Below are positions 1 to 64,000 of a DNA stretch of 64,000 nt, in pieces. This stretch comes from Centipeda infelix ATCC 43532 (GTDB taxonomy: Bacteria > Bacillota > Negativicutes > Selenomonadales > Selenomonadaceae), in assembly GCF_000234095.1 (NCBI RefSeq), contig NZ_JH376799.1:277217-341216 (forward strand), in the 5' to 3' direction. Every line of letters starts with the position of its first letter. The stretch's first letter is position 1. A model generated the notes under the pieces. The model searched no databases. It saw only the letters and a program-made list of their open reading frames with translations, and was not told the origin of the DNA. The position numbers and the translations under genes were made by a program.

Positions 1-1336
1 GTTTGACAACCTCCACAATCGCCCCGCAGACCTCCTCGAGCTGTGTATGATCGCTGCCCTCCGCCATCACGCGAATGAGCGGCTCCGTACCCGAGGGGCG
101 TACGAGTACGCGTCCGTCGCTCCCGAGGATGCGCTCCCCCTCGGCAATGGCGGCGCGGATGGCGGTATTTTCCGCCCAGCCCTCCTTCGTCTTGACACGC
201 ACGTTGACGAGCAGCTGCGGATAGGTTGTCATCATCGCATTCAGCTCCGACGCCTTCTTCCCGCTGCGGGAGAGCGCCGCAAGCACCTGCAGTGCCGTGA
301 TAAGCCCGTCGCCCGTCGTTGCGTACTCGGCAAAGATGATGTGCCCCGACTGCTCGCCGCCGATCGTATAGCCGTTTGCACGCATGGACTCGAGGACATA
401 GCGGTCCCCGACTGCCGTCACCTCAACGCGTCCGCCAAGCTCTGCGATCGCCTTGTGGAATCCGATGTTCGCCATCACCGTTGTCACAACGGTTTTGTGC
501 GGCAGCCGTCCCGCATGGATCATCTCGGAGGCGCAGGCGACGAGGATGTGGTCGCCGTCGATCAGCTCACCTTTTTCATCGAGGCAGAGACAGCGGTCGG
601 CATCCCCGTCATGTGCGATGCCGATGTCCGCACCGCGCTCGAGTACCGTACGGCGCAGCGAGTCCAAATGTGTCGAGCCACAGCCGTCGTTGATATTCAC
701 ACCATTCGGCAGTGCATGGATCACCTTCACCTCTGCGCCGAGACGGCGGAGCACTTTCGGCATCGCCTCATAGGCGGCACCGTTCGCGCAGTCGAGCACA
801 ATCTTCATCCCGTCGAACCGCTCCCGGCAGGTGCTCACCACATAGTCGATATACTGGTTGAGGAGATCGTCTCGATACTCCACGACCCCAATGTCCTTGC
901 CCGTCGGGCGCGCGGCATCGTCATTCGTTTGGAGGCGACGCACGAGTATTTCGAGCTCATCTTCCACCGCATCGGGCAGCTTGTAGCCGTCCCCGCCAAA
1001 AAACTTGATCCCATTGTCCGGAAATGGATTGTGCGAAGCGGAGATCACAATGCCCGCCTGCATGCGGTGTTCGCGCGCAAGATACGCGACCGCAGGGGTT
1101 GGAACAACGCCCGCAAGGATCGCAATGCCGCCCGCCGAGCAAATTCCCGCCGTCAGTGCCGCCTCGAACATCTCGCCCGAGATACGCGTGTCACGTCCGA
1201 TCAGAATGCGCGGGCGCACCTCCGACTGTGCACCGAAGTAAAGCGTCGCCGCACGTCCGAGATGATATGCCAGCTCTGCTGTCAGCTCCGTATTTGCCTC
1301 ACCGCGTACGCCATCCGTACCAAAAAGTCTCATCAT
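1..1336 (-). CDS. glmM: Phosphoglucosamine mutase GlmM (3' end cut by window edge)
   Basis: Interconverts glucosamine-6-phosphate and glucosamine-1-phosphate, the step before UDP-GlcNAc and peptidoglycan synthesis, in the cytoplasm. The N-terminus reads MMRLFGTDGVRG; the phosphoserine loop SASHNP is at about residues 99-104 (catalytic Ser ~101) and the metal loop DGDAD near residue 244. The C-terminal phosphate-binding segment RPSGTEPLIRVMAEG is present. 445 codons lie in the window, so only a few residues are missing (family ~450). ATG at 1336 or 1333 both follow an AGGGGG Shine-Dalgarno. It is the last visible gene of the cdaA-cdaR-dehydrogenase-glmM operon, 40 bp behind its neighbour, an arrangement known to tie c-di-AMP synthesis to wall precursor supply. 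Confidence 0.97.
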   Translation of the reverse strand, partial: MMRLFGTDGVRGEANTELTAELAYHLGRAATLYFGAQSEVRPRILIGRDTRISGEMFEAALTAGICSAGGIAILAGVVPTPAVAYLAREHRMQAGIVISASHNPFPDNGIKFFGGDGYKLPDAVEDELEILVRRLQTNDDAARPTGKDIGVVEYRDDLLNQYIDYVVSTCRERFDGMKIVLDCANGAAYEAMPKVLRRLGAEVKVIHALPNGVNINDGCGSTHLDSLRRTVLERGADIGIAHDGDADRCLCLDEKGELIDGDHILVACASEMIHAGRLPHKTVVTTVMANIGFHKAIAELGGRVEVTAVGDRYVLESMRANGYTIGGEQSGHIIFAEYATTGDGLITALQVLAALSRSGKKASELNAMMTTYPQLLVNVRVKTKEGWAENTAIRAAIAEGERILGSDGRVLVRPSGTEPLIRVMAEGSDHTQLEEVCGAIVEVVK

Positions 1337-1376
1337 GAACAGCCCCCTGCTTATTGTATCGTATTATCTCTATAAT

Positions 1377-2975
1377 CTACTTGATATTATCCAAAAATGC
1401 AAGTGCCGCTTTCAGCCCGTCGAGTGCCGCGCTCATAATGCCGCCCGCATACCCCGCGCCCTCGCCGATCGGGTACAGCCCGGCTGCCGAGACCGACTCC
1501 ATCGTCGCGCCGTCGCGTACGATACGGCACGGTGCAGATGAACGCGACTCCACACCCGTCATCGGCACATCTGCTGCACCAAAGCCGGGCACGCGCTCCT
1601 CCCAGAACCGGAGTGCACGCGCGAGCGGTTCCGTACACATCTCCGGCAGCACTGTGCGCAGATCGGCAGTGTGCACGCCGGGCGCATACGTCGGCGTGAC
1701 GGCAAAGTCGCGCGCCCCCGTTTTCCCCGTGAGGAAATCCCCGACGGACTGCACAGGTGCACGATAGTTGCCGCCGCCCGCACGAAATGCACGCTCCTCC
1801 ATCGCACGCTGAAACGCGATGCCGCCAAGCACCGATCCGCCCCAGTCTGCGGGGCTTACCTGCACGAGCAAAGCACTGTTCGCCACACCCGAGTTTCGCT
1901 GATAGTTGCTCATCCCGTTCGTCACGAGGCGCCCCACCTCCGATGCCGCCGCGACCACCATCCCACCGGGGCACATACAGAACGAGTAGACACCGCGCCC
2001 GCCCGCCTCGTCGCGGTACGTCATCGCGTAGTCCGCGACGGGCAGATGCGGACTGCCCGCCGCTGCGCCGTACCGCATACGGTCGATGAATGTCTGCATA
2101 TGCTCGATGCGCACGCCGACCGCAAACGCCTTGGCCTCCATATGGACATCAGCTGCCTCCAACATCGCATAGGTGTCACGTGCCGAGTGTCCAATCCCCA
2201 GAAATACGGCGGAGGCGGGAATGCGCTCCGCATCGTTCACCACGACCGCAGCAATCCGCCCCGCGTGCAGCTCCACGCCCGTCACCCGTGCGCCGAAGCG
2301 CACCTCGCCGCCCATGCGCTTGATCTCCGTGCGCAGATTCTTCACCACGCTCCGCAGGATGTCCGTACCGATGTGCGGCTTCTGCAGAGAACGGATCTCC
2401 TCGGGTGCGCCCGCCGCAACAAACGCCTCGATGATCTCGTGCATACGCGGATCGCTGCTGCGCGCCGTCAGCTTCCCGTCCGAAAACGTCCCTGCACCGC
2501 CCTCGCCGAACTGCACATTCGACGCAGGATCAAGCACGCCCGTCTGCCAAAAGCGCGCGACATCCGCCGTGCGCCGATCCACATCCTGTCCGCGCTCCAG
2601 GACAAGCGGCGCGAGCCCTGCACGCGCAAGTACCCATGCAGCGAAGATCCCCGCAGGGCCGAACCCCACCACCACGGGGCGATATACGGGTGCACTGCCA
2701 ACGAGGGAGATCTCCATCGGCACATATTCCTGCGCGGCTGAGACATCCTTGTCCCGCCGAAATTGTGCCAGTACCGCATGTTCCTTTTTGAGTGCGACAT
2801 CCAACACATAGACCCAGACAATCGGCGCACCGTTTCTGCGCCGCGCATCCAGTGCCTTATGAACAACAAACACCCCGTGCACAGCACAGGGTGATGTCTT
2901 GAGCCGTTCCGCCGCGAGTTCCGCGAACGGTCGCACTGTATCGTAGGGAACACGCAGATTTTTTATGCGAATCAT
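1377..2975 (-). CDS. FAD-dependent dehydrogenase, COG2509 type
   Basis: 532-residue flavoprotein of the uncharacterised COG2509 group, whose substrate is not known. After an N-terminal domain of about 95 residues comes a Rossmann dinucleotide motif (VVVGFGPAGIFAAW, residues ~101-114), then the family segment FGEGGAGTFSDGKL and a C-terminal FAD-contact region GEGAGYAGGIMSAA. No signal peptide or membrane segment is seen, so it should be cytosolic. Its ATG overlaps the cdaR stop by 4 bp (ATGA), so it is translationally coupled inside the c-di-AMP operon, between cdaR and glmM, which are usually adjacent in Firmicutes. Identity as a flavoprotein is firm; function is unknown. Confidence 0.9.
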   Translation of the reverse strand: MIRIKNLRVPYDTVRPFAELAAERLKTSPCAVHGVFVVHKALDARRRNGAPIVWVYVLDVALKKEHAVLAQFRRDKDVSAAQEYVPMEISLVGSAPVYRPVVVGFGPAGIFAAWVLARAGLAPLVLERGQDVDRRTADVARFWQTGVLDPASNVQFGEGGAGTFSDGKLTARSSDPRMHEIIEAFVAAGAPEEIRSLQKPHIGTDILRSVVKNLRTEIKRMGGEVRFGARVTGVELHAGRIAAVVVNDAERIPASAVFLGIGHSARDTYAMLEAADVHMEAKAFAVGVRIEHMQTFIDRMRYGAAAGSPHLPVADYAMTYRDEAGGRGVYSFCMCPGGMVVAAASEVGRLVTNGMSNYQRNSGVANSALLVQVSPADWGGSVLGGIAFQRAMEERAFRAGGGNYRAPVQSVGDFLTGKTGARDFAVTPTYAPGVHTADLRTVLPEMCTEPLARALRFWEERVPGFGAADVPMTGVESRSSAPCRIVRDGATMESVSAAGLYPIGEGAGYAGGIMSAALDGLKAALAFLDNIK

Positions 2976-3904
2976 GGCATTGCCCCCACCTTGATCTCCA
3001 CCGTTACATGGGGATTTGTCACCGTCACGCCCTCGGGCAGTTGGAGACGCACCTCCCGCTTCTCCGTCGCCCGCACGTCTGCGAGCGAAAACTCCTCCGT
3101 CCCGATCACACTGATCTTGCTGATTACATCTTCCGTGCCCGCAATCTCGATGCGCGCAGGTGTCACCGTCACGCCCTCGAGCTTCAGATTCGGCGCAAGG
3201 TCACTGCGCGGATGCGGCTGCACCTCAACCACCTTGCGTGTAAGACCGCGCGCCAACTTCACCGTCACCGCGGTCGAAGACGGTACGAGTGTGACCCCCG
3301 CTACCTCACGCCCATCGGTGTTCAACGCGACGAGCGTCACCTGCGCGACATCGTCACGCGACTGCCCACTCAGATTGATATGTCCCGCGACGTGCACAAC
3401 CTGGTCCACCAGGCTGCGCGGTCCCTGTACCTTCACCGCCTCGTCTTCCGGTATGACCTTATCCACCGTATACCCTGTCGCCGGTGTGCCGCTGATTGTC
3501 AACGATGCTTTCAGCGTCTTTTCGACCATGCGGTCAAGGTTGATCATTATTTTATCGGGAGAAATATTCACCAACTCAAAGCCATACGGAATCGAAGTCT
3601 CAACCGTATACGCCCGTTCTCCCTCCACGAAGTCCGCAAGGTTCACGCGCGCATGAAAATCCGAGGCATCCGCCGAAACGAAGAGAGAGCGCGGCCCGCG
3701 TACGCGGATCGTCACCTTATCCGTATCGCTGCCAAGCTGATACCCCTCCGGGGCATTCTCAATTGTCACCGGCACCTGATAGCTGCCGTCAATCGCGGGA
3801 TTCTGATCGTTCATCACATAGAGCCAGAGTACAACAGCCACAATGAGTGCGGCAATCTTAATCGGCAGATTATGCTGTACCATGCCCCGAAGGCTTGTCA
3901 TCAT
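2972..3904 (-). CDS. cdaR: CdaR (YbbR-domain) regulator of diadenylate cyclase
   Basis: Membrane-anchored regulator of CdaA. One transmembrane helix near the N-terminus (PIKIAALIVAVVLWLYVM, ~residues 17-34) is followed by an extracytoplasmic region of YbbR repeats; repeated VTPARIEI- and VQGPRSLV-like segments are visible. 310 residues. The start is set at ATG 3904: it overlaps the cdaA stop as ATGA and follows GGAGGAAG; a second ATG directly follows. In Firmicutes CdaR binds CdaA and tunes c-di-AMP production. Confidence 0.93.
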   Translation of the reverse strand: MMTSLRGMVQHNLPIKIAALIVAVVLWLYVMNDQNPAIDGSYQVPVTIENAPEGYQLGSDTDKVTIRVRGPRSLFVSADASDFHARVNLADFVEGERAYTVETSIPYGFELVNISPDKIMINLDRMVEKTLKASLTISGTPATGYTVDKVIPEDEAVKVQGPRSLVDQVVHVAGHINLSGQSRDDVAQVTLVALNTDGREVAGVTLVPSSTAVTVKLARGLTRKVVEVQPHPRSDLAPNLKLEGVTVTPARIEIAGTEDVISKISVIGTEEFSLADVRATEKREVRLQLPEGVTVTNPHVTVEIKVGAMP

Positions 3905-4752
3905 TTCTTCCTCCAGCTCCGAACGAGTTCCCAAATGGATGAGCGTGAACTGTATGCAAATGCGGGCGATAGAATATGGGTCAGCTGATCGCCGTCCAGA
4001 TGACGGTGAATGCGCCCGTTCTCCGCAATCGAGATCGTTCCCGTCTCCTCACTTACCACAACAACCAGCGCATCGCACTGCTCCGAAAGCCCGATCGCCG
4101 CACGGTGACGTGTGCCGAGCTCCGTCGAGAGGCTGCGGTTCTCCGTCAGCGGCAGGAGACAGCCCGCAGCAATCAAGCGCTTGCCGCGAATGACCGCCGC
4201 GCCGTCATGCAGCGGCGTATTCGGAATGAACACATTCATGAGGAAGTCCGACGTGATGAGTCCATCGATCTGAATTCCCGTTGCACTGATATCGTTGAGC
4301 CCCATGTCGCGCTCGATGACAAGCAGCGCACCAATCTTGTTCGCTGAGAGGATCTTCACTGCACTGCGGATCTCGCGAATCGTGCTCTGTGCCTCCTCGT
4401 CGTCGAGAAGACCGCCTGCACGGAAAAACCGCCCCTGCCCGAGATGCTCGAGCGCACGCCGCAGCTCCGGCTGGAACACAATCGGCAATGCAACAAAGAG
4501 CAGTGTCACGGACTTTTGGAGCAGCCATGAGATCACATGCAGTTCAAAGTAACTCGCAACCACCGTGATGCCAAGGAGCACGAGAATGCCCTTTACGAGC
4601 GTGATCGCACGCGTATCCTCGAGCATGACGTAGACGCGATAGAGCAAAAAAGCCACAATCAGGATATCAACAATGTCGAGCAGCGTAATGGTCGACAGGA
4701 TGCCGCGAAACTGTGTCGGCATCGTAAAATCAAGCGGCATAAGAACCCCCAT
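3901..4752 (-). CDS. cdaA: Diadenylate cyclase CdaA
   Basis: Makes cyclic di-AMP from two ATP at the membrane. 283 residues: three N-terminal hydrophobic helices (about residues 25-95), then a DAC domain with the DGA motif (LHDGAAVIRG, 182-190) and RHR motif (215-217), the residues that bind ATP and metal. First gene of the cdaA-cdaR-dehydrogenase-glmM operon. ATG 4752 follows AAGGGA; ATG 4740 (MPLDF) is an alternative. About 200 bp upstream, up to ilvE, hold no gene and no convincing promoter, and no ydaO-type c-di-AMP riboswitch was recognised there. Confidence 0.96.
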   Translation of the reverse strand: MGVLMPLDFTMPTQFRGILSTITLLDIVDILIVAFLLYRVYVMLEDTRAITLVKGILVLLGITVVASYFELHVISWLLQKSVTLLFVALPIVFQPELRRALEHLGQGRFFRAGGLLDDEEAQSTIREIRSAVKILSANKIGALLVIERDMGLNDISATGIQIDGLITSDFLMNVFIPNTPLHDGAAVIRGKRLIAAGCLLPLTENRSLSTELGTRHRAAIGLSEQCDALVVVVSEETGTISIAENGRIHRHLDGDQLTHILSPAFAYSSRSSIWELVRSWRKK

Positions 4753-4954
4753 GGAAACGATTCCCTTACGTCTTTTCCCTCATACATCCCCAGCGGCAAT
4801 GCACGCGCAATACCGTCATATATATTTGTTTTCTCTCTGAATATCGAAAATCCTTGTGACCTCCCCCACCCTTTCAAAAAAAATTTCGCCCCCTCGACGA
4901 AAGTCTTCCAAATGTACTGGAAATGCCTTCGTAAAGGAAGCGAAATTGGAAGCA

Positions 4955-5980
4955 TCAGCAGATCTTACGAATCCAGCCCTCAGGTGCCTCGACCGTTCCG
5001 AGCTGAATGCCGCGCAGCGTGTCATAGAGCTTTTGGAGAACGGGTCCCATATGCTCCATCCCGCTCGGCAGTATGACGACTTGATCGCCGTGCGCCACCG
5101 AACCGACAGGCGAGATCACCGCAGCGGTTCCACACAGACCGCACTCGGCAAACTCCGCAAGCTCCGCAAACGGAACAGGACGCTCCTCCACCTTCATTCC
5201 GAGAATATGCTCTGCAATGTAGATCAGGGAACGGCGTGTGATCGACGGAAGAATCGATCCCGACTTCGGTGTCACAATCGTTCCGTCCTTCGTCACAAAC
5301 AGGAAATTCGCGCCGCCCGTCTCCTCGACATGGGTGCGCGTCGCCGCATCGAGGAACATATTTTCATCGAAGCCCGCCGCGTGTGCCGTCATATAGGCAT
5401 GCAGGCTCATCGCATAGTTCAGCCCCGCCTTGATGTGCCCCGTACCATGCGGTGCCGCACGGTCGAAGTCGCTCACGCAGAGCCGCACAGGCTTTGCACC
5501 GCCCTTGAAGTAGGGTCCGACGGGCGTGGCAAAGAGACGGAACTGATACGCATCCGCCGGCTTTACCCCGATCACCTCACCCGTCGCGAAGATCAGCGGA
5601 CGCAGGTAGAGCGACGCATCCGAGCCGTACGGCGGAACGTAGTCCCGATTCGCCGCAACCACCGCGTCCACCGCCTCGAGGAAACGCTCCTGCGGGAACG
5701 AAGGCATCTCAAGATACGCCGCCGAGTGATACATGCGCTCCGCGTTGAGATCGGGGCGGAACGTCACAATATCACCGTTCACCGTCTCATACGCCTTCAG
5801 CCCCTCAAAGACCTCCTGGCAGTAGTGCAGAATGCCGGCGCACTCACTGAGCGTCACCGTCGCGTCGGATGTCAGTCCGCCTGCGTCCCATGTGCCGTCC
5901 GCATAGTTCGCCACATAGCGCTCGGGCAATGCACGATAGCCAAACCCCAGATTTCCCCAATCAATATCCGCCTTTGCCAT
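4955..5980 (-). CDS. ilvE: Branched-chain amino acid aminotransferase
   Basis: Class IV PLP aminotransferase, last step of leucine, isoleucine and valine synthesis. 341 residues from MAKADIDWGNLGFGYR; the PLP lysine is in HIKAGLNYA (K184), with CQEVFEGLKAYE and the C-terminal phosphate-binding GTAAVISPV segments as in family II BCATs. The ATG at 5980 is chosen because it follows AAGAGGGC and matches the family start; an in-frame upstream ATG lies before the promoter. A consensus sigma-A promoter sits 34 bp upstream. No T-box or leader peptide was seen. Confidence 0.95.
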   Translation of the reverse strand: MAKADIDWGNLGFGYRALPERYVANYADGTWDAGGLTSDATVTLSECAGILHYCQEVFEGLKAYETVNGDIVTFRPDLNAERMYHSAAYLEMPSFPQERFLEAVDAVVAANRDYVPPYGSDASLYLRPLIFATGEVIGVKPADAYQFRLFATPVGPYFKGGAKPVRLCVSDFDRAAPHGTGHIKAGLNYAMSLHAYMTAHAAGFDENMFLDAATRTHVEETGGANFLFVTKDGTIVTPKSGSILPSITRRSLIYIAEHILGMKVEERPVPFAELAEFAECGLCGTAAVISPVGSVAHGDQVVILPSGMEHMGPVLQKLYDTLRGIQLGTVEAPEGWIRKIC

Positions 5981-6013
5981 AATATGCCCTCTTTTCAAAT
6001 ACAGATTTTCCCT

Positions 6014-6042
6014 ATCATAGTACGATGGAGGGATGTTGTCAA
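6014..6042 (-). promoter_or_regulatory. sigma-A promoter of ilvE
   Basis: On the minus strand TTGACA (6042-6037) and TATGAT (6019-6014) are separated by 17 bp. The transcript would start near 6007, giving a leader of about 27 nt before the ilvE ATG. Confidence 0.8.
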
Positions 6043-6069
6043 TGTCACGAGGGAGGTTCGACGGCAAAG

Positions 6070-7626
6070 TCATACCGGTATATTGACCAGCTCCCCCAAT
6101 GCCTGCGGCAAACGACGTAAAATATCCCCTGCCAAAAGCCCGTTGCCGTGCGCCTCATATGCGAGATCACCTGCACGGCCGTGCGCATAGACCCCGACGA
6201 GCGGTGTCATCCCGCTCTCCATCTGCCGCATCAGCCCCGTGATCGCACCCGCGAGCACATCGCCCGCGCCCGCTGTCGCCATCCCCGCATTGCCGACCGT
6301 CGTAAAGAACGCATCCCCGTCGGGGTAGACCACAATCGTACACGCACTCTTGACGACAAAGACCGCCTGATGCTCCTTCGCCGCCGCACGCGCCATGTTC
6401 AGCAGATCGCCCGCCGCCTCGTCCGCCGTCTTGCCGAGCAGTCCTGCGAATTCCCCGAGATGCGGCGTGAGGATCGGCACTTGCGGCAGATCGCGCAGCG
6501 CGTCAAGATGGCTGCGGAATGCATAGATCGCATCCGCATCCATCACGAGTGGTGCCTTTACATCGGCGGCAAAGAGACGAACGAACTCACTCGTCTGCGC
6601 CGTCCGTCCGATCCCTGGGCCGATCAGCACTGCATCTGCATTTGCCGCGAGGGAGAGCACAGTCTCAAGAGCCTTGATTCCACCGAAATATCCCGTTCCC
6701 TCATCGGGTACGGGAACGACCATCGCCTCGGTCATCTTCGCCGCGAGCACAGGATAGAGCTTTTCGGGAACGGCAAGTGTCACCAGCCCCGCACCGATTC
6801 TGAGTGCAGCCTCCGCCGCGAGAGCTGCCGCGCCTGTCATGCCAAGTGAGCCCGCAACCACAAGAACGCGTCCGCACGTTCCCTTGTGTGCATCGTGCGC
6901 GCGTGCCGGCAGCAGTTTTGCCGCCGCCTCTCGTGTGATGAGCGACTGACGCAGTTCCTCGCCCTCCAGCAGCGCATGGGGGATTCCGATATCGTCAACC
7001 AGCAGTTCACCGGCGGCATTTGCACCCGCTCCGATGAGATGCCCCACCTTCGGCAATCCAAGCGCGAGTGTTCGCACCGCATTCACAGCACACGACGAGA
7101 TGCGCCCCGTATCTGCCTCCACACCGCTCGGAATATCAATCGCCATCACAGGCTTTCCCGCAGCATTGATCTCTCCGACGAGACGCACAATCGGCTCACG
7201 CAGTTCTCCATGCACACCCGTTCCGAGCAGCCCATCTACAATACCATCCGCAAACCGCAGCGACACGCGCAGGCGATCCCAGTCGCGATCACTCACGAGA
7301 GGTCGTATTTCTACGCCCATTGCGTGCAGCGCATCGTGCATCGCACGCGCCGCATCACCGAGACGATTCACCTCTCCCGTGAAGAACAGCTTCACCCGCG
7401 CCCCCATATTCATGAGATGGCGCGCTGCGGCAAAAGCATCTCCGCCGTTGTTGCCGCCGCCGGCAAAGACAGCAAACACCTTGCCGCCCGCCCCGCCAAG
7501 CATCTCTGCCGCTTCCTCCGCCGAGCGGCGTCCCGCGTTCTCCATCAGAGCAAGTGCGGGTAATCCGTATGTCTCCGTCACACAAGCATCAATCTGTCGC
7601 ATATCCTCTGCAAACGATATCTTCAT
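6070..7626 (-). CDS. nnr: Bifunctional NAD(P)H-hydrate epimerase / ADP-dependent dehydratase
   Basis: Repairs hydrated NADH and NADPH. The N-terminal YjeF epimerase half (~residues 1-215) has FAGGGNNGGDAFAAARHL and AIDIPSGVEADTG; the C-terminal ribokinase-like dehydratase half (~225-518) has AGSLGMTGAAALAAEAALR and the GAGDVLAG active-site motif. 518 residues, usual for the fused form. ATG 7626 is fixed by a 4-bp overlap with the acpS stop (ATGA) and by GGAGGG upstream. Pairing with acpS is common in Firmicutes. Confidence 0.95.
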   Translation of the reverse strand: MKISFAEDMRQIDACVTETYGLPALALMENAGRRSAEEAAEMLGGAGGKVFAVFAGGGNNGGDAFAAARHLMNMGARVKLFFTGEVNRLGDAARAMHDALHAMGVEIRPLVSDRDWDRLRVSLRFADGIVDGLLGTGVHGELREPIVRLVGEINAAGKPVMAIDIPSGVEADTGRISSCAVNAVRTLALGLPKVGHLIGAGANAAGELLVDDIGIPHALLEGEELRQSLITREAAAKLLPARAHDAHKGTCGRVLVVAGSLGMTGAAALAAEAALRIGAGLVTLAVPEKLYPVLAAKMTEAMVVPVPDEGTGYFGGIKALETVLSLAANADAVLIGPGIGRTAQTSEFVRLFAADVKAPLVMDADAIYAFRSHLDALRDLPQVPILTPHLGEFAGLLGKTADEAAGDLLNMARAAAKEHQAVFVVKSACTIVVYPDGDAFFTTVGNAGMATAGAGDVLAGAITGLMRQMESGMTPLVGVYAHGRAGDLAYEAHGNGLLAGDILRRLPQALGELVNIPV

Positions 7627-8000
7627 CGCTGACCCTCCAAAATACAATAGGCGAGCGCATAGTCGCGCTCATGGCTGAGTGTGATCCATACGTTGGTCAC
7701 CCCCATCTCAGCCGCACGTACGGCAAAATATCCACCGAGATGCACCTTTGGTGCGCCGAGCACATCGGGCAGAATCTCCACATCCTGCATCGTGCCGTCA
7801 CGCAACCCTGTCCCGAAAGCCTTGAGAACTGCCTCCTTACCCGCAAAGCGCGCGGCAAGACTTGCAGTCCCCCCCCTTCCTCTGCTCTTGGCATAGGCAC
7901 GCTCCCGCACCGTATAGACGCGCTGCAAAAAGCGTTCGTTCAAAATCGCACGCGCTACGCGCGGGATATGGATGATATCGCTGCCGATGCCCAGAATCAT
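7623..8000 (-). CDS. acpS: Holo-[acyl-carrier-protein] synthase AcpS
   Basis: Transfers 4'-phosphopantetheine from CoA to acyl carrier protein. 125 residues, typical. The Mg-binding Asp is in MILGIGSDII (D8) and the second metal Glu in FAGKEAVLKAFGTG. ATG 8000 follows AGGAGG at 7 bp spacing. A terminator hairpin ends only ~20 bp upstream, so expression may need read-through from the motor operon or a promoter not recognised here. Coupled to nnr by ATGA overlap. Confidence 0.96.
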   Translation of the reverse strand: MILGIGSDIIHIPRVARAILNERFLQRVYTVRERAYAKSRGRGGTASLAARFAGKEAVLKAFGTGLRDGTMQDVEILPDVLGAPKVHLGGYFAVRAAEMGVTNVWITLSHERDYALAYCILEGQR

Positions 8001-8021
8001 AATGCCTCCTGTCAATGACAG

Positions 8022-8053
8022 AAAAAGGAGCCATTGCCCCCGCAATAGCCCCT
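8022..8053 (-). terminator. Intrinsic terminator after motB
   Basis: Minus-strand 12-bp stem (8053-8042 with 8037-8026, two G-U pairs) with a GGGG loop followed by TTTTT. It should end the motA-motB transcript just before acpS. Confidence 0.8.
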
Positions 8054-8078
8054 TCCAATTCCTTTTTCTCTTAGCAAA

Positions 8079-8999
8079 TCAGCGCTGCAGCGGCGCAGGT
8101 ACAAGCCCCGGCGTATTCGGGGTTGGACGCACAGACGCGCCCATCTCAGGCGTACCCGTCGGTGCAGCGGGTGCACTCGCCTTCGGCATCGTCGCTGACG
8201 ATGCGTTCGCGCTCGTCTTCACCTGCCCGTCGGACGCACTGATCGTGTCATCCTGGCTGAACCGCATACTGCGTGCAATAAACACCTCAACACGGCGGTT
8301 CTGCGCACGCCCCTCCTCCGTGTCGTTCGATGCAATCGGACGGTACTCGCTGTATCCAAGTGCGCTGAACCGCGCGGGGTTCAGCGACGGCTGTACCCCC
8401 ATCAGCCCGCGCATCAGATTCACCGCACGCGAGGAACTGAGCTCCCAGTTCGACGGGAACTGCGCCGTCGAGATCGGCACATTATCCGTGTGCCCCGAGA
8501 TCGTCACACGCTCCGGCAGAGATGCGAGCAACCCCGCGATGACGGGCACAATCTGCTCTGCCTGTCCCTGCAGTGCCGCAGAGCCGGAGGCAAAGAGTGC
8601 CTTCTCCTTCAGGCGGATCATCAGGCCCTCTTCGGAGAGCTCTGTCGACACCTGATCTTGGAGATTGTTCTCCTTGATATACTGTTCGAGCTTTTCCTGT
8701 GCCTCACGCAGGTTCTCATTCTCCTGCATATAGGCAGAATTCGTACTGTCAGCCGAGGTCGTCGGTGTGTTGGGCATCGACGTGGAGGGCCCCATTCCCG
8801 AGAAGAACGAGGGACCGCCCATGTTGAACGCCGCCGTAAACGCCTGCGCAAGTGCCTGCATCTTCGAGGAGTCCGTCTGTGACATCGCAAAGAGTGCGAT
8901 AAAGAGCGCGAGCAGCAGCGTCATCAGATCGGAGTAAGGCAGGAGCCAAGCCTCGCCCGCTTCCTCTTCATGCGGTTTCGCATGTTTTTTACGCGCCAT
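8079..8999 (-). CDS. motB: Flagellar motor stator protein MotB
   Basis: Peptidoglycan-anchored stator subunit. 306 residues: a short cytoplasmic lysine-rich tail, one transmembrane helix carrying the proton-binding Asp (PYSDLMTLLLALFIALFAMS, D24), a linker, then an OmpA-like peptidoglycan domain (~160-260, ISGHTDNVPI and NWELSSSRAVNLM). The alanine/proline-rich C-terminal tail of ~45 residues is longer than in many MotB. Translated 1 bp behind motA. The helix looks MotB- rather than PomB-like, though the coupling ion cannot be settled by reading. Confidence 0.96.
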   Translation of the reverse strand: MARKKHAKPHEEEAGEAWLLPYSDLMTLLLALFIALFAMSQTDSSKMQALAQAFTAAFNMGGPSFFSGMGPSTSMPNTPTTSADSTNSAYMQENENLREAQEKLEQYIKENNLQDQVSTELSEEGLMIRLKEKALFASGSAALQGQAEQIVPVIAGLLASLPERVTISGHTDNVPISTAQFPSNWELSSSRAVNLMRGLMGVQPSLNPARFSALGYSEYRPIASNDTEEGRAQNRRVEVFIARSMRFSQDDTISASDGQVKTSANASSATMPKASAPAAPTGTPEMGASVRPTPNTPGLVPAPLQR

Positions 9000-9000
9000 A

Positions 9001-9798
9001 TCAGCCCTCTCCCTTCAGTGCCTCACGCTCCGTCTGCGGGATAAAGACCATGAGCTTCGCCTCAATCGCCGTCGGGGAATCACCCGCTTGGAGAGAGAGA
9101 ATCCCCTCGATAATCATGCGCTTCTGGCTGACCTCCTGCTCGGACATGATCTTGAGCTTGTTCGCGAACGGCATCCAGAGAACGTATCCCGTAAAGATAC
9201 CGAGAATCGTTGCAACGAATGCAGCCGCGATCGAGTGGCCGAGCTTATCGATATCGTTCAGGTTGCCCAGTGCCGCGATCAGACCGACAACCGCGCCCAG
9301 AACGCCCAGTGTCGGCGCATATGTACCCGCCTGTGTAAACATCGAGCGCCCCTCGGCGTGACGCTCCTGCATGATCGCCAGCTCTGCGTCCAGCACATCG
9401 CCGACGAAATCCGGGTCCATTCCATCGATGACCATGCCCAACCCCGTGCGGAAGAACGGATCCTGAATCTCCTGCGCCTTGCTTTCAAGTGCGAGAATTC
9501 CCTCACGGCGCGCGATCTGTGACAGCTCGATGAACTGCTGCACGAGCTGCCCCTTCTCCTGCAGCTGTGGGACTCGACAGGTTTTCTTGATCAGGTTGAC
9601 GAAGTTCCCCAGCTGCTCCATACGGAATCCGATGAACAGACACGAGAACGTACCGCCAATGATGATCAGGAACGCCGCAGGATTATTGAGCGCCGTCAGC
9701 GGTGCCCCCTTCAGGATCATACCAACAAAGATCGAGATAACCCCCATGATAAGCCCGATAACCGTTGATTTTTCCAAAACAAAAGCCCCCCAATCCAT
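9001..9798 (-). CDS. motA: Flagellar motor stator protein MotA
   Basis: Membrane stator subunit that forms the ion channel with MotB and pushes on FliG. 265 residues with four hydrophobic helices (about 10-30, 38-55, 150-170, 185-205) and a large cytoplasmic loop rich in charge. The proline-containing segments AGTYAPTLGVLGAVVGLIAA and AFVATILGIFTGYVLWMPFA match MotA. ATG 9798 follows GAGAGA. It is divergent from the LysR gene across a 223-bp AT-rich spacer; no sigma-28-type motif was found upstream of motA. Confidence 0.96.
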   Translation of the reverse strand: MDWGAFVLEKSTVIGLIMGVISIFVGMILKGAPLTALNNPAAFLIIIGGTFSCLFIGFRMEQLGNFVNLIKKTCRVPQLQEKGQLVQQFIELSQIARREGILALESKAQEIQDPFFRTGLGMVIDGMDPDFVGDVLDAELAIMQERHAEGRSMFTQAGTYAPTLGVLGAVVGLIAALGNLNDIDKLGHSIAAAFVATILGIFTGYVLWMPFANKLKIMSEQEVSQKRMIIEGILSLQAGDSPTAIEAKLMVFIPQTEREALKGEG

Positions 9799-9973
9799 TT
9801 CTCTCGATCAATGGACGCATACATATCTGATCCGTCAGACACACATCCACATCTTCCTATATTATTCCATAACTCCCCGAAAAATCCTACCTCTTTTTGA
9901 AAAAAACTCTTAAAAAGATACAAAAAATTTTTCAATAAATTTATATTATCCTATCATATATTCATCGAAAATA

Positions 9974-9982
9974 TGATATAAT
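9974..9982 (+). promoter_or_regulatory. Extended -10 promoter of the LysR gene
   Basis: TGATATAAT at 9974-9982 is an extended -10 (TGnTATAAT); the -35 position is weak. The 9799-10021 spacer is very AT-rich and otherwise shows no gene. It is the likely control region for both divergent transcripts. Confidence 0.6.
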
Positions 9983-10021
9983 AGAGAGCGCATAAAGAAA
10001 AGTTATTAGGAGGATGGTCAC

Positions 10022-10918
10022 ATGGAACTACGGCAGTTGGAATATTTCCAGATGGCGAGCCGGCTCAAAAACATTACGCGTGCCGCCGAACGCCTCCGCG
10101 TCTCACAGCCCAACATCACCGTTGCCATCAAGAAACTCGAGGGCGAGCTGGGCATTCAGCTCTTTGACCGCAGCCAGAAACAGCTCTCCCTCACCCCCGA
10201 GGGCGCAGTCTTTCTCGGACGTGTCGAGATTGCCCTGCGCAGCATACAGGATGCCGTGCTTGAGGTCAACGACTACAAGCAGCTGCAGAAGGGCACGATC
10301 AAGATTGGTATTCCGCCGATGATGGGCGCGTACCTCTTTCCAAAGATCTTCTCGAGCTTTCAGCGGCGCTACTCACATCTCGATGTCTATCTGCACGAGG
10401 AGGGTTCCGTCGCGATCCGCGAACAGCTTGAGCGCGACGAACTCGACTTTGGCATCATCATCATCCCGGAGAGCTCGCCGAACCTTCAGCTTCTCCCCAT
10501 GGCACGCAGTCAGATCGTCTGCTGCGTGCCCGAGGACAGCGACCTCGCCGCACGCAAGGCGATCACCTTGCAGGACGTTGAGGCGCACAGTCTCATCATG
10601 CTCAAGGAGGGCTCATTCCTGCGTCAAATGATGCTGCAGAAGATGAAGACAGCAAGTGTCACGCCGAACATCGTACTCGAGTCGAATCAGGTCGTCACCA
10701 TCATGGGGCTCGTCGCGAGCGGCGTCGGCATCGCCTTCCTGCTCGACATGATTGTGCGCGACACACCGGGCATCCGTGCGATCCCCCTTGCAACCCCCGT
10801 CTACGTCGACGTCGGACTCGCGTGGAAGCGCGACCGCTACATCTCACGCGCCGCTCAGTCCTTCATCGAGTTCAGCAAGGACATCCTCAGCCACCAACCC
10901 GATCATACCATACTCTGA
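10022..10918 (+). CDS. LysR-family transcriptional regulator
   Basis: 298 residues. N-terminal winged HTH (residues 1-60, ELRQLEYFQMASRLKNITRA and SQPNITVAIKKLE) and a periplasmic-binding-like effector domain (~90-295). ATG 10022 follows AGGAGG at 8 bp spacing. It is divergent from motA and convergent with the Dcu-type transporter gene, from which it is separated by a bidirectional terminator. LysR genes often control neighbours, but which one, and the effector, cannot be told from sequence alone. Confidence 0.93.
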   Translation: MELRQLEYFQMASRLKNITRAAERLRVSQPNITVAIKKLEGELGIQLFDRSQKQLSLTPEGAVFLGRVEIALRSIQDAVLEVNDYKQLQKGTIKIGIPPMMGAYLFPKIFSSFQRRYSHLDVYLHEEGSVAIREQLERDELDFGIIIIPESSPNLQLLPMARSQIVCCVPEDSDLAARKAITLQDVEAHSLIMLKEGSFLRQMMLQKMKTASVTPNIVLESNQVVTIMGLVASGVGIAFLLDMIVRDTPGIRAIPLATPVYVDVGLAWKRDRYISRAAQSFIEFSKDILSHQPDHTIL

Positions 10919-10924
10919 GAGCAC

Positions 10925-10962
10925 AAAAAAAGGATTGCCGCATTTTTGCAGCAATCCTTTTT
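10925..10962. terminator. Bidirectional terminator between lysR and dcu
   Basis: A 10-bp perfect stem (10929-10938 with 10951-10960) with an A-run before and a T-run after, so it can stop transcripts from both convergent genes. Confidence 0.85.
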
Positions 10963-10978
10963 GCATACAATCAATCGC

Positions 10979-12322
10979 TCAGAAAATCAAATGTGCGATG
11001 AGATAGCCTACACAGCAGCCAGAACTGACACCGATAAGCCCTGGAATCATGAACGAATGATTCAGAATGTACTTGCCGATGCGCGTCGTACCCGAGCGGT
11101 CAAAACCGATGCACGCGAGGTCGGAGGGGTACGTCGGCAGGAAGAAGTATCCGTAGCACGCCGAGATGAACGAGAGCACGAGGATCGGGTCCATTCCAAC
11201 ATTCAGTGCCATCGGCACCACGATTGCGATCGCCGCTCCCTGCGAGTTCACGAGCTTCGATGTGAGGAACGCGAGCACTGCGTACGCCCACGGATAGTTC
11301 TGCACGGCAGAGCCGAGGAATTCCTTGAGGAAGCCCATGTGGTTCATAAAGTAGGTGTCTGCCATCCACGCCACACCGTAGACGGAGACGAGTGCAACCA
11401 CACCCGAGCGGAAGACCTGTGAGTTGCCAACATCCTTTGCCTTGACCTTGCACGCGAGCAGAATCGTCGCACCCACAAGCAGCATGACCATCTGGATCAC
11501 GACCACCATTGAGATCGCCTTCGGTGCAGCATCCGGCTTCGGCGGGAACTTCGGCAGCAGTTCGGGGAAGTTGCCGAGTACTGCGATTGCAATGATACCG
11601 ACAAAGAAGATATACATTGCACGGTAGTACTCTGTCGGGAGCTCCTTATCCATGAGACTTTCGGTATCACCGTAAACATACTTTTTGTTCTCGGGGTCGC
11701 GAATGAACTCTTGGAAACGCTCATCCTGCTCGAGATCCTTGCCGCGTCGATAGCTCCACAGTGCCGCAAAGAAAACACCGAGTCCTGTCGCCGGAATCGA
11801 CACAGACAGCACTTGAAACACGGAGAATTCATGCCCCGAGACCGAGAGAAACGCGACCATCGAAACAACCGCAACCGACACCGGCGAAGCACAGATGCCC
11901 ATCTGCGAAGCAACGGACGAAACCGCCATCGGACGCTCAGGACGGATGCCCTGCTTGATCGCGATGTCGTAGATGATCGGGAACATGGTGTAGACAACAT
12001 GCCCCGTACCGCAGAGCACCGTGAGGAACCACGTCGTCAGCGGTGCGAGGATCGTGACGTGCCTGGGATTGTTCCGCAGGAACTTCTCCGCATACTTCAG
12101 CATGACCGTGAGGCCGCCCGACGTCTGCAGGAAGCCCGCGCAGGTCACAACCGCAAGGATGATGAGCATGACATCGATCGGCGGCTTGCCCGGCTGATAG
12201 CCGAAGACGAACGTGTAGATCACAAGGCCGAAGCCGCTGATGACCGCGAGCCCAAGCCCCCCGTGCCGCACACCGACAATCAGGCAGACGAGAAGGACAA
12301 TAAAGCCCAAAATCATTTCCAT
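10979..12322 (-). CDS. Anaerobic C4-dicarboxylate transporter, DcuA/DcuB type
   Basis: Inner-membrane carrier for succinate, fumarate, malate or aspartate exchange during anaerobic growth. 447 residues, family length. About ten to twelve hydrophobic helices; Dcu hallmarks are the start MEMILGFIVLLVCLIVGVRH, the segment TSGGLTVMLKYAEKFLR and MGICASPVSVAVVSMVAF. ATG 12322 follows GGGGGAA; ATG 12316 is an alternative. A good promoter lies 64 bp upstream. In a fermentative, succinate/propionate-forming anaerobe this fits fumarate uptake with succinate efflux. DcuA versus DcuB cannot be separated by eye. Confidence 0.92.
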   Translation of the reverse strand: MEMILGFIVLLVCLIVGVRHGGLGLAVISGFGLVIYTFVFGYQPGKPPIDVMLIILAVVTCAGFLQTSGGLTVMLKYAEKFLRNNPRHVTILAPLTTWFLTVLCGTGHVVYTMFPIIYDIAIKQGIRPERPMAVSSVASQMGICASPVSVAVVSMVAFLSVSGHEFSVFQVLSVSIPATGLGVFFAALWSYRRGKDLEQDERFQEFIRDPENKKYVYGDTESLMDKELPTEYYRAMYIFFVGIIAIAVLGNFPELLPKFPPKPDAAPKAISMVVVIQMVMLLVGATILLACKVKAKDVGNSQVFRSGVVALVSVYGVAWMADTYFMNHMGFLKEFLGSAVQNYPWAYAVLAFLTSKLVNSQGAAIAIVVPMALNVGMDPILVLSFISACYGYFFLPTYPSDLACIGFDRSGTTRIGKYILNHSFMIPGLIGVSSGCCVGYLIAHLIF

Positions 12323-12385
12323 AGAACAATTCCCCCATTCTACGCAGAGACCCCACCCTGCACAGTCATAATAGCAACGTGTACT

Positions 12386-12415
12386 ATTATACATCACGAA
12401 TAGATTATTAGTAAA
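12386..12415 (-). promoter_or_regulatory. sigma-A promoter of the Dcu gene
   Basis: Minus-strand TTTACT (12415-12410) and a perfect TATAAT (12391-12386) with an 18-bp spacer. The leader to ATG 12322 is about 55 nt. Confidence 0.7.
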
Positions 12416-12446
12416 GCCTAGGATATATAAACAGAAGCTATCCAAA

Positions 12447-12472
12447 ACAAAAGAACCGCCTGAGGGCGGCTC
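12447..12472 (-). terminator. Terminator after flgE
   Basis: Minus-strand stem GAGCCGCC/GGCGGTTC with a CTCA loop and following TTTTG/TTTT, located 33 bp past the flgE stop. Confidence 0.85.
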
Positions 12473-12504
12473 TTTCAAATAAGGTATGTGTTTGATATTT
12501 ACGC

Positions 12505-14541
12505 TTAGCGCTTCATGTTGATCAGTGTCTCAAGCATCTCGTCCGACACCGTGATGATCTTCGAGTTCGACTGGAAGCCGCGCTGCGTGATGATCATGTC
12601 GGAGAACTGGTCGGCGATGTCGACGTTCGACATCTCAAGCGCCGAGGTCGTCAGCTCCGAACCGATATCCGACGCACCGCTGATGGTGCGCGTACCGGAG
12701 TTGTTCGACTCCTGATAGAGGTTGCCGCCCATCTTCGTGAGACCCGATGGGTTGTTGAACTGCGCCATCGCAATCTGGGCTTCTTTCTGGCGGACACCGT
12801 TCGTGTACGTGCCCGTGATGACACCCGAGCTGTCGATATCAACGCTTGCAAGCGTACCCGCCGCGTTGCCATCGGAGGTTGCCGAAATGGTCGACGTACC
12901 CGAATACTGTGTGATCGCCGCAAGGTTCATGCTGACTTGCTGCGGTGCCGCGCCGTTTGTGTACTTGAGGTTCAGCGAGGCAGATCCGCTCACATAAGAG
13001 CCTGCCGTGTCAAAGGTGAGCTCGGTTTTTGTGAGGGAAACAGTCGTCAGCGTCCCGTCTGCTTCCTTGATGGTATAAGAGTCGCCACCGCTGCCGAGCG
13101 AGAGCTGCCATTTGTTGTTTGCTGTCTTCGTATAGACAACGGGGATAGAGTGCTTCGCACCGAGCGAATCATAGACCGTGACTGTTGTCGCCACCGACGG
13201 ATAGAAGGTATCGCCCTGAGCGTAGGTCTTTGCTACAAGCCCATCAATCGCCGTGCCGCTCTTCGTATTGAGCACAACCCCCGAGACCGTCTTGTTATTG
13301 TGCTCATATACAGAGACACGCGAGGTTGCCACAACGTTACCATCTGCAGCCGTAGCTGTACGCGCAAATGTCTGTGTCGCACTCGTAACGGTCACAGCAG
13401 AGGCAAGCTTCGCCTTATTTCCATCGGCTGTCGCCAATGTCGCTCCGGCATTGCCTTTTACCTCTTTGATCTTGAGCTGCCCGTTATAGGTGTCGCCAAC
13501 CTTGTATGTAAAGGTCGTCGGACTTGGAACAGTGACTTTTATCGGAGCCTTTGGGTTGGTAAAGTTGTTGTCTGCAGCCAGCTCCAACTCGACTTCATTC
13601 GTACCGACCGCCGTCACCTTCGTGATTGTTCCGCTGATGTTGTACGTCCCACCGAAGGTATATGTTCCGCTTTCAAGCCCCGTAAGAGAGATATCGGTTG
13701 TTGCGCCCGCAATCTTTTTGGGACTGGAAGCGTTGTCGGTATCAATCCCCAACTTGAGATCAACCTTGCCGGTAGGCGAAGCCGTAACATTGGAGATCTT
13801 AGACGTGTAGAGTGTCTTACCTGCTACAGCAGTCGCGGTATCGAATGGATAGGTAGCCGTGCCGTCCAATGTGACCGTCTCACCTGACGAAAGGGTCAGG
13901 GATATCTTTCCTGTCTCGGTCGGAGTATAGTTCGCTACCGTCTCAGACGTACCGTCCGCATACTTTACGAGGGTATTCGCGACCTGATAGCCCGGCGTCG
14001 ATGCATTGAGGTTCTTTGTATAGGATGCCGTCGCGGTGGTCTTTGCCTCCATGGACTTGCCCGCAGGGATCTGAATCTTTGTCGTGTTGTCGCCTGCGAC
14101 ATTGAGAACCCCGTTGTTCGCCATATAGCCTTGCACGTAGAGACCCGTACTCGGGATGGTAAGGTTGCCTTCCGCGTCGAATCCGAATGCGCCGTTGCGC
14201 GTATAGAACTGCTGATTGCCGCGCTTGACGACAAAGAGCCCGTCGCCGCGCGAGATGGCGACATCCGTGTTCTTGCCCGTCTGCTGCACAGAGCCGTTCG
14301 TGTAGATGAGGTCAGTGCTTGCAACACTCATGCCGAGACCGACCTGCTTCGGGTTCACGCCGCCGATGTTCCCCGTCGGCGAAGACGCCCCCGAGAGGTT
14401 CTGCGAGATCATGTCCGCGAACGTAACGCGGCTTGCCTTGAAGCCCGTGGTATTGACGTTCGCAATGTTGTTACCGACGACATCCATGCGGGTCTGATGA
14501 CCCTTGAGTCCCGAGACACCCGAGAACATGGAACGCATCAT
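12505..14541 (-). CDS. flgE: Flagellar hook protein FlgE
   Basis: Structural subunit of the flagellar hook, exported by the flagellar type III system. 678 residues, longer than enterobacterial FlgE (~400), with the extra length in the middle, as is common in Negativicutes and other Firmicutes. The N-terminal rod-type domain (SMFSGVSGLKGHQTRMDVVG, NNIANVNTTGFKASR) and C-terminal domain (EMSNVDIADQFSDMIITQRG, TVSDEMLETLINMK) are intact. The central ~450 residues are Thr/Ser/Ala-rich and of exposed-domain type. ATG 14541 or 14538 follow AAAGGAGAG. It lies 172 bp behind the TIGR02530 gene. No flgD or hook-length gene is adjacent in this window. Confidence 0.95.
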   Translation of the reverse strand: MMRSMFSGVSGLKGHQTRMDVVGNNIANVNTTGFKASRVTFADMISQNLSGASSPTGNIGGVNPKQVGLGMSVASTDLIYTNGSVQQTGKNTDVAISRGDGLFVVKRGNQQFYTRNGAFGFDAEGNLTIPSTGLYVQGYMANNGVLNVAGDNTTKIQIPAGKSMEAKTTATASYTKNLNASTPGYQVANTLVKYADGTSETVANYTPTETGKISLTLSSGETVTLDGTATYPFDTATAVAGKTLYTSKISNVTASPTGKVDLKLGIDTDNASSPKKIAGATTDISLTGLESGTYTFGGTYNISGTITKVTAVGTNEVELELAADNNFTNPKAPIKVTVPSPTTFTYKVGDTYNGQLKIKEVKGNAGATLATADGNKAKLASAVTVTSATQTFARTATAADGNVVATSRVSVYEHNNKTVSGVVLNTKSGTAIDGLVAKTYAQGDTFYPSVATTVTVYDSLGAKHSIPVVYTKTANNKWQLSLGSGGDSYTIKEADGTLTTVSLTKTELTFDTAGSYVSGSASLNLKYTNGAAPQQVSMNLAAITQYSGTSTISATSDGNAAGTLASVDIDSSGVITGTYTNGVRQKEAQIAMAQFNNPSGLTKMGGNLYQESNNSGTRTISGASDIGSELTTSALEMSNVDIADQFSDMIITQRGFQSNSKIITVSDEMLETLINMKR

Positions 14542-14713
14542 AATGAATCTCTCCTTTGCCATGTGTGACAGTGCAAAGGAAAGCCATATCTGTATGGGAA
14601 ACACGCCCCCGCAGGGGTGTTCTGTGCTCCCCGTGCTTTGGGAGACGATCTCCGTCTCTCTGCTGACCGCACCAGTCGCGCGCGGTCAAAAGCCTCCCGT
14701 AGGTCCGGCTTCG

Positions 14714-15091
14714 TCAGATGATGGCTGCACTGTCAATGTTCGTAAAAATACTGTCTGCCGCGGTCACGTCGTCGAGCGCTGTGATCACGGTACGGTTCGT
14801 CACTGAGACGACCATCGCCGTACTGTCCTTCATATAGATCAGGGCTTCCCTTGCACCCTTCTCCCGCATACGGTCGATGGTGGAGCCAAGTTTCTCAAGC
14901 TCCGTGTTCGTGAGCATGACACCGCGCCGCTGCAGCCGCTCCTCTGCGTGCTGCGAGAAACGAACGCGCTCCCGTGCTCCCTCAAGTACCTGTGCAAACG
15001 ACGCTCCGCTGCTGTCCATTACTTTTCGTCCGTGGCCGGCCCCCCTGCATCCCTGCCCGACCAGCGCGATCGAATCGTCTGCAATCCTCAT
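14714..15091 (-). CDS. TIGR02530-family flagellar operon protein
   Basis: 125-residue protein resembling the small flagellar-operon family TIGR02530, usually encoded next to flgD/flgE in Firmicutes. The conserved core is FSQHAEERLQRRGVMLT followed by a strand-rich half (EALIYMKDSTAMVVSVTNRT). Molecular role is unknown; an assembly or regulatory role in hook formation is inferred from context. ATG 15091 follows GGAGGTGAG. The gene is preceded by a sigma-28-type promoter and followed by flgE. Confidence 0.85.
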   Translation of the reverse strand: MRIADDSIALVGQGCRGAGHGRKVMDSSGASFAQVLEGARERVRFSQHAEERLQRRGVMLTNTELEKLGSTIDRMREKGAREALIYMKDSTAMVVSVTNRTVITALDDVTAADSIFTNIDSAAII

Positions 15092-15117
15092 CGCCTCACC
15101 TCCTCTCTTTGGTGTAG

Positions 15118-15151
15118 AATAAAACATTCCACCGTGTATATCGGTGGAATG
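15118..15151 (-). terminator. Terminator upstream of the flagellar unit
   Basis: A perfect 10-bp stem (15151-15142 with 15134-15125) followed on the minus strand by TTTTATTC. It should stop transcripts arriving from mutS-mutL-methyltransferase. The -10 of the flagellar promoter lies inside this hairpin, so a transcript started there lacks the 5' arm and is not terminated. Confidence 0.7.
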
Positions 15152-15165
15152 TGAGATAAACTTAA
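15138..15165 (-). promoter_or_regulatory. Candidate sigma-28 (FliA/SigD) promoter for TIGR02530-flgE
   Basis: Minus-strand TTAAGTTT (15165-15158), 12 bp, then ACCGATAT (15145-15138). The flagellar sigma consensus is TAAAGTTT with GCCGATAA/T at near-identical spacing. The start point would be near 15130, ~40 nt before the first ATG. Confidence 0.65.
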
Positions 15166-15176
15166 ATGGAAATAAA

Positions 15177-15338
15177 GGAAGCACTGATAAATTCAGCCAC
15201 GCCATCTTGACGTATCTTTTTTGCCCGCACTGTGTCGACAAATCCTCCACATAGCCCTTGCTATGCGTCCGGTTTGTCTCCTTGTTCGGACGAAAAAATC
15301 TACGCCAATCTGACGGACTTCATTTTATCAGCGATTCC
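15177..15338. mobile_element. Palindromic 162-bp element, copy A
   Basis: Non-coding element with 15-bp terminal inverted repeats (GGAAGCACTGATAAA / TTTATCAGCGATTCC) flanked by a TAAA duplication (15173-15176 and 15339-15342). The two halves are complementary over most of their length, with CATAGC/GCTATG-type arms at the centre. Copies B (42664) and C (42987) are near-identical; D (63659) is a diverged relative. It lies between the methyltransferase gene and the flagellar promoter, 12 bp upstream of the -35. No transposase is encoded, so it is MITE-like. Confidence 0.85.
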
Positions 15339-15346
15339 TAAAGATT

Positions 15347-16150
15347 TTAGAGTTCCATCACACCGTACGCGATGCGGCTGTACTTTCCTCCCGTGATGTG
15401 CGTGAAGCCGAGGCGTTCAAATTCTGCGCTCTCACGGCGTTCCTTCATGACGACGCGGAGGCGTGCCACACGGCGCGCCTCCGCAATGGTCTCCTCCGTA
15501 AGCGCACGCGAATCGGCAAGCACGCGCAGCGCGTTCATGCCCGCGCTCTCGTGGAGCGGACGGCGAAACATGGGGTCGAAGTAAACGACATCACAGCTGT
15601 CCGTCTCCGCCGCACGCAGATATGTGAGAGCATCTGCGTGATGCACGGTAATGCGGCGCATTGCCGCGTGCATCTCATAGTTGTCGCCTGTCGCGTGCGC
15701 GAGCCCGTCTGCGATGACTGCCGCAATCAAGGGGTTCGACTCAAGTGCCGTGACCGTTCCCTGCGCCCCGACGGCAAAGCTCTCGACAATCGCATCCGCG
15801 CCCGTACCGAGGGTGCAGTCGAGGACGTGCATCCCCTCCACAAGCCCAAGTGCAGAGACGAGGTGGTCGCCGTGACCGAGCAGCAAATTTTTGATGCGCA
15901 GATGCGACATGCCCGGATGAAAGAAAAGTTCCCCCTCCGCCGTAACGAGCGTCAAGAGGCCGCGCCGTGCGACAAGCGCAGCATCCACACCGTATGCCGC
16001 ACGCAGTTCTTCGAGCGAATCATTGCCGCGTGGGACGTTCGGTATGCCGAGTGCCGCCGCCGTCCGTGCCGCAAGCGTACGGTTCGCCTCCGTATATTTC
16101 TGTCCGCGCCGCACCGTCGTCACAATCGCGCTGATGGTGTTCGTTCTCAT
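15347..16150 (-). CDS. Class I SAM-dependent methyltransferase, RsmJ-like
   Basis: 267 residues resembling the SAM_MT/RsmJ (YhiQ) group, which methylates small-subunit rRNA in E. coli; this protein's target is not established. The SAM-binding motif is LDCTLGTGADAIVESFAVG (~109-127) with the acidic residue in TALESNPL, and the catalytic-loop candidate is VVYFDPMFRRP. The N-terminal ~80 residues are an extra domain. It starts at ATG 16150 with a 4-bp overlap to the mutL stop, so it is the third gene of mutS-mutL-methyltransferase. Copy A of the 162-bp element begins 8 bp past its stop. Confidence 0.85.
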   Translation of the reverse strand: MRTNTISAIVTTVRRGQKYTEANRTLAARTAAALGIPNVPRGNDSLEELRAAYGVDAALVARRGLLTLVTAEGELFFHPGMSHLRIKNLLLGHGDHLVSALGLVEGMHVLDCTLGTGADAIVESFAVGAQGTVTALESNPLIAAVIADGLAHATGDNYEMHAAMRRITVHHADALTYLRAAETDSCDVVYFDPMFRRPLHESAGMNALRVLADSRALTEETIAEARRVARLRVVMKERRESAEFERLGFTHITGGKYSRIAYGVMEL

Positions 16151-18024
16151 AGGTTGAACCCCGTGCGCTTGAACATCTTCGCGAGGTCATGGGTATCGAA
16201 TCGGAGGATGGTCGGTCGCCCGTGCGGACAGGTGAACGGGAACGGCGTCACACGGAGTTCGTCGAGCAGGATCTCCATCTGCCGCACACTCAGCTCCTCG
16301 CCCGCCTTGATCGCCGCGCGGCATGCCATCGTTGCAAGCCCCGCCTGACGCAGGTTCGCAGGGGTTGCCGCGTGCAAATCGCCAAGGGACATCAGGATCT
16401 CGCGTATCGTGTCCTCTGCCTCGTCCGTCGGGATATCGGCAGGTGCCTCGGTCAAGCGATATTCGCGCTCTCCCGCAGGTTCGAGGTGGAACCCGAGACG
16501 GTCGAACAGCTCCGCATTCTCCTCGATGTACTGCGCCTCACGCGCGTCAAAGGAGAGAATCGCGTGCACGAGCATCTGTTGGGACGGAATTCCGTCCGCC
16601 TGTGCGGAGAAACGGTCAAAGAGGATGCGCTCGTGCGCCGCATGCTGATCGACGATGTAGAGACTCTGCGCACTCTGGGCGATGATGTAGGTGAGATCAA
16701 CCTGTCCGATGGGGAGAAGGTTTCCCTCCATCTCTGCGCCCTGCTCCACATTGGAATGCGAACCTGTGGCAGAAAACGCCGCGCGTTCCTCACTGCGCAC
16801 GGCAGCGACGCGATCCTGCGCGGCACGCAGGTCAACGCTCTGTCCGCGCCACTGCACCGCCTCATGTACGGTCTGTGGACGCACGGGCGGCATCGCGTAG
16901 GTATTTGCGGGAGCGGCGGCATTCCGTGTGTATGGAGTCGCATCAGCAGGTACACCGACGTTCAGCGGGACGGCTTCGTAGTGAAATTTCGGCTTTTCGA
17001 CCGACGACGCAATTGCCGTACTCTCCCCCGCCGCTCCTCGAATCGCGTCGAGCACAGACTTGTAGACCGCCTTGAAGATGCGCCCCTCGTCCTCGAATTT
17101 CATCTCCGTTTTCTGCGGGTGCACGTTCACGTCAATGGTTCGCTGCGGCACCTCGATGCGAAGAACGGCAAGCGGAAAGCCCATCTTCGGAACGAGCGCA
17201 CGGTAGACGTTGTCAATCGCCTTCGCAATCGCACGGTTCTGTATCGTACGCCCGTTGACGATGTACGTCTGCCACGCGCGGCTGCTGCGGATCACGGACG
17301 GTTTCGAGATGTAGCCCGTGATACGGATCTCCGCCTCCTCATCGTGGAAGTCGAGTGGGATCAGCGCCCCCGCCGTATCGCCGCCGTAGATGCTCTCGAT
17401 GGCGCGGCGCAGGCTGTCATCTCCCGCCGTCATGATCGTCAGCCGATTATTGTTAATGAAGCGAAATGCGATATCGGGGCGCGAGAGCGCGAGCCGAATC
17501 ACATAGTCACTGATCTTGCCCGCCTCGGTCGTATTCGTCTTGAGAAATTTCTTGCGTGCGGGCGTGTTGAAAAAAAGCTCCTCGACGCGTACACTCGTCC
17601 CGATCTCGCAGCCCGCATCCTCAATCTCGGGCATTTTGCCGCCGAGGATGTCAACGCGCGTACCGAGGTCATCCGATGCCCGCCGCGTGAGGAGGGAGAA
17701 TCGCGAGACGGATGCGATGGTCGGCAGAGCCTCACCGCGAAAGCCGAGCGTCGCAACGGTCTGAAGGTCGGATACGGAGGAGATCTTACTGGTCGCATGG
17801 CGCAGGATCGCCGTCTGCGCATCCTCGCGCGTCATGCCGCGCCCATTGTCCGTCACGCGGATGAAGCTGACACCGCCGCCCATGATTTCGATCTCAACCG
17901 CCGTCGCGCCCGCGTCCATCGCGTTTTCGACAAGCTCCTTGACGACGGAGGCGGGACGCTCCACGACCTCGCCCGCCGCAATCTTGTTGATGGTGCTGTC
18001 GTCCAGTATATGAATCTGCGTCAT
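16147..18024 (-). CDS. mutL: DNA mismatch repair protein MutL
   Basis: Mismatch-repair ATPase and nicking endonuclease. 625 residues. N-terminal GHKL ATPase (IAAGEVVERPASVVKELVEN, DNGRGM, GFRGEALPTIASVS), a variable linker ~340-430, and the C-terminal endonuclease/dimer domain with DQHAAHERILFD, ACRAAIKAGEELS and CPHGRPT. The usual final Glu of the DQHA(X)2E(X)4E motif is Asp here. This endonuclease motif is expected in bacteria lacking MutH. ATG 18024 overlaps the mutS stop by 4 bp. Confidence 0.97.
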   Translation of the reverse strand: MTQIHILDDSTINKIAAGEVVERPASVVKELVENAMDAGATAVEIEIMGGGVSFIRVTDNGRGMTREDAQTAILRHATSKISSVSDLQTVATLGFRGEALPTIASVSRFSLLTRRASDDLGTRVDILGGKMPEIEDAGCEIGTSVRVEELFFNTPARKKFLKTNTTEAGKISDYVIRLALSRPDIAFRFINNNRLTIMTAGDDSLRRAIESIYGGDTAGALIPLDFHDEEAEIRITGYISKPSVIRSSRAWQTYIVNGRTIQNRAIAKAIDNVYRALVPKMGFPLAVLRIEVPQRTIDVNVHPQKTEMKFEDEGRIFKAVYKSVLDAIRGAAGESTAIASSVEKPKFHYEAVPLNVGVPADATPYTRNAAAPANTYAMPPVRPQTVHEAVQWRGQSVDLRAAQDRVAAVRSEERAAFSATGSHSNVEQGAEMEGNLLPIGQVDLTYIIAQSAQSLYIVDQHAAHERILFDRFSAQADGIPSQQMLVHAILSFDAREAQYIEENAELFDRLGFHLEPAGEREYRLTEAPADIPTDEAEDTIREILMSLGDLHAATPANLRQAGLATMACRAAIKAGEELSVRQMEILLDELRVTPFPFTCPHGRPTILRFDTHDLAKMFKRTGFNL

Positions 18025-20615
18025 GCCTGCCCTGCCTCCTTCCGCGCCTGTTCCTGCAGACGATAGAGTGTATTCATCGCCTCAAGCGGCGTCATGGTCA
18101 TGATGTCCAGTGTTCTAAGCTCATCGAGGGTACCGTCCGCAAAGAGGGATGCCATTCCCTCGGCAGGCGGCATTTCCTGCGTGTTTGCGGCGGGTATCTC
18201 TGCGCCGGCAGACGCGGATTCCTTCTGTTCGAGTGCGTGCAGGATCTCCTCTGCACGCGCCGTCACCTTCGGCGGCAGTCCCGCGAGGCGAGCAACGTGA
18301 ATACCGTAGGACTTGTCCGCCGCACCTGCGACGATGCGGCGCAGGAATGCGACATTCTTCCCCTTTTCGCGCACGGCGATGCAGTAGTTGCGGATGCGCT
18401 CGTTTTCCATCTCCGTGAGCTCGTGGTAATGCGTTGCAAAGAGGGTTTTGGCATGAATATATTTGTCAATATGCTCCACAACAGCACGCGCGATGCTCAT
18501 GCCGTCGAACGTACTCGTACCGCGCCCGATCTCATCGAGGATGACGAGACTGTCCTTCGTTGCCTCGCGCAGGATCTGCGCGACCTCGTTCATCTCCACC
18601 ATGAAGGTGCTCTGCCCGCTCACGAGATCGTCGCTCGCGCCGATACGCGTGAAGATGCGGTCGACGGGTGCGATCTCTGCCGCGCGTGCGGGGACGAAGC
18701 TGCCGATCTGCGCCATGAGTGTAAGCAGTGCAACCTGCCGCATATAGGTGGACTTGCCCGCCATATTCGGCCCCGTAATCAGCATTGTCTCCGTCCCGCC
18801 GTGGCTGAGGTCGGTATCGTTCGGGACGAATACCTCGCGCTGCAGCAGTCGCTCTACGAGCGGGTGACGTCCGTCCCGTATGAGGATCGCGCCGTTTGTC
18901 GTTACCTGCGGGCGCACATAGCGATAGTTTGCCGCCGCCTTGGCAAGGCTCTGGAGGACATCGACACGCGCAATCGCACGCGCGACGTTCTGGATGGGAA
19001 CAAGCTGCGCCCGCACCTGCTCGCGCAATTCCGTGAAAATATGATACTCAAGCGCGGTGATCTTCTCCTGCGCTCCGAGGATCTTCGCCTCAAAGGCCTT
19101 CAGTTCCTCGGTGATGAAGCGTTCCGTATTGGCAAGCGTCTGCTTGCGGATGTAGTCGGCGGGTACTTGGTCGCGCCCGCTATGGCGCACCTCGATGTAG
19201 TAGCCGAAGACCTTGTTGTAGCCGATCTTGAGCGTCTTGATGCCCGTGCGCATGCGCTCGCGCTCCTCCATCTCCTGCAGCAGGGCTTTGCTGTCGTGGG
19301 AAAAGGCGTGCAGTTCGTCGAGCGCCGCATCATAGCCCGCGCGAATGATGCCGCCATCCCGCACGGAGAGTCCCGGCTCGTCCACAATCGCACGTTCGAG
19401 TGTGTTGCGGAGGTCGTCGAAGGTCTCAATGGATGCGTGCGCACGCGTGAGGAGACTGGTCGCCGCCGTACCGAGGATTTCGCGGACGGCGGGGAGTGCC
19501 GCAAGGGAAACGCGCAGAGCAACGAGGTCGCGTGCGTTCGCCGTCTGCGTCTCGATGCGCGTGAGCAGACGCTCAAAGTCATAGACTGAGCGCAGGTGCT
19601 CACGCAGACTGCCGCGCAGCGGTGCGTTCTCCACGAGTTCCGCAACAGCACCGAGCCGCGCATCAATCCGATGCGGGGTCAGAAGCGGATGCTCAAGCCA
19701 CGCCTTGAGGAGACGGGTTCCCATCGGCGTGCGCGTAAAATCGAGCACGTCGAAAAGCGTGTTCTTCTTGCCGCCGTCGCGCAGACTACGTGTGATCTCA
19801 AGGTTGCGCAGCGTGTAGGTGTCGAGCTGCATCGTATCCGCTGCATCGAGGAAGGAAAGGCGGTTCAGCTGCGAGAGATCCGCCATTACCGTATCGTGGA
19901 GGTAGCGCAGGAGGGTTGCGACTGCCGTCCGTGCGCCCGCATCCGTCGGAATCTCGGCAGCGGGAAAATGCTGCGCGAGGAGCTCATCGCTTTCTATCGT
20001 CGGTACAGTCGCGACAGCGCAGTGCGGAAGACGCTGTGTGAGAAACGCTCGCACCGTGTCCGCGAGGGAGAAGCCGTCCGTCATCAGAAGTTCTGCCGTC
20101 ATACGACGGTAGAGTTCGTCGAGAATCTGCTGCGCCGCCGTCTCACCCGCATAGGAGGCGTAGAATGTCTCACCCGTAGAGATATCTGCTCCCGCAAGGA
20201 AGAACGTCCCGTCGTTCGTTTCGTGAAGCAGCGTGATATAGATATTCGATGCGTCGCGCAGCACCTCGTCCGAGAGTGCCGTGCCGGGGGTCACGACCTT
20301 CACCACCTCGCGGTGCGTCAGCCCCTTTGCCTTCGGGTCGCCAATCTGCTCGGCGATTGCGACCTTGAACCCCTTTGCGACGAGGCGTGCGATGTAGCTG
20401 TCCGCCGCATGATAGGGCACACCGCACATGGGACTTTTGTCGAGATCGCCGCTGCGGCTCGTGAGCGTCAGTCCGAGCTCCTTTGCCGCCACCTTTGCAT
20501 CGTCAAAGAACATCTCATAGAAGTCGCCGAGACGAAAGAAGAGCAGTTCGTTCGGATGTGCCTGCTTCGCGGAGAGATATTGCTGCATCATCGGCGTGAC
20601 GTTCTGCGCGTCCAT
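18021..20615 (-). CDS. mutS: DNA mismatch repair protein MutS
   Basis: Recognises mismatches and small loops in DNA. 864 residues, standard MutS1 length. The mismatch-wedge segment is FFRLGDFYEMFFDDA (Phe-X-Glu), the Walker A is TGPNMAGKSTYMRQ (~620) and the Walker B/signature region is DEIGRGTSTFDGMSIA. Starts at ATG 20615 behind AGGAGG and heads the operon mutS-mutL-methyltransferase. A 195-bp spacer upstream, before miaB's stop, contains a REP-like double hairpin and no clear promoter. Confidence 0.98.
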   Translation of the reverse strand: MDAQNVTPMMQQYLSAKQAHPNELLFFRLGDFYEMFFDDAKVAAKELGLTLTSRSGDLDKSPMCGVPYHAADSYIARLVAKGFKVAIAEQIGDPKAKGLTHREVVKVVTPGTALSDEVLRDASNIYITLLHETNDGTFFLAGADISTGETFYASYAGETAAQQILDELYRRMTAELLMTDGFSLADTVRAFLTQRLPHCAVATVPTIESDELLAQHFPAAEIPTDAGARTAVATLLRYLHDTVMADLSQLNRLSFLDAADTMQLDTYTLRNLEITRSLRDGGKKNTLFDVLDFTRTPMGTRLLKAWLEHPLLTPHRIDARLGAVAELVENAPLRGSLREHLRSVYDFERLLTRIETQTANARDLVALRVSLAALPAVREILGTAATSLLTRAHASIETFDDLRNTLERAIVDEPGLSVRDGGIIRAGYDAALDELHAFSHDSKALLQEMEERERMRTGIKTLKIGYNKVFGYYIEVRHSGRDQVPADYIRKQTLANTERFITEELKAFEAKILGAQEKITALEYHIFTELREQVRAQLVPIQNVARAIARVDVLQSLAKAAANYRYVRPQVTTNGAILIRDGRHPLVERLLQREVFVPNDTDLSHGGTETMLITGPNMAGKSTYMRQVALLTLMAQIGSFVPARAAEIAPVDRIFTRIGASDDLVSGQSTFMVEMNEVAQILREATKDSLVILDEIGRGTSTFDGMSIARAVVEHIDKYIHAKTLFATHYHELTEMENERIRNYCIAVREKGKNVAFLRRIVAGAADKSYGIHVARLAGLPPKVTARAEEILHALEQKESASAGAEIPAANTQEMPPAEGMASLFADGTLDELRTLDIMTMTPLEAMNTLYRLQEQARKEAGQA

Positions 20616-20670
20616 AACGAACCTCCTAAATTATGTGATAGAAACAAAAATAACAGTGCATTGTTCAAAG

Positions 20671-20730
20671 CGCCCCCACCGTCACGCTGACGCGTGCCAC
20701 CTCCCCCGCTGTGGCAGGGGAGGCTTTGGG
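20671..20730. repeat. REP-like double-hairpin repeat, copy 1
   Basis: Two hairpins in 60 bp: CACGC-TGAC-GCGTG (20683-20696) and a CCTCCCC/GGGGAGG stem (20700-20723). It matches, by eye, the arrangement at 43176-43236: a CCCC run, first palindrome, C-rich second palindrome, then GGCTTTrGGG. A further GC-rich palindromic stretch continues to ~20780. It lies between mutS and miaB. Confidence 0.65.
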
Positions 20731-20810
20731 GCATGCGGCAATTACGCCATATTAGCTTCCCTCGTCGATACGGGGGAATTAGTGAGTGAACCGATCCGAT
20801 AGAGGTACTC

Positions 20811-22124
20811 CTATGAAATGATCTCGCCCTTCAGCACCCATGTCTGAGGCTGCGTGATCTTCACCTGCACAAAGTCACCTTCACACTCCGCACCGTGCGG
20901 AAAGAGCACAATCTTGTTCGTGCGCGTGCGTCCGCTCCAAACGGTCGGGTCGTTCTTGCTCGCCCCCTCGACCATAACCTCAAGCGTCGCACCGCGAAGA
21001 CGGTCATTGATCGCGCGGCTGATCGCATTTTGCTCCTCCATGAGGGCGTTCAGGCGTGCGTGCTTCACATCATCGGAGACTTGGCACTCCATGGTCGCAG
21101 CAGGCGTGCCCGAACGCTTCGAGTAGAGGAAGGTATATGCCGAGTCGTAGCGCATCTCACGCAGGAATGCAAGCATCTCCGCAAAGTCCTCATCCGTCTC
21201 CCCCGGAAACCCGACGATGAGATCGGTCGTCAGGCTCGCGTTTGGCAGCGCCTCACGCACGCGCTGTGCACGCTCGCGGTACTTCTCCACCGTGTAGACG
21301 CGGTTCATCGCCTTGAGAATGCGGTTGCTGCCGTACTGTACGGGCAGATGGATGTGCTCACAGATATGCTGTCCGTTCTTGATGGTATCAATCAGCTTGT
21401 CGCTGATGTCCTTCGGATGTGAGGTCATAAAGCGCACGCGGCGAATGCCCTCCACCTCGTCCACCATGCGCAGGAGGTCGGCAAAATCCGCCTGTTTGTG
21501 GTCTTTGCCGTACGAGTTCACATTCTGCCCGAGCAGCGTCACCTCGGTATAGCCCTCCGCGACCGCACGGCGCACCTCCGCCACGATCTCCTCGGGCGCA
21601 CGGCTGCGCTCACGTCCGCGCACATAGGGTACGATGCAGTAGGTACAGTAGTTGTTGCAGCCGTACATGATGGGCACCCACGCAGAAAACTTGCCGCCGC
21701 GTGCAACGGGCAGATTCTCCGCAATCGTCTTGTCTGCAAGTGTCACGTCCACCACAGGCGAATGCTCTGCCTCGATCTCCGCGACGATACGGGCAAGCTC
21801 CTGCACCTTTCCCGTCCCGAGCACGAAGTCGATGTGCGGTGCGCGGCGCATGAGGTTATCCCCCTCCTTCTGTGCCATGCAGCCCGCAATGCCAAAGATC
21901 AGCTTCGGATTTTTTTCCTTGATCTTCTTGATCTCGCCGATCTTCCCATAGACCTTGTCCTCTGCCGTCTCGCGCACGCAGCAGGTGTTGATGAGGATCA
22001 CATCCGCCGTCTCCATCTCCTCCGTGCGCTCATAGCCCGCGCCCTGCAGCTGTCCCTCCATGCGCTCCGCATCAGCAATGTTCATCTGGCAGCCATAGAC
22101 GAGTATCTTGTAACGTCCCCGCAT
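20811..22124 (-). CDS. miaB: tRNA-2-methylthio-N6-isopentenyladenosine37 synthase MiaB
   Basis: Radical-SAM methylthiotransferase that modifies A37 of tRNAs reading UNN codons. 437 residues: N-terminal UPF0004 domain with cluster cysteines (VYGCQMNIADAE, NTCCVRE, GCMAQ), radical SAM core CNNYCTYCIVPYVRGRERSR with its CX3CX2C, and a C-terminal TRAM domain. ATG 22124 follows GAGAGGAAA; longer in-frame extensions upstream do not fit the family. It lies downstream of tRNA-Gly and tRNA-Cys, separated from them by a terminator. Confidence 0.97.
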   Translation of the reverse strand: MRGRYKILVYGCQMNIADAERMEGQLQGAGYERTEEMETADVILINTCCVRETAEDKVYGKIGEIKKIKEKNPKLIFGIAGCMAQKEGDNLMRRAPHIDFVLGTGKVQELARIVAEIEAEHSPVVDVTLADKTIAENLPVARGGKFSAWVPIMYGCNNYCTYCIVPYVRGRERSRAPEEIVAEVRRAVAEGYTEVTLLGQNVNSYGKDHKQADFADLLRMVDEVEGIRRVRFMTSHPKDISDKLIDTIKNGQHICEHIHLPVQYGSNRILKAMNRVYTVEKYRERAQRVREALPNASLTTDLIVGFPGETDEDFAEMLAFLREMRYDSAYTFLYSKRSGTPAATMECQVSDDVKHARLNALMEEQNAISRAINDRLRGATLEVMVEGASKNDPTVWSGRTRTNKIVLFPHGAECEGDFVQVKITQPQTWVLKGEIIS

Positions 22125-22159
22125 TCGTTTCCTCTCATTTACACAGTCATACAGATAGT

Positions 22160-22188
22160 AAAAAAGTCTGGAAGAAATCCTTCCAGAC
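22160..22188 (-). terminator. Terminator after tRNA-Cys
   Basis: Minus-strand 9-bp stem GTCTGGAAG/CTTCCAGAC (22188-22166) followed by TTTTTT. It ends the tRNA-Gly-tRNA-Cys transcript. Confidence 0.9.
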
Positions 22189-22200
22189 CGCATTTCATAT

Positions 22201-22274
22201 TGGAGGCGACACCCAGAATCGAACTGGGGATAAAGGTTTTGCAGACCTCGGCCTTACCACTTGGCTATGTCGCC
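22201..22274 (-). tRNA. tRNA-Cys (GCA)
   Basis: 74 nt including an encoded CCA. Acceptor stem GGCGACA/TGTCGCC, anticodon loop CTGCAAA giving GCA, T-loop GTTCGATTC. Second of two tRNAs in the unit; six bases separate it from tRNA-Gly. Confidence 0.96.
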
Positions 22275-22280
22275 GAAAGA

Positions 22281-22355
22281 TGGAGCGGAAAACGAGGCTC
22301 GAACTCGCGACCCCCACCTTGGCAAGGTGGTGCTCTACCACTGAGCTACTTCCGC
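22281..22355 (-). tRNA. tRNA-Gly (GCC)
   Basis: 75 nt including encoded CCA. Acceptor GCGGAAG pairs with the 3' CTTTTCCGC-type strand, the anticodon loop is TTGCCAA (anticodon GCC), and the T-loop is GTTCGAGCC. First of two tRNAs behind a consensus promoter. Confidence 0.96.
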
Positions 22356-22392
22356 ACAAAATCTTCCTGTGCCGCATGAGCGATACTTAGAT

Positions 22393-22421
22393 ATTATATC
22401 TGCACGAGGAGGTTCTGTCAA
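22393..22421 (-). promoter_or_regulatory. Consensus promoter of the tRNA-Gly/Cys unit
   Basis: Minus-strand TTGACA (22421-22416), 17 bp, TATAAT (22398-22393): a perfect sigma-A promoter, as expected for stable RNA. Confidence 0.92.
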
Positions 22422-22494
22422 GGAGAAAATTCCCGCAATGAACCGCCTTTCCACAAAAATCGACAAGATTTTTTTCATAAATGGGCGTAAATAT

Positions 22495-22523
22495 TTGACA
22501 GGTACATCTACTTCTGCAATAAT
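22495..22523 (+). promoter_or_regulatory. Promoter of brnQ
   Basis: TTGACA (22495-22500), 17 bp, AATAAT (22518-22523). Transcription would begin near 22530, downstream of the in-frame ATG at 22522, which excludes that ATG as the start for this transcript. An inverted repeat AAAAATC/GATTTTT (22455-22473) lies 21 bp upstream of the -35 and could be an operator. Confidence 0.8.
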
Positions 22524-22581
22524 GAAAGATAATACTTTTTATGCTGTTGTATGTGTATTTTTATATTTGGAGGGAACTGCC

Positions 22582-23925
22582 ATAAACGCACTCAAAAAGA
22601 AAGACCTCTTGACGCTTGGATTTATGATGTTTTCCATCTACTTCGGCGCAGGTAATCTGATCTTCCCGCCCGCACTCGGACAGGCGGCGGGCGATCACAC
22701 ACTGCTTGCGATGCTTGGATTTATGACAACGGGCATCGGACTTCCGCTCCTCGGCATCACGGCGATTGCGCTCGCGGGCGGGGAGTACGTTTCCCTTCTG
22801 CACACAAAGACATGGCCGCTGTTCGCGACAACACTGCTCGTCATTCTCTATCTCATCATCGGTCCGCTCTTTGCAATGCCGCGTACGGGTGCGGTCTCAT
22901 TCGAGATCGGTATACGCCCCTTTCTCGCCGAGGACAATCTCGCGCTCGGACAGCTGATCTATACGGCGATTTTTTTCGCGGCATCCTACTATCTCGCACT
23001 GAATCCGAACAAGATCATCGATCGCGTGGGCAAGATGCTGACGCCGGCACTCCTGCTCGTCCTGCTCATCCTCTTTGTGCAGGCATTTCATGCGCCGCTC
23101 GGGAATGTACTTGAACCGACCGGGAACTACATCGACGCACCATTTGCACAGGGATTCCAAGACGGTTATCAGACGATGGATCTGCTCGCCTCCATCGCCA
23201 TCGGCGCACTCGTGACGAATGCCGTCCGTCTGCGCGGAATCACGGACAGCCGCGCCATCGGAGCTGCGTGTCTCGTCTCCGGTCTCATCACCGTTACTCT
23301 CATGGCAATTGTCTACGGCTCGCTCGCCTACATCGGCACGACGAGTGCCTCGGTACTCAGTCACTCGGAAAACGGCGGGCAGATTCTCTCGGGCGCGGTT
23401 GGTATCTTCTTCGGCTCTGCGGGAAATCTCCTGCTCGCCGTCATCATCGCGCTCGCGTGCCTGACTACGTGCTGCGGCATCACCTCAAGCGCGGCGATGT
23501 TCTTCAACAAGCTGCTGAAGGGACGCATCTCATACGAGCGGCTGCTGCTCCTCTCGATTCTGTTCAGCTTTGCGGCATCAAATGTCGGTCTGACGCAGAT
23601 CATCGCACTCGCCATTCCCTTCCTCGTTGTGATTTATCCGCTCGTCATCGTCTTCGTCATCCTCTCGCTCTTTGACCGCGTCATCGGCTGGCGCAGAAGC
23701 ATCTATCAGGGAGCAATGGCGCTGACGCTCGTGTTCTCGCTGATCGACGGTCTGCATGCGGCAGGTCTGTCAAATGCCCCAATGCACGCGCTGCTCGTAG
23801 AGTACATTCCGTTCTACGCGATTATGATGGGCTGGATCTGTCCCGCTGTTGTCGGAGCAGTTCTCGGCTTTGCCATCTCACTGTTTCAGACTGCGCCTGT
23901 GCCCGCAGAGGAGGCACATACATAA
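22582..23925 (+). CDS. brnQ: Branched-chain amino acid carrier BrnQ, apparent AUA start
   Basis: Inner-membrane Na+- or H+-coupled carrier for leucine, isoleucine and valine. About 12 hydrophobic helices and LIVCS-family signatures (FGAGNLIFPPALGQ near the N-terminus, GITSSAAMFF in the middle). Homologues begin a few residues before KKDLLTLGF. That position is ATA at 22582, 8 bp behind a clear GGAGGG, and no in-frame ATG or GTG is suitably placed after the promoter. Used this way the protein is 447 residues. TTG 22567 lies within the Shine-Dalgarno region; ATG 22522 lies upstream of the expected transcript start. A sequence error (ATG read as ATA) is the main alternative. The ATA overlaps the TAA of a possible 14-codon leader ORF (22541-22585). 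Confidence 0.88.
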   Translation: MNALKKKDLLTLGFMMFSIYFGAGNLIFPPALGQAAGDHTLLAMLGFMTTGIGLPLLGITAIALAGGEYVSLLHTKTWPLFATTLLVILYLIIGPLFAMPRTGAVSFEIGIRPFLAEDNLALGQLIYTAIFFAASYYLALNPNKIIDRVGKMLTPALLLVLLILFVQAFHAPLGNVLEPTGNYIDAPFAQGFQDGYQTMDLLASIAIGALVTNAVRLRGITDSRAIGAACLVSGLITVTLMAIVYGSLAYIGTTSASVLSHSENGGQILSGAVGIFFGSAGNLLLAVIIALACLTTCCGITSSAAMFFNKLLKGRISYERLLLLSILFSFAASNVGLTQIIALAIPFLVVIYPLVIVFVILSLFDRVIGWRRSIYQGAMALTLVFSLIDGLHAAGLSNAPMHALLVEYIPFYAIMMGWICPAVVGAVLGFAISLFQTAPVPAEEAHT

Positions 23926-23968
23926 AAAATGGGTTGCCGCATGAACTTCATGCAGCAACCCATTTTTT
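23924..23968. terminator. Bidirectional terminator between brnQ and dedA
   Basis: Stem AAAAAATGGGTTGC/GCAACCCATTTTTT around a ~17-nt loop; A- and T-runs serve both convergent genes. The dedA stop codon lies within the 3' arm. Confidence 0.9.
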
Positions 23969-24578
23969 AATGCAGGTGACGCTTCTTTTTCTTCTTCCAT
24001 TTAAGATAGAAGTAAATAATGGCGATGGCGGAACAGATGACGAAGATAAGGCTCGCCTCGTGACCGTACTCCATGAGATCCGTCCAGTTCTCGCCGAGCA
24101 TCATGCCGGCATAGAGAATCGCCGCCGTCCACGGAAGTGAGCCCGCGATGGTGTAGGTAAAAAATCGCTTTGGATCGACGCGTGCAAATCCCGCCGGCAG
24201 CGAGATGAATGTGCGGATGACGGGCAGCATACGGCTGAAGAACACAGCCTTGAGCCCGTAGCGGTCAAACCAGTCCTGTGCCGTATCGACGTGGGATTTC
24301 TTGATGAAGAAGTATTTCCCGTATTGATCTACGAACGGGCGACCGCCGCGTGCACCGACCTCGTAGGCAAAAATCGAGCCGAGCAGCCCGCCGACCATGC
24401 CCGCAAGCAGCGCTCCCGAGAATGTCATGTGCCCCGCAGAGACAAGGCAGCCCGCAAACCCGAGGATGAGCTCACTCGGAATCGGAATGCAGGCGTTTTC
24501 TGCCGCCATGAGTACGGCGACGGCGACGTAGCCCCACGACGCGATGAACGAGAGAAACATCTGAGAGAAATATTCCAC
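23967..24578 (-). CDS. DedA-family membrane protein
   Basis: 203-residue DedA/SNARE-associated-like membrane protein; recent work on the family points to lipid (undecaprenyl-phosphate or phospholipid) translocation and envelope homeostasis. Signatures seen: ENACIPIPSELILGFAG near the N-terminus and FFSRMLPVIRTFISLPAGFA (~120-139) with the conserved Arg residues; four to five hydrophobic helices and a lysine/histidine-rich C-terminus. GTG 24578 is chosen because it follows GAAGGAGA at normal spacing; an upstream in-frame ATG lacks a site. The role of this member is not established. Confidence 0.9.
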   Translation of the reverse strand: MEYFSQMFLSFIASWGYVAVAVLMAAENACIPIPSELILGFAGCLVSAGHMTFSGALLAGMVGGLLGSIFAYEVGARGGRPFVDQYGKYFFIKKSHVDTAQDWFDRYGLKAVFFSRMLPVIRTFISLPAGFARVDPKRFFTYTIAGSLPWTAAILYAGMMLGENWTDLMEYGHEASLIFVICSAIAIIYFYLKWKKKKKRHLH

Positions 24579-24617
24579 AGCAAAATCTCCTTCGTGTATA
24601 CACAAGAACTTCCCTAC

Positions 24618-24650
24618 AAAAAAATCCCCAGTGCACTGCTGTACTGGAGA
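24618..24650 (-). terminator. Terminator after the tRNA-Glu/Asp/Phe unit
   Basis: Minus-strand stem TCTCCAGT/ACTGGGGA (one G-U pair) followed by TTTTTTT, 14 bp past tRNA-Phe. Confidence 0.85.
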
Positions 24651-24663
24651 TTCAAATCCAAGG

Positions 24664-24739
24664 TGGTGCCTCAGAGCGGAATCGAACCACTGACACGGGG
24701 ATTTTCAGTCCCCTGCTCTACCAACTGAGCTACCGAGGC
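24664..24739 (-). tRNA. tRNA-Phe (GAA)
   Basis: 76 nt including encoded CCA. Acceptor GCCTCGG/CTGAGGC, anticodon loop CTGAAAA (GAA), T-loop GTTCGATTC. Last tRNA of a three-gene unit. Confidence 0.96.
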
Positions 24740-24750
24740 AAAAGGAAAAA

Positions 24751-24827
24751 TGGCGACCCGGATGGGACTTGAACCCACGACCTCCGCCGTGACAGGGCGG
24801 CATTCTAACCAACTAAACTACCGGGCC
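24751..24827 (-). tRNA. tRNA-Asp (GTC)
   Basis: 77 nt including encoded CCA. Acceptor GGCCCGG/CCGGGTC, discriminator G, anticodon loop CTGTCAC (GTC), T-loop GTTCAAGTC. Confidence 0.96.
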
Positions 24828-24832
24828 ATATC

Positions 24833-24907
24833 TGGTGACGCGTACGGGATTCGAACCCGTGAAGCCGCCGTGAAAGGGCGGTGTCTTAACCACTTGACCA
24901 ACGCGCC
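24833..24907 (-). tRNA. tRNA-Glu (TTC)
   Basis: 75 nt including encoded CCA. Acceptor GGCGCGT/ACGCGTC, anticodon stem CCGCC/GGCGG with loop CTTTCAC (TTC), T-loop GTTCGAATC. First tRNA of the unit. Confidence 0.96.
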
Positions 24908-24967
24908 GAACATCATGAGAAACGGCGGAACACCCGCGGGGGTATCCGCCGCTCACTCACGAAGGCA

Positions 24968-24996
24968 ATTATATGAGATTTTTGACCGCTTGTCAA
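24968..24996 (-). promoter_or_regulatory. Consensus promoter of the tRNA-Glu/Asp/Phe unit
   Basis: Minus-strand TTGACA (24996-24991), 17 bp, TATAAT (24973-24968). Between it and tRNA-Glu is a hairpin-forming GGCGGATACCCC... leader that would be removed during processing. Confidence 0.92.
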
Positions 24997-25052
24997 CATC
25001 TTTTATTTGCGCTATAATCATATGGTTTTTGAGCTGCAACGTCACCCATTCC

Positions 25053-25880
25053 TTAGATGTTGAGGCTGCTGCCGAGGTTCGCCCACTGAACATCTGCGGC
25101 GTACTCCTCAAGTTCGGGCAGCTTCTCCATGAGATAGGAATTCGTGACGCGCACGAATGTCCCTTTCATGCCGAGCGACTTCGACTCGATGACACCCGCA
25201 GACTCGAACTTACGCAGCGCATTGACGATAACCGAGCGCGTGATCTTCGCATCGTCGGCGATGCGCGAGGCGATCAGTCTGCCCTCGAACTTCCCCTGGC
25301 TTGCGAGTTCCTGCAGAATCGCGTGTGCAGCCTTGCGTTCGGAGTACGAGAGTGTTTCCACAGCGATGCGTACCGCCTCGCGCTGACGCGCCTCGATCTC
25401 GCTCTTCTGTGCCGCATCGCGCAGCATCTCCATGCCGACGACGGTTGCGCCATACTCGGAGAGCAGGAGGTCAGGATCTCCAAACTCCTTTTTGCCGCTT
25501 GCCACAACGAGAGTCCCCAGTCTGCGTCGCGGACCGTAAATCGGCGTGATAACAATGTTCTGCCCGCGGAACAAGTCCGCCATCTCTTTTTCGTAGGGCG
25601 CCCCCTCTGCATCCACGCGGATGTTTGCGTGCGTCTCCTCCAACCGATTGAGCCAATCGACATACTTGCGCGGGAACTGTCCCAGCTCAATCGCCTCGTT
25701 CATCATGAGGTCGTCATCATCAAAGAGCGCGTATCCGCAAATTTTACCGCTCTCATCCGTGATATAGACGTTCGCCTCAAGTACATTGCTCAACACGCGC
25801 GATATTCCGTCGTACTCAACGCTCTCCGAGCGCTGGAGCAACCGATTGATCTGCCGTGTCTTTCCCAACAATGACAGCAT
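25053..25880 (-). CDS. codY: GTP- and branched-chain-amino-acid-sensing repressor CodY
   Basis: Global nutritional regulator. 275 residues: N-terminal GAF-type sensor (~1-155) that binds Ile/Val/Leu, a linker, and a C-terminal winged HTH (GRLIASRIADDAKITRSVIV, NALRKFESAGVIESKSLGM). ATG 25880 (MLSLLGKTRQINRLLQ) follows GAGGGGGA; the longer in-frame reading upstream runs through the promoter. Here codY stands alone rather than with xerC-hslVU as in Bacillus. The nearby brnQ and ilvE are typical members of CodY regulons. A candidate CodY box overlaps its own promoter. Confidence 0.96.
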   Translation of the reverse strand: MLSLLGKTRQINRLLQRSESVEYDGISRVLSNVLEANVYITDESGKICGYALFDDDDLMMNEAIELGQFPRKYVDWLNRLEETHANIRVDAEGAPYEKEMADLFRGQNIVITPIYGPRRRLGTLVVASGKKEFGDPDLLLSEYGATVVGMEMLRDAAQKSEIEARQREAVRIAVETLSYSERKAAHAILQELASQGKFEGRLIASRIADDAKITRSVIVNALRKFESAGVIESKSLGMKGTFVRVTNSYLMEKLPELEEYAADVQWANLGSSLNI

Positions 25881-25965
25881 CTGAATCCCCCTCTTTCTCA
25901 AGCTGTCCGCACAGCCTGAAACAAATAACCACACCCCGTATAAAGACATTTTTCCTTCTATAAAT

Positions 25966-25993
25966 ATAATACTACTTTTTTTCCAAATTTCAA
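25966..25993 (-). promoter_or_regulatory. codY promoter with overlapping CodY-box-like site
   Basis: Minus-strand TTGAAA (25993-25988) and TATTAT (25971-25966), 16-bp spacer. The 15-mer at 25986-26000 matches the published CodY box (AATTTTCWGAAAATT) at 11 of 15 positions and covers the -35, suggesting autorepression. The leader to ATG 25880 is ~80 nt. Confidence 0.5.
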
Positions 25994-26087
25994 GAAAAAC
26001 TTGAATGTTTTTCATCTTTCAGCGATAAAATCCTACTATCATCCCATAGCCTCATGCGATAGTTTGTGAAAAAATTTTTTCAGTGTC

Positions 26088-26116
26088 TTGCCTAATGGAT
26101 GGAATCATAGTATAAT
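26088..26116 (+). promoter_or_regulatory. Promoter of rpmB
   Basis: TTGCCT (26088-26093), 17 bp, TATAAT (26111-26116). The leader to ATG 26169 is ~46 nt. Confidence 0.8.
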
Positions 26117-26168
26117 ATCACGGTATTGCGCGTGACTTGAGTGAAGTACGCGTCGAGGAGGTGTAGCA

Positions 26169-26360
26169 ATGGCAAGTGTATGCGAGGTCTGCGGCAAAGG
26201 GCCGATGAGCGGCAACAATGTGAGCCACTCCCATGTGAAGACGAAACGCAAGTGGAAGCCGAATATTCAGCGTGTCCGCGCCCTTGTGAAGGGTGAGGTC
26301 AAACACGTCAATGTGTGCACGCGCTGCCTGCGTTCCGGCAACGTCGAGCGTGCCGTGTAA
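26169..26360 (+). CDS. rpmB: 50S ribosomal protein L28
   Basis: 63 residues. Zinc-binding form of L28 with CEVCGKGP at the N-terminus and CTRCLRSGNV near the C-terminus, and the family segment SHSHVKTKRKWKPN. ATG follows GAGGAGGTG. It is monocistronic, between its own promoter and terminator. Confidence 0.98.
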   Translation: MASVCEVCGKGPMSGNNVSHSHVKTKRKWKPNIQRVRALVKGEVKHVNVCTRCLRSGNVERAV

Positions 26361-26377
26361 GCAAGTGCATAGAGGAA

Positions 26378-26403
26378 GCCGTCCGACAGTCGGGCGGTTT
26401 TTT
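26378..26403 (+). terminator. Terminator after rpmB
   Basis: Stem CCGTCC/GGGCGG with a 7-nt loop followed by TTTTTT. The carbonic anhydrase gene begins 22 bp later. Confidence 0.8.
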
Positions 26404-26424
26404 CTATAAAGAAGGGATGATTTG

Positions 26425-26973
26425 ATGGACAAGAATGTAAAAGAGATTCATGCGGCAAATGCACGTTACGTCGAGGGATTCGGCGACAAGGGAAGTCTGT
26501 CGCATCATCCGGCGCGAAACATCGCCATTGTCACCTGTATGGACTGCCGCCTTGATCCTGCGAAATTTGCAGGACTGGCAAAGGGCGATGCACACGTGAT
26601 CCGCAACGCGGGCGGGCGCGTGACGGACGATGTCATCCGCTCCCTCCTCATCTCCTACAAGATGCTCGGAACAAAGGAATGGTTCGTCATCCAACACACA
26701 CACTGCGGAATGATGGGCTTTACAAACGAGGATGCACGGGAACTCTTCGCCTCGGATGCCCATGTGCACGGGATTGACCCAACGGAGGCACACTACATCG
26801 ACTTTATGCCGATCAGCGGCACGATCGAGGAGAACCTTGTGCGCGATGTGCGCCGTCTGCGAACCCACCCGCTCGTCCCTGCCTCCATTGTCATCCACGG
26901 CTATGTCTACGACGTACATACGGGACGGCTGATCGTCGTCGAGGAGGCCGAAAAGATCGGCGCAGCAAAATAA
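26425..26973 (+). CDS. Beta-class carbonic anhydrase
   Basis: Interconverts CO2 and bicarbonate. 182 residues. Zinc and catalytic residues are visible: CMDCR (C38, D40, R42) and HTHC (H91, C94), as in beta-CAs. ATG 26425 follows GAAGGGATG. The gene lies just after the rpmB terminator, so it may rely on read-through or an unseen promoter. In a CO2-fixing or propionate/succinate fermenter it would supply bicarbonate to carboxylases (inference). Confidence 0.93.
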   Translation: MDKNVKEIHAANARYVEGFGDKGSLSHHPARNIAIVTCMDCRLDPAKFAGLAKGDAHVIRNAGGRVTDDVIRSLLISYKMLGTKEWFVIQHTHCGMMGFTNEDARELFASDAHVHGIDPTEAHYIDFMPISGTIEENLVRDVRRLRTHPLVPASIVIHGYVYDVHTGRLIVVEEAEKIGAAK

Positions 26974-26984
26974 CCTCTTCGTAC

Positions 26985-27019
26985 AAAAAAAGAACGCTTC
27001 ACACGGAGCGTTCTTTTTT
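26985..27019. terminator. Bidirectional terminator between carbonic anhydrase and the YgjP-like gene
   Basis: Perfect stem AAAGAACGCT/AGCGTTCTTT with A- and T-runs, between convergent genes. Confidence 0.9.
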
Positions 27020-27023
27020 GTCG

Positions 27024-27749
27024 TCAAAGGTCTGCTTGCGCCCACGCATTCAGTTCTCGCCGCACGTTCTGCCAGTTGGGGAAATACCGATCCATGCGTG
27101 CATAGAATCGGCCATCATGCCCGCGTACCCAGAGGTGCGTGAGCTCATGCGTGATGACGTAGCGGAGAGCACGCACGTCATACTGCGCGAGCTGAAGGTT
27201 CAACGTGATTGCTGCCGTGCGGACGTTGCAGCTGCCCCAGCGCGTCTTCATCGCGCGGATACGCCAGAGAGCGGCGTATTTGCCGACAACGGTCTCACAA
27301 GAGGGGGCTTCGCGCTCGATGGCCGCCACGAGTTCCGCACGGTAGAGTGCCCCGATTGCCGCACGGCGCACATTGACATCTGCCGTCTGCGCAGCATGAA
27401 GTACAATCGTCCCATTAGCATACTCAGCATAGGCCTTTCCACGTGTAAGCGGCACACATACAATCGGATATTCCTGCCCCCAGAGCCGTATCCGCTCGCC
27501 CGCTGCATATGTGCACACAGGTCGTTCTGCACGCGCGCGCAAAAGCCGCAGACGCTCGTCAATCCAGGCACGTCTGCGGCGGACAAAATTCTCCAGATCC
27601 CTCTGCGCCGTCCGCTGCGGCACGCTTAGCTCGATGTATCCATCACGAACGCGAAGGTAGAGGTTCTTGATATTCTTATAGCAAATCTGCGCAGGAATCC
27701 CATCCAATACGGTACGCTGCTCCCGCACAGCGCGCACATGCTTCCTCAC
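27024..27749 (-). CDS. YgjP/DUF45-type zinc metallopeptidase
   Basis: 241 residues. The C-terminal half carries the gluzincin motif HELTHLWVRGHDGRF with two zinc His and the catalytic Glu; the preceding segment WRIRAMKTRWGSC is typical of DUF45/YgjP proteins. Substrate unknown. GTG 27749 overlaps the hslO stop (GTGA); GTG 27737, six bases behind GAGG, is an alternative start. It is the last gene of the riboflavin-hslO transcript direction. Confidence 0.88.
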   Translation of the reverse strand: MRKHVRAVREQRTVLDGIPAQICYKNIKNLYLRVRDGYIELSVPQRTAQRDLENFVRRRRAWIDERLRLLRARAERPVCTYAAGERIRLWGQEYPIVCVPLTRGKAYAEYANGTIVLHAAQTADVNVRRAAIGALYRAELVAAIEREAPSCETVVGKYAALWRIRAMKTRWGSCNVRTAAITLNLQLAQYDVRALRYVITHELTHLWVRGHDGRFYARMDRYFPNWQNVRRELNAWAQADL

Positions 27750-28651
27750 AGCTGCCCATGCGCACGCATATCACGCATCTTCTGTGCGACGTTGTAGATG
27801 ACGCTCAGATCCTCACGGTCAAAGGTATATGCCTCGTTGCAGAAGTGACATTTCACCTCTGCCGTTCCATCGTCGCGCAGCGCACGCAGATCTTCCTCAC
27901 CGAGCGTCAGCAGTCGATCGGTGATGTAGTTCTTCGAGCAGTTGCAGCGAAACGCAAGGTCGGTGGTCGAAAGGATCTTCACATCGTCGAAGCCGCCGAG
28001 GATTTTTTCGGCGATGCCCGCAGCGTCCAGCCCCTCCAGAGCCATGTGCGAGACAGAGGAAATCCCCTTCAGGTTCTCCTCAAGACGGTCAATCGTCTCA
28101 TCCGACGCGCCCGGCAGTGGCTGGATGAAGAAGCCGCCCGCGCCGAGACATTTCAGATCAGGGCTAACGAGAACGCCGAGCCCAATGGAGGACGGTGTCT
28201 GCTCGGAGGTGTAGAGGTAGTTGATGAGATCCTCCGCAATCTCTCCGTTCGTGATGTCGACACTGCCTGTCACAGGCTCTTTCAGACCCGTGAAGCGCGT
28301 AACTGAGAGAATCCCCGCACCAATGCCGCCGCCCACGTCGATCTTGCCGTGGGAGTTCAGCGGTATATTGACGTGCGGATGATCAACATAGCCGCGCACA
28401 GAGCCCTCCGCCGTCGCATCTGCCGTCACCGTGCCAAGTGGTCCATCTCCCTTGAATTTGATCGTAACAGATTCCTTGTTCTTGAGATTCGCAGCGAGGA
28501 GCAGTGCGCCCGTCATCGTGCGCCCGAGTGCCGCCGCCGCGACGGGATAGCAGTCGTGCCGCCGCATCGCCTCGGCGACCACATCCGTTGTCACCGCCGC
28601 AAACGCACGCACCTCTCCATTTGCCGCCGTCGCCTTAATCAGTTGATCCAT
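27746..28651 (-). CDS. hslO: Hsp33 redox-regulated chaperone
   Basis: 301 residues. Holdase activated by oxidation of a C-terminal zinc centre: CNC (in FRCNCSKNY) and CHFC (in KCHFCNEAY) separated by about 30 residues are present. The N-terminal core contains GPLGTVTADATAEGSVRGYV. ATG 28651 (MDQLIKATAANGEVRAF) follows AAGGA; a longer GTG-started form at 28666 is less likely. It follows the phosphodiesterase gene by 8 bp. Confidence 0.96.
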   Translation of the reverse strand: MDQLIKATAANGEVRAFAAVTTDVVAEAMRRHDCYPVAAAALGRTMTGALLLAANLKNKESVTIKFKGDGPLGTVTADATAEGSVRGYVDHPHVNIPLNSHGKIDVGGGIGAGILSVTRFTGLKEPVTGSVDITNGEIAEDLINYLYTSEQTPSSIGLGVLVSPDLKCLGAGGFFIQPLPGASDETIDRLEENLKGISSVSHMALEGLDAAGIAEKILGGFDDVKILSTTDLAFRCNCSKNYITDRLLTLGEEDLRALRDDGTAEVKCHFCNEAYTFDREDLSVIYNVAQKMRDMRAHGQL

Positions 28652-28659
28652 ATGTATCC

Positions 28660-29223
28660 TTACCAATCGAGCGCGAGCTCATGCAGAACATCGCCCGTAT
28701 CTATGTCAAAAATCCGTATCGTACCATTCTCAAGAACTGCGACGGTGTTGCGTCCGTCGGGGCGCTTCGAGAGCGCAGCAGAGCCGGGGTTGAGGAACAC
28801 GGTATTGCCGCGTTTTTCGAGCACGTTGATATGGACGTGGCCGCTGATAAAGAGGTCTGCCCGCAGATGCTTTGCCATTGCGTCCTTTTCCGCATCGGTC
28901 ATGACGGCATCGCCGTGCGTGACGATGATGCGCCGTCCCTCCCACACGACGTAGGCGTAGGGGGACATGACGGGCAGTTCGAGACAGCTCGCATCCACGT
29001 CGGAGTCGCAGTTTCCCTTGGCGATGATGACGGGAATTTCCGAGCCATTGATGCGCTCGATCAGCCCCATCGGATTGTAGTCCTCCTTCATCGGATTCCG
29101 CGGTCCGTGGTAGGCGACATCGCCCGCATGGAGAATCAGATCCGCGCCCGTGAAGAATTTTTCACACGCGCGTACCCACGCGCCCTCATGCCCGTGCGTA
29201 TCGCTGAGTATGCCGATCTTCAT
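28660..29223 (-). CDS. Calcineurin-like phosphodiesterase, YfcE/MJ0936 type
   Basis: 187 residues. All five metallophosphoesterase motifs are visible: ILSDTHG, HAGDV, GNCDS, VTHGD and SGHVH, binding two metal ions. Relatives hydrolyse artificial phosphodiesters; the physiological substrate is unknown. ATG 29223 is 4 bp past the ribH stop, so it is co-transcribed with riboflavin genes. A link to flavin metabolism would rest on context only. Confidence 0.92.
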   Translation of the reverse strand: MKIGILSDTHGHEGAWVRACEKFFTGADLILHAGDVAYHGPRNPMKEDYNPMGLIERINGSEIPVIIAKGNCDSDVDASCLELPVMSPYAYVVWEGRRIIVTHGDAVMTDAEKDAMAKHLRADLFISGHVHINVLEKRGNTVFLNPGSAALSKRPDGRNTVAVLENGTIRIFDIDTGDVLHELALDW

Positions 29224-29227
29224 CTGC

Positions 29228-29692
29228 TCACAGCTTTCCGAGGAGACTTGCCATCTCCATCGCTGCCATCGCGGCATCCGCGCCCTTGTTGCCCGCCTTC
29301 GTACCCGCACGCTCAATCGCCTGCTCGATGTTCTCCGTCGTCACCACGCCAAAGATCGTCGGAACACCCGTCTGGAGGCCAACCTGTGCGACCCCCTTCG
29401 ACACCTCGCTGCAGACGTAATCGTAGTGTGTCGTCGAGCCACGAATGACCGCCCCGAGGCAGAGTACCGCATCGTATTTGCCACTCTCCGCCATCTTCTT
29501 CGCCGCAATGGGGATCTCGAATGCGCCCGGCACCCATGCCACGTCAATATCGCTGTCTGCCGTCTCGTGGCGGTGGAGCGTATCGAGTGCGCCGCCGACC
29601 AGCTTGCTGACAATAAATTCGTTGAACCGTGCGGCAACAATGCCGAATTTGAGATTTTTTCCGCTGATATAGCCCTCAATGATGTTCGCCAT
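29228..29692 (-). CDS. ribH: 6,7-dimethyl-8-ribityllumazine synthase
   Basis: Penultimate step of riboflavin synthesis: condenses 5-amino-6-ribitylaminouracil with 3,4-dihydroxy-2-butanone-4-phosphate. 154 residues with [29 protein letters not shown], the catalytic His region [14 protein letters not shown] and [17 protein letters not shown]. It is part of ribD-ribE-ribBA-(DJ-1)-ribH but separated from ribBA by the DJ-1 gene. Confidence 0.98.
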
Positions 29693-29704
29693 ATTATTCG
29701 CTCC

Positions 29705-30322
29705 TTACTCCTCCATCATCTTCACAAAACGATTGTGCGCCGATGTATTATAATATCCCAGCTTATGCAGGACATACCAATCCTCAATCATAGTTTCCTC
29801 AGCGACATGAAGCGCGGTCAGAACTGCTCCGGCAAATTCCAAAGGTGCAGAACCATTTGCCGTAATGATGTTCTGATCGAAAACCGCCTGCCTCGCCTGA
29901 TAGTTCTCTGCGCCCTTGTATTTTGTCCCCTTCCACTCTTGCAGTGCAGACAAGCGGTTGCCGGTATGCTTAACCGAGTTGAGTACACCGATGGATGCTA
30001 AAAATGCCGCCGCATCACAAATACCGCCAAGCACTTTGCCGCTGTTCACACAGTGCTCGACCAGCGGGATTATCTGCTGTGCACGTTCTTCACGCCAACA
30101 CAGCCCACCGATGAGAAGCAGAGCATCGTAATCCTTCGGTACAGAATCCACCGTATAATCCGCCGTCGCATGAATGCCGCCGATGGAGGTTACAGGATCT
30201 TCCGAGAGGGAAACTGTCTTGACCACGATTTTTCCCTGCCCAAGCATATGAATCCCCGTCGATACATACGCCGCTTCCCAATCCGCATACTGTTCAAGAA
30301 GTGCCAGTAAAACCGTCTTCAT
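29705..30322 (-). CDS. DJ-1/PfpI-family protein inserted in the riboflavin operon
   Basis: 205 residues. DJ-1/ThiJ/PfpI class I glutamine-amidotransferase-like fold with the nucleophile elbow GGICDAAAF (Cys ~102) and the upstream acidic position E16. Closest in style to YdeA-like DJ-1 proteins; enzymatic activity is not predictable (protease, hydrolase and deglycase claims exist for relatives). ATG 30322 follows GAGAGGG; ATG 30343, overlapping the ribBA stop as ATGA, is an alternative start seven residues longer. The gene looks more AT-rich than neighbouring rib genes. It interrupts ribBA and ribH. Confidence 0.85.
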   Translation of the reverse strand: MKTVLLALLEQYADWEAAYVSTGIHMLGQGKIVVKTVSLSEDPVTSIGGIHATADYTVDSVPKDYDALLLIGGLCWREERAQQIIPLVEHCVNSGKVLGGICDAAAFLASIGVLNSVKHTGNRLSALQEWKGTKYKGAENYQARQAVFDQNIITANGSAPLEFAGAVLTALHVAEETMIEDWYVLHKLGYYNTSAHNRFVKMMEE

Positions 30323-30339
30323 CCCTCGCACCCTCTCAC

Positions 30340-31554
30340 TCATTTCCCCAATTCCTCATCACTGAGGATATGTCCCATCTTTTCCTTCTTCACCGTCATA
30401 TACTTGCGGTCAAAGTCATGTGTGCTCATGACGATCGGCACGCGCTCGACAATCTTCAGCCCGTAGCCCTCAAGTCCCGCACGCTTCGCGGGGTTGTTTG
30501 TCATCAGGCGAATGGTCGAGAGTCCGAGGTCGGCGAGAATCTGCGCACCGAGCCCGTAGTCACGCAGATCCGGTGCAAAGCCGAGCTCAACGTTCGCCTC
30601 GACGGTGTCGCGCCCCTGATCCTGCAGTGCGTACGCGCGCATCTTGTTCGCGAGACCGATGCCGCGCCCCTCCTGCCGCACATAGAGGACGACGCCCTCG
30701 CCCTCCGCCTCGATCTGCCGCATCGCCGCCGCGAGCTGGTCGCCGCAGTCACAGCGCATCGAGCCGAGCGCATCGCCCGTCAGACACTCCGAGTGCACGC
30801 GCACGAGCACGTTCTCCTTGCCGCGCACATCACCCTTGACAACGGCGAGATCACAGCGGCTGTTGAGCGTGTTCTCATACGCAAGCAGACGGAAATGCCC
30901 ATATTTGCTTGGGAAATCCACGTCCGAAATGCGATGGACAAACGTCTCTGTGTGCTTGCGGTACTCGATGAGATCGGCGATGGTAATGATGTTGAGCCCG
31001 TGCTTTTTGGCAAACTTCTTGAGCTCGGGGGTACGCATCATGTGCCCGTCGTCCGCCATGATCTCACAGCACATCCCCGCAGGATACAGCCCCGCAAGAC
31101 GCGCGAGATCCACCGTCGCCTCCGTATGTCCTGCGCGGCGCAGCACACCGCCCTCGACCGTCCGCAGGGGGAAGATGTGCCCCGGGCGGCGGAAATGCAC
31201 GGGCTTTGCCTGAGGGTCAATTAGCATCTTCACCGTATGGCATCGCTCAAACGCGGAGATGCCCGTCGTCGTGTCGTAGGCGTCGACGCTGACCGTGAAG
31301 GCTGTCTCGTGATTGTCCGTATTGTTCTCCACCATCTGACCGATCTCGAGTTCATCGAGACGGCTGCCCGCGATCGGCGTACAAATGAGTCCGCGTGCGT
31401 GCGTCGCCATGAAATTCATATGCTCGGGTGTGAGCGTCTCGGCAGCGACGATAATATCGCCCTCGTTTTCGCGATCCTCATCGTCCACGACAACGAGCAT
31501 CTTGCCGTTCTTAATATCCTCGATTGCCTGTTCAATCGTTGCAAAATCTGACAT
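30340..31554 (-). CDS. ribBA: 3,4-dihydroxy-2-butanone-4-phosphate synthase / GTP cyclohydrolase II
   Basis: Bifunctional enzyme feeding both branches of riboflavin synthesis. 404 residues: the DHBP synthase half (~1-200) has VVDDEDRENEGDIIVAAE and THARGLICTP; the cyclohydrolase II half (~205-404) has the zinc cysteines in SECLTGDALGSMRCDCGDQL and the catalytic region QEGRGIGLANKM. ATG 31554 follows TTAGGAGAG. The 70-bp spacer from ribE has no terminator. Confidence 0.98.
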   Translation of the reverse strand: MSDFATIEQAIEDIKNGKMLVVVDDEDRENEGDIIVAAETLTPEHMNFMATHARGLICTPIAGSRLDELEIGQMVENNTDNHETAFTVSVDAYDTTTGISAFERCHTVKMLIDPQAKPVHFRRPGHIFPLRTVEGGVLRRAGHTEATVDLARLAGLYPAGMCCEIMADDGHMMRTPELKKFAKKHGLNIITIADLIEYRKHTETFVHRISDVDFPSKYGHFRLLAYENTLNSRCDLAVVKGDVRGKENVLVRVHSECLTGDALGSMRCDCGDQLAAAMRQIEAEGEGVVLYVRQEGRGIGLANKMRAYALQDQGRDTVEANVELGFAPDLRDYGLGAQILADLGLSTIRLMTNNPAKRAGLEGYGLKIVERVPIVMSTHDFDRKYMTVKKEKMGHILSDEELGK

Positions 31555-31624
31555 ACTATCTCTCCTAAGAATTTGACTGTATTCCCGCAAATGCCTGCGG
31601 TGCAATGTCCCTAAGCGAACTCCT

Positions 31625-32260
31625 CTAAAATCCATGCTGTAAAAGGAAATCCCGTGTAAGCCCTGCGCCCCGTGCAACAACATTTTCGCCGCCGAGCAGT
31701 TTCAGCGCGTATTTCCCGAGAATATCCGTCTCGATGTTCAGCGGGCTGCCGATGCGCTTTGCACCGAGATTCGTCACCGTGCGCGTGTGCGGAATCAGGC
31801 TGACGGTAAAATCCACCGCCCCCACCCGCGCAACTGTGAGGCTGATACCGTCAAGCGCAACCGAGCCCTTCTCAACAATCCCGCGCAGAATTGCAGCATC
31901 TGCCGCAACCGTCATCAGAATCGCATTGCCCTCCTCGCGCATCTCCGTGATCTCGCCCACACCGTCGATGTGCCCGCTGACAAAGTGTCCGCCGAGACGC
32001 GTTGTCGGAAGCAGCGCACGCTCGAGATTGAGCGGCGCACCGTGCATGAGCCCCGCGAGTGACGTGCGACGCACGGTCTCGGGCATGACCGCCGCACGAA
32101 ATCCGTGCGCATCGAACTGTGTCACCGTAAGGCAGATCCCGTTGACGGCAATGCTGTCACCGATGTGCGCATCCGATTGGACGAGCTTTGCCCCAATCAT
32201 GATATTGCCGCCCAAAAGTCCACCAAAGGTGCCGACCTCCTCGATAATTCCTGTAAACAT
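31625..32260 (-). CDS. ribE: Riboflavin synthase, alpha subunit
   Basis: Dismutates two lumazines to riboflavin. 211 residues in two homologous lumazine-binding halves: MFTGIIEEVG and GGHFVSGHIDGVG mark them. ATG 32260 lies 9 bp past the ribD stop. Confidence 0.97.
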   Translation of the reverse strand: MFTGIIEEVGTFGGLLGGNIMIGAKLVQSDAHIGDSIAVNGICLTVTQFDAHGFRAAVMPETVRRTSLAGLMHGAPLNLERALLPTTRLGGHFVSGHIDGVGEITEMREEGNAILMTVAADAAILRGIVEKGSVALDGISLTVARVGAVDFTVSLIPHTRTVTNLGAKRIGSPLNIETDILGKYALKLLGGENVVARGAGLTRDFLLQHGF

Positions 32261-32269
32261 GCCGTCCCC

Positions 32270-33373
32270 TCACTCTGCATCCGCACACAGATAGCCCGTG
32301 ACAAGAAAGTCCGCGCCCAGCTGTTCGACGGTCACATCATGCAGGTGCAGTGCCGTCTGCGGACTGTCAAAGCCCGTGCCGCCCACAGGTGTTTTTGCTG
32401 CCGTGCCCCCCATCAGCATGGGGGCGATAAAGGCGTGCACCTTGTCCACATAGTCACCTGCAAGGAACGACCAGTTGACCGTTCCACCGCCCTCGACAAA
32501 AAGCGATGTGATCTCACGCGCACCGAGATAGTCGAGCAGAGCGGCGATGTCCACGCGCTCCGCACCAAGAGTCAGCGTTTCCACACCGCACGCATGAAGA
32601 AGCCTGACGCGCCGCTGGTCGGCACGCTCACTCACGACAATCAAGGTCGGTGCTGCGCAGTCCGTCACAAGTTTTGCATCGAGAGGCGTGCGCGCCTCAC
32701 TGTCGAGTACAATGCGCAGAGGATTGTGTCCCGTACGATCCGGCAGGCGCGTTGTGAGGCTCGGATCATCCGCAAGCACCGTACCAATGCCGACCAAAAT
32801 CGCATCATACGCGTTGCGGTACTCGTGCACGCGCCTCCGTGCCGCCTCCCCTGTGATCCACTGTGACGCACCCGTATGGCTTGCAATCTTGCCGTCGATG
32901 GTCATCGCCGTCTTGAGCGTGACAAAGGGGCGTTTCTGTGTCACCCACTTGAGGAACACCTCGTTCTGCCGCCGTGCCTCTGCCTCGCACACACCCGTTA
33001 CAACCTCGATGCCCGCCTCCTTGAGAAGGGCAAGCCCCCGCCCCGCAACGAGCGGATTCGGATCGCACAGGGCAATGACGACACGCGCAATGCCCGCCGC
33101 AATCACCGCCTCGGCGCAGGGACCCGTACGCCCGTGATGGGCGCACGGCTCGAGCGTCACATAGAGGGTCGCACCTCGCGCGAGTTCTCCCGCCATCCGC
33201 AGCGCGTGAATCTCCGCGTGCGGCTCACCTGCCGCGCGATGCCACCCGCTCGCGATGATCGTACCATCCCGAACGATGACCGCGCCGACGAGCGGATTCG
33301 GTGCAGTTCGCCCGCGCGCATGCTCCGCGATCCGCAGAGCCTCGCGCATATAGGATTCGTCAATGTCGTTCAT
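32270..33373 (-). CDS. ribD: Bifunctional pyrimidine deaminase/reductase
   Basis: Second and third steps after GTP cyclohydrolase. 367 residues. The N-terminal deaminase zinc site is PHAEIHAL with VTLEPCAHHGRTGPC; the C-terminal dihydrofolate-reductase-like domain (~150-367) has LKTAMTIDGKIA and SLFVEGGGTVNWSF. First gene of the riboflavin operon, with an unusually long ~215-nt stretch between the riboswitch terminator and the ATG. Confidence 0.97.
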   Translation of the reverse strand: MNDIDESYMREALRIAEHARGRTAPNPLVGAVIVRDGTIIASGWHRAAGEPHAEIHALRMAGELARGATLYVTLEPCAHHGRTGPCAEAVIAAGIARVVIALCDPNPLVAGRGLALLKEAGIEVVTGVCEAEARRQNEVFLKWVTQKRPFVTLKTAMTIDGKIASHTGASQWITGEAARRRVHEYRNAYDAILVGIGTVLADDPSLTTRLPDRTGHNPLRIVLDSEARTPLDAKLVTDCAAPTLIVVSERADQRRVRLLHACGVETLTLGAERVDIAALLDYLGAREITSLFVEGGGTVNWSFLAGDYVDKVHAFIAPMLMGGTAAKTPVGGTGFDSPQTALHLHDVTVEQLGADFLVTGYLCADAE

Positions 33374-33404
33374 AGCAATCCCGTTCTGTTCTTTACAGTC
33401 TTGA

Positions 33405-33586
33405 GAAGGTTATCTTGTGCTCACTGAGTGAACCCTAGTGAAACAATCGGGAAAAGCGCACGGTACGCCCCTGCGGATTTCTTGCGTTCAAGCGAAGCGC
33501 GTTTAAGAAGTCCGCAGGTATTTAAGCGTACAAGGGCGCGACCGATTGTGTAACGAGGCGTTCGCGAGGGAGCACAGAATACCTCA
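33405..33586. repeat. ~180-bp imperfect palindromic element in the ribD leader
   Basis: The left arm (33405-33480, containing TTGTGCTC, AACAATCGG, GTACGCC, CCTGCGGATTTCTT) and right arm (33505-33586), read on opposite strands, align along their length: TCTGTGCTC, ACACAATCGG, GTACGC, CCTGCGGACTTCTT. It can fold as one long hairpin. It contains no sensible ORF and is not the same sequence as the 162-bp element. It occupies nearly all the space between the FMN riboswitch terminator and ribD. Confidence 0.7.
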
Positions 33587-33589
33587 GAT

Positions 33590-33627
33590 AAAACAAAAAG
33601 CCGCCGGAAGAATTCTCCTCCGGCGGC
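33590..33627 (-). terminator. Terminator of the FMN riboswitch
   Basis: Minus-strand 9-bp stem GCCGCCGGA/TCCGGCGGC followed by TTTTTGTTTT, 60 bp past the aptamer: the expression platform for transcription attenuation. Confidence 0.9.
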
Positions 33628-33685
33628 ACATAAATCGTCCCAAGAACGCACTGATAACATCATATCAGTGTTTCCTTTCATAGAC

Positions 33686-33828
33686 GCGCCTTTTCTCATC
33701 CAGACTGCGAAGGCAGCTACCTTCTTCACTGTCGGCTTCGGAGTTTCACCGAATCGTGCCACTCTCACGAATGGCTTGCGGGCTGTACCGCCGGTGGGGA
33801 TTTGCACCCCGCCTCAAAGAGCATCGTT
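33686..33828 (-). promoter_or_regulatory. FMN riboswitch (RFN element)
   Basis: Minus-strand signature blocks in order: AGGCGGGGTGCAAATCCCC, ACCGGCGGTA, AGCCCGCAAGCC, GATTCGGTGAAACTCCGAAG, CCGACAGT and AGTCTGGATGAGA, the conserved RFN motifs. FMN binding should favour the terminator at 33590-33627 and switch off ribD-ribE-ribBA-DJ-1-ribH. Confidence 0.96.
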
Positions 33829-33836
33829 CGTATGCT

Positions 33837-33865
33837 ATTGTAACACTATGGATTCGCGCTGTCAA
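33837..33865 (-). promoter_or_regulatory. Promoter of the riboflavin operon
   Basis: Minus-strand TTGACA (33865-33860), 17 bp, TACAAT (33842-33837), immediately upstream of the aptamer. It overlaps the last codons of the dhaM-like gene. No terminator separates that gene from the riboswitch. Confidence 0.9.
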
Positions 33866-34248
33866 TCGTCAATCTTGACCGCGCCGCGCGTCTCCTCCGC
33901 ACGTCGGACAACCTCGTCGAGGCTGCTTCCGCAGACCGCAGCAATTGCCGCCACAACACTTCCCTCGACAACGGGACAGTCCGCCATGCGCAGACGACGC
34001 TCCGGCATCTCCTCAAGGATCGTCTCGACCGTAAGGATGGAGCTGCCCGTGTCCATGAGAATGACAACACCATCCGCGCCATATACCGCATCGATCGCCG
34101 CAACGATCCGCGCATAGCTCGTCCCGAAACCGCCGTCCTCCATCCCGCCCGCAATCGCAATGCGTGCGTCCTTTGCCATCATACGGCAGGTCTCCGCAAC
34201 ACCGTGGGCGAGCGCAGCACTGTGCGTTACAATCACAAGTCCGACCAT
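33862..34248 (-). CDS. dhaM: DhaM-like PTS EIIA (mannose-type) phosphocarrier
   Basis: 128 residues, the EIIA domain alone. The N-terminus MVGLVIVTHSAALAHGVAE contains the phospho-acceptor His9; the segments GDGVVILMDTGSS-like (ADGVVILMDTGSSIL) and DCPVVEGSVVAA match DhaM, which passes phosphate from HPr to DhaL-ADP in dihydroxyacetone phosphorylation. No dhaK or dhaL is adjacent, so its partner is elsewhere or its role differs. ATG 34248 follows GGAGAA, 1 bp past the terC stop. Confidence 0.85.
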   Translation of the reverse strand: MVGLVIVTHSAALAHGVAETCRMMAKDARIAIAGGMEDGGFGTSYARIVAAIDAVYGADGVVILMDTGSSILTVETILEEMPERRLRMADCPVVEGSVVAAIAAVCGSSLDEVVRRAEETRGAVKIDD

Positions 34249-34249
34249 A

Positions 34250-34921
34250 TTATTTTCTCCGCTGCAAATAGCCGCCGATGCCGCACACCGCCCCCGCGAG
34301 TGCTGCGGGCAGGAGATAAGCCGCCTGTGGTGCCGTCTCCAGGAGCATGACACCAATCGTGCGGTCATGTACAATCATCGTGCCGCCCGTCCATCCGAGA
34401 ATTGCCGTGCCGAGCACCACAAGCACAGGATATTTGTCCATCAGCGTGCCAATCAGCTGACTTCCGCCCACAACGATGGGGATGCTGATGAGAAGCCCCA
34501 GAACGACGAGCAAAAAATCACCGTGCGATGCGCCCGCAATCGCAATCACATTGTCGATCCCCATTGCTGCATCAGCGATGATGATCGTCTTGACCGCTCC
34601 TGCAAACGTCTCTGCCGCCTCAATATGTTCCTCGCCGCCCGACGGCTTCATCAGCTTCACCGCAATCGGCAGCAGCACCAGTCCTCCGAGTGCCTGCAAA
34701 TAGGGCACAGAGAGCAGCTGCACGGCGAAATACGTCATGATCAGACGGATGATAATTGCACCCGCCGTACCGACGTAAATCGCACGCTTTCGAAGGTGCG
34801 CAGGCAGACGGTTGGATGCCATTGCAATGACGACGGCATTATCCCCCGCGAGCACAAGATCGAGCACGATGATCGAAAAGAGCGCCACAAAGAACTGCGA
34901 TGAAAAGAGTTCGACTTCCAC
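34250..34921 (-). CDS. TerC-family integral membrane protein
   Basis: 223 residues, about seven hydrophobic helices. The conserved acidic membrane residues are in DLVLAGDNAVVIAMA and DAAMGIDNVIAIAG. TerC/YceF/YjbE proteins are linked to Mn2+ efflux and metalation of exported enzymes. It is second in htpG-terC-dhaM with a 9-bp gap. No yybP-ykoY manganese riboswitch was recognised, but an operon leader would lie before htpG. Confidence 0.92.
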   Translation of the reverse strand: MEVELFSSQFFVALFSIIVLDLVLAGDNAVVIAMASNRLPAHLRKRAIYVGTAGAIIIRLIMTYFAVQLLSVPYLQALGGLVLLPIAVKLMKPSGGEEHIEAAETFAGAVKTIIIADAAMGIDNVIAIAGASHGDFLLVVLGLLISIPIVVGGSQLIGTLMDKYPVLVVLGTAILGWTGGTMIVHDRTIGVMLLETAPQAAYLLPAALAGAVCGIGGYLQRRK

Positions 34922-34930
34922 AGCTTCTCC

Positions 34931-36880
34931 TTATTTTGCCATCATCTTTGCGAGCTTCTGCGCAAAGACAACGGGATTCTCCGGCAGGATGCCCTCAATC
35001 AGCAGCGCCTGCGTATAGAGCAAGTCGCAGTAGTCCTTGAACTCCTCGCTGTCCTTGCCCGCCGCGTGCACCTCTTTCAGCTTCGCAAAGAGGTCGTGAT
35101 GCGGGTTGATCTCGAGAATGCGCCGTGCCTTGAACATCGGATTGTTCATCTCGGCAAAGGTCTGCTCCATCGACAGCGACGGCCCTGCCTCATCCGCGAC
35201 CAGACAGACCGCGCTCGAGCGCAGACGCCGTGAGATCTTGACCTCGGCGATCTTATCCCCGATGGCTTCCTTCACATCCTTGATGAGATCGTCGTTCGCC
35301 TTCGCGATATCCTCGGTCTCCTTCTTCGCCGCCTCGCTCTCCGCATCGCCGAGGTCGAGGTCGCCGCGGCTGATCGAGTGGAAATTCTTCCCCTCGTACT
35401 CATGCACCGTCTCAATCGCGAACTCATCCACGGGGTCGAGCAGGAACAGTACCTCGAGCCCACGCTCGCGCAGCTGCTCCATCTGCGGCAGCTGTTCAAT
35501 CGTCGCCTGATCCTTCGCCGTCGCGTAGTAGATGCTCTTCTGGCTCTCGGGCATACGCGCAACATACTCCTTGAGAGAGACAAGCGCCCCCTCCTTCGAG
35601 CTGTGGAAGAGCAGGAGATCCTTCAGCTTGTCCACCGTGTCGCGCCCCGCATACATGCTGTTGTAGATGCCGATCTTCAGCATGCGCCCGTATTCGTTCC
35701 AGAACTTCTCGTAGTCCTCACGGTTTTTCTCAAGCTTCTTGCCGAGTGCCTTGAGCACATTTTTCTCAAGCGCACGTCCGATGGTCTTGAGCTCGCGGCT
35801 CTGCTGCAGGAGTTCACGCGAGATGTTGAGCGAGAGGTCGGGAGAGTCCACGAGCCCCTTGACGAAACGCAGATAGTCCGGCAGGAGATCCTTGCACTTG
35901 TCCATGATGAACACATGGCGCGAGTAGAGCTGAATGCCCGGCTCATAGTCTGCCTGATAGAGGTTGAACGGCGCACGCGCGGGAATCTCAAGGAGTGCCG
36001 TGTACTCGACCGTCCCCTCCGCCTTCGTGTGGAACACCTCCATCGGTGCTTCCCACTCGTGGAACTGGTCACGGAAGAAATCGTTGTACTCCTCCGGCTT
36101 GATCTCGGACTTTGCACGCGTCCAGAGCGGCTGCATCGAGTTCAGCGTGCGGAGCTCCGTCTTCTTGATCTTCTCCGCGCCCTCGATGACCTTGCCCTCA
36201 TCGTCACGCGGCATCTCCTCCGTCGTGACGTTCATGCGAATCGGATAGCGAACATAGTCGGAGTATTTCTTTACGAGGCTTTCCAATGTGAACGTATCCG
36301 TGTAGTCCGTCTCACCCTCCGTGAATTCCTTCGCGAGGTGGATCGTGACCGTCGTGCCGCGCGTCTCCTTCTCCGCGTCCTCGATCGTATAGCTGCCGTC
36401 GCCCGCCGACTCCCAGCGCGTCGCCTGCTGCTCACCCGCACGGCGCGTCACAATCGTCACACGCTCCGCGGCCATGAACGCCGAGTAGAAGCCCACGCCG
36501 AACTGCCCGATCAACTCCTTGTCGGGCGTGCCGCCGCTTTCCTCCTTCGCCTTTGCGAGCTGCTCCATGAACGCCTTCGTGCCCGACTTTGCAATCGTGC
36601 CGATGTTCTCCACGACCTCCGCACGCGACATGCCGATGCCGCTGTCCGAGATCGTCAGCGTCTTGCTCTCCTTATCGGGCACGAGGAAAATCTCGTAGTT
36701 CTCATTGCCCTCAAGCATATCGCGGTTCGTCAGGCTCTCGAAATGCAGCTTGTCCATTGCATCCGATGCGTTGGAAATCAGCTCGCGCAGGAAAATCTCG
36801 CGGTTCGTGTAGATCGAGTGGATCATCAGATCGAGCAGTTGCTTTGTCTCCGCTTGAAACTCAAACGTTTCCTTTGCCAT
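34931..36880 (-). CDS. htpG: Chaperone HtpG (bacterial Hsp90)
   Basis: 649 residues. The GHKL ATPase motifs are FLRELISNASDAMDKL, DSGIGMS and GQFGVGFYSAF, followed by middle and C-terminal dimer domains. ATG 36880 (MAKETFEFQAETKQ) follows AGGGGAGAA; the upstream in-frame ATG (36916) lacks a site. It is first gene of htpG-terC-dhaM. No CIRCE-type repeat was seen between promoter and start. Confidence 0.97.
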   Translation of the reverse strand: MAKETFEFQAETKQLLDLMIHSIYTNREIFLRELISNASDAMDKLHFESLTNRDMLEGNENYEIFLVPDKESKTLTISDSGIGMSRAEVVENIGTIAKSGTKAFMEQLAKAKEESGGTPDKELIGQFGVGFYSAFMAAERVTIVTRRAGEQQATRWESAGDGSYTIEDAEKETRGTTVTIHLAKEFTEGETDYTDTFTLESLVKKYSDYVRYPIRMNVTTEEMPRDDEGKVIEGAEKIKKTELRTLNSMQPLWTRAKSEIKPEEYNDFFRDQFHEWEAPMEVFHTKAEGTVEYTALLEIPARAPFNLYQADYEPGIQLYSRHVFIMDKCKDLLPDYLRFVKGLVDSPDLSLNISRELLQQSRELKTIGRALEKNVLKALGKKLEKNREDYEKFWNEYGRMLKIGIYNSMYAGRDTVDKLKDLLLFHSSKEGALVSLKEYVARMPESQKSIYYATAKDQATIEQLPQMEQLRERGLEVLFLLDPVDEFAIETVHEYEGKNFHSISRGDLDLGDAESEAAKKETEDIAKANDDLIKDVKEAIGDKIAEVKISRRLRSSAVCLVADEAGPSLSMEQTFAEMNNPMFKARRILEINPHHDLFAKLKEVHAAGKDSEEFKDYCDLLYTQALLIEGILPENPVVFAQKLAKMMAK

Positions 36881-36950
36881 AGTATCGTTCTCCCCTTGTA
36901 TTCGATTATTTTGCATAGTTCGCTAAAGTATGCAATTCCAAACTGTGAAT

Positions 36951-36979
36951 ATAGTACACCAAAAATGACAAAAAGTCAA
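36951..36979 (-). promoter_or_regulatory. Promoter of htpG
   Basis: Minus-strand TTGACT (36979-36974), 17 bp, TACTAT (36956-36951). It begins directly before the stop of the upstream glycosyltransferase. The leader is ~65 nt. Confidence 0.7.
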
Positions 36980-36986
36980 AGGTAAG

Positions 36987-38030
36987 TTATTCGCTGCAAC
37001 AATTGAGTATCCGATTCAAAGACGCCTCCATACTGTACCGACCGAGAACGGCAGCGTGACCGTGTGCGGCAATGCGCTCACGCTCGTCTTCGTGCGCGAG
37101 GTAATATGAAATCTTTTCGATCAGTTCCTCCGTCGAGCGAAAAATCACCATATCCCGCTCAGGCACGAGCCCTGCATAGTCCTCGCGTTCGTCAATGAGC
37201 TGAAAACTACCTGTCGCCATGATCTCGAACGTGCGCGGATTGACACCTTTGTGTGCGGGGAGATGAATGTTCAGGCAGATTTTTGAGCGCACATAGAGCT
37301 CCGCAGCCGCCTCCGGCAGCACCATGCCATTTGTAAGATATTTTGTGATGTATGGATATTTTCTCTGAAAGAGCGGCTTCTTCCAAAAATATTGATCCTC
37401 ATAAAACGGACCATAAATTGCCATGCGCCATCCATTGCTCACTGCATGGGCAGCCACTTCCTCTAAGATATGCAGACGATTCCGAAACGGAGCTCCCATA
37501 AAGGAGATATCAACATCTTTGTCTTGCCCTCTCTCCAGTCTCGCATACGCAGCATTGTAACCAACAGGACAGTATTCGGCAGTGATATGACAATGTTCCT
37601 GCAAAAATGGAATATCCCGTTTTTCAAAAACATAGACATGATCATAATACGGAAACAGGGATTCCTCCCCTTCGCGCGTGATGATACTGTCAACGAGCCA
37701 ACACAGAATTTTCGGAAACGGGGGGGTAAACAAGTGTTTGATTTTCTTTATATTCTCGGGGTGCAAAACGGCGTTCGGAGCGTTGAGGAATAAAATCACA
37801 TCCGGCTGAAACTCCTCGATCGTGTTGAAAAAATTTTCCCTCCAATGAGTAAGGTAACGCTCCCGCCCTTGATGAAATCCAAGTTTATCCAGTTTCTTAT
37901 CGGAATAGGAACATATTTCCCGATACTGCTCAGTTGGAAAGAATCGCACGCTATGCCCCATTCCCTCCAACGTATCTGTAATATGCAAGGATACATTCAT
38001 TTTTGTCAGAGTTCCACATATGATATTCAT
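36987..38030 (-). CDS. CgeB-like glycosyltransferase
   Basis: 347 residues. Two-domain GT-B type protein resembling the CgeB/DUF3880 group: N-terminal Rossmann half with PDVILFLNAPNAV, C-terminal half with KICLNIHLPAHKGVNPRTFE and IMATGSFQLIDEREDYAGLV, the region that binds the sugar nucleotide. Acceptor unknown; flagellin, capsule or cell-surface glycan modification are possible. ATG 38030. The base composition is clearly more AT-rich than the flanking genes, which may mark acquisition by transfer. Confidence 0.82.
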   Translation of the reverse strand: MNIICGTLTKMNVSLHITDTLEGMGHSVRFFPTEQYREICSYSDKKLDKLGFHQGRERYLTHWRENFFNTIEEFQPDVILFLNAPNAVLHPENIKKIKHLFTPPFPKILCWLVDSIITREGEESLFPYYDHVYVFEKRDIPFLQEHCHITAEYCPVGYNAAYARLERGQDKDVDISFMGAPFRNRLHILEEVAAHAVSNGWRMAIYGPFYEDQYFWKKPLFQRKYPYITKYLTNGMVLPEAAAELYVRSKICLNIHLPAHKGVNPRTFEIMATGSFQLIDEREDYAGLVPERDMVIFRSTEELIEKISYYLAHEDERERIAAHGHAAVLGRYSMEASLNRILNCCSE

Positions 38031-38081
38031 TCAGATATACTCCACCCCTAATGTCTTGACTAATTTTAGATTTTAGAGGAA

Positions 38082-39260
38082 TCATGTGGGGGCAACAACC
38101 TCACGCATCAAATTTTCCCATTGTTCCCAGATGATCTCGGGGGCGTAGACACGCATGGATTCCCGTGCCGCATTCCCCATCTTCGTGCGCAAATTACGGT
38201 CACGCATAAGGATTGCCATTTTCTCTGCAAGAGCCTCTGTTCCATCAACTGCAAGCAACCCATTCACACCATCATCAATCAGTTCGGCGATTGAAACGCA
38301 GTTCTTATAACCAACCATCGGCAGCCCCATACTCATCGCCTCCGTATGCGCGAGGCTGAACCCCTCATAGGCACTCGGCGCAACACAGAGATCAGCGCCC
38401 TGTAACACGCGCGGGATTTCCGTCGTCGTCCCGCAAAACGAAATACGATCTTCCAGACCTGCCGCCGCGATCATCCGCAGCATTTCCTTCTGATAGCTTT
38501 TGCTATCCTCTGCTCCCCAAAGTTCGAGCATCCAGTCGGGGAACTCTGCCGCAATCTTACTAAATGCCTCAATCAAGAGATGCGGGCGTTTGTGATTGCG
38601 CACCATCCGCCCGACAAAGACAATTTTGTACGTCTCTTTTTCACGCGCTAAATCCGCCTGCTGCGCATACTGCGGAACAACGTTGCCAATTGAAATGATT
38701 CGCACATGAGGGATATAGTTTTTCAATCGCTCCGCATACCCCGGCAGGAGGACTTGGAGCACGGCACAGCATTCGAGTGCGGGCAGCTCCTCCTTCGGAT
38801 GGGTCTGAAACAGATCGACGGGATCGCCGTGCGACATGATAATGACGGGCGTTTCGATCCGAAGGTCACAGAGGAGCATCTTTGCCGAGCTCGTTTGAAA
38901 ACAGATAATGACATTGGGCTGTATCTCATCTAGTACCGTCGCCATATTTTTTTGGATATATTTCGAAAAAAAATCATCGTTAACGCTGCGTCCATATCGC
39001 TGTCCGAATGCACGCAGCACCTCACGCTTGATCTTGAGAGCAGTTGGGAACGTGCAGTGCGTCCCGCGAAAATGCTGGAGATTGTACGCCGTCACGCGTT
39101 CGTCCAACGGATAGAAAAAAGCCCCCTCGCGGTCGTCTGTATAGACTGTCGTCACCGTATGCCCGCGCCGCACCATCTCGTTCGCAAACGCGACATTCAC
39201 CTTCGCCGCTCCGCCCGTATCTCCGACCATTTTTGAAAAATTCGCGAGCAGTATCCGCAT
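38082..39260 (-). CDS. Glycosyltransferase family 4
   Basis: 392 residues. GT-B fold: N-terminal MRILLANFSKMVGDTGGAAK, middle IVFVGRMVRNHKRPHLLIEA, and the C-terminal donor-site EX7E segment SAYEGFSLAHTEAMSMGLP. Donor and acceptor sugars cannot be told. ATG 39260 follows GGGAGCG. It forms a pair with the CgeB-like gene 51 bp downstream; both probably build one surface glycan. Divergent from the SIMPL gene. Confidence 0.9.
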   Translation of the reverse strand: MRILLANFSKMVGDTGGAAKVNVAFANEMVRRGHTVTTVYTDDREGAFFYPLDERVTAYNLQHFRGTHCTFPTALKIKREVLRAFGQRYGRSVNDDFFSKYIQKNMATVLDEIQPNVIICFQTSSAKMLLCDLRIETPVIIMSHGDPVDLFQTHPKEELPALECCAVLQVLLPGYAERLKNYIPHVRIISIGNVVPQYAQQADLAREKETYKIVFVGRMVRNHKRPHLLIEAFSKIAAEFPDWMLELWGAEDSKSYQKEMLRMIAAAGLEDRISFCGTTTEIPRVLQGADLCVAPSAYEGFSLAHTEAMSMGLPMVGYKNCVSIAELIDDGVNGLLAVDGTEALAEKMAILMRDRNLRTKMGNAARESMRVYAPEIIWEQWENLMREVVAPT

Positions 39261-39394
39261 ATGACGCTCCCATCCGATTCATTTCCATTCAATTAAGATT
39301 TATTGTAACAAATCCTAATGTCTTTCGCAAACATCTCCACACGTTTCCACATCAAAATCTTTTACCTCCGCATAATCTATTTTCGCACACTCTA

Positions 39395-39403
39395 TGCTAT
39401 AAT
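39395..39403 (+). promoter_or_regulatory. Extended -10 promoter of the SIMPL gene
   Basis: TGCTATAAT at 39395-39403, an extended -10; the -35 region is weak. The start would be ~35 nt before ATG 39448. Confidence 0.6.
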
Positions 39404-39447
39404 GGACACAGTTTTAGGCATTCTGCTCTAAAGAACGGAGGGGTTCC

Positions 39448-40164
39448 ATGAAGCATTTTTCACTTGGCACACTCGTATGCGCGGCTGTACTTGCGCTCGC
39501 GCTTGTGATTCCGACGGGCACGGCATCCGCGGAGGAAGCTGTGCCGACGCTGACGGTGAACGGGGTCGGCTCGGCTCAGATCGCGCCCGATATGGCGGAG
39601 GTCACGCTTGGCGTTGTAACGGAGGCAAGGGACGCGGCAAAGGCGCACGCGGACAATGCCGCACAGGCGGCGCGGGTGCAGTCTGCTCTAAAGGCGCTCG
39701 GCATCGCAGAGCGCGATATTCAGACGACGCGCTATGATTTTTCGCCGATCTACGATGTAAAGGACAACGGGCGCAGCGTCACGACTGGCTACACTGTGAC
39801 GAATGCAGTTGTCGTCAAGGTGCGTAATCTTGCGAATGTGGGCAAGGTGATCGACACTGCGCTCGCAAACGGCGCGAATCGCGTAGACTCCCTCGAATTC
39901 TCTGCGAGCGACCCGAGTGCCGCAAAGAATGCCGCGCTTGCCGATGCCGCGCGTGACGCACGCAGCAAGGCGGATGCCGTAGCACGCGCGCTCGGCGTAC
40001 GCATTGTCCGCATTCTGAACATCTATTCGGATGCACAGTCACACACACCGCGCAACTTCATGCCGATGATGATGGCAAAGGAGGCGTACGATGCCGCAAC
40101 GCCGATCTCGGCAGGTGAGCTTTCGTTTGAGGCCTCGGTGAACATCGCCTATGTCATCGAATAA
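39448..40164 (+). CDS. SIMPL-domain (DUF541) exported protein
   Basis: 238 residues with a clear signal peptide (residues 1-28, hydrophobic LVCAAVLALALVIPTGTASA then cleavage before EEA) and a SIMPL domain (LTVNGVGSAQIAPDMAEVTL, ALADAARDARSKADAVARAL). SIMPL proteins are periplasmic or surface; E. coli YggE relatives are tied to oxidative-stress tolerance, but the mechanism is unknown. ATG follows CGGAGGGG. The stop overlaps the start of the acyltransferase gene by 14 bp. Confidence 0.9.
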   Translation: MKHFSLGTLVCAAVLALALVIPTGTASAEEAVPTLTVNGVGSAQIAPDMAEVTLGVVTEARDAAKAHADNAAQAARVQSALKALGIAERDIQTTRYDFSPIYDVKDNGRSVTTGYTVTNAVVVKVRNLANVGKVIDTALANGANRVDSLEFSASDPSAAKNAALADAARDARSKADAVARALGVRIVRILNIYSDAQSHTPRNFMPMMMAKEAYDAATPISAGELSFEASVNIAYVIE

Positions 40165-41287
40165 GCGGGGGCGGGTCTCCGCTGTCGAGGCAATCCGTGG
40201 CATCTCCATGATGGGCGTGATCGGCATTCACATCGGCGCGGAGTATCTCGCGAATCCATCGCCCAACATTCATCTTGTGGCGCTTTTTGACATCGGTACG
40301 CGCTTTGCCGTACCGATTTTTTTCTTTATCTCGGCGTTCGGTCTCTTTTACGGGCAGTCGCCATCCGCGCCGTTCTCCTACCGCGATTTCCTCGTCCGGC
40401 GCGGACGCGCGGTCATGATCCCCTACCTCGTATGGTCGCTTTTCTATCTCCTCCATGACGCATACGTATATGGGGTTGGTTTCCCACCACTGACGGCACT
40501 GCCGGGGATTCTCTTCTTCGGCAATGCAAAGTACCAACTCTATTTCATGGTGATCCTGATCTGGTTCTACCTGCTGATGCCGCTCTGGCGCGTCCTGCTC
40601 GCGCGTATGACCCTGCCGCTGCTTGCGGGGATTCTCGTCCTGCAGATTGCATTCGACTATTGGTCGAGTTTTGATACAGCGTTTAATCTCTATGTCTACG
40701 GGCTGCCCGAGGGGACGCTGCTGCGTGCACTGCTCTTCTATCGGCTGAACTACTGGGTCATACACTACGTCTTTATCTTCCTGCTCGGTGGGTATGTCGC
40801 GCTCCATTTCGATGCGTTCCGTGCATGGATGGAGCGCAATACAGCGCGGCTCTACGCGTTCGGTATCCTCAGCCTCGCCGCACTCCTCGCGTGGTACTAC
40901 AAGCTGCTGCTTGTGGATGGATATACACCGCTTGAGGGGATCTACACTGCGCATCAGCTCTCGCCGCTCGGCATTTTCTACACGGTCGGCGCAACGCTCG
41001 CACTCTTTGCATTCTTTACGCGGCTGGGGACAAAGAATGTTCTTGGGCACGCATTTCAACTGCTCGGAAAGCACTCATATTTTATCTATCTTGGACATCC
41101 GATTGCAATCACCTATCTGCTCATGGCGATTCATGGAAGCGGGCACGTACTCACTGCGCCGCTTGCGCTCGCGATGTATGCGGCGACGCTGCTGCTAACG
41201 CTCGCAGGGGCAATCCTCATGCGGAGAATTGGCAAGAGCGTGCCGATTTTGAATGAGCTGACGATCGGGCTGAAGCCGAAAAAGTAG
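40151..41287 (+). CDS. Acyltransferase family 3 membrane protein
   Basis: 378 residues with about ten hydrophobic helices. The N-terminal catalytic region VEAIRGISMMGVIGIHIGAE has the family R...H pattern, and FFFISAFGLFYGQSP follows. Such proteins O-acetylate or succinylate surface polysaccharides. ATG 40151 overlaps the SIMPL gene; the site before it is weak, suggesting translational coupling. Its substrate could be the glycan made by the nearby glycosyltransferases (context only). Confidence 0.88.
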   Translation: MSSNKRGRVSAVEAIRGISMMGVIGIHIGAEYLANPSPNIHLVALFDIGTRFAVPIFFFISAFGLFYGQSPSAPFSYRDFLVRRGRAVMIPYLVWSLFYLLHDAYVYGVGFPPLTALPGILFFGNAKYQLYFMVILIWFYLLMPLWRVLLARMTLPLLAGILVLQIAFDYWSSFDTAFNLYVYGLPEGTLLRALLFYRLNYWVIHYVFIFLLGGYVALHFDAFRAWMERNTARLYAFGILSLAALLAWYYKLLLVDGYTPLEGIYTAHQLSPLGIFYTVGATLALFAFFTRLGTKNVLGHAFQLLGKHSYFIYLGHPIAITYLLMAIHGSGHVLTAPLALAMYAATLLLTLAGAILMRRIGKSVPILNELTIGLKPKK

Positions 41288-41299
41288 ATTGATCGCACA

Positions 41300-41343
41300 A
41301 AAGGCTGTTATACGAAGTTGAAAAACCTCGTGTAACAGCCTTT
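41300..41343. terminator. Bidirectional terminator between acyltransferase and metK
   Basis: Stem AAAGGCTGTTA/TAACAGCCTTT, extended by ACGA/TCGT, with a T-run on either side for the convergent genes. Confidence 0.88.
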
Positions 41344-41364
41344 ATCTTTATGTATCTATGTAAT

Positions 41365-42549
41365 TTACAGACCGGCTTCCTTCTTCAGCAGCTCCGCCTT
41401 ATCTGTCTTCTCCCACGGAAGATCGACATCCGTGCGGCCGAAGTGCCCATACGCCGCCGTCTGGCGGTAGATGGGACGACGCAGGTCGAGCATCTTGATA
41501 ATGCCCGCAGGACGCAGATCAAACGTCTTCTGTACAAGATCGACGATCTTCTCCTCGTCGATCTTTCCCGTGCCGAACGTGTCGACCATGATGGAGACGG
41601 GATGTGCGACACCGATCGCATACGCAAGCTGGATCTCAACGCGATCCGCAAGTCCCGCTGCGACGATGTTCTTCGCAACATAGCGCGCCGCATACGCCGC
41701 ACTGCGGTCAACCTTCGTGGGATCCTTGCCCGAGAACGCGCCGCCGCCGTGGCGTGCCCAACCGCCGTAGGTATCGACGATGATCTTGCGCCCCGTGAGC
41801 CCCGAGTCGCCGTGCGGGCCGCCGATGACGAACTTGCCTGTTGGATTGACGAAGTATTTCGTCTCCGCACGCAGGAGCTCTGCGGGGACGATCTCCTTGA
41901 TGACCTTTTCGATCATGTCCTTGCGGATCGTCGCAAGGTCAACCGCCTCGTCGTGCTGCGTCGAGATGACAATGGTGTCGACGTAGACGGGCTTGCCGTC
42001 CTCGTACGCTACCGTGACCTGGGTCTTTCCGTCGGGACGCAGATACGCGAGCGTGCCGTTCTTGCGTACGTCCGTCAGGCGGCGTGCAAGCTTATGCGCG
42101 AGTACGGTCGTGAGCGGCATATACTCGGGCGTTTCGTTCGTCGCATAGCCGAACATCATGCCCTGGTCGCCCGCACCAATCGCCTCTGCTGCGTCCATCT
42201 TCCCTTCGCGCGACTCGATTGCCTGATTGACGCCCTGCGCGATATCCGGCGACTGCTCGTCGAGCGAGACAAGGATGCCGCAGGTGTCCGCATCGAAGCC
42301 GTAGCTGGCGTTTGTATAGCCGATCTCACGCACTGTCTGACGGATGATCTTCGGGATGTCGACATAGCAACTGGTTGAGATCTCACCGACGACGTGCGCC
42401 TGTCCCGTCGTGACGAGTGTCTCACACGCAACGCGCCCCTGTGGATCCTGTGCGAGGATGGCATCAAGGATACTGTCCGAGATCTGGTCGGCAAGTTTGT
42501 CCGGATGCCCCTCGGTGACGGACTCGGACGTAAAGAGCATTTTCTTCAT
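41365..42549 (-). CDS. metK: S-adenosylmethionine synthetase
   Basis: Makes SAM from methionine and ATP. 394 residues, standard. Motifs: [32 protein letters not shown] and the metal/phosphate loop [22 protein letters not shown] follows AAGGGAGG. Preceded by a SAM-I riboswitch whose aptamer contains a 162-bp palindromic element, and by an intrinsic terminator. Confidence 0.98.
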
Positions 42550-42602
42550 TTGGAACCTCCCTTAGTTCGTAAAAGATTTGTAGAAAACCTCATTTCCATA
42601 AG

Positions 42603-42629
42603 AAAAACCTCCCTGCAAGATAAGGGAGG
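42603..42629 (-). terminator. Terminator of the metK SAM-I riboswitch
   Basis: Minus-strand stem CCTCCCT/AGGGAGG with an 8-9 nt loop, then TTTTT. Its 5' arm CCTCCCTTA is also exactly complementary to the metK Shine-Dalgarno region TAAGGGAGG (42564-42556). Confidence 0.9.
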
Positions 42630-42643
42630 CTGTGACTGCCGCT

Positions 42644-42911
42644 CTCATCTCATAGGCACTTTAGGAAGCACTGATAAATTCAGCCGCGCCATCTTAGCGT
42701 ATTTTTTTTGCCCGCTTTTTGTCGGCAAATCCTCCGCATAGCTTTGGCTATGCGTCCAGTTTGCCTCCTCAATCGGACAGAAAAATCTACGCCAATCTGA
42801 CGGACTTCATTTTATCAGCGATTCCTTTACCTAAAGGAATTGGCACCGTTGGCAAAGTCGCCATGGTTGCCGCAGCTTCATCGGGCCATTCCCTCCACTG
42901 CTCTGGATGAG
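42644..42911 (-). promoter_or_regulatory. SAM-I (S-box) riboswitch of metK, interrupted by element B
   Basis: Minus-strand blocks: P1 5' strand CTCATC (42911-42906), CAGAGCAGTGGAGGGA, ATGGCCCGATGAAGC, GCGGCAACC, GGTGCCAATTCC, TAGG of P4, then a 162-bp insertion plus target duplication, then CCTA of P4 and the P1 3' strand GATGAG (42649-42644). P1 pairs perfectly across the insertion (6 bp). Without the insertion the aptamer would have a normal length (~100 nt). SAM binding should favour the terminator at 42603-42629. Confidence 0.93.
42664..42825. mobile_element. Palindromic 162-bp element, copy B (inside the SAM-I aptamer)
   Basis: Same terminal repeats as copy A (GGAAGCACTGATAAA at one end, TTTATCAGCGATTCC at the other) with TTTA duplications at 42660-42663 and 42826-42829. 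On the metK transcript it falls between the two strands of P4. Confidence 0.88.
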
Positions 42912-42934
42912 GTATATTCTCTTCTATGTTTCGC

Positions 42935-42963
42935 ATTGTAACGAATGAGCGCCGCGTTGTCAA
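42935..42963 (-). promoter_or_regulatory. Promoter of metK
   Basis: Minus-strand TTGACA (42963-42958), 17 bp, TACAAT (42940-42935). The start lies just before P1 of the riboswitch. Confidence 0.9.
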
Positions 42964-42986
42964 GGACTATTTTCACAGATTCTTAA

Positions 42987-43147
42987 GGAAGCACTGATAA
43001 ATTCAGCACCGCCATCTTGACGCATCTTTTTTGCCCGCACTGTGTCGGCAAATCCTCCACATAGCTTTAGCTATGCGTCCGGTTTGCCTCCTTGTTCGGA
43101 CGAAAAATCTACGCCAATCTGACGGACTTCATTTTATCAGCGATTCC
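42987..43147. mobile_element. Palindromic 161-bp element, copy C (coaBC-metK spacer)
   Basis: Near-identical to copies A and B, flanked by TTAA (42983-42986 and 43148-43151). One target duplication supplies the TAA stop of coaBC. It begins 24 bp upstream of the metK -35. Copies B and C lie only 161 bp apart. Confidence 0.88.
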
Positions 43148-44464
43148 TTAAGATATTTCGTCGCACGAGTTTCGTGATTCGCCCCTTTCACCATGCTGCG
43201 CATGGTCCCCCTTCCCCGCAAGCGGGGCAGGCTTTAGGGAACTCTTCAACACGTCCTCAAGCCGATCGAGAATCACGCCCGCAAGCTCTGCCTTCGGCAT
43301 GAGCGGATGATCCTCAGCACGTCCGTCCGCATAGAAGATCTGCACATGATTCGTCGCTACACCGAAGCCCGCATCCTTCTCCGCAACGTTGTTCGCAACG
43401 ATAAAGTCGAGGTTCTTCTTTGCGAGTTTCCCGCGTGCATATTCCGCGACATTCTGCGTCTCCGCCGCAAAGCCGACGAGAATCTGATGACGTTTCCTTT
43501 GCCCGAGTTCATAGAGGATATCGGGATTGCGCACGAGCGTCAGCGTCAGCTCGCCGTCCGACTTCTTGATCTTATGCTCTGCCGTCTCTGCGGGGCGGTA
43601 GTCTGCGACCGCCGCCGCCTTGATGACTGCATCCACAGCGTCATATTCCGCGCGTACCGCCGCGTGCATATCACGCGCACTCCGCACATTCACACGCTGC
43701 ACGCCCGCAGGTGTTGCGAGCGGGGTCGGCCCTGCGACAAGGATCACCTCCGCGCCGCGCCGCGCCGCCTCGGCGGCGACTGCAAAGCCCATGCGCCCTG
43801 TCGAGCGGTTGCCGAGGAAGCGCACGGGGTCGAGTGCCTCCTCCGTCCCCGCCGCCGTCACAAGGATACGTCGCCCCGCAAGACTCTGCTCATGAGAAAA
43901 ATGTCGTTCCACGATGGCAACAATCTCCGCCGGCTCGGGCAGACGTCCCGCCCCCGTTGTGCCACAGGCAAGCTGTCCCACTGCAGGTGGAATGATGGTC
44001 ACACCGCGCTCCTGGAGACGAGCGACGTTCTCCTGCGTGATGGGATTCTCCCACATCCCAGTATTCATTGCGGGTGCGATGAGGAGTGGCGCACGCGTCG
44101 CGAGAACACAGGTCGTCAGCATATCGTCCGCCATACCCGCCGCCGCCTTTGCGATAAAATTCGCCGTTGCGGGCGCGACAAGCACAAGCTCCGCGAACTC
44201 CGCAAGTGCAATGTGCTCGACGTGATGATGCGGCTCGCCCCACATTGTTTCCGCAACGGGTTGTCCTGTGATTTCGCGGAACGTGAGCGGCGTGACAAAG
44301 GAGGTCGCCGCCCGCGTCATGATGACGCGCACATCCGCCCCCGCCTTTTTCAGGCGGCTCGCAATTTCCACCGCCTTGTATGCGGCGATGCCGCCCGTCA
44401 CACCGAGGACAATGCACCGCCCCGCAAGAGCCCCCACGTCAGACGCTCTCTGTGCAGAGGTCAT
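43148..44464 (-). CDS. coaBC: Bifunctional PPC decarboxylase / phosphopantothenate-cysteine ligase
   Basis: Two successive steps of coenzyme A synthesis. 438 residues. The CoaC flavoprotein half (~15-200) has [20 protein letters not shown] (catalytic His), PAMNTGMWE and the flap Cys in [16 protein letters not shown]; the CoaB half has GNRSTGRMG and [11 protein letters not shown]. The last ~28 residues (from [10 protein letters not shown] on) are encoded by a REP-like repeat and end at a stop inside the target duplication of copy C, so they are probably a recent tail. ATG 44464 overlaps rpoZ by 26 bp; GTG 44437 is an alternative start. Confidence 0.93.
43176..43236. repeat. REP-like double-hairpin repeat, copy 2
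   Basis: Palindromes CCATGC-TGC-GCATGG (43191-43205) and CCCCGC-AA-GCGGGG, then GGCTTTAGGG; same order as copy 1 at 20671. It overlaps the 3' end of coaBC. Confidence 0.65.
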
Positions 44465-44669
44465 AGCTGATCTTGCCCTCGGCGATCTCCTCAAACGCAT
44501 TTGTCACGTTCTTCGTCGAACGCGCACGCTCGGACTTCACGGGATCGCCCTCGAGCAGCTGGCGTGCACGCTTCGCCGCAAGGACGACCACACCGTAGCG
44601 GCTGTCCACCTTCGTCAGCAGCTCGTCCGTCGAGGGGTTGACCATGCCGATTTCCACATTTGTCTTCAT
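44439..44669 (-). CDS. rpoZ: RNA polymerase omega subunit
   Basis: 76 residues. Omega-type sequence with [20 protein letters not shown] and [19 protein letters not shown] 44669 follows GAGGTACAAC. It lies between gmk and coaBC, the conserved Firmicute order gmk-rpoZ-coaBC. Confidence 0.95.
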
Positions 44670-44686
44670 TGTTGTACCTCTATCTT

Positions 44687-45280
44687 TCAAAGTTCAAACT
44701 GCGCCGGATCCATATCTGCACGCAGGCGCTCCGCTGCGAGGATCGTCTGAATCCGATCCGTCGCAGCCTCCACCGTATCGTTGAGCACGGCGTAGCGATA
44801 ACGCTTTCCGAGCCGAATCTCATCGCGTGCCGCCGCAAGGCGACGCGCAATGCTCTCCTCCGTCTCCGTCCCGCGCCCCGTAATGCGACGCTGCAATTCT
44901 TCAAGTGAGGGCGGCAGGAGAAAGATGAACGTCCCGTCGGGGCAGCGTTCCATCACGTTCAGTGCGCCCTGCGTGTCGATCTCAAGCAGGATGTCCTCGC
45001 CCGCAGCGCGCCGTTCCTCAATTGGGGCAAGCGGCGTACCGTAGTAGTTGCCGTACACATCCGCGTACTCAAGAAACGCCCCTGCGGCGATCATCTGCTC
45101 AAACTCCTCGCGCGTGCGGAAATAATACTCGCGTCCGTCCTGCTCCCCCGCACGCGGTGTGCGCGAAGTCGCGGAGACGGAGTAAGCAATGCCTGTCTCA
45201 CGTGTGAGCAGTTCTTTGCAGACCGTCCCCTTGCCCGTGCCGGATGCACCCGAGATCACAATGAGAAGCCCTTTTTTCAC
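44687..45280 (-). CDS. gmk: Guanylate kinase
   Basis: Phosphorylates GMP to GDP. 197 residues. Walker A is [10 protein letters not shown] (~10-19), the GMP site is [13 protein letters not shown] and GREYYF, and the lid has [11 protein letters not shown] 45280 overlaps the remA stop (GTGA) behind AGGCGG. Confidence 0.97.
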
Positions 45281-45525
45281 TCTGCCGCCTCCTTCGTCGT
45301 CATGCGCCCCGCAATCGTCTCCGGCTGAAGTGCCGAGAGCACGATGTGCCCGCTGTCTAATACGATGACGGCACGCGTCCGCCGCTTGTACGTTGCATCG
45401 ATGAGCCGCCCCGCGTCCCGCGCATCCTGCACCATACGTTTCACCGACATGGAGTTCGGCGCAACGATAGCGACCATGCGTCCCGCGAGGACGATGTCAC
45501 CGAATCCGATATTGACCGTCTCCAT
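45277..45525 (-). CDS. remA: Extracellular matrix regulator RemA (DUF370)
   Basis: 82-residue DNA-binding protein; in Bacillus RemA activates biofilm matrix and osmoprotection genes by ring-like oligomer binding. The core [20 protein letters not shown] and [19 protein letters not shown] is conserved. Located between yicC and gmk as in most Firmicutes. ATG 45525 is 3 bp from the yicC stop. Confidence 0.93.
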
Positions 45526-45528
45526 GCG

Positions 45529-46410
45529 TCACTCCAAATTCTGTACCTGCTCGCGCAGCTTCTCGACCTCGTTCTTCATCGCGACAACAATCTGCTGTGC
45601 GGCGGCATTGTTCGCCTTCGACCCGATCGTATTCGTCTCACGATTGATCTCCTGCAGGAGGAAGTCGAGCCGTCGCCCAACGGGCTCCTCCTCGATGAGA
45701 ATCGCGCGGAATTGGGCGAAATGGCTCGCAAGCCGTACGAGCTCCTCCGTGATGTTCACGCGGTCGGCATACAGTGCCGCTTCCTGCACAAGGCGCGTCT
45801 CATCGGGCATGACCTCTTTAAACTCCGCAAGCACCTCTGCAAGATGCGCACGGTAATCCGCCACGATCTGCGGTGCAATCTCCTTCACCTGTGCACGCTG
45901 CTGCTCAAGCCGTGCGAGACGCTTCTCAAAGTCGCGTGCGAGATGCGCCCCCTCGGCAAGCCGCATCGCATCAAGTGCCGCAAGAGCCTGCTCGACGGCG
46001 TTCAAAAAGACTGCACGCGCTCCCGTGATATCCGCCTGCTCACGCACGGAGATCACGCCATCATACTCTGCAGTCATCCGCACGCCGTCATTCAGCGGCG
46101 CATCCACCGCGCGGGCGACCTTTCCGAGGGCCGCATAGTACGCACGCGCCAGACCCTCGTTGACATGGACATCGTACTGCTTTTCACTGCGGTCCTCGAA
46201 GTTCACATAGACATCGAGCTTACCGCGGGCGACACGCGTGCGGATGAGATCGCGCAGGTCATTCTCCCACGCACCGAACGCACGCGGCATATGCGGCGAA
46301 ATCTCAAGAAACCGCTGATTGACCGCCTTGATCTCAACCGTAACGCAAAACTCCGTTGTCTCCGCTGTGCCCGCGCCATAGCCCGTCATGCTCCTGCGCA
46401 GTGTACTCAT
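45529..46410 (-). CDS. YicC-family endoribonuclease
   Basis: 293 residues. N-terminal YicC domain (RRSMTGYGAGTAETTEFCVT, KAVNQRFLEISPHMPR) and C-terminal DUF1732 (LVQEAALYADRVNITEELVR, LDFLLQEINRETNTIGSKA). The E. coli and Bacillus relatives are RNases affecting small-RNA turnover and sporulation. ATG 46410 overlaps the dapF stop by 4 bp. Confidence 0.94.
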   Translation of the reverse strand: MSTLRRSMTGYGAGTAETTEFCVTVEIKAVNQRFLEISPHMPRAFGAWENDLRDLIRTRVARGKLDVYVNFEDRSEKQYDVHVNEGLARAYYAALGKVARAVDAPLNDGVRMTAEYDGVISVREQADITGARAVFLNAVEQALAALDAMRLAEGAHLARDFEKRLARLEQQRAQVKEIAPQIVADYRAHLAEVLAEFKEVMPDETRLVQEAALYADRVNITEELVRLASHFAQFRAILIEEEPVGRRLDFLLQEINRETNTIGSKANNAAAQQIVVAMKNEVEKLREQVQNLE

Positions 46411-47246
46411 AATGTGCCCTGCCATACGCCCGTGAATACAGGCTCTGCGGGACCTGTCATAAGGATATGCCCATCTGCACGCCACTCCACATGAATCACA
46501 CCGCCATCGACTTCGATATCCGCCGTACGGTCAAGCACATCGTTCAGCACGCCCGCCGTCAGCGTCGCACACGTCCCCGTGCCGCAGGCGAGCGTAATGC
46601 CCGCGCCGCGCTCCCAGACACGCATACGCGCATGCGTGCGGCTCTTTACCTCGACGAACTCCGTATTGATCTTGCACGGAAATGCGGGATGATTTTCGAA
46701 CTGTGCGCCAAGTTCCGCGAGTGGAAAATGCTCTGCATCGTCCACAAAGATCACACAATGGGGATTGCCCATCGAGACGCACGTCATCTTGTACTCCGTA
46801 CCGTCCACCATGAGCGGCTGTGCAATAACACGCTCCGCACCAAAGCCCGCTACGGGGATTTTATCTCCTTCGAGCACAGGCACGCCCATATCCACCTCGA
46901 CCGCCGTCACTGTACCATTCTGCGTGATCACGCGCGGCACCATCGTCCCCGCCAACGTCTCGATTGTGAACTGCTGCGTTTTCATACGCCCGTAGTCATA
47001 GAGATACCGCGCGAAACAGCGAATGCCGTTCCCGCACATCTCCGGCTCCGATCCGTCGGGATTGAACTCACGCATCCGCACATCCGCCGTCTCCGAGGGG
47101 CAGACCACCATCAGACCGTCTGCACCGATGCCGAAATGCCGATCACACATCTTCACCGCGAGTGCCGCAAAGTCAATCGGCTCTTTATCCAGAAAATCCA
47201 CGACCACGAAATCGTTGCCGCAGCCCTGCCATTTTGTAAACTTCAT
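46407..47246 (-). CDS. dapF: Diaminopimelate epimerase
   Basis: Converts LL- to meso-diaminopimelate for peptidoglycan and lysine. 279 residues. The two catalytic cysteines are in PEMCGNGIRCFARY and LACGTGTCATL; the N-terminus MKFTKWQGCGNDFVVVD is typical. ATG 47246 follows AAGGCGGTG. It heads dapF-yicC-remA-gmk-rpoZ-coaBC. Confidence 0.97.
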   Translation of the reverse strand: MKFTKWQGCGNDFVVVDFLDKEPIDFAALAVKMCDRHFGIGADGLMVVCPSETADVRMREFNPDGSEPEMCGNGIRCFARYLYDYGRMKTQQFTIETLAGTMVPRVITQNGTVTAVEVDMGVPVLEGDKIPVAGFGAERVIAQPLMVDGTEYKMTCVSMGNPHCVIFVDDAEHFPLAELGAQFENHPAFPCKINTEFVEVKSRTHARMRVWERGAGITLACGTGTCATLTAGVLNDVLDRTADIEVDGGVIHVEWRADGHILMTGPAEPVFTGVWQGTL

Positions 47247-47270
47247 CTATCACACCGCCTTGCTGCACGT

Positions 47271-47299
47271 ATTGTACTATGAAACGTCCCCATGTGCAA
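47271..47299 (-). promoter_or_regulatory. Promoter of the dapF-coaBC operon
   Basis: Minus-strand TTGCAC (47299-47294), 17 bp, TACAAT (47276-47271). It is back-to-back with the rqcH promoter. Confidence 0.8.
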
Positions 47300-47309
47300 G
47301 GCGCAACGC

Positions 47310-47338
47310 TTGCCTATTATGCTGTCGGCGTGTATAAT
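47310..47338 (+). promoter_or_regulatory. Promoter of rqcH
   Basis: TTGCCT (47310-47315), 17 bp, TATAAT (47333-47338). The leader is only ~20 nt to ATG 47366, which excludes longer upstream in-frame starts. Confidence 0.8.
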
Positions 47339-47365
47339 TTTTATGAACTAGAAAGAAGTGATAGC

Positions 47366-49126
47366 ATGAGCCTTGACGGCTTCTCCATGTCCGCCCTCGC
47401 ACGCGAACTCGCGGACGCACTCACGGGCGGGCGCATCGATAAAATCAACCAGCCAAATAAACAGTCCATTGTTCTCTCCGTACGCCAGCCGGGGAAAAAC
47501 CTGCTCCTCTATATCAACACCAACGCAAGCAACCCATCCGCACATCTCATCGAAAATGCCCCCGAGAATCCCGCCGAGCCGCCAACCTTCGTCATGCTCC
47601 TCAGGAAACAACTCGAAACGGGACGCATCGCCGCCGTGCGGCAGGAGGGACGTGACCGCATCATCCACCTCGACATTGACGTGATTGCAGGCGGCGGGCG
47701 CATCACAACGCGCACCCTCACCCTCGAACTCATCGGCAAATACAGCAACATCATTCTCCACGAGGACGGCATCATCACCGAGGCACTGCGCCGCATCGGC
47801 GAGAATACGAGCCGTGTACGTACCGTCTTCAAGGGCATTCCCTACACCCTTCCCCCCGTACAGGACAAATACGACCTCTTTACGGCGAATATTGACGATA
47901 TTATCACACGCATACAATCGGACAGCGAGGCAAAACTCTTTCAGGCTCTCATTGGCTCTGTCCTCGGCTTTGGCCCCGTCTCGGCAAAGGAGATCTGCTT
48001 TCTCGCGGGACTTGCACCAAACATCCTCATTTCCGCACTGGATTCATCAGACTTTGCGGAAATCTCCCGCGCGCTCACAGAGCTGCATACATGGATGAAA
48101 GAGCCCTCGCCCTCCCTGCGTCTGGACGAGAACAGCAAAGTTACGGCAATGGCGGCATTTCCCCTCAGCGAACTTCCCAATACGCAGCGCATCTCCTATC
48201 CCACGCTCAGTGCACTGATGATCGACGCGGACAAACGCCTCGGCAGCTACATCATCCCCGACCGCGAGCGCTTTCGCCGTCTCGTACGCACCGAGCTTAC
48301 GCGCGCACGCGAGAAATATGACAAGCTCGGCGCAGAGATTGCGGCGGCAGAGAATGCCGAGGAACAAAAAATCTATGCCGACAACCTGATGACCTATCAG
48401 TATCAGTACAACGACCACGCCGATGACGAGATCACCGTCCCGAACATCTACAGTGAGACGGGTGAAACGATTACGATTCCGCTCGATCGCCGCATCGGTA
48501 TCATCGCGAACATGCAGGCGTACTACAAGAAATACGACAAGCTGAAGCGTGCCCAACAGCTGCTCGCCGTCCAACAGGAGCACTGCATGGCGAACATCCG
48601 CCACCTTGAGAGCATCGAGGCATCTCTCGACTCCTCCACGCGTCTTGCAGAGATCGCAGAGATACAGGACGAGCTGATTACCTCGGGCTACCTCCACGAA
48701 AAACTGCCGAAGCGCAGCAAGGATCGCCGTGCGCATCCATTCTCCTTCACCGCCCCCGATGGCAGTATCATTCTTGTCGGCAAGAACAATGTCCAGAACG
48801 ACACACTCACATTTAAGACCGCCGCCCCCACGGACATCTGGCTGCACGTCCGCGACATTCCCGGCTCACACGTCATTCTGCGGACAAACGGAGACGAACC
48901 GAGTGAGGCATCCCTCCACCTCGCCGCGCAGATTGCCGCCCATTTCAGCAAGGCGTGCGGCTCCTCTAACGTCCCCGTCGACTACACCGCCGTCCGCTTC
49001 GTCAAGAAACCCTCGGGGGCCGTCCCCGGCTTCGTCCGGTTCATCAACGAGAAAACACTCTTTGTCACAGAGGATGAGGATGTGCTTGTGCCAATATTGG
49101 CACAAGATCCGACGGCAAGTACATAA
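47366..49126 (+). CDS. rqcH: Rqc2/NFACT-family ribosome quality control protein RqcH
   Basis: 586 residues. Binds stalled 50S-peptidyl-tRNA and directs alanine tailing of the nascent chain; older annotation is fibronectin-binding protein FbpA. NFACT-N (~1-230), a coiled-coil middle region (~280-430, charged helices such as TRAREKYDKLGAEIAAAENA) and NFACT-R (~460-560, DIWLHVRDIPGSHVILRTNG). The ATG is set by the promoter and the weak GAAAGAAGTG site. A 22-bp perfect palindrome lies in the last codons. Confidence 0.94.
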   Translation: MSLDGFSMSALARELADALTGGRIDKINQPNKQSIVLSVRQPGKNLLLYINTNASNPSAHLIENAPENPAEPPTFVMLLRKQLETGRIAAVRQEGRDRIIHLDIDVIAGGGRITTRTLTLELIGKYSNIILHEDGIITEALRRIGENTSRVRTVFKGIPYTLPPVQDKYDLFTANIDDIITRIQSDSEAKLFQALIGSVLGFGPVSAKEICFLAGLAPNILISALDSSDFAEISRALTELHTWMKEPSPSLRLDENSKVTAMAAFPLSELPNTQRISYPTLSALMIDADKRLGSYIIPDRERFRRLVRTELTRAREKYDKLGAEIAAAENAEEQKIYADNLMTYQYQYNDHADDEITVPNIYSETGETITIPLDRRIGIIANMQAYYKKYDKLKRAQQLLAVQQEHCMANIRHLESIEASLDSSTRLAEIAEIQDELITSGYLHEKLPKRSKDRRAHPFSFTAPDGSIILVGKNNVQNDTLTFKTAAPTDIWLHVRDIPGSHVILRTNGDEPSEASLHLAAQIAAHFSKACGSSNVPVDYTAVRFVKKPSGAVPGFVRFINEKTLFVTEDEDVLVPILAQDPTAST

Positions 49127-49132
49127 CGAAAC

Positions 49133-49168
49133 AAAAAACTCCCGAAACTTTCGTTCCGGGAGTTTTTT
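49133..49168. terminator. Bidirectional terminator between rqcH and rplQ
   Basis: AAAAAACTCCCG/CGGGAGTTTTTT stem with a 12-nt loop; it ends both rqcH and the long ribosomal protein operon. Confidence 0.92.
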
Positions 49169-49179
49169 CACGATACCAC

Positions 49180-49512
49180 TTACACGAGCTCAATGATTGC
49201 CATCGGAGCGGCGTCGCCGCGACGGGGACCGAGCTTCAAGATGCGGGTGTAGCCGCTCTTCTTATCCGTGTATTTCTCTGCGATTTCGCCGAAGAGCTTG
49301 CGCACGACATCCTCTTCTGCCAGAGCTGCGATAGCCTGACGGCGCGCACTGAGATCGCCGCGCTTGGCGAGCGTGATGAGACCGTCGGCGAGGGAGCGGA
49401 GCTCCTTTGCCTTTGCCTCGGTCGTCTCAATGCGTCCATACTTGAAGAAGGATGTGAGGATGCTCCTGAGGAGAGCCTTGCGGGCCGCGGAATTGCGTCC
49501 GAGCTTTCTCAT
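49180..49512 (-). CDS. rplQ: 50S ribosomal protein L17
   Basis: 110 residues, [18 protein letters not shown] at the N-terminus, conserved [12 protein letters not shown]. It lies near the polypeptide exit tunnel of the 50S subunit. Last gene of the cluster, 19 bp after rpoA and just before the terminator at 49133-49168. Confidence 0.98.
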
Positions 49513-49531
49513 GTGTTTCCCACTCCTATCG

Positions 49532-50491
49532 TTATTCGTTTTCCTGTCTCAAGGAGAGTCCAAGCTCCTCAAGTTTTTTCTTCACTTCATCCAGAGACTT
49601 GCGTCCGAGATTGCGCACCTTCATCATGTCATCCTCGGTCTTCTGCGCGAGATCGGCAACGGTGTTGATGCCGGCGCGCTTGAGGCAGTTGAAGGAACGG
49701 ACGGAAAGATCCAGATCGTCGATGGTCATCTCCAGCACCTTCGCGCTGTCGTCGACCTCCTCGGGCGGGAAGTTCGGAACTTCCTCCTCCTCCTCGACGA
49801 TGTTGCCGTCCATGTTCTGGAACAAACGCAGGTGCATGACGAGGATCGCAGCCGCCTTGCTCACGGCTTCCTCCGGACGGATGGAGCCGTTCGTCCACAC
49901 GTCGAGAATGAGACGGTCGTAGTCGGTAACGTTGCCGACACGCGTGTCCTCGACCGTGTAGTTGACGCGCTGCACAGGGGAGAAGATGGAGTCGATAGGG
50001 ATAACCCCGATGGAGTCATCCGACTTCTTATTCTTGTCCGCCGGTACATAGCCGCGCCCACGCTCGACGGTCATCTCGATCTTGAGCTTGCCCGTCGCAT
50101 TCAGCGTTGCGATGTGAAGATCCGGATTCAGGATCTCGATGTCGCTGCCGCATTCGATGTCGGCTGCTGTGACCTCACGCTCCCCCACCGCTTCAATGCG
50201 GATGGTATGCGGCTCTGTTCCCTGCATACGGATGCAGAGCTGCTTCAAGGCAAGCACGATACTCGTCACATCATCCCGTACACCCGGAATGGTGGAGAAC
50301 TCGTGAAGGACGCCGTCGATCTGGATGGAGGTAACAGCTGCTCCATCCAGTGAGGAGAGCAGCATACGCCGCAGACTGTTGCCGAACGTCGTACCGTAGC
50401 CCGGTTCGAGCGGCTCGCAGACGAAACGCCCGTAGCGTCCGTCCTCGCTGATCTCTGCGATCTCGATTTTCGGTTTCTCGATATCTGTCAT
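49532..50491 (-). CDS. rpoA: RNA polymerase alpha subunit
   Basis: 319 residues. The N-terminal assembly domain ([20 protein letters not shown]) and the C-terminal domain that contacts UP elements and activators ([35 protein letters not shown]) are joined by an acidic linker (~230-245). Placed between rpsD and rplQ as in most bacteria. Confidence 0.98.
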
Positions 50492-50541
50492 CTATGTGCC
50501 TCCTCCATAATAAACGCGTAATGCAGACACATTCACATTCA

Positions 50542-51135
50542 TTATTTGGAGTAGAGTTCGACGATGGCCTGCTCGTTGACCGGCACGTCGATTTCCTCAC
50601 GATGGGGGAAACGCGTGACCGTGCCTGTCAGATTTGCCTGATCGGCGGTCAGCCATGCGGGAGCGGAAAGAGCGTTGCTGCTCTCCTTGAGTTCCTTGAA
50701 GAACGCGCTCGCGCGGCTCTTCTCGGCGACCTCGATCACGTCGCCCTCACGAACGAGTGCGGAGGGAATGTCAACGCGCTTGCCATTCACGGTGAAATGT
50801 CCGTGGCGGACGAGCTGACGTGCCTGACGGCGCGTGTTGGCAAGCCCGAGGCGGAAGACGACGTTGTCGAGACGACGCTCGAGAAGGCTCAGCAGGTTCT
50901 CACCCGTGACGCCCGACATCTTCTTCGCCTTGTCATAGTAGCCGCGGAACTGACGCTCGAGGACACCGTAGATGAACTTTGCCTTCTGCTTTTCCTTGAG
51001 CTGGAGTCCGTACTCGGAGACCTTGCGGTTCGTGCGGCGGAGCTGACGCGTCGACTGGCGCGAGCGGCCGAGTGTAGCCGGCTCGAGACCGAGGGCACGG
51101 CAGCGCTTGAGAACTGGTACTCTATCAATTGCCAT
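50542..51135 (-). CDS. rpsD: 30S ribosomal protein S4
   Basis: 197 residues. Nucleates 16S rRNA folding. The zinc cysteines of some S4 forms are absent ([18 protein letters not shown] keeps one Cys), so this is the zinc-free type. The S4 RNA-binding motif is [20 protein letters not shown]. Here rpsD is inside the alpha operon, unlike Bacillus, where it stands alone. Confidence 0.98.
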
Positions 51136-51155
51136 GTTGTTTCATGCACCTCCTG

Positions 51156-51548
51156 TTAGACGCGGCGACGCTTCGGCGGACGGCATCCGTTGTGCGGGAT
51201 GGGGGTCACGTCTTTGATCATGTTGACTTCGAGACCGGTTGCCTGCAGCGAGCGAATTGCCGCCTCACGCCCTGCACCGGGTCCCTTGACATAGACTTCG
51301 ACGGACTTCAGACCGTGCTCCATCGCAGCCTTTGCCGCCGTCTCTGCAGCCATCTGTGCTGCAAACGGCGTGCTCTTGCGCGAGCCACGGAAGCCGAGAC
51401 CGCCGGCACTCGCCCACGAGAGGGCATTGCCGCTCTTATCGGTGAGCGTGACGATCGTGTTGTTGAATGTCGAGCTGATGTGTGCAACGCCCGACTCTAT
51501 GTTCTTGCGAACTTTTTTCTTGGAACGTGTTGTTTTCTTAACAGCCAC
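51156..51548 (-). CDS. rpsK: 30S ribosomal protein S11
   Basis: 130 residues. The basic N-terminus [15 protein letters not shown] and the conserved [14 protein letters not shown] and [13 protein letters not shown] are present. Platform protein of the 30S subunit, 15 bp from rpsM. Confidence 0.98.
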
Positions 51549-51563
51549 CTCTACAAGCCTCCT

Positions 51564-51932
51564 TTACTTTTTCTTGCCTGCAACGGCCTTCTTCGGGCCC
51601 TTGCGTGTGCGCGCGTTGTTCTTCGTGTTCTGTCCGCGAACAGGCAGGCCGAGACGGTGGCGGCGGCCACGGTAGCAGCCGATATCAACGAGACGCTTGA
51701 TGTTCATCTGAATTTCGCGGCGAAGGTCGCCCTCCACCACGGCGTTCTTGTCGATGGCATCACGAAGTCTGACGACTTCATCCTCCGTGAGGTCGCGCGT
51801 ACGAGTATCGGGGTTCACGTTCGCGATCGCAAGCAGCTTCTTCGCGGTCGTGAGGCCAATCCCGTAGATGTACGTCAGGGAAATCTCAATTCTCTTATCA
51901 CGGGGCAAATCTACACCGGCAATACGTGCCAT
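51564..51932 (-). CDS. rpsM: 30S ribosomal protein S13
   Basis: 122 residues, [20 protein letters not shown] at the N-terminus and the basic tail [17 protein letters not shown]. 30S head protein that contacts the P-site tRNA. 14 bp after rpmJ. Confidence 0.98.
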
Positions 51933-51946
51933 AAGTGCACCTCCTT

Positions 51947-52060
51947 TTATCCTTGTCTTTGTTTATGCTTCGGGTTCTCGCAAATGACCATGACACGGCC
52001 TTTGCGCTTGATGATCTTGCATTTCTCGCAGATTTTCTTGACAGACGGTCTTACCTTCAC
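51947..52060 (-). CDS. rpmJ: 50S ribosomal protein L36
   Basis: 37 residues (one fewer than the shortest usual prediction limit). Starts at GTG 52060 behind GGAAGGAGG and reads [20 protein letters not shown], with a second zinc pair in [13 protein letters not shown]: the C+ zinc-ribbon form. Located between infA and rpsM as usual. Confidence 0.95.
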
Positions 52061-52106
52061 TGCGCTTGCCTCCTTCCGTCTCCCTAGGTTCAAGTCGATC
52101 TTTTCT

Positions 52107-52115
52107 ATTCTAGCA
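52107..52115 (-). promoter_or_regulatory. Possible extended -10 promoter before rpmJ
   Basis: Minus-strand TGCTAGAAT (52115-52107) in the 87-bp infA-rpmJ gap, within a CTAGC/GCTAG inverted repeat. No good -35. It could be an internal promoter for rpmJ-rpsM-rpsK-rpsD-rpoA-rplQ, or chance. Confidence 0.3.
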
Positions 52116-52147
52116 CAAAATTTGCGGTTCGGCTAGTATTTTCAGGA

Positions 52148-52366
52148 CTATTTGAAGCGATATGTAATACGTCCACGAGTCAGATCGTACGGGGTGAGTT
52201 CGATGGTCACTTTGTCGCCCGGCAGAATACGGATGAAGTTCATGCGTATCTTTCCGGAAACATGAGCCAGGACAACGTGTCCGTTCTCAAGTTCGACCTG
52301 GAACATCGCATTGGGAAGCTTCTCGACAACTCTTCCCTCTACCTCGATGACATCCTGTTTTGACAT
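52148..52366 (-). CDS. infA: Translation initiation factor IF-1
   Basis: 72 residues, one OB-fold; [20 protein letters not shown] and [11 protein letters not shown] are typical. Binds the 30S A site during initiation. It follows adk by 18 bp; map, which often lies between adk and infA, is absent here. Confidence 0.98.
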
Positions 52367-52384
52367 ACTTCCCTTTCGCTCCTT

Positions 52385-53041
<657 letters not shown>

Positions 53042-53046
53042 TTACG

Positions 53047-54303
53047 TTATTTCATAAAGCCTTCGTAGTGGCGCATAACAACCATCGACTCGATCTGCTT
53101 CATCGTCTGGAGGGCAACCCCCACGACAATGAGGAGAGCCGTGCCGCCGAAGTACACCCCCTGAATGTTCGTCGCACCTGCCACCATGTTGGGCAGTACC
53201 GCGATGAATGCGAGGAAGAACGCCCCCGCGAGCGTGATGCGTGTCAGCACGTAGTCAAGATAGTCGGCCGTCGCCTGTCCGGGTCTGAGCCCCGGGACGA
53301 ATCCGCCGTACTTCTTTAGATTGTCTGCCATATCAGTGATCTTCACCGTGACCGATGTGTAGAAATAGGTGAAGAAGATAATCATCAAAACGTAGAGTGT
53401 TGTCTGAAGCGGTTTGCCCCACTCCAGATACGCAGCTGCGGTCTTGACCCACGGTACGTCGATGAACTGTGCGACCGTAATCGGGAACATCAGAACCGAC
53501 GAGGCGAAGATGATCGGGATCACACCCGCCTGATTCACCTTGAACGGGATGTGGCTCGAGTGCCCGCTCCCCACGCGGCCGCCCACGAGACGCTTTGCGT
53601 ACGTGATCGGAACGCGACGGAAGCCCGTTTCGATGTGGATGACAAAGACGATCATCGCAAGTGCGATGACGGCAAACGCGAACACGCTGAAGTAGCTGAT
53701 CGTGCCCGCCTTGACGTAGGCGTAGATCGTGCCGATGTTCTTCGGCAGTGCCGCGACGATACCGGCAAAGATGATGAGTGATATCCCATTGCCGACACCG
53801 TTTGCCGTGATCTGCTCGCCCAGCCACATGAGGAACACCGTCCCCGCTGTGAGGGTGATTGCAATGATGAGGATGTTCACGGGGTTCGGGTTGAGGATCG
53901 CACTCTTCAGACCGATCGACATACCGATCGCCTGAAAGAATGCGAGCGCAACCGTAAGATACCGCGTGACTTTCGTCGTCTTCTTGTGCCCCTCCGCGCC
54001 TTCCTTCGACCACTGTTCAAGCGTCGGTACAACGACGTTGAGCAGCTGGATGATGATGGCTGCGTTGATGTAGGGCGTGATGCTCATTGCAAAGACGGAA
54101 AACTTACTGAACGCACCACCCGAGAACAGATCGAGGAGACCGAACAGCGTCCCCTGTGCGAAGAGCTGCTCGATCGCCGTCGGATCGACGCCAGGCACGG
54201 GGATGTGCGTCCCCATGCGGAACACGGCGAACATGATGAGGGTGAATACGATCTTTTGGCGCAGTTCCGGAATCTGAAAGATGTTTCCAAGGGCTTGGAG
54301 CAC
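53047..54303 (-). CDS. secY: Preprotein translocase subunit SecY
   Basis: 418 residues, ten transmembrane helices forming the Sec channel. The N-terminal plug region is THIPVPGVDPTAIEQLF and the C-terminal cytoplasmic motif GIRPG-like PGLRPGQAT. It starts at GTG 54303, 1 bp past the rplO stop, with the Shine-Dalgarno GAGGTGAT inside rplO. Confidence 0.98.
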   Translation of the reverse strand: MLQALGNIFQIPELRQKIVFTLIMFAVFRMGTHIPVPGVDPTAIEQLFAQGTLFGLLDLFSGGAFSKFSVFAMSITPYINAAIIIQLLNVVVPTLEQWSKEGAEGHKKTTKVTRYLTVALAFFQAIGMSIGLKSAILNPNPVNILIIAITLTAGTVFLMWLGEQITANGVGNGISLIIFAGIVAALPKNIGTIYAYVKAGTISYFSVFAFAVIALAMIVFVIHIETGFRRVPITYAKRLVGGRVGSGHSSHIPFKVNQAGVIPIIFASSVLMFPITVAQFIDVPWVKTAAAYLEWGKPLQTTLYVLMIIFFTYFYTSVTVKITDMADNLKKYGGFVPGLRPGQATADYLDYVLTRITLAGAFFLAFIAVLPNMVAGATNIQGVYFGGTALLIVVGVALQTMKQIESMVVMRHYEGFMK

Positions 54304-54304
54304 C

Positions 54305-54748
54305 TTAGATCACCTCTACTTTGCCGCCTGCCGCTGCAATTTTCTCCGCCGCGCCCTGCGTAAAGCCCTGCGCGCGTACGGTGAGGTTCTTTGCCGTGAG
54401 CTCGCCATCGCCAAGGATGCGGATGCCGTCACGGACATTCTTGAGGATGCCCGCCTCGATGAGTGCAACGGGATCCACCGTCGCACCATCCTCGAAGCAG
54501 TTCAGGCTTCCGACGTTCACCTCGGCAAAGGTCTTTGCCCAGATGTTCTTGAAGCCGCGCTTCGGAAGACGACGGTAGAGAGGCATCTGACCGCCCTCAA
54601 AGCCGCTGCGGACACCGCCGCCGGCACGGGACTTCTGCCCCTTCATGCCGCGCGTCGAAGTCTTGCCCATACCCGAGCCGATGCCGCGGCCGACACGCTT
54701 GCGCGTGACACGCGATCCCTCAGCGGGCTGTAATTCATGCAGTTTCAT
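54305..54748 (-). CDS. rplO: 50S ribosomal protein L15
   Basis: 147 residues. [20 protein letters not shown] and the Gly/Arg-rich [20 protein letters not shown] are the rRNA-binding N-terminal region. ATG 54748 follows GAGGGGAGG; an upstream in-frame extension does not fit the family. Confidence 0.97.
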
Positions 54749-54767
54749 AGATGTTTGCCTCCCCTCT

Positions 54768-54953
54768 TCAGTCTGCAATCTCTTCCACCGTGATGAGGTG
54801 GGAGACCTTGTGAAGCTGCCCACGCACGGCGGGCGTGTCGGGAAGCTCGGTAACGGAGTTGCGCTTACGCAGTCCGAGCGATTTCACAGTCTTGCGCTGC
54901 GTCTCAGGACGACCGATCAAGCTGCGTGTCAGCGTTACTCTGACTTTTGCCAT
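54768..54953 (-). CDS. rpmD: 50S ribosomal protein L30
   Basis: 61 residues, [20 protein letters not shown], the short bacterial form. It sits between rpsE and rplO as usual. Confidence 0.97.
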
Positions 54954-54968
54954 GTTCGTTCCTCCTTA

Positions 54969-55475
54969 TCAGCCAAAAATCTCGCGCACGGTCTTGCCGC
55001 GGAGTGCTGCTACATCGGCGGGGTTCTTGAGGCCGATGAGACCTTCCATCGTCGCGCGAACCATGTTGTTCGGGTTGGACGAGCCGAGCGACTTCGTGAG
55101 GATGTCACGCACACCCGCAAGCTCGAGCACCGCACGCGCAGGGCCGCCGGCGATCACGCCAGTACCTTTGGCGGCGGGCTTCAGAAGCACACGGCCGGCA
55201 CCAAAGATGCCCGTGATCTCATGCGGGATCGTGCGCTCCTCGCGCAGCGGAACCTCGATCAGGCTCTTCTTGGCATCCTCAATGCCCTTGCGGATTGCCT
55301 CGGGCACCTCGGCAGCCTTGCCCATGCCAAAGCCGACCTTCCCCTTCTTGTTGCCGACGACAACAAGTGCACTGAAGGAGGAGCGTCGGCCGCCCTTGAC
55401 AACCTTCGATACGCGGTTGATGAATACGACACGCTCCTCGAACTCCGGCGTCTCGTTTTCGTTATGTCTAGCCAT
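54969..55475 (-). CDS. rpsE: 30S ribosomal protein S5
   Basis: 168 residues. The N-terminal double-stranded-RNA-binding domain has [20 protein letters not shown] (site of spectinomycin-resistance changes in other species); the C-terminal domain has [14 protein letters not shown]. Translation-fidelity protein of the 30S. Confidence 0.98.
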
Positions 55476-55487
55476 GCTTTCCCTCCT

Positions 55488-55847
55488 TTAGAATTTCAGA
55501 CCGGCCTCACGTGCCGCCTCAGCGAGAGCAGCGACGCGGCCATGATAGATGTAGCCGCCGCGGTCAAAGACGACCTCGGTGATGCCCTTCTCAAGAGCCT
55601 TCTTCGCAACAGCGGCGCCGATTGCCTTGGCCGCCTCGACGTTGCCGCCGTACTGGGAGAAGTCCTTGTCCTTCGAGCTCGCGGAGACGAGCGTCACGCC
55701 CTTTTCATCGTCGATGATCTGTGCGTAGATGTTCTTCAGGCTGCGGAATACATTGAGGCGCGGACGAGCCGCAGTCCCCGCAATGTGATTGCGCACGCGC
55801 AGATGGCGCTTCTGGCGCGCCTTATTCTTATCCTGCTTGATAAGCAC
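55488..55847 (-). CDS. rplR: 50S ribosomal protein L18
   Basis: 119 residues, [20 protein letters not shown] and a C-terminal [20 protein letters not shown]; binds 5S rRNA. It starts at GTG 55847 behind GGAGAGGAG. Confidence 0.97.
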
Positions 55848-55868
55848 AGTGTGTCACTCCTCTCCTTC

Positions 55869-56420
55869 TTATTTCTTGCCCTTCGCGCCGGCTTTGCCTT
55901 CCTTGCGGCGGACATGCTCTCCGGCGTACTTGATGCCCTTGCCCTTGTACGGCTCCGGCTCACGATGCGCACGGATCTCGGCCGCAGTCTGACCGACGAC
56001 TTCCTTGTTGATGCCGGAGATCGTGATGACCGTAGCAGAGGGGCACTCAAACGTGATGCCCTCGGGCGGCTCAACGACAACGGGATGAGAGAAGCCGAGC
56101 GAGAGGTTCAGATTCTTGCCCTGCTTTGCCGCACGATAGCCGACGCCGCTGATCTCAAGGGTCTTCGTGAAGCCTTCCGACACACCGACCACCATGTTGT
56201 TGATGAGCGTGCGGGAAAGGCCGTGGAGCGACCTGTGCATTTTATCGTCCGAAGGACGGGTGACGGTTACGACACCTTCCTCGACGGTTATTTTCATATC
56301 CGGATGGATCTCGCGCGAAAGCTCGCCCTTCGGGCCCTTCACTTTCACGAGATTATCCGCACCGACCGTGACGGTAACGCCAGACGGAATGTGAATCGGT
56401 GCTCTTCCAATTCTTGACAT
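55869..56420 (-). CDS. rplF: 50S ribosomal protein L6
   Basis: 183 residues, two repeated alpha/beta domains; [20 protein letters not shown] at the N-terminus and [20 protein letters not shown] near the C-terminus. Located beside the factor-binding region of the 50S. Confidence 0.98.
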
Positions 56421-56442
56421 TGTTACACCTCCTGCCTGTGCA

Positions 56443-56841
56443 TTACCATACGAATGCGAGAACTTCGCCGCCGAGTCCCGCCTTGCGTGCGTCCTTGTCG
56501 CTCATGATCCCCTTCGACGTGGAGATCACAGAGATACCGAGGCCGCCGTAGACACGCGGGAGCGCATCGTGCTTTGCATACTGACGAAGTCCGGGCTTGG
56601 AAACGCGCTTCAGGCCGGAGATAACGTGCTCACGCTTAGCTCCATACTTCAGCGTGACGGTGAGAACGCCCTGCTTGCCGTCCTCCTGGAAGGAGTAGTC
56701 CTTGATGAAGCCTTCCTTTTTCAAGACCTCGGCGATTGCCGTCTTGACCTTTGACCCGGGGATCGCCACGCTCTCGTGGTAGACCGAGTTCGCGTTGCGG
56801 ATGCGGGTCAGCATATCTGCAATAGGATCAGTCATTGCCAT
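56443..56841 (-). CDS. rpsH: 30S ribosomal protein S8
   Basis: 132 residues, [15 protein letters not shown] and the C-terminal [19 protein letters not shown]. In other bacteria S8 represses the spc operon; the matching mRNA site was not sought in detail here. Confidence 0.98.
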
Positions 56842-56871
56842 GAATCGATATCCTCCTTTTTGCTATTGTTA

Positions 56872-57057
56872 TTACCAGCTTGCCTTCGTTACACCAGGGA
56901 TGGCGCCCTTGTAACTCTGCTCACGGAAGCAGATACGGCACATATCGAACTTGCGGATGTAGCCGTGCGGACGTCCGCAGATCTTGCAGCGGTTGTACTT
57001 GCGTGTCGAGAACTTGGGCTCTTTGCTCCACTTCTCAATCATTGCCTTCTTTGCCAC
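56872..57057 (-). CDS. rpsN: 30S ribosomal protein S14, zinc type
   Basis: 61 residues, type Z S14 with [20 protein letters not shown] (two CX2C pairs). It starts at GTG 57057 behind GAGGAAC. Longer readings upstream lie in the rplE gene and are rejected. Confidence 0.97.
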
Positions 57058-57076
57058 AGTTGTTCCTCCTAGCCCG

Positions 57077-57616
57077 TTACGCGCGGAACGGCATACCCAT
57101 GAGACGGAGGAGCTCTTTTGCCTCTTCGTCCGTATGCGCGCTCGTAACAATGACGATGTTCATGCCGCGAATCTTGTCGATCTTGTCGTAGTCAATTTCG
57201 GGGAAAATGAGCTGCTCGCGCAGACCCACAGCATAGTTGCCGCGGCCGTCGAACGCCTTCTCGCTGACCCCACGGAAATCGCGGACGCGCGGAAGTGCGA
57301 CATTCATGAACTTGTCGAGGAACTGATACATACGCGTGCCGCGCAGCGTCACCTTGCAGCCGATCGGCATGCCCTCGCGAAGCTTCCACGCGGCAAGCGA
57401 CTTCTTCGCACGCGTGAGCTGGGGCTTCTGCCCTGCGATAGCGGTGAGATCTGTCACAGCGGCATCGAGTGCCTTCGGGTTGCCGACAGCCTCGCCGACG
57501 CCCATGTTGATGATGACCTTCTCGACCTTTGGGAGCTGCATGACGTTCTTATAGCCAAACTTCTCCGTCAGAGCCGGCGCAACTTCCTTCTGATACTTTT
57601 CCTTGAGTCTTTCCAC
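57077..57616 (-). CDS. rplE: 50S ribosomal protein L5
   Basis: 179 residues, [20 protein letters not shown] and the P-site loop region [12 protein letters not shown]; binds 5S rRNA with L18. Starts at GTG 57616 behind AAGGAGGA. Confidence 0.98.
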
Positions 57617-57643
57617 TTTGCGTATTCCTCCTTTCCGCTAATC

Positions 57644-57970
57644 TTACTGCTCGATGGGCTCGCCGCACTTCTTGCAGGCGCGCACCTTGCGCTCACCGAT
57701 GATGCGGTGCGCAACGCGCGTCGCCTTGCCGCATGCGGGGCAGACCAGCTGCACCTTCGATGCGAACAGCGGTGCTTCCTTCGTGATGATACCGCCCTGC
57801 GGCGCACTCTGGCTCGGCTTCGTGTGACGCTTCACCTTGTTCACGCCCTCGACAATGACCTTGCCCTTCTTCGGCTGAGCCTCGAGAACCTTGCCCTGCT
57901 TGCCCTTATCCTTACCGGAAAGAACGACGACCGTATCGCCCTTCTTGACGTTCAGTTTTGCCAGCGACAA
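57644..57970 (-). CDS. rplX: 50S ribosomal protein L24
   Basis: 108 residues. KOW motif [20 protein letters not shown] near the N-terminus and a C-terminal zinc-type pair of CX2C (CPACGKATR and CKKCGE). It starts at TTG 57970 behind AGGAGGAGG; an ATG is absent. Confidence 0.96.
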
Positions 57971-57985
57971 AATAACACCTCCTCC

Positions 57986-58354
57986 TTAAAGAACTTCGGG
58001 CGCGAGCGAGACGATCTTCATGAAATCCTTCTCGCGCAGTTCGCGTGCAACAGGTCCGAAAATACGCGTTCCGCGCGGCGTGTGGTCGTCTTTGATGATG
58101 ACGGCCGCATTCTCGTCGAAGCGGATGTAGGACCCGTCCGGACGGCGCAGTCCCTTGACGCTGCGGACGACAACCGCCTTGACGACGTCGCCCTTCTTCA
58201 CCGTGCCGCCCGGCGATGCTGCCTTGACGGAGGCGACGATAACATCGCCGATGTTGGCATACTTGCGGTACGAGCCGCCCAGTACGCGAATGCAGAGGAT
58301 TTCCTTCGCTCCTGTGTTATCGCCGACATTCAGGATTGTTTCCTGCTGTATCAT
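57986..58354 (-). CDS. rplN: 50S ribosomal protein L14
   Basis: 122 residues, [20 protein letters not shown] and [20 protein letters not shown]. It forms the bridge with the 30S and is the RsfS binding site in other bacteria. Confidence 0.98.
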
Positions 58355-58369
58355 TGATTCTGTTCCTCC

Positions 58370-58627
58370 TTACTTCGCGCGCTCAACGACTTCGACCACG
58401 CGCCAGCGCTTCGTCTTCGAGAGCGGACGCGTCTCCATGATGGATACGCGGTCGCCGACGTGCGCATCGTTCTTCTCGTCATGCGCGTGGAACTTCACCG
58501 TCTTCTTAACCGGCTTCTTATACATCTTGTGCTGCTCGAGCTCCTCGACAGCAACGACAACGGTCTTGTCCATCTTGTCGGACACGACCTTGCCGACTCT
58601 CACTTTGCGTACGTTTCTATCGCTCAT
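58370..58627 (-). CDS. rpsQ: 30S ribosomal protein S17
   Basis: 85 residues, [20 protein letters not shown] and [22 protein letters not shown]-fold primary 16S binder. ATG 58627 is chosen by the family start; AGGAGG lies 11 bp upstream, slightly far. Confidence 0.96.
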
Positions 58628-58678
58628 GTGTGTATGAGCCTCCTTCCTGCGTATCAATAAAATGTCCGTAATTTAGAT

Positions 58679-58870
58679 TTAGGCGTTTGCCTGCTCACGC
58701 TGAATGGTCTTGATGCGGGCAATCGTCTTCTTTACGTCCTTGATACGCATCGGGTTGTCGAGCTGTCCTGTGGCGTGCTGGAAACGGAGGCCAAAGAGCT
58801 CTTCCTTGAGCGACGCGAGTTTTTCCGTGAGCTCGTCGGCACTCAGGCCGCGGATCTCATCAACCTTCAT
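58679..58870 (-). CDS. rpmC: 50S ribosomal protein L29
   Basis: 63 residues, two-helix protein near the tunnel exit ([20 protein letters not shown]). Its start overlaps the end of rplP by 11 bp. Confidence 0.97.
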
Positions 58871-59297
58871 TCACTTCACCGCCCTCTACTTCTTCGCGTA
58901 CGACGAACTTCGTCTTGATCGGGAGCTTGTGACCGGCAAGGCGCATTGCCTCTGCCGCAACCTCGCGTGCCACGCCGTCCATCTCAAAGAGGACACGGCC
59001 CGGCTTCACGACGGCTACCCAGTACTCGGGCGAGCCCTTACCAGAACCCATGCGGGTCTCCGCCGGCTTCGCCGTGACCGGCTTGTCCGGGAAAATCTTG
59101 ATCCAGACCTTACCGCCGCGCTTGATGTAACGCGTCATCGCGATACGCGCAGCCTCGATCTGGCGGTTCGTGATCCATGCCGGCTCCAGAGCGACGAGGC
59201 CATACTGGCCGTGGCTGACCGTGTTGCCGCGCTGTGCCTTGCCCTTCATGCGTCCGCGGAACTGCTTGCGGTACTTAACGCGCTTTGGGAGTAACAT
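58860..59297 (-). CDS. rplP: 50S ribosomal protein L16
   Basis: 145 residues, [20 protein letters not shown] and [20 protein letters not shown]; 50S A-site protein. It overlaps the rpsC stop by one base pattern TAATG. Confidence 0.98.
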
Positions 59298-59968
59298 TAC
59301 GCCTCGCTCCTTTCCTTATTGTTCTTCGGTGCCTGCTTCTTGTCGGGGAGAACCTCGCCCTTGAAGATCCAGACCTTGATGCCGATACGGCCATACGTCG
59401 TATGTGCCTCGGCCGTTCCGTAGTCGATGTCTGCACGCAGTGTGTGCAGGGGGATGCTGCCCTCGCGATAGGACTCGCGGCGTGCGATTTCCGCACCGCC
59501 GAGACGACCGCTGACGGCGATCTTGATGCCCTTCGCGCCGAGGCGCATCGTGCGGCCGACCGCCTGCTTCATCGCACGGCGGAAGGCAATGCGGCGCTCA
59601 AGCTGTGCCGCAATGTTCTCGGCGACGAGCGTCGCGTCGAGATCCGGCTGCTTGATCTCTGCAATATTGATGTCAACGCGCTTCTCGGTGAGGTTCTTGA
59701 GCCCCTCTTTGATCTGCTCGATGCCCGAGCCGCCGCGTCCGATGACCATGCCCGGCTTTGCCGTATGGATCGTGAGCTTCAGGCGGTTCTTGCTGCGCTC
59801 CGTCTCCACGCGGGGAACACCTGCGGTCTGGAGGCTCTTCTTGAGGTAATCGCGAATCTTGATATCCTCGTGCAGATTCTGCGCGAAATCCTTGTCTGCA
59901 TACCAGCGGGCATCCCAGTCCTTGACGATGCCAAGGCGAATGCCATGGGGATTTACTTTCTGACCCAA
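59297..59968 (-). CDS. rpsC: 30S ribosomal protein S3
   Basis: 223 residues. KH domain with [20 protein letters not shown] (GXXG loop), C-terminal domain with [12 protein letters not shown]. Part of the mRNA entry channel. Starts at TTG 59968 behind GGGAGGG. Confidence 0.97.
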
Positions 59969-59984
59969 ACTGTTTCCCTCCCTA

Positions 59985-60323
59985 TTACTTTTCGTTTACG
60001 GCAACCGTGATGTGGGACGTGTGCTTCAAAATCTTGAACGCCTGTCCACGCGAGCGCGGATGAATGCGCTTGAGCGTCGGTCCCTGGTCAACGAAAGCTG
60101 AGGAAATGAACAGTCGATCCACATCCATGTCAAAGTTGTTCTCCGCGTTTGCAACAGCAGAGCGGAGCACCTTCTCCACGGCGTCCGCGCCGACCTTCGG
60201 CGTGAACTTCAGGATCGCGAGAGCGTCAGCAACGCTCTTGCCGCGCACGAGGTTCATTACAATGCGAACCTTGCGCGGTGCGATACGGATGTATTTGGCG
60301 GTAGCCTTTACTTCCTGTGCCAC
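59985..60323 (-). CDS. rplV: 50S ribosomal protein L22
   Basis: 112 residues, [20 protein letters not shown] and the tunnel loop [20 protein letters not shown] (the site of macrolide-resistance changes in other species). Starts at GTG 60323. Confidence 0.97.
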
Positions 60324-60341
60324 GAATCGTCCTCCTCTCTA

Positions 60342-60623
60342 TCAGCGCAGCGAGGTCTTGCGCTCTTCGCCCGCGTGACCCTTGAATGTACGTGTCGGCG
60401 CAAACTCGCCGAGCTTATGTCCGACCATATCCTCCGTGACGTAGACGGGGACATGCTTGCGTCCGTCATGGACAGCGATCGTGTGGCCGACGAAATCCGG
60501 GAAGATCGTCGAGCTGCGCGACCATGTGCGCACAACCTTCTTCTCGTTCTTTTCGTTGAGCGCATCGATCTTCTTCATCAGGCTCTCTGCGACGAAAGGC
60601 CCTTTCTTAATCGATCTTGACAA
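60342..60623 (-). CDS. rpsS: 30S ribosomal protein S19
   Basis: 93 residues, [19 protein letters not shown] and [20 protein letters not shown]. Starts at TTG 60623 behind AAAGGAGG at 8 bp spacing; no ATG is available. A 122-bp gap with a strong hairpin separates it from rplB. Confidence 0.97.
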
Positions 60624-60705
60624 AGTTTTTCCTCCTTTCGCCGGACTGTAATCAATCCGACGAGGTTCTATCTGCAAGTTGCGGTGTTAAATCAGCAATC
60701 CAGAG

Positions 60706-60731
60706 GGATGCCCCAAAAGCAGGGGCTATCC
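60706..60731 (-). repeat. Hairpin in the rplB-rpsS gap
   Basis: Minus-strand stem GGAT-(A)-GCCCC / GGGGC-ATCC with a 7-nt loop, 14 bp past the rplB stop. It is not followed by a U-run, so it is not a normal terminator. Confidence 0.6.
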
Positions 60732-60745
60732 TCATGAGTTACTTA

Positions 60746-61573
60746 TTACTTCCTACGATGCACAATCAGACGATTCGACGCCTTCTTCTTGCGGCGCGTC
60801 TTCTTGCCCATCGCAATCTTGCCCCACTTCGTCATCGGGCTCTTGCGTCCGACCGGCGAACGGCCTTCGCCGCCGCCATGCGGATGGTCATTCGGGTTCA
60901 TCGCAATGCCGCGCGTCTCCGGACGGCGTCCGAGCCAGCGGCTGCGGCCTGCCTTACCGATGGTGATGTTCTCATGCTCGAGGTTGCCGACCTGCCCGAT
61001 CGTCGCACGGCAGTTGATATGCACGCGGCGGATCTCGCCGGACGGCATACGGAGGAGAGCGTAGTCGCCTTCCTTTGCCATGAGCTGCGCGGATGCTCCC
61101 GCGCTGCGCACGAGCTGTGCGCCCTTGCCGATCTTGAGCTCGACGGCATGGATCACCGTACCGAGCGGGATATTCTTGAGCGGAAGCGCGTTGCCCGGCT
61201 TGATGTCAGCCTCGGCACCCGACTCCACGACATCGCCGACCTTGAGGCCGTTCGGTGCGAGGATGTAGCGCTTCTCGCCATCTGCGTAGTTCAGGAGCGC
61301 AATGCGTGCGCTGCGGTTCGGATCGTATTCAATCGTCGCGACGCGGGCGGGGATCCCGTCCTTCGTGCGCTTGAAGTCGATGATGCGATAGAGCCGCTTG
61401 TGACCGCCGCCGCGATGGCGCACAGTCAGTTTGCCCTGCTGGTTGCGTCCACCCGATTTCGTCAGGCGGACGGTGAGGGACTTCTCCGGCTTGTCCGTTG
61501 TGATCTCATCGAAGGAAGAGACCGTCATGAAGCGTCTGCCGGCAGAATACGGCTTAAAACTCTTTACTGCCAC
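60746..61573 (-). CDS. rplB: 50S ribosomal protein L2
   Basis: 275 residues, peptidyl-transferase-centre assembly protein. [20 protein letters not shown], and the essential-His region [20 protein letters not shown]. Starts at GTG 61573. Confidence 0.98.
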
Positions 61574-61593
61574 GTTCGTACCTCCCTTTCGTC

Positions 61594-61875
61594 TCAGCCT
61601 TCAAAGAACTCGATGCTCTCGCCCGGCGCGAGTTTCACGATGGCCTTCTTGTAGTCCGGGCGCTTGCCCTGCGTGCGGCCCATGCGCTTTGTCTTGCCGA
61701 TGACGTTGACCGTGTTGACCTTTGCGACCTTCACCTTGAAGATCTCCGAGACCGCCTTTGCGATCTCGATCTTGTTTGCAGCCTTTGCAACAACGAAGAC
61801 GTATTTGCCTTCAGCCATGAGCTGCGTCGTCCGCTCCGTGATGAGCGGGCGTACGAGAATATCACGTGCGTCCAT
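61594..61875 (-). CDS. rplW: 50S ribosomal protein L23
   Basis: 93 residues, [20 protein letters not shown]; docking site for signal recognition particle and trigger factor. TAATG junction with rplD. Confidence 0.98.
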
Positions 61876-62498
61876 TATGCGAATACCTCCTCGATACGGG
61901 TGATGGCATCCTTCGTAATGAAGAGTTTGTCGTGATGGAGAATGTCATAGACATTGATTCCACGCGCCGTGATGGCTTTTACACCCGGAATATTGCTGGT
62001 GGAACGCTCCACATTCACAGCTTCGTCCGCCGTGATGAAGAGGCTCTTTGCATTCACACCGAAATCGCTCAGGAGCTTCACGGCTGCCTTCGTCTTCGGT
62101 GCCTCGAAGTCGAGCTGGTCGAGGACGATGAAATCGCCCGTACGAACCTTGTCCGACAGCGCGCACTTGAGGGCAAGACGACGCTGCTTGCGCGGCATCG
62201 TAAAGCCGTACTTGCGCGGATGCGGGCCAAAGACCGTACCGCCGCCAACCCACAACGGGCTGCGCGTCGAACCTGCACGGGCACGACCCGTGCCCTTCTG
62301 ACGCCAGGGCTTGCGTCCGCCGCCGCGCACGAGACCGCGCGTCTTCGTGGCATGGGTGCCGAGACGCTGCGATGCGAGCTGGAGGACAACCGCCTGATGA
62401 AGGAGGCCGGCATTCATTTCGACATTGAAGAACTCGTCGCTGAGGCTGATCTCGCCAACCTGGTTGTGCGACATATCATATACTGCTACATTCGCCAT
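61875..62498 (-). CDS. rplD: 50S ribosomal protein L4
   Basis: 207 residues, with the tunnel loop [20 protein letters not shown]. In gamma-proteobacteria L4 also controls the S10 operon; no matching leader was recognised here. Confidence 0.98.
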
Positions 62499-62516
62499 GC
62501 TGCGATTCCCCCTTCC

Positions 62517-63170
62517 TTATTCTTTCGCTGCCTTTGCAGGCTTAACGGTATCTTTGATTACGACAAATCCCTTCTTCGGGCCCGGAATCGCGCCCTTGAT
62601 AAGGATGAGGTTGCGGTCACTGTCCACGCGGACAATCGTCAGACGCTGCACCGTGACACGCTCGCCGCCCATACGGCCGGGGAGCTTCTTGCCCTTGAGG
62701 ACGCGTCCGCCGGGACCGGAGATCATCGCACCCGTCGAGCCCGGCTCACGGTGTGACTTCGAGCCGTGCCCCATGGGGCCGCGTGCGAAGTTGTGACGCT
62801 TGATGCCGCCCGCGAAGCCCTTGCCCTTGGACGTACCGACCACATCGACGAGATCGCCCGCAGCGAAGATGTCGACGCCGATCGTGTCACCAACATTGTA
62901 TTCGGAAGGAGCAGCAAGACGCATCTCACGAATGAAGCGCACTGCCTTCACGCCCGCCTTCTCAAACTGACCCTTGAGCGGCTTCGTGACGTTCTTCTCC
63001 TTGATATCGCCAAACCCGAGCTGCACAGCGTTATAGCCGTCCGTCTCGTCGGTCTTGTTCCGGAGCACGAAGTTGTTGCCGGACTCAACGACCGTCACGG
63101 GAACGACGCGGCCTTCCTCTGTGAAGATCTGGGTCATGCCCAGTTTTCTTCCTAAAATAGCCTTAGCCAA
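62517..63170 (-). CDS. rplC: 50S ribosomal protein L3
   Basis: 217 residues from TTG 63170, giving the family N-terminus MAKAILGRKLGMTQIF. TTG is preceded by AGGAGGT at 7-8 bp; GTG 63179 would overlap the Shine-Dalgarno and add three residues. C-terminal RMGGERVTVQRLTIVRVD. Confidence 0.96.
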   Translation of the reverse strand: MAKAILGRKLGMTQIFTEEGRVVPVTVVESGNNFVLRNKTDETDGYNAVQLGFGDIKEKNVTKPLKGQFEKAGVKAVRFIREMRLAAPSEYNVGDTIGVDIFAAGDLVDVVGTSKGKGFAGGIKRHNFARGPMGHGSKSHREPGSTGAMISGPGGRVLKGKKLPGRMGGERVTVQRLTIVRVDSDRNLILIKGAIPGPKKGFVVIKDTVKPAKAAKE

Positions 63171-63185
63171 GGCTTCCACCTCCTA

Positions 63186-63497
63186 TTAGAGCTTAATCTC
63201 GATGTCAACGCCGGCAGGCAGATCGAGACGCATGAGCGAATCGACCGTCTTGTTCGTCGGCTGCAGGATGTCGATGAGACGCTTGTGCGTGCGCATCTCA
63301 AACTGCTCGCGCGAGTCCTTGTTGACGTGCGGAGAACGGAGAATCGTGTAGACATTCTTCTCCGTCGGAAGTGGAATGGGACCTGAGACCATTGCACCCG
63401 TCTTCTTTGCCGTGTCGACGATCTTCGCCGCACTCTGATCGAGAGCCTTGTGGTCGTAGGCCTTCAAACGAATTCTGATTTTCTGCTGTTTCGCCAA
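63186..63497 (-). CDS. rpsJ: 30S ribosomal protein S10
   Basis: 103 residues, [20 protein letters not shown] and [20 protein letters not shown]; also the NusB partner in antitermination. Starts at TTG 63497 behind GAAGGAGG. First gene of the S10-spc-alpha cluster; its own promoter must lie in 63498-63824 because a terminator follows tuf. Confidence 0.97.
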
Positions 63498-63658
63498 AGT
63501 AGTTTTCCTCCTTCGTCCGGGGTCTCGCCCCAAACATTTCTCCACGGCAGTTCCCTCTGCCCCCTCGGGGCATAGCCATCTGCCATGTCATCGCATGGAG
63601 TACGTCGTCTGTCGTATGATTCCAAAAGATGAAAAAGAAGTTTTATCATATCCCAATC

Positions 63659-63821
63659 GGGAAATTTCGGTTCATTCAGCCCCCATCTCAGCGCATCTTT
63701 TTCGCGCTGTCTGTGTCAGCAAATCCTCCACATAGCACCTCGGCTATGCGTCCGGTTTGCTTCCTTGACAGCCCCAAAAATCTACGCCAATCTGAGGAGC
63801 TTCATCGAACCGTCATTTCCC
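63659..63821. mobile_element. Diverged palindromic element, copy D (tuf-rpsJ spacer)
   Basis: The interior shares with copies A-C the blocks GCAAATCCTCCACATAGC, GGCTATGCGTCCGGTTTGC and AAAAATCTACGCCAATCTGA, but the ends are different: GGGAAAT-TT-CGGTTC and, inverted, GGGAAAT-GA-CGGTTC. 163 bp. No clear target duplication. It occupies the gap between tuf's terminator and rpsJ. Confidence 0.7.
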
Positions 63822-63824
63822 TCG

Positions 63825-63850
63825 AAAAGGAGCGACGCGAGCGCCGCTCC
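63825..63850 (-). terminator. Terminator after tuf
   Basis: Minus-strand stem GGAGCG/CGCTCC with a GC-rich inner loop followed by TTTTC, 31 bp past the tuf stop. Confidence 0.8.
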
Positions 63851-63880
63851 TCTCCCTAGGGAATATCAAGAGACTAAGAA

Positions 63881-64000
63881 TTAGCCTTCAATCGCCGTAA
63901 CACGACCCGCGCCGACCGTGTGGCCGCCCTCGCGGATAGCGAAGCGGAGACCCTGCTCGATCGCGATCGGGGTGATGAGCTCGACTTCCATCTCGACGTT
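63881..64000 (-). CDS. tuf: Elongation factor Tu, C-terminal end only
   Basis: The last 39 codons of EF-Tu lie in the window ([20 protein letters not shown] then [18 protein letters not shown] and stop); the rest continues past the right edge. This part is the domain III C-terminus. Being upstream of rpsJ it fits the usual rpsL-rpsG-fusA-tuf-rpsJ order. Confidence 0.95.

Follow-up and report, generated by a model that had tools for sequence, protein, structure and literature searches.

The locus studied here raises the question of whether a riboswitch that has received a mobile element inside its aptamer can still act as a switch. The window, which is the whole stretch of 64,000 nucleotides that was analysed, carries a 162-bp palindromic element (element B) within the SAM-I riboswitch of metK. 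The explanation that we consider probable is a tolerated MITE insertion in the P4 loop of this riboswitch, by which P4 is extended, the predicted fold is kept, and SAM switching is most likely retained.

Organization of the metK leader and the insertion site

The features of the metK leader are shown in Table 1. On the minus strand, a promoter-like site, the SAM-I aptamer, and a terminator-like site were identified, all upstream of metK. The gene context is that of a SAM-I riboswitch, with metK downstream, the terminator-like site, and the putative alternative pairing between GATGAG and CTTATC. Promoter boxes as in the window were also seen in five of the 13 relatives, which are those with the upstream part examined. 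The named relatives of the metK gene include Selenomonas ruminantium (85-86%).

Element B separates the core block GGTGCCAATTCC from the P1 3' strand GATGAG, and a perfect TAAA lies on each side of it. The earlier note had described a 162-bp palindromic element with TTTA duplications inside the metK riboswitch, and both the element and its place were confirmed. The P4 5' strand and the 5' TAAA overlap by one base, with which the former ends and the latter begins. The insertion adds 166 nt between the core and the P1 3' strand. The joined site, from which the element and one TAAA are left out, is CCTTTAGGTAAAGTGCCTATGAGATGAG. It consists of a 5-bp P4 (the last pair is U-G) and a 5-nt loop, followed by P1.

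Table 1. Coordinates of the features of the metK leader and of the elements in cobalamin riboswitch loops. Positions are those of the window except where a locus (L) is given.
Feature	Position	Strand	Remarks
Element A, second full copy	42987..43147	-	90% to element B; target duplication TTAA; 23 bases upstream of the -35 box
Promoter-like site	42935..42963	-	TTGACA, 17 nt, TACAAT (11/12)
SAM-I aptamer, 5' part	42834..42913	-	P1 5' strand (42906-42913), P2, P3, core GGTGCCAATTCC
P1 5' strand	42911-42906	-	CTCATC
P4 5' strand	42829..42833	-	TAGGT
Target duplication, 5' copy	42826..42829	-	TAAA (TTTA on the plus strand)
Element B, palindromic IS5-type MITE, 162 bp	42664..42825	-	strongly folding orientation relative to metK RNA
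Weak terminator-like hairpin in element B	42802-42790	-	CGTCAGATTGGCG then TAGATTTTTC
Target duplication, 3' copy	42660..42663	-	TAAA
P4 3' strand	42653..42657	-	GCCTA
P1 3' strand	42644..42649	-	GATGAG
Likely antiterminator	42619-42624	-	CTTATC, putative alternative partner of GATGAG of the P1 3' strand
Intrinsic terminator-like site	42606..42631	-	expression platform
metK, methionine adenosyltransferase	41365..42549	-	TIGR01034, 605 bits
Cobalamin loop locus, G007	L281 572-910		full element
Cobalamin loop locus, G004	L282 ~470-818		full element
Cobalamin loop locus, G005	L295 1419-1633		trimmed element

Comparison with relatives and covariance scoring

A single SAM-I match (RF00162) was found per genome in each of the 14 genomes of the genus, and it lies at the metK leader. 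The metK leaders of the relatives were compared as the earlier note had advised, and P4 is uninterrupted in all 13 same-genus relatives. These leaders back the three structural claims that had been made for the site, which concern the position of the element within the P4 loop, the empty site that is restored on its removal, and the integrity of P1.

The 13 relatives scored 84.7-92.3 bits against RF00162, and the window scored 73.7 bits, which is still over the cut-off despite the insert. The 13 relatives were aligned with the joined aptamer of the window (insert left out), and 88 columns are invariant among the 13. The window deviates at one of these 88 columns, by a C to T change in P4 that keeps a standard pair, and its 5' part matches the relatives at all invariant columns. 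The joined aptamer forms 29 of the 31 SAM-I pairs, as in the relatives. None of the 13 distinct rows forms the outermost two of the P1 pairs in the Rfam model, which leaves six pairs for P1 in these leaders.

The spacing between core and P1 was also compared among 50 metK-linked SAM-I leaders of this and other families, which were parsed with a crude pattern and include at least two identical sequences. The spacing is 30 nt or less in 46 of them. Three further leaders (L184, L156, and L054) have a normal P4 that the pattern failed to recognize, where L054 was judged from an identical sequence. The long spacing of 187 nt is unique to the window among the 50 leaders.

Covariance scoring had been proposed as a means of judging the insertion site. 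It was run and proved misleading. The RF00162 match of the window (42804-42913) appears complete, but the initial 22 bases of the element supply both its P4 3' half and its P1 3' strand, and the genuine counterparts are located about 160 bases beyond. Because of this borrowing, the Rfam score was dropped as the judge of the site and the placement was settled by the relatives. Automatic annotation may likewise call a riboswitch complete while its 3' half comes from a transposon.

Family and origin of the element

Judged from its sequence, element B is a high-copy, non-autonomous MITE of the IS5 type. The mobile origin that had been suggested for it is backed by its copies, their target duplications, and IS5-family insertion sequences with matching ends. 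The genome of the window has 137 candidate copies, and all 40 of those that were scored match the family. The left 18-mer of the element was found at 96 places with at most two mismatches, compared with 0 for the reversed control. Matches to the family were identified in 13 of the 14 genomes of the genus (weakly in G003) and in none of 27 genomes outside the genus.

A set of 54 full-length copies was obtained from 60 fetched stretches and the window. Identical 4-bp flanks are present in 36 copies and absent in 18, and identical flanks of 2, 3, 5, and 6 bp were found in 4, 2, 0, and 0 of the 54 copies, respectively. The 4-bp target duplications are mostly TA-centred (TTAA in 10, TTTA in 5, TTAG in 5, and others). 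The target rule of IS5 is YTAR.

Transposase loci of the DUF772 type were identified in the relatives (n = 19). Both element ends lie about 1.25 kb apart in five of these loci, fewer ends were found by the scan in six, and none in eight. One transposase that was examined belongs to the IS5 family (NF033581, 309 bits against a cut-off of 140). In the search for the DUF772 type, matches are present in six of the 14 genomes of the genus and absent from the draft genome of the window. The present family is similar to IS5-family transposons and MITEs in its 4-bp TA-centred duplications, its matching terminal repeats, and the IS5 transposase present in the relatives, and its internal hairpin is conserved as a strand-specific fold.

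The nearest copies to element B in other species are 98% identical to it, and the nearest other copy in its own genome, among those examined, is 96% identical. An old and a recent metK insertion are indistinguishable, as the insertion is found in one genome only, its target duplication is perfect, and copies with 98% identity exist elsewhere. In the own genome, 26 of 56 elements have the 3' end of a called gene no more than 20 nt away, which might be expected because the targets hold TAA or TAG. Two further copies were identified in the window, a full one at 15177-15338 (target duplication TTTA) and a partial one at 63674-63805.

Strand-specific hairpin of the element

Element B folded alone gives 59 pairs (27 GC, 26 AT, and 6 GT), and the figure of about 79 pairs that the earlier note had guessed is too high. 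The stretch 42660-42835 (176 nt) folds with -78.3 kcal/mol compared with -42.3 +/- 4.1 kcal/mol for 200 shuffles (z -8.8), and the stretch 42600-42916 gives a z of -7.4.

Covariation was counted over 56 consensus pairs in 54 copies, where the counts are inflated by kinship among the copies. Standard pairs occupy 98.5% of the cells. Double changes were found at 12 pairs (7.2 +/- 1.3 in shuffles) and in 83 cells (23.1 +/- 3.4 in shuffles), and neither value is reached by any of 500 shuffles. Slid structures give 3-11 in the double-change comparison. Further pair types, a weaker measure of covariation, are reached by 29 of the 500 shuffles. The copies hold 362 G-U cells and 21 A-C cells. This excess suggests that the fold is maintained on one strand, in single-stranded form as RNA (or DNA), whereas a palindrome kept solely as double-stranded DNA should exhibit the two in roughly equal numbers.

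The better-folding strand is the same in all 54 copies (mean -74.4 against -46.0 kcal/mol), and it is this strand that metK RNA carries. By a crude gene finder, no orientation bias of the elements relative to genes was detectable in the own genome (upstream gene in the same orientation in 29 and opposite in 22, p 0.40), so a host-wide orientation preference does not explain the strand-specific hairpin. Of 82 elements, none falls within a gene called by the same crude finder. Element B and element A each have, close to the 5' end, a weak terminator-like hairpin followed by a U5 tract (42790-42802 and 43112-43124).

Predicted effect of the insert on the aptamer

The folding results were calculated at equilibrium, with neither ligand nor tertiary contacts taken into account. 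The native SAM-I pairs can be imposed at a cost of 0.71 kcal/mol, whether the element is present or left out. Dinucleotide-shuffled inserts (n = 200) have a mean cost of 4.8, and two of the 200 are as cheap as the element. The reversed element raises the cost of the native fold to 2.2 kcal/mol and brings the probability of P4 down to 0.08. The probability of P1 is equalled or exceeded in 128 of the 200 shuffled inserts. P1 alone hence does not discriminate, and the shuffles lose P4 and other pairs rather than P1.

In the just-complete aptamer, the probability of P1 is 0.85 for the natural and the empty leader alike. At 20 nt past completion of the aptamer, the alternative fold wins in both (P1 0.04 in the natural and 0.02 in the empty leader). 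Growing transcripts keep P2 and P3 at most lengths, with dips of P2 to 0.46 (natural, 266 nt) and 0.33 (empty). In the SAM-free fold of the full-length leader, the natural form gives a probability of 0.08 for P1 and 0.42 for the antiterminator pairing, and the empty form 0.05 and 0.23, respectively, so the balance of the switch is not exactly equal. The weak terminator-like site of the element could cause the polymerase to pause, or to terminate some transcripts, ahead of P1 synthesis, and it is the chief point against pure neutrality.

A decoy P1, formed by ATGA of the element and TCAT of the P1 5' strand, was considered because the RF00162 match takes its P1 3' strand from the element. It was rejected, as its pairing probability never exceeds 0.05 in the 29 transcripts of different length that were folded for the natural leader; the shortest of these transcripts stop before the decoy. 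An energy scan with the element at every position of the aptamer did not discriminate, with many positions costing 0. The position in P4 is largely explained by target choice, since four of the five target-like 4-mers in the 106-nt aptamer lie in or beside P4 (by a list of 14 such 4-mers, hand-typed from the observed target duplications and related words).

Insertions in cobalamin riboswitches

The genus holds 114 cobalamin matches, and 82 loci were examined, 30 as given loci and the rest picked mostly by length or doubt. A full element was identified in the loop that caps the hairpin following P3 in the cobalamin riboswitches of two genomes, G007 and G004, and it is in the sense orientation in both. 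The RF00174 match in G007 spans the element (67.3 bits). The match in G004 is misplaced (58.5 bits), and the element boundaries there equal those in G007 by alignment. The gene after the G007 leader encodes a TonB-dependent receptor (Pfam Plug domain), for which the best NCBIfam match is a B12 receptor model at 90.8 bits, below the cut-off. The ORF after the G004 leader resembles that in G007.

Close orthologues of this cobalamin leader (at least 89%) were found in five genomes. The corresponding position is occupied in G005 by a 40-nt hairpin built from both ends of the element, and in G008 and G012 by a plain short loop from which the element is absent. The filled alleles of G007, G004, and G005 have their boundaries and an altered 3' end in common, which suggests one insertion event. 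No clear target duplication remains in these three alleles. The elements of G004 and G007 exhibit 11 differences. Four pairs differ and all four still pair, one of them via a double change. The differences occupy 5 of 122 paired and 6 of 44 unpaired columns, which is not significant (Fisher p 0.069).

The distribution of the cobalamin insertion is patchy and out of step with the metK distances. G007 and G008 are 97% identical at the cobalamin leader and 87.8% identical at metK, and G008 is without the element. Given these identities and the empty loop of G008, vertical descent was not assumed, and locus exchange or loss is likely.

A further full element was observed in G002 (L259 1692-1852), where it starts 2 nt past the cobalamin aptamer match and before the expression platform, in the sense orientation. 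Its duplication is imperfect, with GTAA before the element and again one base after its end. There are three independent full-length sites in or beside a riboswitch and all are sense, for which the chance is 1 in 8. A fragment of the element was also observed in G007 (L269 1612-1663), 5 nt upstream of a TPP riboswitch and in the opposite orientation, so the sense tally varies with what is counted.

Probable tolerance of the insertion and alternative explanations

In the proposed course of the metK insertion, a non-autonomous IS5-type MITE would have used a TAAA in the P4 apical loop as its target. The transcribed strand is the strongly folding one, and the insert is predicted to form a self-contained hairpin atop P4, for which reason it is most likely tolerated. 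P4 would be lengthened, and P1, P2, P3, and the switching sequences appear unchanged both in sequence and in the modelled fold. The riboswitch most likely still binds SAM and terminates metK transcription. The tolerance that the earlier note had argued for is thus retained as a prediction, to which the in silico folding and the second riboswitch case, that of cobalamin, both point.

The strongest alternative, which we regard as unlikely, is that the insertion has broken the riboswitch, that metK is expressed constitutively or is silenced in part by the terminator-like site of the element, and that the leader looks intact because the event is recent. A broken switch is consistent with the perfect target duplication, the presence of the insertion in a single genome, the 98% identity of the element to copies in other species, and its weak terminator-like site. 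Loss of repression need not kill, as metK would probably be constitutively on and the cell might survive. However, one of 88 otherwise invariant columns is altered, with its pairing intact, and the predicted cost of the fold is the same with and without the element. The analogous cobalamin insertion also argues for tolerance, as it is common to G004 and G007 and its four differing pairs all still pair.

It is improbable that the element has been co-opted, whether through a delay of P1 formation by about 166 nt, through a pause, or through an RNase III site that alters the life of the mRNA. The 166 nt between core and P1 3' strand, the U5 tract behind a small hairpin, and the strand-specific hairpin would all fit such a role, and the excerpted text of one paper proposes RNase III action on neisserial NEMIS stem-loops (PMC2229807). 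However, the metK insertion is present in none of the 13 relatives, and no sequence change hints at adaptation.

An assembly artefact, in which a repeat copy was misjoined into the metK leader of a draft genome with 29 contigs and many repeat copies, is very improbable, as the metK leader lies on both flanks with TAAA on each, and element B is distinct from its nearest examined own-genome copy (96% identical).

Comparison with known systems

The insertion in P4, which is probably tolerated, is similar to the 'variable insertions' of riboswitches, which have been described as long non-conserved inserts at specific sites, typically stem-loops, that leave the aptamer core undisturbed (Barrick and Breaker 2007, PMC2258182). 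The metK insert is likewise predicted to form a stem-loop and to spare the aptamer core. Side arms vary in length and number within a riboswitch class, and the origin of variable insertions is left open in the excerpted text of that paper (PMC2258182), whereas the metK arm is traceable to a mobile element by its target duplication and its empty relatives. The present study also adds a second riboswitch with full and trimmed forms of the insert.

Intervening sequences of 23S rRNA are removed by processing. One such sequence of 428 nt with an ORF has been described in a 23S rRNA helix (PMC4990558, in excerpt), and it is likewise a selfish insertion into a helix of a structured RNA. Unlike the metK element, it concerns an rRNA, is not a MITE, and is not regulatory. 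Palindromic elements of 105-146 bp that are possibly neutral have been reported within the tmRNA and RNase P (M1) RNA genes of Rickettsia (PMC2229807, in excerpt). They are also palindromic repeats in structured RNA genes, but they belong to other bacteria and another repeat family and lie in non-regulatory RNAs, whereas the metK case concerns a ligand-sensing aptamer with known empty sites.

In front of the pneumococcal trp operon, two T-box riboswitches have a BOX element between them, where continued regulation is suggested by the RNA-seq of the authors (PMC3049150, in excerpt). Both cases place a mobile hairpin repeat within a riboswitch leader; the BOX element lies between two riboswitches, whereas the metK element lies inside an aptamer helix. 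A review of prokaryotic MITEs, in its excerpted text, regards the formation of riboswitches by MITEs as conceivable and points to potential T-box motifs in BOX elements (PMC10969869). No prior report of a MITE inside a riboswitch aptamer was found in the titles and abstract openings of openly licensed PMC papers.

The cobalamin insertion, which is found in more than one species with its pairing kept and is trimmed in one lineage, suggests a plausible source of variable stem-loops. It is possible, and we put it forward tentatively, that hairpin MITEs are a source of new peripheral riboswitch arms in general. They would enter apical loops at TA-rich targets, be kept if the folding strand is transcribed, co-vary, and shrink to short hairpins, where the metK P4 would be a fresh stage and the cobalamin leaders of G007, G004, and G005 later ones. 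How riboswitch side arms originate can be put to the test with these naturally occurring full, trimmed, and empty cobalamin leaders, together with the metK leaders that lack the insert.

Other observations on structured RNAs

In the own genome, 60 stretches around element ends were scanned with Rfam, and no element was found inside another structured RNA. Five Rfam matches lie near elements in these stretches (three tRNAs and two cobalamin riboswitches). None of 17 TPP loci has an element inside the TPP aptamer. The L4 loops of the cobalamin riboswitches in L316, L317, L321, L323, and L325 have short variable hairpins, for example GGGAATCACTGATTTC, that are similar to the element terminus GGAATCRCTGAT. 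These hairpins could be remnants of the element or a chance likeness. An FMN riboswitch was also identified in the window (33684-33824, minus strand, 81.7 bits), and its last side hairpin has 21 nt that are absent from the model.
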